From contig JAQVDK010000004.1 in the NCBI GenBank assembly GCA_028697835.1, positions 1 to 47,749 on the forward strand: a DNA stretch of 47,749 nt. Direction: 5' to 3'. This DNA is from Eubacteriales bacterium (GTDB taxonomy: Bacteria > Bacillota > Clostridia > Monoglobales > Firm-18). Shown here in pieces: positions 1 through 47,749 of the stretch. Each line of letters opens with the position of its first letter. Position 1 is the stretch's first letter. The translations under genes were made by a program, and so were the position numbers. A model generated the notes under the pieces. It made no database searches. It had not been told where the DNA came from and saw only the letters and a program-made list of their open reading frames with translations.

Positions 1-66
1 CAGACTGATATTTGTTAAGCAAGTCAATCACCAACCCCTAAGATTTCTTACCTATATTATATCAAA

Positions 67-111
67 AAAGTGGCAAGAATACCAGCTTTTAGCCGTTATT
101 TTTGCCACTTT
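67..111. repeat. 10-bp perfect inverted repeat AAAGTGGCAA...TTGCCACTTT
   Basis: Arms at 67-76 and 102-111, read directly in the sequence; no good CDS in this region. Confidence 0.6.
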
Positions 112-123
112 GTCTACAGTCTG

Positions 124-148
124 AAACCGCCAAATATGGCGGTTTTTT
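124..148 (+). terminator. Rho-independent terminator
   Basis: AAACCGCC-AAATAT-GGCGGTTT hairpin followed by TTTTTT. Confidence 0.8.
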
Positions 149-244
149 ACGTTGCAGGAAATTACTATCAAATAATTGTCGCGTTAAATGCTCGTTGCAT
201 ATACTTTGTGCGCGATATGCCCACATTAGTCCGCGAACACTTGT

Positions 245-296
245 CCGTTGGGCACTGCCCGTTGGGCACTGCCCGTTGGGCACTGCCCACTTTTTT
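245..296 (+). repeat. Three perfect tandem copies of 14-bp CCGTTGGGCACTGC, terminator-like
   Basis: Copies at 245-258, 259-272 and 273-286; each contains the palindrome GGGCA-C-TGCCC; array is followed by CCACTTTTTT. Confidence 0.8.
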
Positions 297-356
297 ATGC
301 CAAAAAATACAAGTTGTGATTGTATTCTGCAAAATTTGACAAAATTAAAATAAGTA

Positions 357-385
357 TCGACAAATTACACTTTTTTGGTTATAAT
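357..385 (+). promoter_or_regulatory. Sigma-A-type promoter for HD-GYP gene
   Basis: TCGACA (357-362) - 17 nt - TATAAT (380-385) upstream of the CDS at 443. Confidence 0.65.
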
Positions 386-442
386 ATAGTCATGTTTGTA
401 TTTTGTAAGGCATTAAAAACATAAGCATTTATAGGTGATGGA

Positions 443-1531
443 ATGAGAAAAGTACATATTGACAATGTAAAGCCGGGGGATATAAACGGAAAAGCTATTT
501 ATAGCTTATTGAGCAGACAGCGTTTGTTAAACAGGGGCGTCCCCATATTGCCCCAGTACATAAAACGTTTAAAGGCAATGGGAGTATCCTATATTTATAT
601 CGAAGATGATATTTCCGAGGGAATCGAACCCCAAACAATGATTCCGGAAGAGCTGGATTATGAAGTAAAGCAATGTATTTCAAGTGTAATGCATAAAATA
701 AAAAACGGCAAAGACATAAGCGACATGAGAGATGTAAGCGGCGTGGTGGGAAAAGTAATGGACAGCATATTTTTATCTTCTGACTTAAAGATTAACATTA
801 CTGATATAAGAGCTGTCGATGACTATACATTTTCGCACAGCGTGTCCGTATGCACGTTGGCTTTGATATTGGGAAGCGCCTTGGGCTTTAACGAGTTGGA
901 GCTTAGGGATTTGGGCATAGGCGCTATTTTGCATGACATTGGAAAAATCAAAATACCTAATTCCGTTTTAAACAAAAAAGGTAAGCTTACAGACGAGGAA
1001 ATGGAGATAATTAAAACCCATACAACCAAAGGGTTTAATATTTTAAGAAAATATGATACTCTAAGCAGAAATTCTGTGTATGTGGCCTTGGGGCACCATG
1101 AACGCTATGACGGTTCTGGCTACCCCAATGGTTTTACAAACGAACAAACCCATATATACTCACGTATAGTCAGCATAGTTGATACTTTTGACGCGATGAA
1201 TTCCGACAGGGTTTACAGAAAGGGCATTGAAACAAAGAAGGTTATTAATTATCTTAGGCTTATGAGCAATAAGCATTACGACGGGAAGCTTGTAGAAAAG
1301 TTTATAGAAAAGGTAAATGTGTATCCCAACGGAACAATGCTTACTTTAAACACAGGGGAAAAGGCAATAGTTATAGAATCTAATTTTAATGACCAAGAAA
1401 GGCCGAAAGTGAGGATTTATGCAGATGAAAACGGCAGGTTGTATAAATCCTTCAAAGAAGTTGACCTTTCGACGGATATAAGTTATTCAATAACGCAAAC
1501 TGACATGATTATGCAAGACGACGTGGAATAG
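443..1531 (+). CDS. HD-GYP domain protein, probable c-di-GMP phosphodiesterase
   Basis: HD motif HDIGKIKIP and HHERYDGSGYP signature in the ORF. Confidence 0.9.
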   Translation: MRKVHIDNVKPGDINGKAIYSLLSRQRLLNRGVPILPQYIKRLKAMGVSYIYIEDDISEGIEPQTMIPEELDYEVKQCISSVMHKIKNGKDISDMRDVSGVVGKVMDSIFLSSDLKINITDIRAVDDYTFSHSVSVCTLALILGSALGFNELELRDLGIGAILHDIGKIKIPNSVLNKKGKLTDEEMEIIKTHTTKGFNILRKYDTLSRNSVYVALGHHERYDGSGYPNGFTNEQTHIYSRIVSIVDTFDAMNSDRVYRKGIETKKVINYLRLMSNKHYDGKLVEKFIEKVNVYPNGTMLTLNTGEKAIVIESNFNDQERPKVRIYADENGRLYKSFKEVDLSTDISYSITQTDMIMQDDVE

Positions 1532-1637
1532 TGTATAAATATTCATTTATTTACAAAAAAGTATATAATTTCCCCCAAAATTCGACAAAATTCGATAAAA
1601 AAATGAAAAAAATATACCATAATATAAAAAAATTCAA

Positions 1638-1667
1638 TTGACACAATGCAGTAAAATGTGGTATATT
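1638..1667 (+). promoter_or_regulatory. Candidate sigma-A promoter of the fla/che operon
   Basis: TTGACA (1638-1643) - 18 nt - TATATT (1662-1667) upstream of the first co-directional operon gene. Confidence 0.5.
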
Positions 1668-1681
1668 ATCATATGTTAGTA

Positions 1682-1718
1682 TATTTTGTATTATATTGTC
1701 GTGATATAATACAAAATA
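1682..1718. promoter_or_regulatory. 15-bp perfect inverted repeat in fla/che leader
   Basis: TATTTTGTATTATAT (1682-1696) - TGTCGTG - ATATAATACAAAATA (1704-1718). Confidence 0.75.
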
Positions 1719-1777
1719 ATTATGAATTTTACATAAAAACGGTTGCCTGCCGGGCACTTTTTGTGAGGTGAAGACTC

Positions 1778-2959
1778 ATGAAAATTGGCAAGGTGTCCCC
1801 TGTAAGTTCTAAAACATCCATCGCACCACTGGCAGTTCCTTACAGGACGGGAGATGTTGTTGTTGTACAACTGCAAACTGTTGCGGGCTCCTCGGGGGAG
1901 GTAGAATTAAAATTTCCCGGCGATGAAGTTCTAAGCGCTGTGTTAAAAGGCGGAACATCGCTTAATAAAGGCGATTTTGTCAGAATAAAGGTGCTGGGGA
2001 ATACCGAAAACAAAATATATGCCGAAATTCTTGAAGCCAACAAGGATTTGAAAGTAAGTAGCAACAATATAGCTTTTTTGCTTTCCAGGATAAATGTTGC
2101 AACTTCCAAGGAAAACCAATCGATTGCCATGCAAATCCTTAGGAACAATATGGAGTTAACTAAGGGTAACATTGAAAAAATTAAAAGCTATATTGAAAAT
2201 TTCCCGGAGTTTTCATTAGAGAAAATAGTATTTATGATGAAGCATGATATGCCCTTTTCAAAGGAGTACGAAACAGTGTTGGACGCCATGGCAAGGCACG
2301 ACAGCTTTTTAGGCAAAAATCTGCTTTCACTTATAGGGGAAATTTTGGCAGGTCATGATGAAAACAATAAGCTTAAAAAGCTTCTTAAAAAGTTTTTTAT
2401 AAGCCCGGGCAGCCCAGACTTTAAGCCGGAGGATTTAAGCAGTAAAAGCACCTTGGATAAGCTTGCAAGGCTTTTTTCATATCTGCAGTCAAACTACAAG
2501 GGACATAAAAATATTGACGATTTGCTTGGCACATATATTAAAAGCTTGCAAACAAGGGAAGAAATAGCAAACAAACTGCAGCATTACATGGCTTTTTTGC
2601 AAATTCCCGTCAATATAAACGGGAATTACGACGAGGCGGAGTTTTACTCGGCGCCCGGTCAGGGAAAATTTAACAAGTCGGTTTTTCTAAGAATACCTAC
2701 ATCAAATTTGGGTGTTTTGGGTTTTTTTATAATTATAAACCATGAGCGGCAAATAGAGCTGCATATAAGCGCTCAGCAGACATCGTACATAAAACATATA
2801 AAAAAATCAATAATGAGGCTGTATAGACTGCTTGGCGATGTTGGCTATAAATTGGTTACAGTCACCTATAACAAAATTCCGGCTGACATTTCCTTGTATA
2901 ATTTTACGCAGTATTCAAAACTTTTAGGTGAAAAAATAAAATTTGACGAGAGGATGTAA
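1778..2959 (+). CDS. FliK-like / flagellar hook-length-control-related protein
   Basis: ORF with ATG and GTGAGGTG upstream; C-terminal region (LGVLGFFIIINHERQIELHISAQQ...) resembles FliK C-terminal-like folds; position before an FlhB-C homologue. Confidence 0.5.
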   Translation: MKIGKVSPVSSKTSIAPLAVPYRTGDVVVVQLQTVAGSSGEVELKFPGDEVLSAVLKGGTSLNKGDFVRIKVLGNTENKIYAEILEANKDLKVSSNNIAFLLSRINVATSKENQSIAMQILRNNMELTKGNIEKIKSYIENFPEFSLEKIVFMMKHDMPFSKEYETVLDAMARHDSFLGKNLLSLIGEILAGHDENNKLKKLLKKFFISPGSPDFKPEDLSSKSTLDKLARLFSYLQSNYKGHKNIDDLLGTYIKSLQTREEIANKLQHYMAFLQIPVNINGNYDEAEFYSAPGQGKFNKSVFLRIPTSNLGVLGFFIIINHERQIELHISAQQTSYIKHIKKSIMRLYRLLGDVGYKLVTVTYNKIPADISLYNFTQYSKLLGEKIKFDERM

Positions 2960-2962
2960 GGC

Positions 2963-3121
2963 ATGGATAGAATAGGCAAGTCAAGATTTTTAACCGAGAA
3001 GAGCAAAATCACTGAGGTTTTGAATGAAAAAAAGGTGGATGAAATATCGCCTGAATTATATGAAGTCATATCTAAGTTTCTTATCTTCGTTGAAGAATCT
3101 GACAAAGCTTATGATAAATGA
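2963..3121 (+). CDS. Short FlhB C-terminal-like protein (FlhX/YlqH-like, truncated)
   Basis: 52-aa ORF MDRIGKSRFLTEKSKITEVLNEKKVDEISPELYEVISKFLIFVEESDKAYDK; VDEISPELYEVISKFLIFV aligns with FlhB VDMEIPAELYEAVAEILAVV encoded at 19403-20446. Not in the supplied ORF track. Confidence 0.65.
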   Translation: MDRIGKSRFLTEKSKITEVLNEKKVDEISPELYEVISKFLIFVEESDKAYDK

Positions 3122-3153
3122 CGGCAGTATATTTTCAAGGAGTGTGTTTGCAG

Positions 3154-3747
3154 GTGATAATAAGTGCAGCCGATATTTACATACAAAAAATAAATCAAAT
3201 ACAGGCAAGGATTCCGGTAAAGATTGTCCAAAATAATCAATCCGAAAGTTTCCAAGATGTTTTAAGTCTAAAACTCGAGGAAAAATCCATTCCATCTTAT
3301 AATTTGCCTAAATTAAGCAAATCAGATGATGTATCTAATGCCCCAAGCAATTTTTATAATATTATAAAAAGCGCTTCTTCAACGTATGGTGTTGACGAAG
3401 GGCTTATTAGTGCTGTTATTAAAGCTGAATCGAATTTCAACCCCTTGGCGCTGTCAAAGGCGGGTGCCATGGGGCTTATGCAGCTTATGCCCGCAACCGC
3501 AAAAACGCTAAGTGTTGCCAACCCATACAATCCGGAGCAAAATATTTTTGGCGGCACCCAGTATTTAAGACAGCTTTTAGACAGATACGACGGCGATGTA
3601 AAAATGGCTCTTGCTGCGTACAATTGCGGCTCGGGAACGCTAAACAGGCTAAATATTACTGATTTGGATAACTCGGTGCAGTTTGCAAAGCTTCCGTCGG
3701 AAACAAGAAATTATATAAAAAAGATTATGCAGTATATGGGGTTGTAA
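3154..3747 (+). CDS. Lytic transglycosylase (SLT domain)
   Basis: ESNFNPLALSKAGAMGLMQLMPATAK and AYNCGSGTL motifs; GTG start at 3154 preceded by AAGGAG; the ORF is open to 3118. Confidence 0.9.
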   Translation: MIISAADIYIQKINQIQARIPVKIVQNNQSESFQDVLSLKLEEKSIPSYNLPKLSKSDDVSNAPSNFYNIIKSASSTYGVDEGLISAVIKAESNFNPLALSKAGAMGLMQLMPATAKTLSVANPYNPEQNIFGGTQYLRQLLDRYDGDVKMALAAYNCGSGTLNRLNITDLDNSVQFAKLPSETRNYIKKIMQYMGL

Positions 3748-3768
3748 ACGAGAGGAGGAGCTTGGAAA

Positions 3769-4179
3769 GTGAGGATATTTAACAGTCAGTTAAATGTTTT
3801 GCAAAGAGGGCTGGATGCGTCATGGCTAAAAGGCGAGGTTATCGCCAACAACATTGCAAATGCAGACACGCCCGGGTTTAAAGCCTCTAAGGTTAACTTT
3901 GAAGCGGCGTTAAGAAGGCATACAGGTGCGGGCGAAGGTGCGGGCGGCATGAAAAGAACAAGCGCCAAGCACATGGACGTATCGACAAGAAAAGGCTCTT
4001 TGGAATCTTTTGTAGAGCCAAATACTTCCACCTCCAAAAGGCTTGACGGAAACAATGTTGACATAGAATATGAAATGGTGGAGCTTGCCAAAAACAATTT
4101 GCTCTATCAAGCATTAATTCAAGAGGCATCAAAAGAGCTTTCAAAAATAAAATATGCCGTAAATGAAGGCAAAAGATAG
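3769..4179 (+). CDS. flgB: Flagellar basal-body rod protein FlgB
   Basis: NNIANADTPGFKASKVNFE motif; operon position. Confidence 0.95.
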   Translation: MRIFNSQLNVLQRGLDASWLKGEVIANNIANADTPGFKASKVNFEAALRRHTGAGEGAGGMKRTSAKHMDVSTRKGSLESFVEPNTSTSKRLDGNNVDIEYEMVELAKNNLLYQALIQEASKELSKIKYAVNEGKR

Positions 4180-4207
4180 ATGAAATAAAAGGAAAAGGAG
4201 AGTGCAT

Positions 4208-4645
4208 ATGAGTTTTTTAAGTTCCTTTAATATTAGCGCATCGGCGCTTACTTCACAAAGGGTAAGGATGGATGTTATTTCAGAAAACATTGCAAATTCT
4301 GAAACAACGCGTGCAAACGGAGTACCTCAAACTCCATACCGCCGGAAGGTGGCGGTGCTTGGCAGCGCAACTAAGCAGCTGTCGTTTAATGATTATTTAT
4401 CAAAATACACTTCTTCAGGTGGGGTTAGGGTTAATGCCATTTTAGAAGATAACTCTCCTTTTAAAACAGTCCATGACCCAAGCCACCCCGATGCCGACGA
4501 GAACGGGGACGTAAGAATGCCGAACGTTGATATAGTGCAAGAGATGATTGACATGATGTCGGCAACACGTGCGTATGAGTCAAACATTACCGTTTTGGAT
4601 GCCATGAAGTCTATGGCGCAGAAGGCTTTGGAGTTGGGCAGATAA
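4208..4645 (+). CDS. flgC: Flagellar basal-body rod protein FlgC
   Basis: N-terminal rod motif and C-terminal ATRAYESNITVLDAMKSMAQKALELGR. Confidence 0.95.
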   Translation: MSFLSSFNISASALTSQRVRMDVISENIANSETTRANGVPQTPYRRKVAVLGSATKQLSFNDYLSKYTSSGGVRVNAILEDNSPFKTVHDPSHPDADENGDVRMPNVDIVQEMIDMMSATRAYESNITVLDAMKSMAQKALELGR

Positions 4646-4676
4646 TTAATAGATTTAAAAGTATGGAGGTTGCATA

Positions 4677-4964
4677 ATGAACATTAATTCTATTTCGCAA
4701 ATAGGTGGCAGTACATATACAAGCACGCCCAAAGCATCTTCAAAAAATATGTTTCAGGATATTTTGGACAATGCAATCAAAAATGCAAACGAGACCGACT
4801 TGGCAAACAAATCTGAAATTGGCAAGATGCTTTCCGGAAATACAGATGATTTGCATACTTCCATGATTGCCATGGAAAAAGCGGAAATCGCGCTTCAATA
4901 TACAATACAGGTAAGAAATAAAATATTGGATGCGTACAACGAAATTATGCGTATGCAGATTTGA
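4677..4964 (+). CDS. fliE: Flagellar hook-basal body protein FliE
   Basis: Size, ALQYTIQVRNKILDAYNEIMRMQI C-terminus, location. Confidence 0.93.
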   Translation: MNINSISQIGGSTYTSTPKASSKNMFQDILDNAIKNANETDLANKSEIGKMLSGNTDDLHTSMIAMEKAEIALQYTIQVRNKILDAYNEIMRMQI

Positions 4965-5018
4965 TTTACTCTATTCCAATATAGACAAAAATAATAATAG
5001 TCCGGAAAGGATTATGCT

Positions 5019-6563
5019 ATGGAAAAGTATTTTAAGACAATAACATCTCAATTGAATAATTTTTGGAATAGCGAGGATAAGAAACGTCGCAACAAGATAC
5101 TTGTAATAAGCGGAATAATACTTTTTGCAATAATTGTTTTTGCGTTTTTGGTCACTCGTACCCAGTACACTGTTTTATATAGCAATCTTGACAGCAAAGA
5201 GGCAGGGGAAATATACAACAAGCTTGTTGAAATGAAAGTGGACGTAAAGCCCCAGGGCAGCGGAACGATTTTGGTGTCAAAAAAGCAGGAAGCGGTTGTG
5301 CGTATGCAGCTTGCGGCAGAGGGGTATCCTAAAAGTGGATTTAATTACGATTATTCCGACAAAAGCCTGGGCATAGGGGCTACCGATTTTGATAAACGCA
5401 AAACGGACAGGCTTGAGATTCAAGATAGATTGCAAAAAGCTATTAAAACCATGTCCGGCGTGCAAGATGCAATTGTAACCATCAGCCTGCCGGACCAGGA
5501 CAGCTTTGTTTTAAAGGATGACAGACAGGTTGCAACTGCTTCAGTGCTGCTGGTTCTGGGCAACAACACCTTGACGGCAAAGCAAATAAAAGGAATTGAG
5601 GAATTGGTTGCAAAAAGCGTTTTAGGTCTAAAGCCGGAGAATGTTTCCATTATAGACAGCAATATGAATGCCTTAAATGCAAACATTTCTAACGAATCAG
5701 AGCTTGTCAACTCCAATTTCGAAATTGAAAACGAGGTAAGAAACACCCTTCAAAAACGTGTGCTTTCGCTTTTAGAGCCCGTCTTTGGGAAAGATAATGT
5801 TGTAGCTTCTGTAAATGTGCGTTTGAATTTTGACAAGCAAGTAACAGAGGTTACACGCTTTGAGCCTGTTGTGGACGATGAAGGGATAGCTGTCAGTATA
5901 AACGAGCTTAAGGAAAACGTTAGCAACAGCACGCCACAAGACCAATCCGGCCAAATAGAATATGCCATGGGCGCAAACAATCAAGGCGAATATGAAAGAG
6001 TTGACAGAACGATTAATTACGAGGTCAATCAAATAAAGGAAAAAATTGACAAGGCACAGGGCAATATTGAAGATATAACCCTTTCAATTCTTATAAACAA
6101 CAGGAATATTGACAATAGTATTTTAGAGGATGTTCAGCAAATTGTTGCAACTGCTGTGGGAGTGGACAGGGAAAAGGTTACTGTAAACGGAATGGATTTT
6201 GAAGGCAGGAAAGCTGATGTTGAACAGGTGGAAAAAGCATTAAAGCAAGCAAACAGGGAACGCATGTATAGTCGTATCATGGATATTGCAAGATATGTTT
6301 TAGTTTTGTTGGCGGCAGTGTTCCTACTGTTTATTATAAGCAACCTTCTCACAAAGCTAATTGCAGCACAAAGAAAACCTGCTTATGCCGAAAGAGCCAT
6401 CAGCAGCATCAACGAAGCTAATGCCAGAATAGGCGAAGATTTTGAAGAGGTTTCGGATGAAGCACAAGAACATATAATTCAAAAACAAAAAATTGACCAT
6501 TTAATTTCGACAAAACCGGAAATTGCTGCAAAGCAAATAAGTGATTGGTTGAACGAAGAATAG
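5019..6563 (+). CDS. fliF: Flagellar MS-ring protein FliF
   Basis: YTVLYSNLDSKEAGEIYNKL, two TM segments, C-terminal FliG-binding tail. Confidence 0.97.
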   Translation: MEKYFKTITSQLNNFWNSEDKKRRNKILVISGIILFAIIVFAFLVTRTQYTVLYSNLDSKEAGEIYNKLVEMKVDVKPQGSGTILVSKKQEAVVRMQLAAEGYPKSGFNYDYSDKSLGIGATDFDKRKTDRLEIQDRLQKAIKTMSGVQDAIVTISLPDQDSFVLKDDRQVATASVLLVLGNNTLTAKQIKGIEELVAKSVLGLKPENVSIIDSNMNALNANISNESELVNSNFEIENEVRNTLQKRVLSLLEPVFGKDNVVASVNVRLNFDKQVTEVTRFEPVVDDEGIAVSINELKENVSNSTPQDQSGQIEYAMGANNQGEYERVDRTINYEVNQIKEKIDKAQGNIEDITLSILINNRNIDNSILEDVQQIVATAVGVDREKVTVNGMDFEGRKADVEQVEKALKQANRERMYSRIMDIARYVLVLLAAVFLLFIISNLLTKLIAAQRKPAYAERAISSINEANARIGEDFEEVSDEAQEHIIQKQKIDHLISTKPEIAAKQISDWLNEE

Positions 6564-6574
6564 GAGTTGAACGA

Positions 6575-7585
6575 ATGTCACAAAGCGTAGTGCTTTCGGG
6601 AAGAGAAAAGGCGGCCATACTTTTGGTATCGGTTGGAACTGCCAATGCAGTCAAGATTTTTAAATACCTTAAGGATGAGGAAATAGAGCAACTAACAACG
6701 GAAATAGCAAAATTGGGCAAAGTGGAAGTGGAAATGCGCAAAGCTATTATTGAGGATTTTTCCAAGGCTTGTCGCGTCAAATCCTTTTACAACGATGGCA
6801 GCATTAACTACGTTAAAGAAGTTTTGGAAATGGCCATCGGTCCGCAAAAAGCAGCTCAGCTTGTTGAAAGACTGATGCAGAGTACTCAGGACAGGCCCTT
6901 TGACTTTATAAAAAAGGTGGACCCCAATCAACTCTTGAATATTATACAAAACGAGCATGCACAAACCATTGCGTTGATATTTTCATATCTTTCTCCTCAA
7001 CAGGCAGCGGCAGTATTGGCTGCCCTGCCTCGTGAAAAACAGGCGGAGGTTGCTACAAGAATAGCTATGATGGACATGACTTCGCCGGAGTTTACAAGCG
7101 AGATTGAGCGAATACTTAGGAAAAAGCTTACATCTTTGGGGAAAGAGTCATATACGGCCAGCGGCGGTATTCAAGCAATAGTGGATATTTTAAATGCTGC
7201 CGACCGCGGCACGGAAAAAGCCATTTTTGAAACCTTGGAGGTTACAGACAGCGAGCTTGCCGAGGCGATTAAAAAGAGAATGTTTGTATTTGAAGATATT
7301 ATTAACCTTGACAACAAGGCGGTACAGCTGTTCCTTAAGGAAGTTGATGTTCATGAGCTTGCATTGGCTCTAAAGAGTGCAACGGACGAAGTTAAGCAAA
7401 GAATTGTTGAAAACATGTCCAAGCGTATGTACAGCATTTTGGAAGAGGAAATCGAGCTTTTAGGCCCTGTTAAACTAAGGGATGTGGAAGAAGCACAACA
7501 AAGGATAGTCAGTATAATCAGGAAATTGGAAGATGCCGGCGAGATAATAGTTTCCAAGTCAGGAGGGGATGAAATAATTGTCTAA
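6575..7585 (+). CDS. fliG: Flagellar motor switch protein FliG
   Basis: GREKAAILLVSVG..., EHAQTIALIFSYLSPQQAAAVLAALP; ATG at 6575 after TAGGAG. Confidence 0.97.
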   Translation: MSQSVVLSGREKAAILLVSVGTANAVKIFKYLKDEEIEQLTTEIAKLGKVEVEMRKAIIEDFSKACRVKSFYNDGSINYVKEVLEMAIGPQKAAQLVERLMQSTQDRPFDFIKKVDPNQLLNIIQNEHAQTIALIFSYLSPQQAAAVLAALPREKQAEVATRIAMMDMTSPEFTSEIERILRKKLTSLGKESYTASGGIQAIVDILNAADRGTEKAIFETLEVTDSELAEAIKKRMFVFEDIINLDNKAVQLFLKEVDVHELALALKSATDEVKQRIVENMSKRMYSILEEEIELLGPVKLRDVEEAQQRIVSIIRKLEDAGEIIVSKSGGDEIIV

Positions 7586-8321
7586 CGTTCATAAACAATA
7601 CGATTACTACAGTACAAGCCAAGTTTATGTAATTACCGAAGAGGATATAGTAATTCCGGAAAGAAACAAGGAAGCAGACTCCTCTCTTGCTGAGCCTGAT
7701 GCCCGCGTGGAGGCTTTGGATGTGGAAAGTATTATTGCAGAAGCCGAAAAAAAAGCTCGAAAAATTATTTCGGATGCGGAAAAAGAAGCTTCTACCACTT
7801 GCAAGGAGGCTGCTGAAAAGGGCTTTGCCCAGGGAATGGCTGAGGGGCTGGCAGAAGGTAGGCAAAAGGGCTTTGATGAATACCAAAAATTAATTTCCAA
7901 GGCACAGCATCTTATTGCCCAGATGCATGAGGAAAAATATAATATATTACATTCCATGGAAGAGGAAATGCTGGAGCTTAGCATTGTAATCGCCGAAAAA
8001 ATTATAGGTAGGGAAATGTCGGAAAACCCAAGGGCTTTTTCCTCCGTAATTGCAAAGGCTTTAAAGAGGGCTGCCGATGTCGAGCGGGCATCCGTTTATA
8101 TAAGCTCGAAGCAGTATGACAGATACGAGTCAATTGACGAGCTTAAGTCTGAGCTGAAAAAACGTGTAGGCATGATTAGGGCGTTTGACATTATAAAAAA
8201 GGAGCTGTCAGACAGCCTTGACTGCTTGATTGTTACCGAATTTGAAGAAATTGATGCAGGCGTGAAAACTCAGATTAAGCAAATTAAAAAAACCCTAAAC
8301 CTTACAGAATCAGTTGTATAG
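7578..8321 (+). CDS. fliH: Flagellar assembly protein FliH
   Basis: FliH-type coiled coil and C-terminal domain; position; TTG start overlapping fliG. Confidence 0.9.
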   Translation: MSNVHKQYDYYSTSQVYVITEEDIVIPERNKEADSSLAEPDARVEALDVESIIAEAEKKARKIISDAEKEASTTCKEAAEKGFAQGMAEGLAEGRQKGFDEYQKLISKAQHLIAQMHEEKYNILHSMEEEMLELSIVIAEKIIGREMSENPRAFSSVIAKALKRAADVERASVYISSKQYDRYESIDELKSELKKRVGMIRAFDIIKKELSDSLDCLIVTEFEEIDAGVKTQIKQIKKTLNLTESVV

Positions 8322-8345
8322 GGCATTTGGGGCGAAGATGTGGAC

Positions 8346-9677
8346 ATGAATATGAATATATCACTTAAAAAATATATTGATGTGGTAAAAGATGCCGAAA
8401 CCATAAGAAGCTTTGGCAGAGTAACCGGGATTGTAGGCCTTATGGTTGAATCGCTGGGCCCATCCTGTCGTATAGGGGAGCAATGTTATATTTACTCCAG
8501 GAACAATGAAAGCTTTATTCCTGCGGAGGTGGTTGGCCTTAGGGACAAAACACTGCTTTTAATGCCTTTTGGCGACCTTGACGGTGTTGGCTATGGAAGC
8601 AGGGTTGTTGCTGCAAAAACTGCGGCAACGGTCGGGGTTGGCATGAACCTTGTTGGAAGGGTTTTAGACGGGTTGGGAAATCCCATTGATGGGCTTGGCA
8701 GGATTGAAACAAAAGAAAGGTATAAAATAGAAAACCAGCCACCGAACCCTTTAACCCGCAAGCCGATTAAAGAAGTTTTGCCCCTTGGAGTTCGTGCACT
8801 GGATGGATTTCTAACATGTGGAAAAGGGCAAAGGATTGGCATTTTTGCAGGAAGCGGCGTGGGCAAAAGCACCCTTTTGGGTATGATTGCAAGAAACACA
8901 ACAGCAGATGTCAATGTAATTGTTCTTGTAGGAGAGCGTGGCAGGGAGCTTAATGAATTTATCGCCAACGACCTAAAAGAAGAAGGACTTAAAAAATCTG
9001 TTGTGGTGGTTGCAACTTCCGACCAGCCCGCCCTTATAAGGATTAAATCCGCAATGGTTGGAACCGCAATAGCCGAATATTTCAGAGACCAAGGCAAAAA
9101 TGTAATGCTTTTGGTTGACAGCTTAACCAGGTTTGCCATGGCACAGCGCGAAATTGGACTGGCTGTTGGCGAGCCGCCTGTAACAAGAGGATACACGCCT
9201 TCCGTGTTTTCCATGATGCCAAAGCTTTTGGAGCGGGCAGGCAATTCGGATAAAGGCTCCATAACAGGGCTTTATACGGTTTTGGTGGATGGTGACGACT
9301 TAAACGAGCCTATTTCCGATACTGTTCGCGGAATTCTTGACGGGCATATTGTTTTGTCCCGTGAAATAGCCAACAGAAACCATTACCCGGCAATTGATGT
9401 TTTGGGCAGTGTAAGCAGGCTGATGCCGGCGATAGTGGATAAGCAGCATATGAATATTGTAAAAGAGCTTAAAAACTTAATGGCGGCACACAGGCAGGCA
9501 CAGGACCTTATAAATATAGGCGCTTACAAAAAAGGAAGCAACGAGGAAATAGACAGGGCAATCCGGCTGATTAAGCCTATTAATAATTTTTTGAAGCAGG
9601 ATATTGACCAGACCGAAAGTTTTGAAGAAGTTGTTTCAAAGCTAAACCAGATTTATGAGGAAAAGGATATTTCATAA
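8346..9677 (+). CDS. fliI: Flagellum-specific ATPase FliI
   Basis: Walker A GIFAGSGVGKSTLLGMIARN; start among 8340/8346/8352 uncertain. Confidence 0.97.
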   Translation: MNMNISLKKYIDVVKDAETIRSFGRVTGIVGLMVESLGPSCRIGEQCYIYSRNNESFIPAEVVGLRDKTLLLMPFGDLDGVGYGSRVVAAKTAATVGVGMNLVGRVLDGLGNPIDGLGRIETKERYKIENQPPNPLTRKPIKEVLPLGVRALDGFLTCGKGQRIGIFAGSGVGKSTLLGMIARNTTADVNVIVLVGERGRELNEFIANDLKEEGLKKSVVVVATSDQPALIRIKSAMVGTAIAEYFRDQGKNVMLLVDSLTRFAMAQREIGLAVGEPPVTRGYTPSVFSMMPKLLERAGNSDKGSITGLYTVLVDGDDLNEPISDTVRGILDGHIVLSREIANRNHYPAIDVLGSVSRLMPAIVDKQHMNIVKELKNLMAAHRQAQDLINIGAYKKGSNEEIDRAIRLIKPINNFLKQDIDQTESFEEVVSKLNQIYEEKDIS

Positions 9678-9678
9678 C

Positions 9679-10116
9679 ATGCGTAAATTCAAGTTTTCGT
9701 TGCAGTTTTTATTAAATATAAGAAAAAGCGAAGAAAAAAGCGTTGAAGCCCAGCTTCAATCCTGGCGGAGCAAAGTTGCAGCGTTGGAGCAGGAGCTTGG
9801 CGCATTGCTTGGCAAGCGTCAAATGTATGAAGATAAGCTTAAGGAGGAATATTCCAAAGGAATGACGCCTCAAAACTTGCATAATTGGAATTTGTACCTG
9901 TCCGCCCTTAAATCAGAGATTGACGAAATGGAGCTTAAGGTTGTCTCTGCAAAGGAAGAGTGCAATAAAATACTAAATAAATTGCTTGAAATCAAAAAAA
10001 CGGTTAAAATGCTTGAAACCCTAAAAGACAAAAGGTATAAAGAATACCTTGATGAAGAAGCAAAGGAAGAGCATAAGATAACAGACGAATTTGTCTGTGC
10101 CAATTATGTCCGATAG
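9679..10116 (+). CDS. fliJ: Flagellar export protein FliJ
   Basis: MRKFKFSLQFLLNIRKSEEK N-terminus, coiled coil. Confidence 0.9.
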   Translation: MRKFKFSLQFLLNIRKSEEKSVEAQLQSWRSKVAALEQELGALLGKRQMYEDKLKEEYSKGMTPQNLHNWNLYLSALKSEIDEMELKVVSAKEECNKILNKLLEIKKTVKMLETLKDKRYKEYLDEEAKEEHKITDEFVCANYVR

Positions 10117-10151
10117 CCTTGATTACGCAAAGAAAACGAGGTGATGTAAGG

Positions 10152-10847
10152 TTGGAACTGGAAAACAGCATCAATAAAACGCAAACAGCTAAAGAAACTT
10201 CGGGAAGTTATATCATAGGGTATGTAAATGGCAACAGGAAGATTCCGGAAGTCGGTAGCATTAAAGAAAACAATCCCCCTAACGAAAAGAAAAAGTCCAA
10301 AGATAACTTTGGGCTGATTGTACTTATTTTTATAGCAGTTGTCCTGGCGGCGGTTGTTCTTTTTAGGTATAATATTGGAAATGTAAGAGATGGGCTGTTG
10401 GCAATTGGCAGCAATACGAACATTTTACCGCAAACCCAAGCACCAATCCAGCAAGACCTTACAGAGCAAGCCGAGGAACCAACCTTGGAAGAAGGGGAAA
10501 AGCTTCTGGAGGAAAGGGAGGTTGCCATTGCCTCAAAAGAGCTTGAGCTTGAAGCAAAGGAACAGGAGCTAATCGAAAGAAATAAGGAGCTTGAAGAAAG
10601 GCAGCAAGAGCTTTTGCAAGAAGGAGCCGAAGCTGAAAAAAGTCAGGAGGACATAATAGCCGCAGTTAAGATATACGAAAGTATGGAGCCTAAAGCAGCG
10701 GCCAAGATAATTAAAACACTTGACGGGGAATCCAGAACAAACATTATAAAAAACATGAAAAAGTCCAGCGCGGCTGCAATTTTATCAGAGCTTGACTTAA
10801 ATATAAGCGCTGAAATTTTGGATAGCATCGCCAAAGGCGAAGATTAA
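10152..10847 (+). CDS. MotE/YlxF-like membrane protein with MgtE-N-like C-terminus
   Basis: Single TM, coiled coil, C-terminal YESMEPKAAAKIIKTLDGESRTNIIKNMKKSSAAAILSEL; TTG start 10152 with GAGGTG RBS (ORF open to 10119). Confidence 0.8.
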   Translation: MELENSINKTQTAKETSGSYIIGYVNGNRKIPEVGSIKENNPPNEKKKSKDNFGLIVLIFIAVVLAAVVLFRYNIGNVRDGLLAIGSNTNILPQTQAPIQQDLTEQAEEPTLEEGEKLLEEREVAIASKELELEAKEQELIERNKELEERQQELLQEGAEAEKSQEDIIAAVKIYESMEPKAAAKIIKTLDGESRTNIIKNMKKSSAAAILSELDLNISAEILDSIAKGED

Positions 10848-10853
10848 GTTTGC

Positions 10854-10878
10854 TTTAAAGCCGTATTTTGGCTTTAAA
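10854..10878 (+). repeat. Intercistronic hairpin
   Basis: TTTAAAGCC-GTATTTT-GGCTTTAAA, perfect 9-bp stem, no T-tract. Confidence 0.65.
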
Positions 10879-10917
10879 AATAAAAATTAAAAGATTAAGT
10901 GAAAGGAGGTGGGAAGG

Positions 10918-12420
10918 ATGGTGGAAAGATGTGTTTTGGAGGCCTTGTCGCCGGCAAACCTTACGGGGATGCAAATTCCGCAGGAAAAAGCAGACGAAGG
11001 ATTTGAGGACATTTTGCTGCAGCTTTTAAGCCCTTCAAATCAAGCTTTTGGCCTGAATATTGAGGAGGAAGCTTTGTCGCAGGAGTGCATTCAAGAAAAG
11101 AAAGAGGACGAGCTTTTGCCGCCGGATTTAAGTCATATGGTGTTGATAAATCCCATGCCCGATGTGGTTTTTGCGGAAAATGACAGCTATGGAAACTCAG
11201 AAGAAGTCAGGACTTCTTTGTCCCAAGACAATAAAATCTTCTTTGACTTGCAGCATTACCCGCAAAACATTGAAGCAGAGTATGTATCAAAGGCAGCGGC
11301 TAAAGAGCGCAGCCAAGAGGCAAGTGTTCCGGCGCCGGATGCGGACGGTTTTAGCAGGTCGGCAGAAAAAGCCAAGGCTCAAGAAGACATAAGTTTTCAG
11401 GATATACATCACAAAATAAAAATAAAAACAAGCGATTATAGAAGCATAAAAATAAAACAAGACATAGAAGGTCTGCAACCTGGCCGTAGCAGCGAGCCGA
11501 TGCTTTCAAAGCCTGACAGGAGCTTTAAAAATTCGATTTTGCCCAAAGCATTTGAAAATATTCCGCCGAAGGCATTGGAAAATATTTCGCCCAATGCATT
11601 GGAAAAATCCGACTATAAGCCGGAGCAGAAAATTTTTGTAAGATATCCCCTTAGCACAGAAGGTCATGGGACTAAAGCGGAATATGCAGATTATGCCAAC
11701 CATGAGGAAAAACCAACAGGCATACAGTCCTTAGCCGAAAAAAGTATTAGCCTTGACCTTTTAAACAACCGACGAGACGTTTTTAAAGTTGCTGTTTCTA
11801 AAGACAGCGCCGGTCTTGATTGCAGAGCAATTTTAAGGCATGCTCCAAGCGGTTTTGATAAAAATGATGCAAAGGAGATATCGGCGGAAATTCAACAAGG
11901 TGTTTTGACAGAAAATGCTGTTTTGCCAAGGGAAAGCGCTTACATCCCGAAAAATGAAGTTCAAATACAGCCTGTTTCCATTAAAGACATTCCGCAAATA
12001 GGCGAAAAAATTACATTAGGCATAAAAGAAGGAAATAAAGAGCTTACAATTGTTCTTCATCCTGAAAAGCTGGGCAGAATAAGCGTTAAGATTTCGCAGC
12101 AGGAGCAGGGAGTTTGCGCAAACATAATAACAGATAACCTAAAGGTTAAAGACGAGCTTTTAAAAAGCTTCCCCGAGCTTAAAGAATGCTTGGCCACGCA
12201 AGGAATAAAGCTTTTTTCAATGGATGTAAAATTTCAAGAAAACATAAGCGGTGACAAGACGTTTTCAGGCTTTGGCGACAGCAGCGGGCAAAATTTTGGC
12301 AGCCAAAACAATAAAAACAAATTTAATTATTCCGGTGAGGAGCGCAAAAAAGAAGTGGCTGTAAAAAGCTTACTGACAAATTCATACGAAGAGGTTGGGA
12401 GCCTTGATTACTTTGCTTAA
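10918..12420 (+). CDS. fliK: Flagellar hook-length control protein FliK
   Basis: C-terminal ELTIVLHPEKLGRISVKI...LKVKDELLKSFPELKECL typical of Flg_hook; low-complexity N-terminus; ATG 10918 with AAGGAGG. Confidence 0.88.
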   Translation: MVERCVLEALSPANLTGMQIPQEKADEGFEDILLQLLSPSNQAFGLNIEEEALSQECIQEKKEDELLPPDLSHMVLINPMPDVVFAENDSYGNSEEVRTSLSQDNKIFFDLQHYPQNIEAEYVSKAAAKERSQEASVPAPDADGFSRSAEKAKAQEDISFQDIHHKIKIKTSDYRSIKIKQDIEGLQPGRSSEPMLSKPDRSFKNSILPKAFENIPPKALENISPNALEKSDYKPEQKIFVRYPLSTEGHGTKAEYADYANHEEKPTGIQSLAEKSISLDLLNNRRDVFKVAVSKDSAGLDCRAILRHAPSGFDKNDAKEISAEIQQGVLTENAVLPRESAYIPKNEVQIQPVSIKDIPQIGEKITLGIKEGNKELTIVLHPEKLGRISVKISQQEQGVCANIITDNLKVKDELLKSFPELKECLATQGIKLFSMDVKFQENISGDKTFSGFGDSSGQNFGSQNNKNKFNYSGEERKKEVAVKSLLTNSYEEVGSLDYFA

Positions 12421-12437
12421 AAAGGAGGGATGACAAA

Positions 12438-12854
12438 TTGCCGATAAATGAAGTTACACAATCGCCCCATTTGAGTGACCAAATTGTAAGAAGTCACAAA
12501 ACAGAGCTTGGCAAGGACGACTTTTTAAAGCTTTTATTGACACAGATGCAATATCAGGACCCCTTAGAGCCAATAGACAACACAGAATATATTGCACAAA
12601 TGGCCAGCTTTTCCACATTGGAGCAAATGACTAACATTGCGCAGGAATTTTCGCTTTTAAAGTCTTTGCAGCTTGTAGGAAAAAGAGTAAGCGCCACTGC
12701 CGAGGGTCTGGAAACGAATGAAGTGGAAAACATCGTCGGAAAAGTGGAAAAAGTAATGATTAACGCAGGCAAAGTTTCCTTAGTTGTAGACGGCAGAAAA
12801 GTTGATATTCAAAGCGTCAAAGAGGTGATTGAAACAGATGGCACAACCGATTAA
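12438..12854 (+). CDS. flgD: Flagellar hook capping protein FlgD
   Basis: LGKDDFLKLLLTQMQYQDPLEPIDNTEYIAQMASFSTLEQM. Confidence 0.96.
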   Translation: MPINEVTQSPHLSDQIVRSHKTELGKDDFLKLLLTQMQYQDPLEPIDNTEYIAQMASFSTLEQMTNIAQEFSLLKSLQLVGKRVSATAEGLETNEVENIVGKVEKVMINAGKVSLVVDGRKVDIQSVKEVIETDGTTD

Positions 12855-13224
12855 TGTAAGACCTATTACAACCGGCAGAGTAGTTTCTGACTTTGGCGTG
12901 AAAAAGAGTATAAGCCGTCAGGCGGACTCTAAGTCTTTTGAAGCTATTTTAAACAGGGAAATTGAGCAGGTTGACATGAAGTTTTCAGCTCATGCCCTAA
13001 GGCGCATAGAGGAGCGAAACATTCACCTTAGCGAAAAAGATTTAGGCGATTTAAGCCATGCTGTAAAAAACGCAGAGGCAAAAGGAATTAGAGATTCCCT
13101 TGTTGTTATGCGTGATGTGGCTTTAATCGTAAATATTCCCAACAAAACGGTTGTAACCGCTGTGGACAGCAAGAGCATTAAAGAAAACGTATTTACAAAT
13201 ATTGATGGTGCCGTTTTTATATAG
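12838..13224 (+). CDS. TIGR02530-type flagellar operon protein
   Basis: FSAHALRRIEERNIHLSEKDLGDLSHAVKNAEAKGIRDSLVVM pattern; between flgD and flgE. Confidence 0.85.
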   Translation: MAQPINVRPITTGRVVSDFGVKKSISRQADSKSFEAILNREIEQVDMKFSAHALRRIEERNIHLSEKDLGDLSHAVKNAEAKGIRDSLVVMRDVALIVNIPNKTVVTAVDSKSIKENVFTNIDGAVFI

Positions 13225-13250
13225 CTGGATCTTGTCATAAGAGGGCTATT

Positions 13251-13276
13251 GCACTTCGGACCGACTGAAGAAGTGC
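13251..13276 (+). repeat. Hairpin in flgE leader
   Basis: GCACTTC (13251-13257) / GAAGTGC (13270-13276). Confidence 0.6.
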
Positions 13277-13331
13277 GGGTACCATTAAGAAAAATAATAA
13301 TAATATTTTATAGAAAAGGGGTAATTTAATT

Positions 13332-14144
13332 ATGATGAGATCAATGTTTTCCGGTATTTCAGGTATAAGGGCTCACCAGGTTAAAATGGATGTTGTTGCA
13401 AACAATATTGCAAATGTAAACACATCAGGCTTTAAGGCAAGCAGGGTAGCATTTCAGGAAGTTTTAAACCAAACAATACAGGCTGCATTTGCTCCGGATT
13501 ACGACAGCGGCTCCCAGCTTGGCGGAATGAACGCAAAACAAATAGGCCTTGGTGTTTCAATAGGAAGTATAGATGTAGTCCATACATCCAACGGTGTTCA
13601 AAGAACGGACAGGCCTTTTGACGTTGCCATTGCGGAAGAAGGATTTTTCCAAGTAACAAACGATTTGGAGCTGTTTTACACTCGTGCGGGCAATTTTTAC
13701 ATTGACACAGAAGGAAATTTGGTTAACCAAAACGGCTACAAGGTTTGCGATGATAGCGGAAGCCCTTTGATTATTGACGATGTTTACAGCTATACGGATT
13801 TTAGCATTGATGCCGGAGGCAATGTTAAGGCTATTGATAAATTAGACGGGTCCGTGCGCAACTTTGGAACCATAGGCATTGCGAAATTTACAAATCCCGA
13901 AGGTCTTATGAAGCTTGGCAACAACCTTTATCGCGAAACCGCAAACAGCGGTATAGCAGACCTTAGGGCGCCGGGAAGCGAAGGATACAGCGCACTTATT
14001 CCGGGCTCCTTGGAAATGTCGAATGTTGACCTGTCACAGGAGTTTACAAATATGATTATAGCCCAAAGGGGTTTTCAGGCAAATGCAAGGGTGATTACAA
14101 CCTCAAATTCCATGCTGGAAGAGCTTGCAAATATAGCACGTTAG
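13332..14144 (+). CDS. flgE: Flagellar hook protein FlgE (short, Bacillus-like)
   Basis: MFSGISGIRAHQVKMDVVANNIANVNTSGFKASRVAFQE; C-terminal SNVDLSQEFTNMIIAQRGFQANARVI; position between flgD and flbD. Confidence 0.88.
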   Translation: MMRSMFSGISGIRAHQVKMDVVANNIANVNTSGFKASRVAFQEVLNQTIQAAFAPDYDSGSQLGGMNAKQIGLGVSIGSIDVVHTSNGVQRTDRPFDVAIAEEGFFQVTNDLELFYTRAGNFYIDTEGNLVNQNGYKVCDDSGSPLIIDDVYSYTDFSIDAGGNVKAIDKLDGSVRNFGTIGIAKFTNPEGLMKLGNNLYRETANSGIADLRAPGSEGYSALIPGSLEMSNVDLSQEFTNMIIAQRGFQANARVITTSNSMLEELANIAR

Positions 14145-14150
14145 TTTTTT

Positions 14151-14206
14151 CAAATATTGTGGCCGGCATGTCACAAAAAGCAGTGCCATGCCGGTCAGCA
14201 TATTTG
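14151..14206 (+). repeat. Long intercistronic hairpin flgE-flbD
   Basis: CAAATAT/ATATTTG plus TGGCCGGCATG/CATGCCGGTCA arms with a 2x2 internal loop; no T-tract. Confidence 0.8.
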
Positions 14207-14232
14207 CAATACTTAAAAGGAGGGCAAGGGTT

Positions 14233-14442
14233 ATGATTGTGCTCACAAAATTAAACGGGGAAAAATTTATGGTTAATCAGGATTTGATTGAATTTGTTGA
14301 TCGAACACCCGATACTGTAATTTCCATGACATCCGGCAAAAAAATCCCTGTTGCAGAATCAATGGAGACGGTACAGAGCGAGGTGATAAAGTTTAAGCAA
14401 AAGGTTTATTGCCGCCCCCATCCTTCGATGGACAGTTTTTAA
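14233..14442 (+). CDS. flbD: Flagellar protein FlbD
   Basis: MIVLTKLNGEKFMVNQDLIEFVDRTPDTVISMTSGKKIPVAE; RBS AAAGGAGGG. Confidence 0.93.
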   Translation: MIVLTKLNGEKFMVNQDLIEFVDRTPDTVISMTSGKKIPVAESMETVQSEVIKFKQKVYCRPHPSMDSF

Positions 14443-14500
14443 AAGATGGAGTAATTATATGGAAAGCAGCATACAAGCATACAATACGGAGTGATGATTT

Positions 14501-14923
14501 GTGAAAAGAATAGTTGGATATGTGCTTGCAGTTTTTACGGCAGTTATTATATCGGTGGTTGTTTTTTCGCTTATAAACGGTTCAGGGTCGAACAAAGTAG
14601 CTGGTGAGGATAGCTCAGCAGGAAGCTATGTAATGCACAATCTTGGAAACAGTTTTATAACAAATATAAAAGATAGCAACAGATATCTTAAAATAAGCAT
14701 TGTGTTTGAGCTTAGGTCGGAAAAAAATAAGCCTTATTATGAGAAAAACAATTACAAGATAAGGGATATTATTATTGATGTTTTGAGGAATAAAACAGAG
14801 GAAGAGCTTAGCGCTCAGAACGCACAGGAAGGCTTGAAAACGGATATAAAACACGCCCTTGCAAACTACATAGATGTAGCTGACTTAATAAATATTTATG
14901 TGGAAGAGTTTGTTATCCAGTAA
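14501..14923 (+). CDS. fliL: Flagellar basal body-associated protein FliL
   Basis: N-terminal TM, FliL-like C-terminus, position. Confidence 0.85.
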   Translation: MKRIVGYVLAVFTAVIISVVVFSLINGSGSNKVAGEDSSAGSYVMHNLGNSFITNIKDSNRYLKISIVFELRSEKNKPYYEKNNYKIRDIIIDVLRNKTEEELSAQNAQEGLKTDIKHALANYIDVADLINIYVEEFVIQ

Positions 14924-14949
14924 AAAATTATTAGATAAGGAGTTAGCGT

Positions 14950-15936
14950 ATGGCAAATGATGGTTTTGGAGGCATTATAAATGCATATAAAGACAGAAAA
15001 AATATGGATTTGTTAAAAACGGCTCCTGTTGAAAGCTATGAAAAGGTTCGACTCTATAATTTTAGGATACCAAATAGATTCACCAAGGACCAACTCAGAG
15101 CACTAAGAGGAATATATGAAAATTTTGCTAACTCATTGTCGTCCCACTTGTCTGGAATACTGAGAAAGTTTTGTCAGGTGGAGCTTATTTCCGTAGAAGA
15201 GCACACATTTTCCGAATTCAACAATACTATTTTAGACCCTGTGCTTTTGGCAATGATTGAGCTGGAGCCTTTTCAGGGAATAAGCCTTATGGACATATCT
15301 CCTGTTTTGGCGTATGCAATTATAGACCGCCTAATGGGCGGAGAGGGACGAGTAGTAAGGCATGCAAGAAGATACACCGAAATCGAGGTTGCTTTGATGG
15401 AGAAACTTGCGTCCCAATTTTTAGAAATTATGAAGGATTCCTGGTCCGTTTTCTACGAGGTAAACCCAAAATTAGAAAGGATAGAAACCAGGTCTCAATT
15501 TGCGCAAATAGTTCCCGCAAACGAGATAATAGCAATTGTTACATTCAGCGTCAGAATGGGAGAAGTTGATGGAATGATTAATTATTGCATACCCCATGTT
15601 TTGGTGGAACCGCTTTTTAAAGACGCAAAGTATAAATCGGAGTTTTTTAGGAAAAGCGAAACCGTACAGGAGAGCAAATCCGATATTATCATAAAGAAAA
15701 TAGAAAACAGCTATGTAGATGTTGTTGCGACTTTTGCAGACACTACTGTGTCAACAAGGGATATTACCAATTTGCAAGAGGGCGATGTTTTGATGCTTGA
15801 CCACAAGGTCAACCAAGCAATTAACATAAAAGTGAACAACGTTGTAAAATTTGCAGGCACCATAGGCAAAAAGGACAGTAAATATGCAGTGAAAATAATA
15901 GACAAGATAGAGGACGCCGGTGCTGACATATTTTAA
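14950..15936 (+). CDS. fliM: Flagellar motor switch protein FliM
   Basis: YNFRIPNRFTKDQLRALRGIYENFANSLSSHLS..., IDRLMGGEGR; C-terminal SpoA domain. Confidence 0.96.
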   Translation: MANDGFGGIINAYKDRKNMDLLKTAPVESYEKVRLYNFRIPNRFTKDQLRALRGIYENFANSLSSHLSGILRKFCQVELISVEEHTFSEFNNTILDPVLLAMIELEPFQGISLMDISPVLAYAIIDRLMGGEGRVVRHARRYTEIEVALMEKLASQFLEIMKDSWSVFYEVNPKLERIETRSQFAQIVPANEIIAIVTFSVRMGEVDGMINYCIPHVLVEPLFKDAKYKSEFFRKSETVQESKSDIIIKKIENSYVDVVATFADTTVSTRDITNLQEGDVLMLDHKVNQAINIKVNNVVKFAGTIGKKDSKYAVKIIDKIEDAGADIF

Positions 15937-15996
15937 TTTGGTTTAATAGCATAAACGGTAGTGGATATTATCGAGCGGAGATGGAGGTTAATTAAT

Positions 15997-17076
15997 ATGA
16001 GTGAAATATTATCTCAAGACGAAATAGATGCTTTGCTAAGTGGAGGTATGCTGCAAAAAAGCGAACAAAATACTGTTAGCGACGAAGAGATAGAGCTGGT
16101 TAAAGAAATGGCCCAAATGGGAATGAATGTTTTTGCAAACTATATGATTAACAGCTTGGGGCAAAACACAGTCGTTGGGCTAAAGGATGCAAAACCGCTT
16201 TCCCAAAGCGACACCTTGCAGCCTAAAGATTATTTTATTGTAGAAGTTGTTCTTGATAATGCTGTTTCCGGCAAAAAACTATTTTTGTTCAAGCCCTCCG
16301 ATGTTATATCCATAAACGATATGTCCATCGGCGGAAGCGGCATTAGCGAGGAAAAAGAAATAAGCGAACTGCACGCAAGTGTTATGATGGCACATATGAA
16401 TGAAGTGATGCCTCTTATAATTAAGACTATCTCCGGGCAGATAAAGGCTGAGGTAGAGGTAAAATCCGTTAAACAATTTCCAAATGACAGTGCAAGCCTT
16501 GAAAACTATTTAAACGAAAGCAAAGCTGTAAGGATAGATTATTCAATCCAAATCGGTGATGCAATTAATAGTGAAGTTATAGAGCTTGTTCCGTTAAATA
16601 TGGTCACCGGTATAAAAAATCTGCTTCTTTCAAACGGGGCTAATTTGGCTGCGGCCGAAAATGCTGCTGTTGTCCTAACAAGCAATTCGGCGGAAAACAA
16701 AGCTGCCCCCAAACCGATAAGCAGCAAGCAAGCGGTTCCGGAAAAACAGCCGGTTGCCATCAGACCGGTAGAATTCCCGGTTTTCGGAAACGGTGCGGCC
16801 ATCGAGCCGACAAACGAAAGCATAGAATTTATAATGGATGTTCCCCTGCAGGTGTCTGTTGAGCTTGGAAGATGTAAAAAGTCAATAAAAGATATTTTGG
16901 ACCTAAACATTGGAACAATTATCGAGCTTAACAAGCTGGCGGAAGATTATGTCGATATTTTTGTAAACAACAAGCTCATAGGAAGAGGAGAGGTTGTTGT
17001 TGTAGATGAAAACTTTGGCATACGCATTATGGAACTATATACAACAGGTAACAACAAAATTACAGGGAAGGTATAA
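15997..17076 (+). CDS. fliY: Flagellar motor switch protein FliY/FliN-type
   Basis: N-terminal MSEILSQDEIDALLSGG; C-terminal SpoA/FliN domain VPLQVSVELGRCKKSIKDILDLNIGTIIEL. Confidence 0.92.
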   Translation: MSEILSQDEIDALLSGGMLQKSEQNTVSDEEIELVKEMAQMGMNVFANYMINSLGQNTVVGLKDAKPLSQSDTLQPKDYFIVEVVLDNAVSGKKLFLFKPSDVISINDMSIGGSGISEEKEISELHASVMMAHMNEVMPLIIKTISGQIKAEVEVKSVKQFPNDSASLENYLNESKAVRIDYSIQIGDAINSEVIELVPLNMVTGIKNLLLSNGANLAAAENAAVVLTSNSAENKAAPKPISSKQAVPEKQPVAIRPVEFPVFGNGAAIEPTNESIEFIMDVPLQVSVELGRCKKSIKDILDLNIGTIIELNKLAEDYVDIFVNNKLIGRGEVVVVDENFGIRIMELYTTGNNKITGKV

Positions 17077-17111
17077 AAAGCGCAGGCTTGCCCTGGTAGA
17101 AGGGGATTGAA

Positions 17112-17555
17112 ATGGATTTTTTTATAACTGTTATGTACTTTTTAATAATGGTTGCAATAATTTTTGCAGCCTATGTGGCCGCCAAATGGATTTCTTTAAG
17201 GTATGAAAAAATATCCAGCGGCAGGTATATAGAACAATTAGACCGGGTTTTGGTGGGTAGAGACAGGTCTATTATAATAATCAGGGTGGGACAAAAGGTG
17301 CTTTTGCTCTCTTGCAGTGCGCAGGGCACAACCCTTATTTCCGAGCTGGACGAGGGCGATTTGATTCCTATAAAAACGCAACAAACCCCCGACTCATTTA
17401 ACAGCATTTTTGAAGGCCTGATAGGGAAATTGCCGCAACTTAATAGAGCAGAAGATAAGAAACAGACACTTACCCTTGGCGATGTTAAAGCTAAGATGGA
17501 ATCCTCGCTGGAGAGAATAATGAAAAAGCGTAAGGGGAATGAAAAAAGTGAGTGA
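17112..17555 (+). CDS. fliO: Flagellar biosynthetic protein FliO
   Basis: N-terminal TM, ISSGRYIEQLDRVLVGRDRSIIIIRVGQKVLLL; directly before fliP. Confidence 0.85.
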   Translation: MDFFITVMYFLIMVAIIFAAYVAAKWISLRYEKISSGRYIEQLDRVLVGRDRSIIIIRVGQKVLLLSCSAQGTTLISELDEGDLIPIKTQQTPDSFNSIFEGLIGKLPQLNRAEDKKQTLTLGDVKAKMESSLERIMKKRKGNEKSE

Positions 17556-18321
17556 AATAAACAGGGGAAAAGTATTACTTTTTATCACAGCAGCTTTTGT
17601 AGTCGTTTTGGCTTCTAGCGTGATGGTTTTTGCAGAGCCAAATGACCAAATACTCCCCAATGTTAATATTCAAATAGGCGCGGGCGAGGGCGCAGAGCCG
17701 GCTCAGGGAATTCAGATTATATTTTTGCTTACCATACTGACGCTGGCGCCTTCCATATTAATTATGATGACAGGCTTTACAAGAATTGTAATTGTGCTGT
17801 CTTTTGTAAGGAATGCGCTTGGAATACAGCAGTTGCCGCCAAATCAGGTTTTAATCGGTCTTGCGCTGTTTCTTACTTTTTTTGTGATGACGCCTGTTTT
17901 TAGCGAAATAAACGATGTGGCATACCAGCCCCTTGTAAGAAATGAAATAACCCAGCAGCAGGCTGTTGAAAATGCAATGAAGCCTTTGAGGACTTTTATG
18001 CTAAAGCAAACGCATAATAAAGATTTGTCCCTTTTCATGTCCCTTGCCGGGGAGGCGCAGCCTGAAAATGTTGACGAAATTAAAAGCTCGGTCATTATTC
18101 CGGCGTTTATAATAAGCGAGCTAAAAAGAGCTTTTCAAATAGGGTTTTTTATCTTTATACCCTTTATTGTAATTGATATGGTTGTTTCCAGCACACTTAT
18201 GACAATGGGTATGATGATGCTCCCGCCGATGATGATTTCATTGCCCTTTAAGATATTGCTTTTTATAATGGTTGATGGATGGAATTTGGTAATAAAAACA
18301 TTAGTAACAGGATTTAATTAA
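17539..18321 (+). CDS. fliP: Flagellar export protein FliP
   Basis: TGFTRIVIVLSFVRNALGIQQLPPNQVLIGLALFLTFFVM. Confidence 0.98.
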   Translation: MKKVSEINRGKVLLFITAAFVVVLASSVMVFAEPNDQILPNVNIQIGAGEGAEPAQGIQIIFLLTILTLAPSILIMMTGFTRIVIVLSFVRNALGIQQLPPNQVLIGLALFLTFFVMTPVFSEINDVAYQPLVRNEITQQQAVENAMKPLRTFMLKQTHNKDLSLFMSLAGEAQPENVDEIKSSVIIPAFIISELKRAFQIGFFIFIPFIVIDMVVSSTLMTMGMMMLPPMMISLPFKILLFIMVDGWNLVIKTLVTGFN

Positions 18322-18335
18322 AAAGGAGAAAAACC

Positions 18336-18605
18336 ATGAATCAGTCAGAGGTTATAGCTGTTACACAGCAGGCGTTATATATGGTAATGAAGGTTTCTGC
18401 CCCAATTTTGATAACCGGGCTAATCGTCGGTCTTATTATATCCATATTCCAGGCTACAACCCAAATTAATGACCAAACCCTTTCTTTTGTGCCGAAAATC
18501 ATAGCCGTTTTTATTGTTTTGCTGGTCAGCGGTGCATGGATGATAAACACATTAATTGATTTTACAAACTATTTATTTATCCAAATAAATACATTTACAC
18601 GCTGA
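18336..18605 (+). CDS. fliQ: Flagellar export protein FliQ
   Basis: 89 aa, two TM, ISIFQATTQINDQTLSFVPKI. Confidence 0.98.
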   Translation: MNQSEVIAVTQQALYMVMKVSAPILITGLIVGLIISIFQATTQINDQTLSFVPKIIAVFIVLLVSGAWMINTLIDFTNYLFIQINTFTR

Positions 18606-18617
18606 TAGGGCAGGCTT

Positions 18618-19406
18618 ATGTTTGGATTGGAGTTTATTACGGAAATTTGGCTTGAAACCTTTTTGCTTGTGTTTATAAGGTTTGCAGGTTGGGTTATTGT
18701 ATCACCTGTTTTCGGCAGAAAAAACATTCCGGGGATGCTGAGGGTTGCCTTTGGGCTTATTATGACCATGATTACGGTTTTTACCCTCCCTTTGCCTGAG
18801 AAGGTCTTAAGCGAAAGCTTTATCGAGTTTTTTGGCTATGGGGTCAGGGAAATGATGTTTGGAATGATAATGGGGTTTGTAAGCCTTGTTATTTTTCAGT
18901 TAGGCATTGCAGCCGGACAGCTTATTGATATGCAAATTGGCTTTGGCATGTCCAGCTTGTTCGACCCGCAGTTTGGGGTTCAAGTTCCGCTTTCGGGAAA
19001 TTTGCTAAACATTATTATAATGCTTATCTTTTTTACGGTAAATGGGCACCATATGCTAATTTGGATTATGCACAGCTCTTTTGAAGCCATACCTGTGGGG
19101 CAGGTTGTCTTTGGCGCAAAGCTTTTTGAATACATTGTTTCGTATTTTATATGGTTTTTTATATTGGCTGTAAAAATTACGTTTCCTATTATTGCCGTTG
19201 CGGTGATTATAGAGGTTTCTCTTGGTATTGTCATGAAAACAATGCCGCAGATGAATATGTTTGTTGTGGGAATACCTTTAAAACTGGTTGTAGGGATTTT
19301 TTCCTTAATACTGTTTTTGTCGGTTTTTGTTTTAGTTATAGAAAATGGGCTTGACAGAATGTTTTTTTGGAGCCAAAATATCATACAAGGAATGATAGAT
19401 AATTGA
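18618..19406 (+). CDS. fliR: Flagellar export protein FliR
   Basis: FliR family membrane protein; position. Confidence 0.97.
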   Translation: MFGLEFITEIWLETFLLVFIRFAGWVIVSPVFGRKNIPGMLRVAFGLIMTMITVFTLPLPEKVLSESFIEFFGYGVREMMFGMIMGFVSLVIFQLGIAAGQLIDMQIGFGMSSLFDPQFGVQVPLSGNLLNIIIMLIFFTVNGHHMLIWIMHSSFEAIPVGQVVFGAKLFEYIVSYFIWFFILAVKITFPIIAVAVIIEVSLGIVMKTMPQMNMFVVGIPLKLVVGIFSLILFLSVFVLVIENGLDRMFFWSQNIIQGMIDN

Positions 19407-20446
19407 GTGGTGAAAAAACCGAAAAAGCGACGCCGAAGCGAAGAAGTGACGCCCGTAAAAAAGGGCAGGTTGTAAAAAGTGTGGAGGTAAGCTCTGCAAT
19501 TGTTCTTTTGTTTGTATATTTGGGAATAAAGGTTTTTGGAACATTTTTTTACCAGACCTTAAGCCTTATGTTTAGCACCTTTTTATCCGGACAATACGCA
19601 GGTCAGTCAGAGGCAAGCTTCCAAGGGGTATATTTTTCCTCCCTAAAATATTTCCTGCTGCTTTGCGGCCCCACAATGCTCATTGGGCTTTTGGCGGGAC
19701 TTATAATCAATTATGCACAAGTAGGTTTTTTATTTTTGCCTGACCTTATAATGATGAAGTTTGACAGAATTAATCCGCTTTCCGGATTGAGAAGGCTTTT
19801 TTCGCTAAGAGCAATTGTTGAAATGTTAAAATCCATAATCAAAATGTCGATTGTTGCATATGTGGTGTATCGTGAATTTAAAGCAAACTATTGGCAGATG
19901 CCCAATTTGGTGCATATAGACGTTGGCGAAGGAGTTCGTCTTTTACTTGATATACTGTCCGCAATTACATGGAAGGCGGGTCTTACACTTTTGATTTTCG
20001 GTCTGTTTGACTATGCATATCAAAAGTGGGAATTTGAAAAAAGCATTATGATGAGCAAAGAAGAAATCAAACAGGAACACAAAATGATGGAGGGCGACCC
20101 CAAAATTAAAGCGCGAATCAGGGAAATCCAGCGCAGCATGGGTATGCGAAGAATGATGCAGCAAATAAAAACTGCCGATGTTGTTATAACAAACCCTACC
20201 CACTTTGCAGTTGCACTTAAATATGACCAAAGCAAAAACAGTGCCCCTGTTGTCGTTGCAAAGGGTAAGGATTTGGTCGCCTTGAGGATTAAAGAAGAAG
20301 CAAAAAAACACGACATATACATAGCTGAAAATAAAATATTGGCACGAAGCCTTTACAATACCACGGAAGTAGATATGGAAATACCAGCGGAATTATACGA
20401 GGCTGTTGCTGAAATTCTGGCTGTTGTTTATAGATTGAAAAAATAA
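19403..20446 (+). CDS. flhB: Flagellar export switch protein FlhB
   Basis: EKTEKATPKRRSDARKKGQV; autocleavage motif NPTHFAVAL. Confidence 0.98.
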   Translation: MSGEKTEKATPKRRSDARKKGQVVKSVEVSSAIVLLFVYLGIKVFGTFFYQTLSLMFSTFLSGQYAGQSEASFQGVYFSSLKYFLLLCGPTMLIGLLAGLIINYAQVGFLFLPDLIMMKFDRINPLSGLRRLFSLRAIVEMLKSIIKMSIVAYVVYREFKANYWQMPNLVHIDVGEGVRLLLDILSAITWKAGLTLLIFGLFDYAYQKWEFEKSIMMSKEEIKQEHKMMEGDPKIKARIREIQRSMGMRRMMQQIKTADVVITNPTHFAVALKYDQSKNSAPVVVAKGKDLVALRIKEEAKKHDIYIAENKILARSLYNTTEVDMEIPAELYEAVAEILAVVYRLKK

Positions 20447-20470
20447 CTTGGCATATAGACGGAGGTTCCT

Positions 20471-22507
20471 ATGAAGTACGGAGAAATATCACTGGCGGTT
20501 ATCGTCATTTGTGTAGTAATGCTTATAATTATACCACTAAGTCCTGCCATGCTGGATTTTTTACTTGTGGTAAATATAGCGCTTTCGCTGGTAATTCTTC
20601 TTACTTCGTTATATACAAAAGAGCCTTTGGAATTTTCTGCGTTTCCGTCGCTTTTGCTTATAACCACGCTTTTTCGTATGGGGCTGAATATATCTTCAAC
20701 CCGTTTGATACTTGGAAACGGCGGCGAGGCGGGCGATGTTATAAAAACCTTTGGCTCGTTTGTTATCCGAGGCAATATTGTAGTAGGATTTGTAGTTTTT
20801 TTGATTATAATTATCATGCAGTTTATTGTTATAACCAAGGGTGCGGAACGTGTTGCGGAAGTTGCCGCAAGGTTTACGCTGGATGCTATGCCGGGTAAGC
20901 AAATGGCTATAGATGCGGACATGAACTCCGGTCTTATAACAGAGGCGCAGGCAAGGCAAAGGCGCTTGAAAGTCCAACGAGAAGCAGACTTTTACGGCGC
21001 CATGGACGGTGCAAGCAAATTCGTTAAGGGAGACGCCATCGTCTCAATTATAATAACCGTTATCAACAGTGTGGGCGGAATGATTGTGGGCGTCCTTATG
21101 GGTGATATGGATATAAGCAGGGTTATAAGCGTTTATACCTTGGCAACGGTGGGAGATGGCTTGGCAAGCCAGATTCCGGCATTGCTGATTTCAACCGCAA
21201 TGGGTATAACCGTTACAAAGGCCGCCTCCGAAACAAGCCTTGGAGTTAATGTAACCAAACAGCTTTTTTCCCAGCCCACGGTTTTAATAATAACCGGGTG
21301 TGTTGTATGTGTTATGTCACTTATTCCCGGGCTTCCGTCCCTGGCGCTTATTATAATAGGAGCTGTGTTTATTTTTCTTGGAGTTTCGATAAGGAAAGCA
21401 GAAACTGATGAGATGCAGGAGATTACTGAAAAAGAAGAAATTGACAGGGAAGCCGACGAGATTAGAAAGCCTGAAAATGTTTACTCCCTTTTGCAGGTTG
21501 ACCCTATTGAGCTTGAATTTGGCTATGGAATTATCCCCCTTGCAGATGCCGGACAAGGCGGAGACCTTTTAGACAGGGTTGTTATGATTAGAAGGCAATG
21601 CGCCCTTGAGATGGGGCTTGTTGTTCCTGTTGTAAGGCTTAGGGATAATATTCAGCTAAGACCCAATGAGTATGTTATAAAAATAAAGGGAAACGAGGTT
21701 GCAAGAAGCGAAGTAATGCCCGACTATTTTCTGGCTATGAACCCGGGGGATGTTGATGAAGATATAGAAGGCATAGATACGGTCGAACCCGCCTTTGGAC
21801 TGCCTGCAAAATGGATAACCAAAAGCATGAGGGATAAAGCAGAAGTGCTTGGAATAACGGTGGTTGACATATCGTCGGTAATATCCACACACCTTATGGA
21901 GGTTGTAAAAAAATACGGGCATGAGCTTATGGGCAGGCAGGAAGTTCAATCAATAGTGGACATGGTGAAGGAAACAAACCCTGCGCTTATTGAAGAAGTT
22001 ATTCCAAAGCTTATATCCATAGGCGATTTGCAGAAGGTTCTTGCAAACCTTTTAAAAGAAGGAATCCCCATAAGGGACATGGTGACCATTATTGAAACCA
22101 TAGGCGACTGGGCCGCCATTACAAGGGATGTGGATGTTCTTACCCAGTATGTAAGGCAAGCTTTGAAGCGTACCATTACAAATAAATACTTTCCCGACGC
22201 AAGGGCAGAAGTTATTACCCTCGACCCTAAAGTGGAGCAGATAATTGCAGACGGTATAAGGCAAACGGAAACAGGCTCTTACCTTTCAATTGAGCCGGAG
22301 TCTATTCAAAAGATTTTGGAAGGCATCAAGAAGCAGATAGAGCCTCTTTTGGAGCAAGGAATACAACCGGTACTGCTAACATCTCCTATGATAAGAATAT
22401 ATGTAAAAAGAATAGCAGACCAAGTATATGAAGGCACAACGGTTTTGGATTATAATGAAATAGAGCAGTCTGTTCAATTACAATCAGTAGGGATGGTGGA
22501 GATTTAG
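20471..22507 (+). CDS. flhA: Flagellar export protein FlhA
   Basis: FHIPEP-family features: TTLFRMGLNISSTRLIL, RFTLDAMPGKQMAIDADMNSGLI. Confidence 0.98.
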   Translation: MKYGEISLAVIVICVVMLIIIPLSPAMLDFLLVVNIALSLVILLTSLYTKEPLEFSAFPSLLLITTLFRMGLNISSTRLILGNGGEAGDVIKTFGSFVIRGNIVVGFVVFLIIIIMQFIVITKGAERVAEVAARFTLDAMPGKQMAIDADMNSGLITEAQARQRRLKVQREADFYGAMDGASKFVKGDAIVSIIITVINSVGGMIVGVLMGDMDISRVISVYTLATVGDGLASQIPALLISTAMGITVTKAASETSLGVNVTKQLFSQPTVLIITGCVVCVMSLIPGLPSLALIIIGAVFIFLGVSIRKAETDEMQEITEKEEIDREADEIRKPENVYSLLQVDPIELEFGYGIIPLADAGQGGDLLDRVVMIRRQCALEMGLVVPVVRLRDNIQLRPNEYVIKIKGNEVARSEVMPDYFLAMNPGDVDEDIEGIDTVEPAFGLPAKWITKSMRDKAEVLGITVVDISSVISTHLMEVVKKYGHELMGRQEVQSIVDMVKETNPALIEEVIPKLISIGDLQKVLANLLKEGIPIRDMVTIIETIGDWAAITRDVDVLTQYVRQALKRTITNKYFPDARAEVITLDPKVEQIIADGIRQTETGSYLSIEPESIQKILEGIKKQIEPLLEQGIQPVLLTSPMIRIYVKRIADQVYEGTTVLDYNEIEQSVQLQSVGMVEI

Positions 22508-23655
22508 TGGCGATAGTGAAGCGTTTTTTAGGAGAGAATCAAAAGGAAGTATTTAACAAAATCAAAGTGGAGCTTGGAGACGAGGCTATTATCATCAATA
22601 CTCGCAAAATCAGAAGAAAGGGAATTACAAACTTCTTCAAAAAGCCTTTGATTGAGGCAACTGCCGTGATTGACGAGCTGCCGGCAGGAAGAAGCTTAAA
22701 TGCAAATACCCTGCCCGATGAGGACAACAGCAAGTTTATAGACTTGGTAAACAGCACTATAAAAAGCGATAAGATGGAAAAGCTGGAAAACCAGTTAATT
22801 CAAGTAAATGACGCTATTAATATGGTTTATCAGGAAGTGAACCTGATAAAGAAAAAGGAAATGGTAACCTTAAGCCCTATGCTTAACAAAATAGTTGACA
22901 AGCTTACAAGGTTTGGAATTATCGAGGAAAATGCCATAAAAATAATAGATGAAGCAAAGAAGATACACGAAATCACCGATACAAATTTTACCGAAGCGGT
23001 TCGGGGGATACTTGCAAACTATTTAGGAGAGCCTTCTATTATTGAGCTTGAGAAAAACGAAAGGAAAATTGTAACTTTCATAGGTCCAACCGGTGTGGGA
23101 AAAACCACCACCCTTGCTAAAATTGTAGCGGTGTTTTCTCTTAAATATGATGCAAAGGTTGGGCTTATAACCGAAGATACATATAGAATCGGGGCGGTTG
23201 AACAGCTTAAAATATATGCAGACATACTTGGCATACCCCTTGAGGTTGTGTACGAGCCCGAGGAAATAGTGGAAACTTTGGAGAAAATGGATGATTTTGA
23301 CCTGATTTTAGTTGATACTGCCGGGAAAAACCCTTCAGACAAGTCATACCATAAAAATTTGGAAAAACTAATTTCCGAAAGCGGTGCCCAGGAGGTGCAT
23401 TTGGTAATAAGCTCTACCACCGATTATTCAACGGCGTTAAAAATATTGGATTCTTACTCTTTTATCAAGGATTATAAAATACTCTTTACAAAGCTTGATG
23501 AATGTGACAAGCTTGGCAACATTTTAAATTTGAAAATGGCAACAAAAATGCCTTTGTCCTATTTTACATACGGGCAAAATGTTGCAGATGACCTTATGCC
23601 GGCAAACCATAGCTATATACTTAAAAAACTCTTGCCAAGCGAAGGTGAATTTTGA
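22507..23655 (+). CDS. flhF: Flagellar SRP-like GTPase FlhF
   Basis: GPTGVGKTTTLAKIVA, DTYRIGAVEQLKIYADILGIPLEVV, DTAGKNPSD. Confidence 0.97.
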   Translation: MAIVKRFLGENQKEVFNKIKVELGDEAIIINTRKIRRKGITNFFKKPLIEATAVIDELPAGRSLNANTLPDEDNSKFIDLVNSTIKSDKMEKLENQLIQVNDAINMVYQEVNLIKKKEMVTLSPMLNKIVDKLTRFGIIEENAIKIIDEAKKIHEITDTNFTEAVRGILANYLGEPSIIELEKNERKIVTFIGPTGVGKTTTLAKIVAVFSLKYDAKVGLITEDTYRIGAVEQLKIYADILGIPLEVVYEPEEIVETLEKMDDFDLILVDTAGKNPSDKSYHKNLEKLISESGAQEVHLVISSTTDYSTALKILDSYSFIKDYKILFTKLDECDKLGNILNLKMATKMPLSYFTYGQNVADDLMPANHSYILKKLLPSEGEF

Positions 23656-24542
23656 TGGACCAAGCTCACCAGCTTAGAAATATTGTTGCCATGCTAAAGG
23701 ACAGCAGAGAATCAACTGAAAAAAACAAAACCCGTGTTGTAACAATCACCAGCGGAAAAGGCGGTGTGGGAAAGACTACATTTACCGTAAATCTTGCGGT
23801 TGCGCTTAGCAAAAGAGGCTTTCGTGTTTTGATAATTGATGCGGATTTTGGGCTGTCCAATGTAAACATTGTGCTTGGCGTCAACCCCAAATATAATTTA
23901 TATCATCTTATAAGCGGTGAAAAAACAATATACGAGGTTATTGCACAGGGTCCCGAAGGTGTCAAGCTGATATCGGGTGGCAGCGGAATTTCCAAGCTTA
24001 TGAATTTGGATTCTAAGCAAGTTGAAGTTTATATAAGCCAGCTTATGAAGCTTGAAAATGTGGCGGATATAATCCTTTTTGATACGGGAGCCGGAATTAA
24101 TGACAATATAATTAAATTTATTTTATCCAGCAATGAGGTTGTTTTGATAACAACTCCCGAACCAACTGCAATAATGGACGCATATGCTCTTACGAAAACC
24201 GTGTCAAATGTCGATAAAAGTATAGAGATAAATTTAGTTGTCAACATGGCCCAAAACAGACAAGAGGCGATTAATACCTTAAACAACTTTAAAACAATTG
24301 CAAAAACGTATCTTGGCATGAAGGTAAGCAGCTTGGGGTATTTAATCAACGATTCGGCGGTGAGGGAGGCAGTAAGGCGGCAAGTTCCGTTTTTGACCCA
24401 CTATCCAAGGGCTGCCATCACAAGAAATATGCAGGATATTGTGGACAAATTTGTCAGCAATCCTTCTGAATATCCGTCGGAAAACTTTTATAAAAACAAT
24501 CTGCAAAGATTCTTACATAGGATGTTTAAGGAAAAGGTATAA
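23655..24542 (+). CDS. flhG: MinD-like ATPase FlhG/YlxH
   Basis: TSGKGGVGKTTFTVNLAVAL; follows flhF. Confidence 0.95.
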   Translation: MDQAHQLRNIVAMLKDSRESTEKNKTRVVTITSGKGGVGKTTFTVNLAVALSKRGFRVLIIDADFGLSNVNIVLGVNPKYNLYHLISGEKTIYEVIAQGPEGVKLISGGSGISKLMNLDSKQVEVYISQLMKLENVADIILFDTGAGINDNIIKFILSSNEVVLITTPEPTAIMDAYALTKTVSNVDKSIEINLVVNMAQNRQEAINTLNNFKTIAKTYLGMKVSSLGYLINDSAVREAVRRQVPFLTHYPRAAITRNMQDIVDKFVSNPSEYPSENFYKNNLQRFLHRMFKEKV

Positions 24543-24593
24543 ATTAAATTTATTTAAAAATAAAAAAATGACATTAAAAAGGAGTTATGTATC

Positions 24594-24950
24594 ATGAAAA
24601 GAGTTATGGTTGTTGATGATGCGGCTTTTATGCGGGCTTCGCTTAAAATGCTGCTGGAGAGAAACGGCTATGAAGTCGTGGCGGAAGCCGAAAACGGCGA
24701 GGCGGCGGTTAAAAAATATCAGCAGCTTATGCCGGATATTGTAACAATGGACATTACCATGCCTAAAATGGATGGTATAAAGAGCATTCAAGCAATACGC
24801 GCAATTAACGAAAATGCCAATATTGTTGTTATATCGGCTTTGGGCAAGGAAGAGCTGGTCAGAGAAGCCATTGTTCTTGGCGCTAAAGGATTTATTTTAA
24901 AACCTATAAAAGAAGAACACCTTATAAATACCTTGAGCAAAATTAAATAA
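24594..24950 (+). CDS. cheY: Chemotaxis response regulator CheY
   Basis: Stand-alone receiver domain: VDDAAFMR, DIVTMDITMPKMDG, ISALGKEE, FILKPI. Confidence 0.9.
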   Translation: MKRVMVVDDAAFMRASLKMLLERNGYEVVAEAENGEAAVKKYQQLMPDIVTMDITMPKMDGIKSIQAIRAINENANIVVISALGKEELVREAIVLGAKGFILKPIKEEHLINTLSKIK

Positions 24951-24988
24951 TACATTAAAATTTACTACAAAAAGGTGATGTTGATTTT

Positions 24989-25036
24989 ATGCAGAATTTC
25001 AAAACATTTAAGAGGATAGACGTATGGAGATTGTGA
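24989..25036 (+). CDS. Candidate 15-codon upstream ORF overlapping cheD start
   Basis: AAAGGTGATG RBS-like sequence; ATG...TGA MQNFKTFKRIDVWRL overlaps cheD ATG at 25024 in another frame. Confidence 0.3.
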   Translation: MQNFKTFKRIDVWRL

Positions 25037-25494
25037 TAGATATTGGCGAATATGTTGTATCTCAAAGTGAGATTGATATACTGAAAATATATGGAATATC
25101 TTCTTGTATAGGATTGGTAATGCATTGTCCAAAGAAAAAAATTACCGGCGTTGCCCATATTCTTTTGCCAACATCCGCAATCAATCCGGAGCTTGGTAAA
25201 ATAAGCCCGGGATATTTCGCCGATACGGCGGTTCCCGCCATGCTTAGTAAAATGGCTTTAAAATACAATTGTCAAAAAAGAGATATTATAACTTCCATAT
25301 ATGGCGGCGCAGAGTCAAAAACGGAAAATGATGTTTTTAATGTGGGCAGCAGAAATATTGTTGCTGTAAAAAATAAAATATATGAATATGGATTGACATT
25401 AAAAACTGCCGATGTGGGAGGAAAAGTTGGGCGTACCCTTTATGTCCGCGCTGCTACGGGCGAGGTAACACTAAACAAACAAAATTTTTTGTAG
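25024..25494 (+). CDS. cheD: Chemoreceptor glutamine deamidase CheD
   Basis: GISSCIGLVMHCPKKKITGVAHILLP; IYGGAESK. Confidence 0.95.
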   Translation: MEIVIDIGEYVVSQSEIDILKIYGISSCIGLVMHCPKKKITGVAHILLPTSAINPELGKISPGYFADTAVPAMLSKMALKYNCQKRDIITSIYGGAESKTENDVFNVGSRNIVAVKNKIYEYGLTLKTADVGGKVGRTLYVRAATGEVTLNKQNFL

Positions 25495-25536
25495 TAGCAA
25501 AAAGAACACTATATATAATCAGAGGAGAAGTTATAT

Positions 25537-25995
25537 ATGAGCAATGAATACATAAACAACTTTATTAAATCTTTTAAAGCAGTTATGGAATCTTTTGGAA
25601 TAAGTGTTGAAAATAAAGAGATTACAGTTCGCAAATCGCCATATCCTGCAGATGCTACTATTGTAGTAATCGGTGTTACGGGCAAGCTGCACGGTCAAGC
25701 GATTATTAGCATGAACGAGTCAACAGCTTGTCAAATAGCTTCCACCATGATGGGAGGATTACCCGCCCAAATGGACGAAACCACAAAAAGTGCTATTGCA
25801 GAGCTGTCTAACATGATTGTTGGAAATGCAGCGACCTTGCTTTCACAGCAAGGGCTTATGATAGATATAACACCACCATCTGTGCTGACAGGCAATAACA
25901 TTTTAATATCTACGAATTTCACCAGCGTCAGTGTGCCTTTTGTAATGGACGGCGTTGAAGCTATTGAGTTTTCACTTAGCGCAAAGGAAATTTAA
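25537..25995 (+). CDS. cheX: CheX-like chemotaxis phosphatase
   Basis: SAIAELSNMIVGNAATLLSQQG...ITPP matches the [DS]x3Ex2N...P signature of the CheC/CheX family. Confidence 0.9.
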   Translation: MSNEYINNFIKSFKAVMESFGISVENKEITVRKSPYPADATIVVIGVTGKLHGQAIISMNESTACQIASTMMGGLPAQMDETTKSAIAELSNMIVGNAATLLSQQGLMIDITPPSVLTGNNILISTNFTSVSVPFVMDGVEAIEFSLSAKEI

Positions 25996-26046
25996 GAGCC
26001 GTTTATTCTGTTGCAAGCAGTAAAACATGAAAGGTGGGGTGACAAA

Positions 26047-28680
26047 GTGAAACATATCGTTAAAATACAAATATATGCACTTGTTTTATGCTTGTTTATC
26101 GGTATTTTCCCTTTTGAAGCTTTTGCTGCGGCAAATTTCGGGTATTATTCTTCGAATCCGAAGAATAATGCCAAGGATGTAAATCCAAATTTGGATGAGA
26201 TAACAATAACTTTTTCCTATGAAATTGACTGGAGTGGGCAAGGCTTTCAAGATGAAGTTATTTTAATGAGCAGGGAAGGCAAGGTTGTTCCAACCCGGGC
26301 GGACATTTCAGGGAAAAATCTTGTAGTTACGATAGATAAGGCTCTTGAATCTTACACTACCTACACTTTAAGCGTGCCTGCAGGAATACTCAAAAAGGCA
26401 GGTGGTGACTTGTCAACCGGCGTAAACACGCCTATAACGATTCAATTTACAACAAAGAAAACAACTTTTTCCTATTCAAGTACAACACCGAGGAATAGGG
26501 CAACCAATGTTTCGTACACAACTCAATATGTGACAATTTCATTTCATGACAATGTTTCTATAAGGGATGAAGCGCTTTTTGACACTATTGCCGTAAAAGA
26601 CCAACTAAATAAAATTGTAAGTGATTCCTGCGTTGCTGTAAATAATTACATCAGGCTTAAAGTTGCAGGAAATCTACAGCCCTATAAAACCTATATGGTG
26701 GAGATTCCTGAAGGGGCAATAAGCGCCCCCGGCAAAGGCTCGGATTCATCTTATGAATTTTATAATGAGCATATTAGCATTTGGTTTACCACCGAAACGG
26801 ACCGAACCGCCCTAACCTTGCTGAATTACTCGAGCGGAAGCAGGGTTATCGACCCGAATGCCACTATTGTGCTAAAATTCAACAAGCCTATTTATTTAGG
26901 CGAAGGCGCAAACCAAATATCCCTTAAAACTACAAACGGGCAGGAAGTTCCCATTTTGCTTACCATATCCCCCAGCGAAGACGAGCTTTTGGTAGAGCCT
27001 AAAAATATTTTAAGCAACAAGACCACCTATAAGCTTTACCTGCCCAGAAATGCGGTGCACGACTCGTCGCTGAATAATTTAAGAAGCAACTATACACTGA
27101 CTTATACCACAGGGATAAATTTGGACCCTCCTATGATGGTAACTTCCGACATTGTCGATGGCGACACGGATATTCCCATAGGAAAAGACGAAATATGCAT
27201 AACTTTCGACAAAAATATTAAATATTCGACGCGCTATGCCGATATAAAATTAGAGGGTTTAGGCAAAATTATAGGAATCAAAAAAACAATTTCGGACAAC
27301 GTGCTTAAAATTGGAATTAACAATGTTTTAGAGGCGGGAACAAATTACACACTCACAATTCCTGCCCAAAGCATAAAGGATTTGGAAAACAAGGATTTAA
27401 ACGAAGAAATTGTAATAAATTTCACCACCAAGTTTGCAAACCCCAACACCAAAACACAGGTGATTCAAAAAAGCACTCAAATCAGCGATGTGGAAATACC
27501 TGCAGGAACCGAGTTTGAGGATGTTATATATTATATTCTGCCCAAGCAGGTGGAAGTTACGCTGTCCGACAAAACAACCGAGTGGCTTGATGTAAAGTGG
27601 GATGAGACAGATTCTAAGTATGACCCTAAGAAAGTAGGTTCTTACACATTAAAGGGCAAAATCGAGGCAAGAGACTGGATTGTAAACACAAGGAACATCC
27701 AGGCAACTGCCAAGGTAACGGTTAAAGACATGAGCGTTCCCAATTGGCCTTCAAACGCCAGCATATCTTATGACAACAGGACACATAATTCCGCACGTCT
27801 TTTGTGGACCGAAGCCCAAGATGACTCTGCCATAAAAGAATATGTCATTGAAGCATTTGCAGCTTCTGCACCTCAAAGGACGGTTAGAGTCCCGGTCGCA
27901 AGGGCGGTTAGAATGTCCAACAATCCATCGGATAGAAACTATAACACACTATCTTACAATATTACGGGGCTGCAGCCCTCCACAAGATATAATATAAGGA
28001 TAACTGCAATAGATTCTCAAAACAAAATGACACAAACCTCTTTAACAACAAGCTTTACTACAACTGCCAGAGCAAGCACCTCCACATCCGGCAGCAAAAG
28101 CAGCCAAAACAGGTCAAATCGTCCGTCTGATTCCTTACCCGATGTTTATTTTGATGACTTGGTAGGTTATTCGTGGGCGGAGCCGGCTATATATGACCTT
28201 GTTGAAAGAAATGTGATAAATGGAACGTCCAGCAGGACCTTTTCACCCGGAGAAATGATAACAAGGGCAGACCTTGTGGTTATTTTGGTTCGTGCGCTTG
28301 ACTTAAGGGCTTCTATAATGCAAGAGCCTTTCAACGATGTTCCAAAATCTACGTATTATTATACAAGTGTTATGATAGCAAAAGAGCTTGGCATTATTAA
28401 AGGGGACTTGAAAGGTGATTTCTTCCCGGAACAGCCCATTACAAGGGAAGATATATTCGTTATTGTAAAGAGGGCCCTTGACGTAGCCGAAATTCCGTTG
28501 GCAAACCGTGGCTATGACGCCCAAAGGTATTACGATTATTATACTGTTGCGGATTACGCAAAGCAGGCGGTGGGCGATTTGGTTGCCGCCGGCTTGGTAA
28601 AGGGCAGCGGGAGCTTTTTATATCCTAAAAACTATGCAACCAGAGCGGAAGCTGCGGTGCTTGTGTCACAAATCTATTAA
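26047..28680 (+). CDS. Secreted S-layer-homology protein with multiple bacterial Ig-like (Big_5-like) repeats, a FN3-like domain and C-terminal SLH repeats
   Basis: Signal peptide IVKIQIYALVLCLFIGIFPFEAFA; repeated YSS.P.N.A.nV...ITF units; FN3-like SARLLWTEAQDDSAIKEYVIEAF; SLH motifs WAEPAIYDLVERNVINGTSSRTFSPGEMITRADLVVILVRAL and further copies to the C-terminus. GTG start with AAAGGTGGGGTG. Confidence 0.88.
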   Translation: MKHIVKIQIYALVLCLFIGIFPFEAFAAANFGYYSSNPKNNAKDVNPNLDEITITFSYEIDWSGQGFQDEVILMSREGKVVPTRADISGKNLVVTIDKALESYTTYTLSVPAGILKKAGGDLSTGVNTPITIQFTTKKTTFSYSSTTPRNRATNVSYTTQYVTISFHDNVSIRDEALFDTIAVKDQLNKIVSDSCVAVNNYIRLKVAGNLQPYKTYMVEIPEGAISAPGKGSDSSYEFYNEHISIWFTTETDRTALTLLNYSSGSRVIDPNATIVLKFNKPIYLGEGANQISLKTTNGQEVPILLTISPSEDELLVEPKNILSNKTTYKLYLPRNAVHDSSLNNLRSNYTLTYTTGINLDPPMMVTSDIVDGDTDIPIGKDEICITFDKNIKYSTRYADIKLEGLGKIIGIKKTISDNVLKIGINNVLEAGTNYTLTIPAQSIKDLENKDLNEEIVINFTTKFANPNTKTQVIQKSTQISDVEIPAGTEFEDVIYYILPKQVEVTLSDKTTEWLDVKWDETDSKYDPKKVGSYTLKGKIEARDWIVNTRNIQATAKVTVKDMSVPNWPSNASISYDNRTHNSARLLWTEAQDDSAIKEYVIEAFAASAPQRTVRVPVARAVRMSNNPSDRNYNTLSYNITGLQPSTRYNIRITAIDSQNKMTQTSLTTSFTTTARASTSTSGSKSSQNRSNRPSDSLPDVYFDDLVGYSWAEPAIYDLVERNVINGTSSRTFSPGEMITRADLVVILVRALDLRASIMQEPFNDVPKSTYYYTSVMIAKELGIIKGDLKGDFFPEQPITREDIFVIVKRALDVAEIPLANRGYDAQRYYDYYTVADYAKQAVGDLVAAGLVKGSGSFLYPKNYATRAEAAVLVSQIY

Positions 28681-28709
28681 TTTGGCAGTGCAATACAGGA
28701 GGGGATAAT

Positions 28710-29489
28710 TTGAAAAGGACAGCATATGTAGGTTTTATAATAGGGATGGTTTTTACAATATACGGAATATTTAACGGCGGCTCAATGATGAATTTTTACG
28801 ACGTCCCTTCTTTATACATTGTTTTTGGCGGCACTCTTGGTGCTGTTATTATGGGAAGCTCGCCCGGAAGCATCAAAAATTTTTTCAAGGTACTTAAAAT
28901 TGCCTTTTCTGCAAGAAAAGAAGATGGCACTGAAGTTATAACGAAAATAATTGAGCTGTCCTTAGTTGCAAGAAGGGATGGTTTGCTTGCATTGGAAAAT
29001 GAGTCGGAAGCATTAACCGATGAGTTTTTCAAAAAAGGAGTACAGCTTGCTGTTGACGGAATGGCCAGCGAAGTGATAAGAGATGTTATGTATGCGGAAA
29101 TAGATGCAATGGAGCAAAGACATAAAGATAACAGAAGTCTTTTTGACTTGGGGGCAAACATAGCCCCTGCATTTGGTATGATTGGAACGCTTATTGGGCT
29201 TATTAATATGCTTCAACACCTGACATCGCCCGAAGATATAGGCCCCCAAATGTCAATAGCCCTTGTCACAACTTTTTATGGCTCCATGCTTTCAAACCTT
29301 TTTTTCATTCCAATATCTAAAAAGCTAAAAGCTAAAACAGACGAAGAAATAAAGATAAGAGAAATTATAATAGAAGGCGTTATTTCTATTCAATCAGGCG
29401 AGAATACAAGATTTACGGAACAGAAGCTGATATCATATCTTACTCCTAAGGAAAGAGAAGCACTAAAAAGGAGAAAAGAAAATGAGTAG
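28710..29489 (+). CDS. motA: Flagellar stator protein MotA
   Basis: MotA/TolQ family: FGMIGTLIGLINMLQHL...ALVTTFYGSMLSNLFFIPISKKL. Confidence 0.96.
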   Translation: MKRTAYVGFIIGMVFTIYGIFNGGSMMNFYDVPSLYIVFGGTLGAVIMGSSPGSIKNFFKVLKIAFSARKEDGTEVITKIIELSLVARRDGLLALENESEALTDEFFKKGVQLAVDGMASEVIRDVMYAEIDAMEQRHKDNRSLFDLGANIAPAFGMIGTLIGLINMLQHLTSPEDIGPQMSIALVTTFYGSMLSNLFFIPISKKLKAKTDEEIKIREIIIEGVISIQSGENTRFTEQKLISYLTPKEREALKRRKENE

Positions 29490-30201
29490 AAGAAGACGTC
29501 GAGACGAAGAAACGTCCCAAGGAACCTGGCTTAATACGTACGCAGATTTGGTTACGCTTCTTATGTGCTTTTTTGTTCTTTTATTCTCTATGTCAACGAT
29601 TGATAACAGAAAGTTTAAAAAAATGCTTATGTCCTTTGCTTCTTCAAATGTTATAATCGAGGACCTGGCAAGCGATGGAGGTGTCCTTCCGGATGATGTG
29701 GGAATATTCGAGGGTGGCTACACTCGCGAGGAAGAGGAAAGATTTGAGCAAATATCCGAGGAGCTTAAGCAATTTGTAGAAGAAAACAATCTTCAGGGGA
29801 ATGTTTCGGTTTATAAAGAATATGAAGGTGTTTTGATTCGCTTTGATGATAGCATTTTATTTGACAAGGGCAGCGCACAATTAAAAGGAAACGCGCTAAA
29901 AATTCTAATGGATATGGCAGGTCTGCTCCACAGCTATGAAAGGGTTATAAGGGTTGAAGGGCATACGGATAACGACCCTATAAACACCGCAGTTTATCCG
30001 AGCAACTGGGAGCTTTCAACAGCAAGGGCGGTAAACGTTGTTAAATATCTTATATCGCAGGTGCCGGAAGAAATCAGGATAAGGCCGGAGTTTATGCAGG
30101 CCGCAGGATATGGAGAGTATTATCCTTTGGTGGAAAACACCACCGAAGAAAACAAGACTAAAAACAGAAGAATTGAAATCGTTATCCTAAAAAACAAATA
30201 A
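29482..30201 (+). CDS. motB: Flagellar stator protein MotB (OmpA-like)
   Basis: WLNTYADLVTLLMCFFVLLFSMS; VEGHTDNDPINTAVYPSNWELSTARAVNVVKYL. Confidence 0.96.
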   Translation: MSRRRRRDEETSQGTWLNTYADLVTLLMCFFVLLFSMSTIDNRKFKKMLMSFASSNVIIEDLASDGGVLPDDVGIFEGGYTREEEERFEQISEELKQFVEENNLQGNVSVYKEYEGVLIRFDDSILFDKGSAQLKGNALKILMDMAGLLHSYERVIRVEGHTDNDPINTAVYPSNWELSTARAVNVVKYLISQVPEEIRIRPEFMQAAGYGEYYPLVENTTEENKTKNRRIEIVILKNK

Positions 30202-30236
30202 TACAGGTCTTATATGCAGTTATAGGAGATTGAAAA

Positions 30237-30722
30237 ATGGGAGATATTTTGGAAAGTACTGCTTTTAATCCGGAAGAGACCGCAAACGACAGGTTTGCTG
30301 TGTTTGAGATTTATGGAAAATATTATGGCATTGATGAAAAAAACATGCAGGAGATTATAACAGAAGCAAAAATTACAAAGGTTCCCGACAATCCGGATTA
30401 TGTTTTGGGAATAGTTAATTTCCGCAGGGAAATAATAACCGTTATTGATTTGCATATGCTAACGGGAAAACATAAAGGCGTGGCACCTTCTTTAAGGTGT
30501 ATCATAGTTGCAAATGTAAACGGCTTGACGGTTGGATTTGCCGCAGACAATATAGTAAGTCTTGCTCGCATAGATAAAATCGAGCGCAAAAAGAAAGACA
30601 TGGCATTTGTTAAAGGAAGCGGCAAGATAAACGAAAAATCAGTGCTTTTGATTGATTGTGACAAGCTGGAGTTATGTAATTTGCAAAAAAATAATAACAA
30701 AAGAAAGAGTAGTGCACCATGA
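30237..30722 (+). CDS. cheW: Chemotaxis adaptor CheW
   Basis: VFEIYGKYYGIDEKNMQEIITEAKITKVPDNPDYVLGIVNFRREIITVIDL. Confidence 0.92.
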   Translation: MGDILESTAFNPEETANDRFAVFEIYGKYYGIDEKNMQEIITEAKITKVPDNPDYVLGIVNFRREIITVIDLHMLTGKHKGVAPSLRCIIVANVNGLTVGFAADNIVSLARIDKIERKKKDMAFVKGSGKINEKSVLLIDCDKLELCNLQKNNNKRKSSAP

Positions 30723-31738
30723 AAAAAGACGGAAAAATAAAAGTACTGATTGTTGATGATTCGCTTACCTTCAGGGAAGCTTTATATATTGGTTTGTCAA
30801 GCAACCCTAACATAGAAGTGGTTGCAACGGCGGAAGATGCCTTTGATGCAAGGGATAAAATAATCAAATACAAGCCCGATGTGATGACATGCGATGTGCA
30901 AATGCCCAAGCTAAACGGGATTGATTTTATTAAAATGCTAATGCCTCAATACCCTATTCCAACCATCGTTGTAAGCACCATCAGCGATGTAATGCTTGAT
31001 GCCATGCTTGCGGGAGCGGTGGATTTCGTAGTAAAGCCTTCCACTTATTCAAAGGAAAATTTAATTGTATTTTACGAAGAGCTTGTATCAAAAATATTTA
31101 TTGCAGCAGACTCGAAGGTGGTAAGGCACACTCCAGGCAGTTTGGAGGATACATCAAAAGAATATACCGAAGGTAAAATCGACATAATAGCCATAGGAGC
31201 ATCAACAGGGGGAACAGAAGCAATAGACATTGTCCTTTCCGGGCTGCCAAAGCAAATCCCGGGAGTGGTCATTGTCCAGCATATTCCAAAGGGATATTCG
31301 CAGATGTTTGCAGACAGGCTGAACGACAGCCTGCCTTTGGATGTAAAAGAGGCCCAGGACGGGGATTTGATAAAGCCGGGAAGTGTGCTTATTGCCCCCG
31401 GGGACAAGCATATGGCCGTTTTTAAAAGCCCGGAAGGCTATCGTGTAAAATGCTATAAAGGTGAAAAGATAAACTGGCATTGCCCTTCGGTTGATGTATT
31501 GTTCGATTCTGTTTCCATGGCCGCAAAGGACAGGGCAATAGGGGTTATTTTAACAGGAATGGGAAATGACGGGGCAAACGGGCTTTTGAAGATGAGGGCA
31601 AATGGCGCCCACACAATCGGGCAGGACGAACACTCATCCGTTGTTTACGGAATGCCAAAGGTGGCGTATGAGATAGGCGCAGTGGAAGTTCAAGCACCTC
31701 TTTTGAACATATCGAAGGAGATTTTAAAAATAATATAG
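30719..31738 (+). CDS. cheB: Chemotaxis methylesterase CheB
   Basis: Receiver domain followed by IAIGASTGGTEAI, VIVQHIP, GVILTGMGNDGANGLLKM. Confidence 0.97.
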   Translation: MKKDGKIKVLIVDDSLTFREALYIGLSSNPNIEVVATAEDAFDARDKIIKYKPDVMTCDVQMPKLNGIDFIKMLMPQYPIPTIVVSTISDVMLDAMLAGAVDFVVKPSTYSKENLIVFYEELVSKIFIAADSKVVRHTPGSLEDTSKEYTEGKIDIIAIGASTGGTEAIDIVLSGLPKQIPGVVIVQHIPKGYSQMFADRLNDSLPLDVKEAQDGDLIKPGSVLIAPGDKHMAVFKSPEGYRVKCYKGEKINWHCPSVDVLFDSVSMAAKDRAIGVILTGMGNDGANGLLKMRANGAHTIGQDEHSSVVYGMPKVAYEIGAVEVQAPLLNISKEILKII

Positions 31739-31781
31739 CCTTTCAAATAAAAAGCTTTGACTTTGATAGGGGACGAGAGCA

Positions 31782-33833
31782 ATGTCTGATATTGATAACA
31801 CAAATGAATATTTGTTGGAAGTTTTTATAATCGAAACAAGCCAGCTTTTAGAACAGTTGGAGGGGCTTTTGCTGGGCTCTGAAAAAGAGGGCAAGCTCCA
31901 AAGCTATGCGATTGAGGAAACTTTTAGGATAATGCATACAATAAAAGGCTCGGCTGCAATGATGTCGCTTGACAATATAAGCCGTGTATCCCATGTTGTT
32001 GAGGACCTTTTTGATTTTGCAAGAAACAACCCAAATCGTGATTATAGCGATATTTATAATGTTGTTTTATCCTCAATCGACTTTATAAAATATGAAGTAA
32101 GCAAGCTTGAAAACAAAGCTCCTGCCGATGGAAATCCGTCAGGGCTTATTGAGGAGATTTCAAAGCTTTTAAATGCATATACGCAATCGAATGATGATGC
32201 AAGCAGTGATAATCAAAGCGGCAAAAATGAAAGCTATCTTAAGGTTGAAACAACGGCGCAAATTTCCGACGAAGGGGCAACAAGGTATCATGCAAAAGTC
32301 TTTTTTGAAGAAGGCTGCGGCATGGAAAACCTTCGTGCATTTGCAATTGTCTATAGCCTGAAGGATGTTTGCGACGAGCTTTATCATCGTCCTGCTGATA
32401 TTGCAGATAATAGCGATAGCGCAGAGTATATAATAAAAAACGGCTTTGAAATGTATTTTAGGACCGACAAAAGCGAAGAAGAAGTGGCAAAGCTGCTTGA
32501 AAACTCATTGTTTGTAGAGAGCTTTACGTTAAACATAGTAGAAAGCTATGAAGATGAGGTGTCCAACAAGCCAAATCCAGACGGCACCGAAGGTAAGGAA
32601 GAATCCAAAAAGCAAGACCACCAGGAACTGGAAATGAGCGGCTTGGCATGCAGCCTTCAGCCCAGCTATATAAACGTAGATATAAAAAAGCTTGACAGGC
32701 TTTTGGATTTGGTAGGGGAAATTATTATTGCAGAATCTGCGGTAACCAAGCATCCTGCACTGAAAGACTTGAAAAATTTAGACCTTGACAAATCCGTCGA
32801 ACGCCTTGCAAGATTGATTTCCGAACTGCAAGACAGCGTTATGTCCATTCGTACGGTGCCTCTTAGTTCTACGCTTTCAAAAATGCAGCGTATTGTAAGG
32901 GACATGGCGAAAAAGCTGTCGAAAGAAGCGGAATTGGTAATACAAGGCGGGGATACCGAAGTAGATAAAAACATTGTGGCCAACATTTCAGAAACCCTGA
33001 TACATATTGTAAGAAACTCTATGGACCATGGAATAGAGCCTCCTGCTGTGAGGGCAGAGAAAGGCAAGAGTGAAAAAGGAACTATAACCATTTCCGCCGG
33101 ATATGACGGAGGAGAAGTTTTTATCACCGTTACAGATGACGGAGCGGGTCTTGACAAGCAAAAAATCATTGATAAGGCCCAAAAAAGCGGGATTTACCAA
33201 TCCCTTGGCAAAAGTCCCACCGACAGGGATATATATGGGCTTATAATGCACCCGGGATTTTCCACCAAGAAAGAGATAAGCGAATATTCCGGAAGAGGCG
33301 TGGGCATGGACGTGGTAAAAACCAATGTAGAAAAGGTTGGCGGCAGGATATTTATCGAAAGTACGAAGGATAAGGGAATGACTGTGTTTATTAAAATACC
33401 CTTGACGCTTGCAATAATAGATGGAATAAACATATCCGTAGCGGAGACGGTGTTTACAATACCCTCCGGCTCAATCCGCGAGTTCTTTAAAATTCGTGAT
33501 ATCAACATAATAAGCGACAACGACGGCAACGAAATGACGGTTATAAGGGATAAATGCTATCCAATACTAAGGCTAAGCAGCTATTTTGACCTTAAGTCCA
33601 ATTTAAGCGACGCTGATGAGCAAATAGTTGTTTTGGCTGAAATGGACGACAGGCACATATGTCTTGTGGGAGATGCGTTTTTGGGTGAACAGCAGGTAGT
33701 TGTCAAAAGCCTTCCGTACTATCTTGTCCAATATGGTATAAATGAACTGGGCATAAGTGGATGCAGCATTTTGGGCAATGGTGCAATAAGCCTTATTTTG
33801 GATGTAAAAGAGATAATGGACAAATTTTTATAA
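31782..33833 (+). CDS. cheA: Chemotaxis histidine kinase CheA
   Basis: Hpt RIMHTIKGSAAMM; HATPase NSMDHGIEPP, SGRGVGMDVVKTNVEKVGG; CheW-like C-terminus. Confidence 0.97.
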   Translation: MSDIDNTNEYLLEVFIIETSQLLEQLEGLLLGSEKEGKLQSYAIEETFRIMHTIKGSAAMMSLDNISRVSHVVEDLFDFARNNPNRDYSDIYNVVLSSIDFIKYEVSKLENKAPADGNPSGLIEEISKLLNAYTQSNDDASSDNQSGKNESYLKVETTAQISDEGATRYHAKVFFEEGCGMENLRAFAIVYSLKDVCDELYHRPADIADNSDSAEYIIKNGFEMYFRTDKSEEEVAKLLENSLFVESFTLNIVESYEDEVSNKPNPDGTEGKEESKKQDHQELEMSGLACSLQPSYINVDIKKLDRLLDLVGEIIIAESAVTKHPALKDLKNLDLDKSVERLARLISELQDSVMSIRTVPLSSTLSKMQRIVRDMAKKLSKEAELVIQGGDTEVDKNIVANISETLIHIVRNSMDHGIEPPAVRAEKGKSEKGTITISAGYDGGEVFITVTDDGAGLDKQKIIDKAQKSGIYQSLGKSPTDRDIYGLIMHPGFSTKKEISEYSGRGVGMDVVKTNVEKVGGRIFIESTKDKGMTVFIKIPLTLAIIDGINISVAETVFTIPSGSIREFFKIRDINIISDNDGNEMTVIRDKCYPILRLSSYFDLKSNLSDADEQIVVLAEMDDRHICLVGDAFLGEQQVVVKSLPYYLVQYGINELGISGCSILGNGAISLILDVKEIMDKFL

Positions 33834-33857
33834 TAAATAAAAGGAGCGCTAAGTAAC

Positions 33858-34367
33858 ATGGGAGTATTTTCAGACAGTCCTTCAAACCAAATGCAGGACA
33901 GTGAAGCAAACAGATACTTAATCTTTTCATTGGGAGAAGAAAAATATGGCGTTGAGATTAAGGCTGTTTCGGAAATTATTGGAATGCATCCTATAACTAA
34001 AATGCCAAAAATGCCTGACTTTATCAAAGGAATCATCAATTTGAGGGGAAAGACAATACCGGTTATAGATGTGCGCATAAGGTTTGGAAAACAACCGAAG
34101 GATTATAGCGACCGGACAACCATTGTTGTAGTCCATATGAACGAAATGCAGGTGGGCCTTATTGTTGACAGTGCGCATGACATAATGCACATAGACGATG
34201 AATTTCTTTTGCCCCCGCCTGATTTTAAAACAGGTTTCCTAAACAGGTTTATAAATAAAATTGGTATGTTGGACGAGAATATGTACCTTTTGATTGATTG
34301 CGACAAGCTTTTAAGAAATGAAGATATAGAATCAATAAAAACAATAAACCAATGGGAGATGAGCTAA
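33858..34367 (+). CDS. cheW: Second chemotaxis adaptor CheW
   Basis: [54 protein letters not shown]. Confidence 0.94.
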
Positions 34368-34369
34368 TT

Positions 34370-36982
34370 ATGAAAAAAGTTAAAAATGTTTTATCATGGG
34401 TCCTTCAAAAAACGAAAACTCTCAATAATTTAAAGCTTTTTATAAAGCTTTTAATCAGCTTTTTTTTAATTACTGCGCTATGCGGTATAGTAGGGTTTGT
34501 TGGGATGAGTAATATTAAAAATCTTATTTCTATTAATCAAGAGGTTTTTGATAAGCTCAACTTTCCTATGGTTTACATAACAAATCTAAATGAAACTTAC
34601 TATAAAATGAAAAGCAACATGATTGAAGCCGTACATAGCGAAAGAAGCTTATCTGCTATACAGAACGTATCGAATTTTAAGTCACAAATAGCCTATATTA
34701 ACGAAAGCCTTAACAAAACGTGGGGCGAAGACGAGCATGTATTGGCGGAAAAATACAACGAAGCAATCGACGTATTACTAAACGACATAGATATTTTTAT
34801 GGAATATGTAAACAGCGGCGACAAACAGAGGGCGGCGGATTATTTATATAATACAATTGACGAAAACCTTTTCTTTTTGGAAATGCATATAAAAAATATA
34901 TCAACCGCAAAAATTACCAGCGGCCGAAAGATGGTTGTAGAAAGCGAACAGGAAGGCGACAGGGCTTTGGTGGTAATGTCCGTTGTTCTTGCAACCATAT
35001 TGGTGCTTAGTGTCCTTATCGGGCTGCTACTGTCGTTTAGCGTAAGCGGAAGGATTAAAAATCTTATTCGGGTGGCGCAAAGGCTTGCCGTTGGCGATAC
35101 CACTTTGCTGCCCACAGACTTTTCAAAGGACGAGGTAGGCCAACTGTCCCGCGCTTTTGCCAACATGATAAACAATATAAGCGAACAGGCTGCCATAATC
35201 GAAAAAATCGGGCAAGGAGATACGGATGTATTCATCGAGCCTAAGTCCGAAAATGACATGCTGTCAAAAGGAATTTTAAATGTTATCGGTAACCTTGACA
35301 GCTTGATGAATGAAATTAACTATCTGATTAGCGAATCTAAAAACCAGAATTTTGATGCAGTGGGTGATATATCCAAGTTCTTGGGAAGGAATAAAGAAAT
35401 TGTCGAAGGTATAAATCAAACATTGGCATTGGTAAGGGAGAAGATATTCTGGTATCAGGAAATGCTGGATTCGATTCCCGTTGCGCTTTTGGCTACAGAC
35501 CGTGATTATAATTTCACCTTTGTAAACAAACCTGTGCAAGAGTTCTTTAAGCTTGAAAGGGAAGAGATGGTTGGAAAGCCTTGCGATGTTTTGAATGTGG
35601 GGCTTTGCAGGGAAAAAGGCTGCAGGATGGATGAGCTGGGAGAAGATGAAAAGCTTAACATTATTAACATCGAAGATTCAACATTCCAAGTAAGCTCTCA
35701 CTATGTTTACGGGCCCAATGGCGAAGAGACGGGACAGATTGAGCTTGTGCAGGACATAACAGCAAGAATGAGGGCACTGGAATATCAAAAACAAGAGGTT
35801 GAAAGGCTTTCAAGGAACCTTAAGCTTTTTGCGGACGGAAACCTAAACTTGGATTTTGAAGTGGGAGAGGGCGACGAATATACCATCGAGGAAAGAAAGC
35901 TTTTCACGGAGATAAATAACAGCTTTGCCGAGGCAATACACTCCATATACAGCTATATTCAGGAAATAACCAATGCTTTAAGCGAAATGTCCGAGGGTAA
36001 CCTTAATGTTGTAATTGCATCCGACTTTAAAGGGGATTATATACAGATTAAAAACTCCATTAACAGCATAATCGATTCGTTTAATTCCATTATAGGCGCT
36101 GTAAACGTAACCGCAGGACAGGTTGCAGCAGGTGCAAGACAGGTATCCGAGGGCAGCAGGAACTTGTCTCAAGGCGCTTCGGAGCAGGCAAGCTCTGTAG
36201 AAGAACTTACCGCAGCCATTGCACAGGTTGCCTCTCAAACCAAGAGCAATGCAAGCAGTGCAAGCGAAACCAACCAGCTTACACTGGACGTTAAAAATAA
36301 TGCCGCGCAAGGAAATGTCTATATGAAGGAAATGCTTGAGGTAATAGACAAAATTAACGAATCCTGCAACAATATTTCCAAAATAATTAAAGTTATAGAC
36401 GAGATAGCTTTCCAAACCAATATTCTTGCTCTAAACGCCTCGGTAGAGGCAGCAAGGGCGGGCCAACACGGAAAAGGCTTCGCTGTTGTTGCGGAGGAGG
36501 TTAGAAACCTTGCTACACGCAGCGCTAACGCTGCAAAGGAAACGGAAGCTTTGATAGAAAGCTCCTTGAATGTGGCAAAGCAAGGCACGGTTAAGGCACA
36601 GCAAACATATGAGGCTTTAAATGTAATTGTTGACGGTGTTGACAAAGCGGCAGAGCTTTTAGGTGCAATTGCAAGGGCTTCCGAGGATCAGGCAAATGCC
36701 ATTGCCCAAATTAACAGGGGAGTTGAACAGGTTTCAAAGGTGGTCCAGACCAACTCGGCAACTTCCGAGGAAAGCGCAGCTGCAAGCGAGGAGCTTTTAA
36801 GCCAAGCAGAGCAGCTAAAATCCATGGTTGGAAGGTTTGCCTTAAGGGACGAGTATACATATGACGAAGAAGTGCCGTCGTTTGAGCCTTTGGGAAAAAA
36901 AGAAGATGATGTTCAAGGCGACGATGGCGATGATGAAATGATAAAAATTGAGCTTGGCAGCGATGACTTCGGAAAGTATTAA
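34370..36982 (+). CDS. Methyl-accepting chemotaxis protein with 4HB-like sensor, HAMP and cytoplasmic PAS domain
   Basis: Two TM segments, HAMP, PAS ([26 protein letters not shown]...), MCP signalling hairpin [42 protein letters not shown]. Confidence 0.95.
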
Positions 36983-37003
36983 TACACTAACAGGAGCTTG
37001 CTT

Positions 37004-37816
37004 ATGATATCAATTAATGACACGGACTTTAAAAAACTGACTGGTTATATAAAAAGGCACTATGGTATTAATTTGACTGCAAAGCGGACTCTTGTGGAGG
37101 GACGTTTGGCGAATGTGATTATCAGAAAGGGCTTTAATGATTATTCTTCGTATTTAGAGCATATTTTTTCCGATACATCCGGCAAGGAAATGAAGGAGCT
37201 TTTAAATATTTTAACCACCAACCACACCTTTTTCATGCGGGAGGCAAAGCATTTTTCATACTTACAAAAAACAGTCCTTCCATATTTGGAAGAGAAAGTC
37301 AAGGACAGGGACCTTAGAATATGGAGCGCGGGGTGTTCCACAGGCGAAGAGCCTTACACCCTCGCCATGATAATTGATGAGTATTTTGGCGCCAAAAAGC
37401 TTGGCTGGGATACAAAAATCCTTGCCACAGACCTGTCGGAGCGGGCTTTGAACATTGCTGTAAAAGGAAGATATACAAAAGAGCAAATCGAAAGCCTGCC
37501 GGATGTATGGAAGGTAAGCTATTTAAGCAAGGTAAACGGGGAAACATTCGAGATAAAAAGAAGGATTAAGAACGAAATAATATTTAGGCAGTTTAACTTG
37601 TTGGACGATTTTCCTTTCAAAAAAGAGTTTCATGTTATCTTTTGCAGAAATGTTATGATTTATTTTGATTATGATGCAAAAATGAATATTTTGGAAAAGT
37701 TTTATAAATTTCTCGAGCCGGGAGGGTATTTGTTTATAGGCCATTCCGAATCAATAAATGTAAATGAAAGTGAATTTAAGTATGTTATGCCGTCTGTATA
37801 TCGAAAACCGAATTGA
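37004..37816 (+). CDS. cheR: Chemoreceptor methyltransferase CheR
   Basis: LRIWSAGCSTGEEPYTLAM; FHVIFCRNVMIYFD. Confidence 0.97.
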   Translation: MISINDTDFKKLTGYIKRHYGINLTAKRTLVEGRLANVIIRKGFNDYSSYLEHIFSDTSGKEMKELLNILTTNHTFFMREAKHFSYLQKTVLPYLEEKVKDRDLRIWSAGCSTGEEPYTLAMIIDEYFGAKKLGWDTKILATDLSERALNIAVKGRYTKEQIESLPDVWKVSYLSKVNGETFEIKRRIKNEIIFRQFNLLDDFPFKKEFHVIFCRNVMIYFDYDAKMNILEKFYKFLEPGGYLFIGHSESINVNESEFKYVMPSVYRKPN

Positions 37817-37867
37817 CGGGAATTTATTTTAAGGCGATTGACGTTTCCTTTAAAGTTAGGGGGCTGT

Positions 37868-38626
37868 ATGTTGGCAGAACAAGAGATAACTTACGATATG
37901 TGGGTTGAATTTAAAGAAAATCCATGTATTGAAATGCGAAACCATATTTTGCTAAGCTATTTGGGCCTTGTAAAGAATATTGCATGGCGCCTTGTCCCTA
38001 CTTATAAAAACCACTTGGAATTTGACGATTTATACAGCTTGGGCGTTTTAGGGCTGATGGACGCAATCGAAAAATATGATGTAGAGAAGAATATCAAGTT
38101 TGAAACATATGCCTCATTAAGAATAAAAGGAGCCATAATAGACCAAATAAGAAAACAGGACTGGATTCCCAGAAACCTCAGGCAAAAAATCAAAATGGTT
38201 GAGGATGCGTACAGCACGCTTGAAAACAGGGACGGCAAAGCGCCTTCCGACAAAGAAATGGCACAATACCTTGGCATAAGCACCTTAGAAGTGAAAAAAA
38301 TTATAACCGAGTCATATACATATCAGGTTATATCTATGGACGAGCAGCTTATGGACATCATGAACAAAGACGAACTAATTTCAAAAGAAACATCTCCCGA
38401 GCAGGATTACGAGAATAAAGAACTTAAAAAAGAACTGGCGGAGATTATAGATAGGCTCACGCCGAACGAAAAGATGGTAATTTCCCTTTACTATTTTGAT
38501 GAGCTTAATCAAAAAGAAATAAGCAATGTTATGAATTTAAGCGAATCTCGGGTTTCACAGCTTCACAGCCGGGCGCTTATTAAAATAAAATCACACATTT
38601 CAAAACGAAAATTATTTAATGTTTAG
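37868..38626 (+). CDS. fliA: Flagellar RNA polymerase sigma factor FliA/SigD
   Basis: DLYSLGVLGLMDAIEKYD, RKQDWIPRNLRQK, LTPNEKMVISLYYFDELNQKEISNVMNLSESRVSQLHSRAL. Confidence 0.96.
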   Translation: MLAEQEITYDMWVEFKENPCIEMRNHILLSYLGLVKNIAWRLVPTYKNHLEFDDLYSLGVLGLMDAIEKYDVEKNIKFETYASLRIKGAIIDQIRKQDWIPRNLRQKIKMVEDAYSTLENRDGKAPSDKEMAQYLGISTLEVKKIITESYTYQVISMDEQLMDIMNKDELISKETSPEQDYENKELKKELAEIIDRLTPNEKMVISLYYFDELNQKEISNVMNLSESRVSQLHSRALIKIKSHISKRKLFNV

Positions 38627-38638
38627 GAGAGCAGTGAA

Positions 38639-39169
38639 ATGGAAATTGTATTAGGTATGGTTTTGGTTGTAAGTATTATGATTTTATGTGCCCTTATTGT
38701 TAACGGATATTTTTTGTACCGAAACAGCAAAAACACAATGTTTCTGGACAGCCAAAGGAGCGATAAGGAAAGTCAGCTTGTTGATTTGTATAATTTGCTT
38801 GAACACGCAATGGACGAATTTGACAAATATATAAGCGATGTTAAAGCCGAAATACAAAAAGACAAGGATGAAATATCCAAGCTAAAGGATGAGATTTTGG
38901 TTAAATTTGGCGCCGCTTTGGCAGAAGGAGAAAAACCCAAGGAGGATGAAGGCGTCTGGGCAGAGGAAAATACCTCCGAAGCAGTGGAAAACAAACCGGT
39001 GTCTGCCAATATAAACAAAGCCAAGGATTTAAAAGAAATAAAAATAAAAACTTTGCATAAACAAGGAAAATCAATCCCTGACATTGCCAAAGAATTGGAT
39101 ATTGGGCAGGGTGAGGTTAGCCTGATTTTAAATTTTGATAAAAATAATAAAAAAAGTGAAGAAAGATAG
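38639..39169 (+). CDS. Membrane-anchored coiled-coil protein with C-terminal HTH-like segment (DUF2802/YlxL-like)
   Basis: N-terminal TM, coiled coil, IKTLHKQGKSIPDIAKELDIGQGEVSLIL; follows sigD. Confidence 0.7.
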   Translation: MEIVLGMVLVVSIMILCALIVNGYFLYRNSKNTMFLDSQRSDKESQLVDLYNLLEHAMDEFDKYISDVKAEIQKDKDEISKLKDEILVKFGAALAEGEKPKEDEGVWAEENTSEAVENKPVSANINKAKDLKEIKIKTLHKQGKSIPDIAKELDIGQGEVSLILNFDKNNKKSEER

Positions 39170-39189
39170 CAAGAAAACGACAGGTTTAT

Positions 39190-39199
39190 CCGATATAAT
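39190..39199 (+). promoter_or_regulatory. Candidate sigma-D -10 element (CCGATATAAT)
   Basis: CCGATATAAT 32 nt upstream of the flgF/G start; shares CGATATAAT with the flagellin promoter; -35 is weak. Confidence 0.4.
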
Positions 39200-39230
39200 A
39201 TATAGATGGATATTGTAAAGGAGTTTTTAT

Positions 39231-39983
39231 ATGCTAAGAAGCATGCAAAGAATTGCATTCTCCATGAAAACGCAGGAGAGCAAAATGGATGTAATAGCCA
39301 ACAATATAGCAAATGCAAATACAAGAGCATATAAAAAAGAAGCGCTTACAACCCGCTCTTTCGGGGAATATATGCTAAATGCAATCGAAAATAACAAAAA
39401 ATCTCCAGCGCAAATTCCCGTTGGCGCTATAAGCCTTGGGGTGGGGTTTGCCGCCCATAGAAGTGTTTTTACGCAAGGCGACCTTCAAGAAACAGGATAC
39501 AGCACGGACTTTGCAATAAATGGCGACGGTTTTTTTGTTTTGGAAACACCTGATGGACTCCAATATACAAGGGCAGGAAATTTCACCTTTGATGATGAAG
39601 GATATTTGGTAAGCCAAGGCACAGGTTTAAGGGGTTATGTCCTTTCCGAAGACGGAAGGATTCAATCTTTGGACAGAAACATTCAGATTGACAAAAACGG
39701 GTTCATTTCCGGCGGCGGACGCCTTAGAATCCAACACTTTAACGATTTAGGGCTGCTTACCAAAGAAGCCGGTGGCAACTATACCAATACCGACCCGCAA
39801 AACATATCACAGCAAGGAAGCTATACCATAATGCAGAGATACTTGGAAGCGTCCAATGTAAATGTCATAGATGAAACAAGGGATATGCTTGTTGTAAAGC
39901 GCAACTACGAAAGCTGCCAGCAGATTATAAGAATGATGGACGATACGCTTGGAAAAGCTGCAAATGATATAGCAAGGCTTTAG
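39231..39983 (+). CDS. Flagellar hook-basal body rod protein (FlgF/FlhO-type)
   Basis: MDVIANNIANANTRAYKKEALTTRSF; C-terminal MLVVKRNYESCQQIIRMMDDTLGKAANDIARL. Confidence 0.88.
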   Translation: MLRSMQRIAFSMKTQESKMDVIANNIANANTRAYKKEALTTRSFGEYMLNAIENNKKSPAQIPVGAISLGVGFAAHRSVFTQGDLQETGYSTDFAINGDGFFVLETPDGLQYTRAGNFTFDDEGYLVSQGTGLRGYVLSEDGRIQSLDRNIQIDKNGFISGGGRLRIQHFNDLGLLTKEAGGNYTNTDPQNISQQGSYTIMQRYLEASNVNVIDETRDMLVVKRNYESCQQIIRMMDDTLGKAANDIARL

Positions 39984-40029
39984 TTTATATGTCAATGCTG
40001 ATTAGAGCAAGGAAGGCAGGGGTTAAAAA

Positions 40030-40782
40030 ATGATTCAAGCTTTTTATACTGCTTCGGCGGGGATTAGGGCTCAACAAAAGAACATGGATGTTATAGCTCA
40101 TAACATTGCAAATATAAACACACCCGGATATCGAGTAAAACGCGCGGAGTTTTCCGAGCTTTTAAACACGATAGCAGACAGACAGGATGATGTTTTAAAC
40201 ACCGGCTACGGCGTGGCAGTGTCATCAATATCCACAATGCCCTTGCCCGGTCATGTAAATCCGTTTGGGCTTGCCATAGACAATGATGGGTATTTTGTGA
40301 TTGAAAACGACCAAGGCTTTAGAAGCTATACAAAAAACGGAAACTTTAGACCCGTTACCCAGGACGGGGTAAATTACTTTCTCGGTACGGAAAATGGCGA
40401 ATATGTTTTAGACGAAAACTTTAACATGATTCCCGTTTCCCAAAACCCGGATATGTTTGTAGTTCACGACGGTCAAATATATAACGCAGGGCAAAACGGT
40501 GAAGCTCCAATAAAGCCTGCCATAGTAAGGTTTGACGATGATGCCCAGCTTGAAGTTTTAAGCGGCGGAAATGTGCTAAACACCAAGGATTCCCAGCCGC
40601 ATATAGACACTTCTTCGCGTGTTACGGTAAATTATTCGGACGAATTGTCCGCACTTGCCGCGGATAATTACCTTAGCGAGATGTCAAGAATGGTTCAAAC
40701 ACAAATGGCATACAGGATTAATTCAAGGGTTTTGCAGACAGCGGACGAGATGCGGGGCATGGCAAACCGCCTTCGCTACTGA
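40030..40782 (+). CDS. flgG: Flagellar hook-basal body rod protein (FlgG/FlhP-type)
   Basis: MIQAFYTASAGIRAQQKNMDVIAHNIANINTPGYRVKRAEFSELL. Confidence 0.85.
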   Translation: MIQAFYTASAGIRAQQKNMDVIAHNIANINTPGYRVKRAEFSELLNTIADRQDDVLNTGYGVAVSSISTMPLPGHVNPFGLAIDNDGYFVIENDQGFRSYTKNGNFRPVTQDGVNYFLGTENGEYVLDENFNMIPVSQNPDMFVVHDGQIYNAGQNGEAPIKPAIVRFDDDAQLEVLSGGNVLNTKDSQPHIDTSSRVTVNYSDELSALAADNYLSEMSRMVQTQMAYRINSRVLQTADEMRGMANRLRY

Positions 40783-40820
40783 GAATAACAAGTTTAACTG
40801 TTTAAATGGAAGGAATAGTG

Positions 40821-41117
40821 ATGAAAATGAACATTAACAGAATTAGTTCTGCTAATAATGTTTCCGGAATATATAGAAAAAACCAAAGCGATTTTTACAA
40901 AACCGAAAACAAAACCATAAAAAAGGATGCACTTGTCCTGTCGAAAGGCGGGCAAATCTTCAATGAAGCTTTAAAAGCCTTAAAAGCAATGCCCGAAGTT
41001 AGTGAAACTAAGGTAAACGAAATAAAAAACAGCATAAAAAACGGAAGCTACAATGTAAGCAGCGTTGATATTGCCGATAAGATGATTAAAGGCTTTAATT
41101 TCGACAAGCTTGTATAA
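40821..41117 (+). CDS. flgM: Anti-sigma factor FlgM
   Basis: MPEVSETKVNEIKNSIKNGSYNVSSVDIADKMIKGF. Confidence 0.92.
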   Translation: MKMNINRISSANNVSGIYRKNQSDFYKTENKTIKKDALVLSKGGQIFNEALKALKAMPEVSETKVNEIKNSIKNGSYNVSSVDIADKMIKGFNFDKLV

Positions 41118-41133
41118 TTAAAGCAGAGAGGCT

Positions 41134-41634
41134 ATGTATATGGATAATCTTATAGATAAGCTTATATCAATATTGGAAGAAATAGAAACCCTTGTCAGGG
41201 ATTTAATTAAAATATCCAACGAAAAAATGGATGTTTTGGTCAAATCCGATGTGGAAGCTTTAAGTGCAATTGTTGAAAAGGAACATTCCATAAAACACAA
41301 GATGGACATAGCAGAGAAAAAACGCAGGGAAACAGTCGCAAATTTGGCCGATTTTCTAAATATGGACAGTGAGATTGCCATACATGAAATAATTGATAAA
41401 GTGCAGGAGCCATGGAAAAGCAAGCTTTACGAAAAAAGCAAATTACTGAAAAAATTGGTTCATGAGTATAAAGAAACCAGTGAAATATGCAGTGATTTGA
41501 TTAAAAGCCATCTTGGCTTTATAGATTATATGATAAACTCTTTTTCCGGCGCTGAGGAGAACGTGACTTCATATGGGATTGGCGGATATTCAAAGCAAAA
41601 CGTTGCACAAAAAATTATCGATAACAAAGTATAG
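41134..41634 (+). CDS. flgN: Flagellar chaperone FlgN
   Basis: Helical protein of expected size between flgM and flgK. Confidence 0.85.
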   Translation: MYMDNLIDKLISILEEIETLVRDLIKISNEKMDVLVKSDVEALSAIVEKEHSIKHKMDIAEKKRRETVANLADFLNMDSEIAIHEIIDKVQEPWKSKLYEKSKLLKKLVHEYKETSEICSDLIKSHLGFIDYMINSFSGAEENVTSYGIGGYSKQNVAQKIIDNKV

Positions 41635-41645
41635 GAGAAATATTT

Positions 41646-43091
41646 ATGGGTAGCTTTTTGGGTCTTAATATAGCACGTACGGGACTGTTGATAAACCAAA
41701 ACGGGCTTAATGTTACGGCAAAAAATATCTCTAATGCAAATACGGCTGGTTATACAAGGCAGCGTGTCATTTCAGTGCCTGCACCGTATAACCAGGGAGT
41801 CCAGCTTCTTGATATTGAGCAAGTTAGAGAGCATTTTTTAGACAATCAATACAGGGCGGAAGCGTCCTCCTTTGGCGAGTGGCAGATTAAGGCGGATGTG
41901 TCCTTGGCTATCGAGGATGTTTTTCAAGAGCCGTCCGATTACGGGCTTAGTGCAGCGGTTGACAATTTTTTTGGCGCTGTTTGGGAGATGAGCAACGAGC
42001 CTGAGTCTGCGGAAATGCGCGCTCAAGTCAGGCAAAATGCTGTTGACCTGACGGACACGCTAAACTATATATACCATAAGCTAATCACCATGCAAGAGCA
42101 TCAAAACGAAGAAATTTCAGTAATCGTAAGCAGTATTAATGGTTATGCAGAAGATATAAAGACCTTGAACGAGCAAATCTCAAGGTACGAGCAAACCGGC
42201 GGGAATGCCAACGAGCTTAGAGACCAGCGAAATATTATCTTGGACAAGCTGTCCGAGCTTGTTGACATATCAACAACCCAGAATTTAGACGGCAGCGTTT
42301 CCGTTATGATAGGCGGAGTGTATTTAGTCGATAAAAAACTGGTCAATAAAATAGAAGCTTCTTTGGACAAGCCAAACCCCATTGAAGGGGAGGGGATGCT
42401 TGTTTCTGTTAAATGGGAAAATGGCGACGATGTTTACATAAGCGCAGGAAAGCTAAAGGGTTACCTTGATATGCGTGACGGCACCGGCATAACAGCGGGC
42501 GATGAAACAAAGGCTATGGGAATTCCTTATTTTATAAACAAGATTAATGTTTTTGCCAATTCAATTGCCGAGACGGTAAACGAAATACACAAACAAGGCT
42601 ATACAATTCCCAACTTTACAAACGGCAATGTTTCTACAACGGGAAACTTGTTCTTTGATTCAAGCGACGGTGAAAAAATTACAGCAAAGAATATAACCAT
42701 AGCCGAAGCAATCAAAGACAGTGTTTTCAACATCGCATCTTCGGATACGGCTGTAAGTGAGCATAACAAAGGAAACAGCGGCATAATCAGCAAAATTGCG
42801 AAGCTGCAAACTGCAATGGACATTTCAGCCGGTGATGTAGGAAGCTTTTCAAGCTATACCAAACAAATTGCCTCGGAGATTGCTCTTGTGGCAAGCCAAA
42901 GCAGCAACAAGCTAAAAGGACAGAGTATAATAGTTCAAAGCATAAGCGACAGGCGGGCTTCCGTCTCGGGAGTTTCGATTGACGAGGAAATGACGAACAT
43001 GATTCAGTTCCAGCATGCCTACTCTGCCGCTGCAAGGCTTATGTCCGCTATAAATGAAAACCTTGATATTCTTATAAACAGAATGTTTTAA
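41646..43091 (+). CDS. flgK: Hook-filament junction protein FlgK (HAP1)
   Basis: MGSFLGLNIARTGLLINQNGLNVTAKNISNANTAGYTRQRV; C-terminal NMIQFQHAYSAAARLMSAINENLDILINRM. Confidence 0.96.
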   Translation: MGSFLGLNIARTGLLINQNGLNVTAKNISNANTAGYTRQRVISVPAPYNQGVQLLDIEQVREHFLDNQYRAEASSFGEWQIKADVSLAIEDVFQEPSDYGLSAAVDNFFGAVWEMSNEPESAEMRAQVRQNAVDLTDTLNYIYHKLITMQEHQNEEISVIVSSINGYAEDIKTLNEQISRYEQTGGNANELRDQRNIILDKLSELVDISTTQNLDGSVSVMIGGVYLVDKKLVNKIEASLDKPNPIEGEGMLVSVKWENGDDVYISAGKLKGYLDMRDGTGITAGDETKAMGIPYFINKINVFANSIAETVNEIHKQGYTIPNFTNGNVSTTGNLFFDSSDGEKITAKNITIAEAIKDSVFNIASSDTAVSEHNKGNSGIISKIAKLQTAMDISAGDVGSFSSYTKQIASEIALVASQSSNKLKGQSIIVQSISDRRASVSGVSIDEEMTNMIQFQHAYSAAARLMSAINENLDILINRMF

Positions 43092-43115
43092 TGTATTTGA
43101 AAAGGGGTGTGCTCA

Positions 43116-44066
43116 GTGAGAATCACCAACTCAATGATAATATCTAATTACGTTAGAAACCTTAATAACAATGGTAACAGCATAAGCAGGCTGCACAGTC
43201 AGATATCCTCAGGCAAAAGATTGCTTCGGGCATCTGACGACCCTCTTGCGGCAAGAAGAATAATGAATTTTAAGACGGACCTTGCCAGAACTGCGCAATA
43301 CACTTCCAATGTAACGCAGGCAAAACAGTGGATTGTTCAGACCGAAACTTCGCTAAACGAGCTGAACTCCTTGCTTACAAGGGTAAAGGAGCTAAATTTG
43401 CAAGCCAATAATGCCACCAAAGGTGCGGATGAAAGGGCAGCCATTGCTAACGAAATATCACAAATTATGGAGCAAGTTGTGGAAAATGCGAACACCATGT
43501 TCGTTGGAAGATATGTATTTGGCGGAATAAACACCCATGAAAAACCTTTTAAGGTGGAGGAAGTTGACGGTCAAAAAGTTCTTTTTTATAACGACCATAA
43601 CCTAAGCGAGCTTGACAAGCCTGAAAATGCTGCTATTTACGAAGATTTGAAATCCCAAAAGGTAAACTACACCTTAGCATTTAACTCAAGCATGGATGTT
43701 TCGTACAACGGCATTGACATAATGGGTGTAGGGGAAGATAATCTGTATTCGGTTTTAAACAACCTTAGAATTGCCCTTGAAACTCAAGATGCTGATGGAA
43801 TAAGCAATTCTTTGGATAAAGTTGACGCACATAAAAGCAATATCATTTCATATTTGGGTGAAATAGGAGGAAAGACAAACAGGCTGGAGGCTTTTGAAAA
43901 CCGTCTTTCCAACGACAAGTATAATTATGAGCAGATGCTCACGGAAGTGGAAGGCATTGATATATACGAGGTTATATTAAACCTGCAAAATGAAGAGGTT
44001 ATTTATCAGGCTGCATTGTCCGCCGGTTCAAGGCTGATTACAAGAACCCTGGCAGATTTCCTATAA
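43116..44066 (+). CDS. flgL: Hook-filament junction protein FlgL (HAP3)
   Basis: VRITNSMIISNYVRNLNNNGNSISRLHSQISSGKRLLRASDDPLAARRIM; GTG 43116 with AAAGGGG. Confidence 0.95.
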   Translation: MRITNSMIISNYVRNLNNNGNSISRLHSQISSGKRLLRASDDPLAARRIMNFKTDLARTAQYTSNVTQAKQWIVQTETSLNELNSLLTRVKELNLQANNATKGADERAAIANEISQIMEQVVENANTMFVGRYVFGGINTHEKPFKVEEVDGQKVLFYNDHNLSELDKPENAAIYEDLKSQKVNYTLAFNSSMDVSYNGIDIMGVGEDNLYSVLNNLRIALETQDADGISNSLDKVDAHKSNIISYLGEIGGKTNRLEAFENRLSNDKYNYEQMLTEVEGIDIYEVILNLQNEEVIYQAALSAGSRLITRTLADFL

Positions 44067-44095
44067 AATCATATTGGGAAAAGAGGTTATGAAGC

Positions 44096-44569
44096 GTGGT
44101 TAAATCACATGAGCTTGGGCATGAGGATAATAAGATTAAAGATGTTATAACCTTTGACGAAGGGCTTCCCGGGTTTGAACATCTAAAAAGCTTTGTTCTT
44201 TTAAATCCTCAGAAAGATTTGCCTTTTAAATACCTGCAAAGCACCAAAGAGCCGTCAATTGCATTGGTTGTTGTAGACCCATATCTGTATATAGAAGAAT
44301 ACTCTTTTAATATAGATGAAGATGTTATAGGTGCTTTGGAAATTAAAGAGCCTTGCGATGTTTTGGTTCTGTCAGTTATGGTTATACCGGAGGACATTAG
44401 AAAAATGTCTATAAATCTTGCAGCTCCCATAATAATTAACACTAAAAATCTCAAAGGGAAGCAACTGATACTTCAAGACGAAAAATACGAAATAAGGTTT
44501 CCCGTTTATGAGGCTTATAAAAATCTAATATGTCGGGAGGCCAAAGCAAATGCTTGTTCTGACGCGTAA
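44096..44569 (+). CDS. fliW: Flagellar assembly factor FliW
   Basis: FDEGLPGFEHLKSFVLL; SMDI-type middle region; adjacent csrA. Confidence 0.95.
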   Translation: MVKSHELGHEDNKIKDVITFDEGLPGFEHLKSFVLLNPQKDLPFKYLQSTKEPSIALVVVDPYLYIEEYSFNIDEDVIGALEIKEPCDVLVLSVMVIPEDIRKMSINLAAPIIINTKNLKGKQLILQDEKYEIRFPVYEAYKNLICREAKANACSDA

Positions 44570-44768
44570 AAAAGGGGAGGCAATTTTAATCGGAGATGGT
44601 ATAACCGTAACCGTCATAGAAAGCGATGGCGAAAAGGTCAAGCTGGGCATAGATGCGCCTCGCAATGTTTCGATACTCAGAAAAGAACTTTTGGTCGAAA
44701 CCATAAACTTAAACATTGAATCAGCAAGCTCAAAGAAGGATATATTGGAAAAATTGGAAGGTATATAA
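44550..44768 (+). CDS. csrA: Carbon storage/translation regulator CsrA
   Basis: MLVLTRKKGEAILIGDGITVTVIESDGEKVKLGIDAPRNVSILRKEL. Confidence 0.98.
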   Translation: MLVLTRKKGEAILIGDGITVTVIESDGEKVKLGIDAPRNVSILRKELLVETINLNIESASSKKDILEKLEGI

Positions 44769-44786
44769 TTTTTTTAAAAATTGCTA

Positions 44787-44816
44787 TAAAGTTTTATGTA
44801 AAAATGTACGATATAA
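44787..44816 (+). promoter_or_regulatory. Candidate sigma-D promoter of the flagellin gene
   Basis: TAAA (44787-44790, TAAAGTTT) and TACGATAT (44807-44814); spacing 16 nt, near SigD consensus TAAA-N15-GCCGATAT. Confidence 0.6.
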
Positions 44817-44829
44817 TTATTGAAAGTTG

Positions 44830-44897
44830 AAACAGTTTTAATTTTGCTTTTGCACGGTAGGGCCCCCGCTTGCAAAAAGCAAGAGGAAAACTGGTTT
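44830..44897 (+). other. Structured flagellin 5' leader with alternative hairpins
   Basis: Outer CAGTTTT/AAAACTG; inner GCTTTTGCA/TGCAAAAAGC or CTTGC-AAAAA-GCAAG, which overlap. Confidence 0.5.
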
Positions 44898-44909
44898 AAT
44901 TTAAATTAA

Positions 44910-44945
44910 GGGCAAGGACGCCCGAATTAAAAAAATCAAGGAGGA
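44910..44945 (+). promoter_or_regulatory. Candidate paired CsrA-binding sites in the flagellin leader
   Basis: GGGC-AAGGAC-GCCC hairpin with GGA in loop (44910-44923) and AAGGAGGA Shine-Dalgarno (44938-44945), 8-15 nt before ATG 44953. Confidence 0.7.
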
Positions 44946-44952
44946 TTTATTC

Positions 44953-46050
44953 ATGAGAATTATTAACAACCTACAAGCTATGAATGCTACACGTCAGCTA
45001 AACGTTAACACAAACCAAGCTGCAAAATCAATGGAAAAGCTTTCCTCAGGTTATCGCATCAACAGAGCCGGTGACGACGCTGCCGGTCTTGCTATCACAG
45101 AAAAAATGAGAGCTCAAATCAGAGGTCTTAACCAGGCTTCCAAAAACTCACAGGAAGGTATCTCTTTGATTCAAACAGCTGAAGCTGCTTTGAACGAAAC
45201 ACATTCAGTTCTCCAACGTATGAGAGAGCTTGCAGTTCAAGCTGCAACCGGTACATTGCAAGACGAAGACCGTGGCCAAATTGACAAAGAGTTCAAGGAA
45301 TTAATGGCAGAAGTTAATGACATTGCTGAACAAACCCAGTTTAACAAAATGAATCTTTTGGATGGTACATTTGGCACTAAAATTGCAAGTGACTCACAAC
45401 TGAAAGCTGAAGAGTCAGGACCAATTACTGCAATTAATCTAAGCGGTGCAAAATCAGGTACTGTGTACACTTTAACAAATGGTGCTTCTGGTGAACTTAC
45501 ATTGTCAGCAGGTGGTGTTAGCCAGACAATTACCGGATTAGGTGATACATACTCCGGTACAGTTAATTTTGATATATTAGGCATTTCATTAACACTTGAA
45601 GGTGCTGATTTAGATGCAGATTCCGGTTTAGGAGGAGGCATTAAAACTGATAGCAACGCTCAAGTTAATATTCAAACAGGTGCTAACGAAGGTGAAACCT
45701 TAACACTTTCTATCGAAGATATGACTGCTAATGGTCTTGGCATTTCTGATGCAAATACACTAACAGCAGAAAATGCTGCTAATGCTATTACTTTAATTGA
45801 AGATGCTATCAAATTAGTATCTGACGAAAGAGCTAAGCTTGGTGCTACTCAAAACAGACTTGAATACAAGATTAAGAACCTTAACTCTTCAGCTGAAAAT
45901 CTACAATCTGCTGAATCCGGTATTCGTGACGTTGATATGGCAACCGAAATGGTTAACTACACAAAGAATGAAATATTGCAACAAGCTGCTCAAGCTATGC
46001 TTTCAAAAGCTAATTTGGCTCCACAAAGCATCCTTCAGCTACTAAGATAA
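44953..46050 (+). CDS. hag: Flagellin
   Basis: MRIINNLQAMNATRQLNVNTNQAAKSMEKLSSGYRINRAGDDAAGLAITEKMRAQIRG; C-terminal NILQQAAQAMLSKANLAPQSILQLLR-type ending. Confidence 0.98.
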   Translation: MRIINNLQAMNATRQLNVNTNQAAKSMEKLSSGYRINRAGDDAAGLAITEKMRAQIRGLNQASKNSQEGISLIQTAEAALNETHSVLQRMRELAVQAATGTLQDEDRGQIDKEFKELMAEVNDIAEQTQFNKMNLLDGTFGTKIASDSQLKAEESGPITAINLSGAKSGTVYTLTNGASGELTLSAGGVSQTITGLGDTYSGTVNFDILGISLTLEGADLDADSGLGGGIKTDSNAQVNIQTGANEGETLTLSIEDMTANGLGISDANTLTAENAANAITLIEDAIKLVSDERAKLGATQNRLEYKIKNLNSSAENLQSAESGIRDVDMATEMVNYTKNEILQQAAQAMLSKANLAPQSILQLLR

Positions 46051-46080
46051 TCAAAAGTTTGATAAAATTCTAAATAATAA

Positions 46081-46116
46081 AAATCCGGCGCTGTTTTAAA
46101 AATAGCGCCGGATTTT
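46081..46116. terminator. Strong intrinsic terminator after flagellin, likely bidirectional
   Basis: AAATCCGGCGCT / AGCGCCGGATTT stem then TTTT; A-rich upstream gives a T-rich tail on the - strand, serving the convergent permease. Confidence 0.9.
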
Positions 46117-46150
46117 TTGTGTAATAATTTATAAAATTAAAATTACTTTT

Positions 46151-47500
46151 TTATTTCTTTTTATTTTCGCCAATGCTAAGGATTGCATTCATTATAATAC
46201 CGAATATTGCAGCCCCTGCAACACAAGGAACTTCTATGCCAAAAAACGGAATATTTCCGCCAAAGCCGTATTGTCCGCCAAGACCAATAATCATAATGGT
46301 AGCAATAATTGCGATGTTCTTGGAGCTAAATAGGTCAACGTTTTTCTCGACCATTATAGCGATACCTTGAGCGGCAATTGCTCCGAACAGATACACTTCA
46401 AGTCCGCCGATAACAGCTTGGGGTATTGAATAAATTATGTTAATCAGCGGTGTAAAGCAAGCTAAAAACATAGCAATTATGGACGCCCAAATTAAAACGG
46501 GAATTGAAAATACTTTTGTAATCGCCATTGCGCTTATGTTCTCGCCGTAATTTGTACCGGCAGGGCCGCCTACAAAGCCGGAAACCATGTCGCCAATACC
46601 GTCACCAATCAGGTTTAGACCAAGCTTGTCCGCTATGTTGTATTTTTTGCTTGAGTTTTTCTTTTTAGCCAGGTCGTTTACATATATATCAAGCTGAAAG
46701 ATATGGGCAGTGGATTCAGGTATTGTTGCGATTGCAATTGGCATAATTGCAGCAACCGCCATAAGCGTTGGCTTGGGAAGGGTGAAGATGGGCATTGTAA
46801 AAACACCTTTTCCGGCAGTTTCGGGAAGGACTTTAAACAAACTAATGCCGGTTGTTTTTTGTATTATAAATGCTACAATGCAGCCAACCAACGGTCCTAA
46901 CAAAAGGGGAATTTGACCCCAAACGCCTTTTAAGTAAACGGAAAACATAATCGTTGCAATCAGTGTTACAAGGGAAACGGTCCATGCCATGTTGGATGCA
47001 AGTTGGGAATCAACAGGTGCTGTTGCCGCATCCTGCATGGCCACTCCCGCTAAAGTAAGACCGATTACCATGGCAATGGGGCCCGTTACAGTGGCAGGAA
47101 GGACTTTTTCTATAGAATCCCTTCCAAAGCGTTTTACAATAAAACCTGCCGCCACAGAAATAAAGCCCGACATAATAATACCAAATTGTGCGATAGAAAT
47201 CTTTTCGTTTAAAGGAAGGCCGGCCAAAGCTTCAGAGCTCATAAGCGCGCCGATTGCCGCCACATATGAAAAGCTTGAGCCGTAATAAAGCGGAATTTTT
47301 CTGCCTGTTATTAAAATGAAGCAAAGAGTTGCCAGTCCGCTGGCAAAAATAGTGGTAGAAATGTGAAAGCCGGTAATTAAAGCCACCGCCACAGTTGCAG
47401 GAAACATTACTATTACCTGTTGGACAGCGTAAAGAAACAGTTTCCAATAAACCGGGCGTTCATCTGGAAGATAACCAATAGTTTGTGTTTTTGTTGACAT
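46151..47500 (-). CDS. NCS2-family uracil/xanthine permease
   Basis: Multi-TM protein with GPAGTNYGENISAMAITKVFS and IPLYYGSSFSYVAAIGAL, typical of UraA-like nucleobase transporters. Confidence 0.92.
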   Translation of the reverse strand: MSTKTQTIGYLPDERPVYWKLFLYAVQQVIVMFPATVAVALITGFHISTTIFASGLATLCFILITGRKIPLYYGSSFSYVAAIGALMSSEALAGLPLNEKISIAQFGIIMSGFISVAAGFIVKRFGRDSIEKVLPATVTGPIAMVIGLTLAGVAMQDAATAPVDSQLASNMAWTVSLVTLIATIMFSVYLKGVWGQIPLLLGPLVGCIVAFIIQKTTGISLFKVLPETAGKGVFTMPIFTLPKPTLMAVAAIMPIAIATIPESTAHIFQLDIYVNDLAKKKNSSKKYNIADKLGLNLIGDGIGDMVSGFVGGPAGTNYGENISAMAITKVFSIPVLIWASIIAMFLACFTPLINIIYSIPQAVIGGLEVYLFGAIAAQGIAIMVEKNVDLFSSKNIAIIATIMIIGLGGQYGFGGNIPFFGIEVPCVAGAAIFGIIMNAILSIGENKKK

Positions 47501-47533
47501 ACAAATCCCCCTTGATTTTTTACATTGGTTCTA

Positions 47534-47562
47534 ATTATATCACAAAATTTTGCCATTGGGAA
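47534..47562 (-). promoter_or_regulatory. Candidate sigma-A promoter of the permease gene
   Basis: On - strand: TTCCCA - 17 nt - TATAAT; SD AAGGGGGA before ATG. Confidence 0.55.
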
Positions 47563-47639
47563 TAGCTTTTTTACAAATTTGTTTTTTTATGTTTAAAATT
47601 CTACAAAAAGCCCAAAAGTATTATTGTTAATTTATCTAC

Positions 47640-47668
47640 TTGACACATGCTTTTATATATAGTAAAAT
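47640..47668 (+). promoter_or_regulatory. Sigma-A promoter of a gene running off the right edge
   Basis: TTGACA (47640-47645) - 17 nt - TAAAAT (47663-47668). Confidence 0.75.
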
Positions 47669-47687
47669 ATGTTTGTGTTTTTCAAGA

Positions 47688-47718
47688 TTCGCCAAATTTC
47701 ACCATGAAATTTGACGAA
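47688..47718. repeat. Inverted repeat in leader of the right-edge gene
   Basis: TTCG-c-CAAATTTC-ACCAT-GAAATTTG-a-CGAA; 12 of 13 positions pair. Confidence 0.65.
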
Positions 47719-47743
47719 AAAACTACTTTGGAGGGATTTTACA

Positions 47744-47749
47744 ATGGAT
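47744..47749 (+). CDS. Start of truncated gene
   Basis: ATGGAT preceded by TTGGAGGGATTTTACA (SD); only two codons visible. Confidence 0.5.

Follow-up and report, generated by a model that had tools for sequence, protein, structure and literature searches.

Results

The window, a contig of 47,749 nucleotides from a draft Eubacteriales genome (1.79 Mb in 116 contigs, 95% complete), carries its flagellar and chemotaxis genes as a single co-directional series that runs from about 3.1 to 46 kb. Between cheX and motA lies a gene encoding a surface protein with S-layer homology (SLH) repeats (Table 1). The gap from cheX to the SLH gene measures 51 bp and that from the SLH gene to motA 29 bp, all on the same strand, and neither gap holds a terminator-like site. 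The reading frame is free of stops up to 28680 from either a TTG at 26011 or a GTG at 26047. We prefer the GTG, because the ribosome-binding-like sequence AAAGGTGGGG lies 8-17 nt upstream of it and because the N-terminus that it yields has the form of a canonical signal peptide, in which a hydrophobic stretch and an apparent AFA cleavage site are recognized by eye.

Table 1. Features of the SLH gene and its surroundings, in positions of the window
Feature	Position	Strand	Remarks
flbD-fliL gap, 58 bp	14443..14500	+	usual site of motAB; here without motAB
Rearranged block cheY-cheD-cheX-SLH-motA-motB-cheW	24594..30722	+	between flhG and cheB; absent from relatives compared
cheX, upstream neighbor	25537..25995	+	PF13690
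Ribosome-binding-like sequence AAAGGTGGGG	26030..26039	+	read directly from the sequence
SLH-anchored multi-Ig surface protein gene	26047..28680	+	877 aa, GTG start; ORF and Pfam
Predicted signal peptide VKHIVKIQIYALVLCLFIGIFPFEAFA, followed by A	26047..26127	+	cleavage probably after AFA (residue 27); sequence inspection
Big_5 Ig-like domain 1	26149..26454	+	PF13205
Big_5 Ig-like domain 2	26461..26754	+	PF13205
Big_5 Ig-like domain 3	26830..27111	+	PF13205
Big_5 Ig-like domain 4	27127..27429	+	PF13205
Perfect sigma-28-type consensus TAAA-N15-GCCGATAT	27219..27245	+	inside the SLH ORF
Big_4 Ig-like domain, residues 487-540	27505..27666	+	PF07532
FN3 domain, residues 568-663	27748..28035	+	PF00041
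SLH repeat 1, ITRAD motif	28150..28275	+	PF00395; matches Sap structure 6bt4/3pyw
SLH repeat 2, ITRED motif	28327..28452	+	PF00395
SLH repeat 3, ATRAE motif	28525..28656	+	PF00395
motA, downstream neighbor	28710..29489	+	PF01618/PF20560
motB	29482..30201	+	PF13677/PF00691

Pfam matches and inspection give the following order from the N-terminus: a signal peptide, four Big_5 domains, one domain each of the Big_4 and FN3 families, a linker rich in Ser and Asn and, at the C-terminus, three SLH repeats. Every domain family of the 877-aa protein exceeds its Pfam gathering cut-off, with E-values of 4e-49 for the four Big_5 domains, 9e-28 for the three SLH repeats and 1e-9 for both fn3 and Big_4. TRAE-like motifs are kept in all three SLH repeats, and the SLH structure of B. 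anthracis Sap (6bt4/3pyw) aligns end to end with the SLH trimer at an E-value of about 1e-11. The ORF reading and the Pfam search agree with the initial annotation of this gene in coordinates, description and domains, the "further Ig-like region" listed there being Big_4; likewise, its picture of a secreted, SLH-anchored multi-Ig protein encoded co-directionally within a motility cluster is borne out by the ORF, the domains and the gaps. We infer from these features that the product is secreted and binds the cell wall. An AlphaFold2 model made from the single sequence, with a mean pLDDT of 33.5, was set aside.

Two genes of the genome match PS_pyruv_trans (PF04230) above the cut-off. They make SLH anchoring plausible, yet CsaB function is unproven, as the family has matches in E. 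coli and other controls too. Elsewhere in the same genome, a 744-aa frame (L110 1282-3516, contig C114) combines a pyruvyl-transferase domain of about 280 residues with a glycosyltransferase-like start; its product is possibly a fused wall-polymer enzyme.

Among 148 relatives, residues 1-688 have no full-length relative and the Ig-like part no orthologue; their best matches are short, local and of Ig type, at 26-38% identity. The strong matches of the whole protein in relatives fall on the SLH repeats, which are roughly 30-42% identical. Judged by these comparisons, the product is a lineage-specific surface protein. SLH proteins are numerous in this genome: 70 SLH domain matches fall in about 34 reading frames, counted by hand, and another frame that joins Big_5 to SLH lies elsewhere (C109). 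With about 1,700 genes placed at random, the probability that a 50-gene stretch includes one SLH gene or more is about 64%, a figure that ignores the ordered co-directional cluster and so gauges mere presence and is no test of operon membership.

How common is an SLH gene beside motA? The comparison covers 226 motA loci from 222 other genomes, sampled at the class and phylum level. The loci span 2.5-18 kb (median 12 kb), which takes in the immediate neighborhood of motA in all of them and several kilobases in most. The SLH profile, run on all reading frames of the 226 loci, recovers the gene of the window at 4e-60 and finds no SLH gene in any other locus within the 2.5-18 kb read around motA. 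The synteny search that had been proposed for this gene is therefore negative, the SLH-motA linkage appearing in no sampled genome but this one, whereas the premise that SLH proteins are no flagellar or chemotaxis components elsewhere holds in 226 loci of 226. A recent insertion present in one strain only had also been considered; the arrangement does occur here alone, but neither codon usage nor flanking repeats give a sign of insertion. Since the linkage never recurs, the suggested tie of the protein to the stator or to the site of flagellar exit is not borne out, adjacency being all that speaks for it. We found no paper on SLH genes within motA operons.

Searching the GTDB 220 collection with motA yielded just three loci, all distant, and a sister genome sharing the cluster was thus not found there. 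In the order, one of 50 sampled genomes has MotA (G037), with the ordinary arrangement flbD-motA-motB-fliL, so that there is no close motile relative by which to date the arrangement seen here. The group is largely non-motile, and this genome stands out within it as a motile exception. MotA occurs in none of the seven sampled members of its family.

The place of motAB itself is unusual. In 180 of the other loci motA stands beside flgE/flbD and/or fliL/fliM-type genes and in 46 its surroundings are unrelated; in none of the 226 does it stand beside che genes. The window's flbD and fliL are separated by a short and empty gap, which indicates that motAB has moved. Its new site lies directly after the SLH gene, and the adjacency of the two thus stems from a rearrangement and not from a simple insertion into an old operon. 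Other genes of the block are displaced as well. cheD lies 12-18 kb downstream of motA in 39 of the 42 relatives that have both on one contig, and here 3.7 kb upstream; as for cheX, the relatives with this gene that were compared by hand carry it on a different contig or far away from motA. The block from cheY to cheW is a mosaic produced by rearrangement and peculiar to this genome. In many relatives cheY comes after fliN. CheD (25024-25494) is much closer to the second CheD copies of two-copy genomes (G331, G311, G137, G333) than to their more usual copies, and may be a CheD of another subtype that the cluster has recruited. MotAB (28710-30201) forms a long branch of 0.73 substitutions per site, apart from the MotAB of G037, in a tree of 38 sequences that is uninformative on placement.

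In composition (GC 41.4%, codon fit 0.080) the SLH gene is within the range of its flagellar neighbors and therefore bears no foreign mark. Flanking repeats or transposon scars were not found around it, apart from 16-nt AT-rich matches. Given that the gene is embedded in the chemotaxis and stator part of the cluster, it is probably co-transcribed with motAB in one long transcript. Promoter-like matches overlap both gap regions (26039-26066 and 28682-28709), and a promoter of its own at either gap thus has to be reckoned with; such matches, gap or no gap, number 25 against a shuffled expectation of 16.1 +/- 3.7, a mild excess only.

Discussion

The gene described here encodes a protein of a kind already known, an SLH-anchored Ig-type surface protein; what sets it apart is its unusual and non-recurring placement, of which the only notable point is the location within a tight co-directional cluster. 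The SLH-anchored Ig/FN3 proteins of Clostridia and Bacilli, with their Sap-like anchoring, share with it the signal peptide, the array of Ig-like domains and the three SLH repeats. They differ in that the motA loci examined are free of SLH genes, and in that the N-terminal 688 residues find only short local Ig matches.

Two proteins of other bacteria serve as precedents for a surface protein with a part in movement. Paenibacillus alvei that has lost SlhA continues to make flagella, but its flagella-driven motility is gone: it no longer swarms and does not move at all at 0.4% agar (PMC3776848). Like the protein of the window, SlhA is secreted and has three C-terminal SLH repeats, by which it is anchored to a pyruvylated wall polymer and peptidoglycan; unlike it, SlhA has 1335 aa and a CBM6 domain, and a Big_5/FN3 architecture is not reported (PMC3776848). 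Our Pfam search finds no CBM6 in the SLH protein of the window. The SLH motifs read SRGE/VRQD/LRGD in SlhA and TRAD/TRED/TRAE here, and outside the SLH repeats the two proteins are compared by description only. The slhA gene has its own promoter and is located outside the flagellar cluster, with the wall-polymer locus on one side and the S-layer gene on the other (PMC3776848). In Paenibacillus sp. NAIST15-1, movement on hard agar requires CmoA, a protein that only some species possess; its gene closes the flagellar operon yvyC-fliD-fliS-x-cmoA, and cotranscription is suggested by transcript size and by induction parallel to the flagellar genes (PMC5072692). Both CmoA, with eight IPT/TIG domains, and the protein of the window are lineage-restricted, secreted and of multi-Ig type. 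On the other hand, CmoA has a vWFA domain, SLH repeats are not reported for it, and it is released around the cells and not anchored to the wall through SLH repeats (PMC5072692). No vWFA or TIG domain appears in the Pfam search of the window protein, and cmoA adjoins fliD/fliS whereas the SLH gene adjoins cheX and motA. CmoA is an analogy, not a homologue.

We favor, narrowly and with a probability of about 0.42, the view that the gene encodes a surface protein, lineage-specific and anchored by its SLH repeats, that motile cells produce and that would act in surface movement or attachment. This view is preferred because CmoA and SlhA act at the cell surface and not in the motor; a role of the protein in motility is speculative and is drawn from this analogy. 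Its three SLH repeats would dock it non-covalently on peptidoglycan and on the pyruvylated secondary wall polymer, and the Ig and FN3 domains, six in all, would extend outward from the wall as a stalk. If it shares a long transcript with motAB, it would be displayed while the cell builds its flagella. Its likeliest job at the surface of a motile cell would be contact with a surface, with mucus or with neighboring cells, or else lubrication or smoothing of the envelope, and we would not expect it to be a flagellar part. Against this view stand the linkage, unconserved in the 226 motA loci, the abundance of SLH frames (about 34), an Ig-like part with no orthologue in 148 relatives and the weak promoter-like matches at both gaps.

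Almost equally probable is an account in which the SLH gene was caught beside motAB during the rearrangement and, though maybe co-transcribed, serves adhesion, glycan binding or a wall coat unrelated to motility. With so many SLH frames in 1.79 Mb, the chance presence of one in a 50-gene stretch is unsurprising; the linkage is seen in this genome only, the surrounding block is itself mosaic, and a second Big_5 and SLH combination exists. The tight co-directional site with its two short gaps, the lack of polar disruption and the matched composition nevertheless suggest a position that is tolerated or useful. It is improbable that the protein is a true flagellar accessory, whether by strengthening or lining the wall and S-layer at the point of flagellar exit or by keeping MotB fixed in the wall. 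That motAB is directly adjacent, having relocated there, and that the SLH repeats and the OmpA domain of MotB are both wall-binding modules would fit it, but no comparable gene stands near motA in the 222 other genomes, SLH-rich ones such as G070 included, and MotA and MotB are full-length Pfam matches with no extra module. We hold it a little less probable still that the protein is a subunit of the S-layer, main or minor, or a general coat protein of the wall, with expression that is simply tied to the cluster. The match to the S-layer protein Sap agrees with such a role; main S-layer genes, however, usually stand alone behind strong promoters, whereas this gene lies mid-cluster, and many other SLH frames compete for the part. 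Slightly below this again we place the idea that the lineage evolved a wall-anchored Ig-stalk partner of the MotAB stator or the flagellum, beside which motAB moved as the two came to be made and used jointly. Least probable by a clear step is an artefact of assembly or binning that misjoined the SLH gene into the flagellar contig: the genome is a draft of many contigs, but the gene is internal to one of 47.7 kb with GC and codon fit alike on both sides, and the 16-nt AT-rich matches are the only repeats that could invite a misjoin.

What follows differs between these accounts. As a motility factor, the protein would be the second independent lineage-specific Ig-type surface protein in a flagellar operon, after CmoA, and would connect flagellar regulation in Clostridia with SLH surface proteins. 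As a partner beside which motAB moved, it would be an accessory to the flagellar motor on the wall side, in a Gram-positive cell. Should the gene be a bystander, the case calls for caution, as position in a flagellar cluster of an SLH-rich genome is then weak evidence of function.

Two further observations concern the cluster. The SLH gene contains, about 1.5 kb upstream of motA, a perfect sigma-28-type consensus that is the sole such match in the window. This may be an internal promoter toward motAB, or it may be due to chance, since 7 of 100 shuffles also contain a perfect consensus. If it is real, motAB could be made while the full SLH protein is not, and the argument from co-expression would be weaker in one direction. 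Flagellin is preceded by a similar sequence, TAAA-N16-TACGATAT, recognized by eye. Just upstream of the flagellar cluster, 1778-2959 encodes a 393-aa protein whose only match, to DUF6240, is below threshold.
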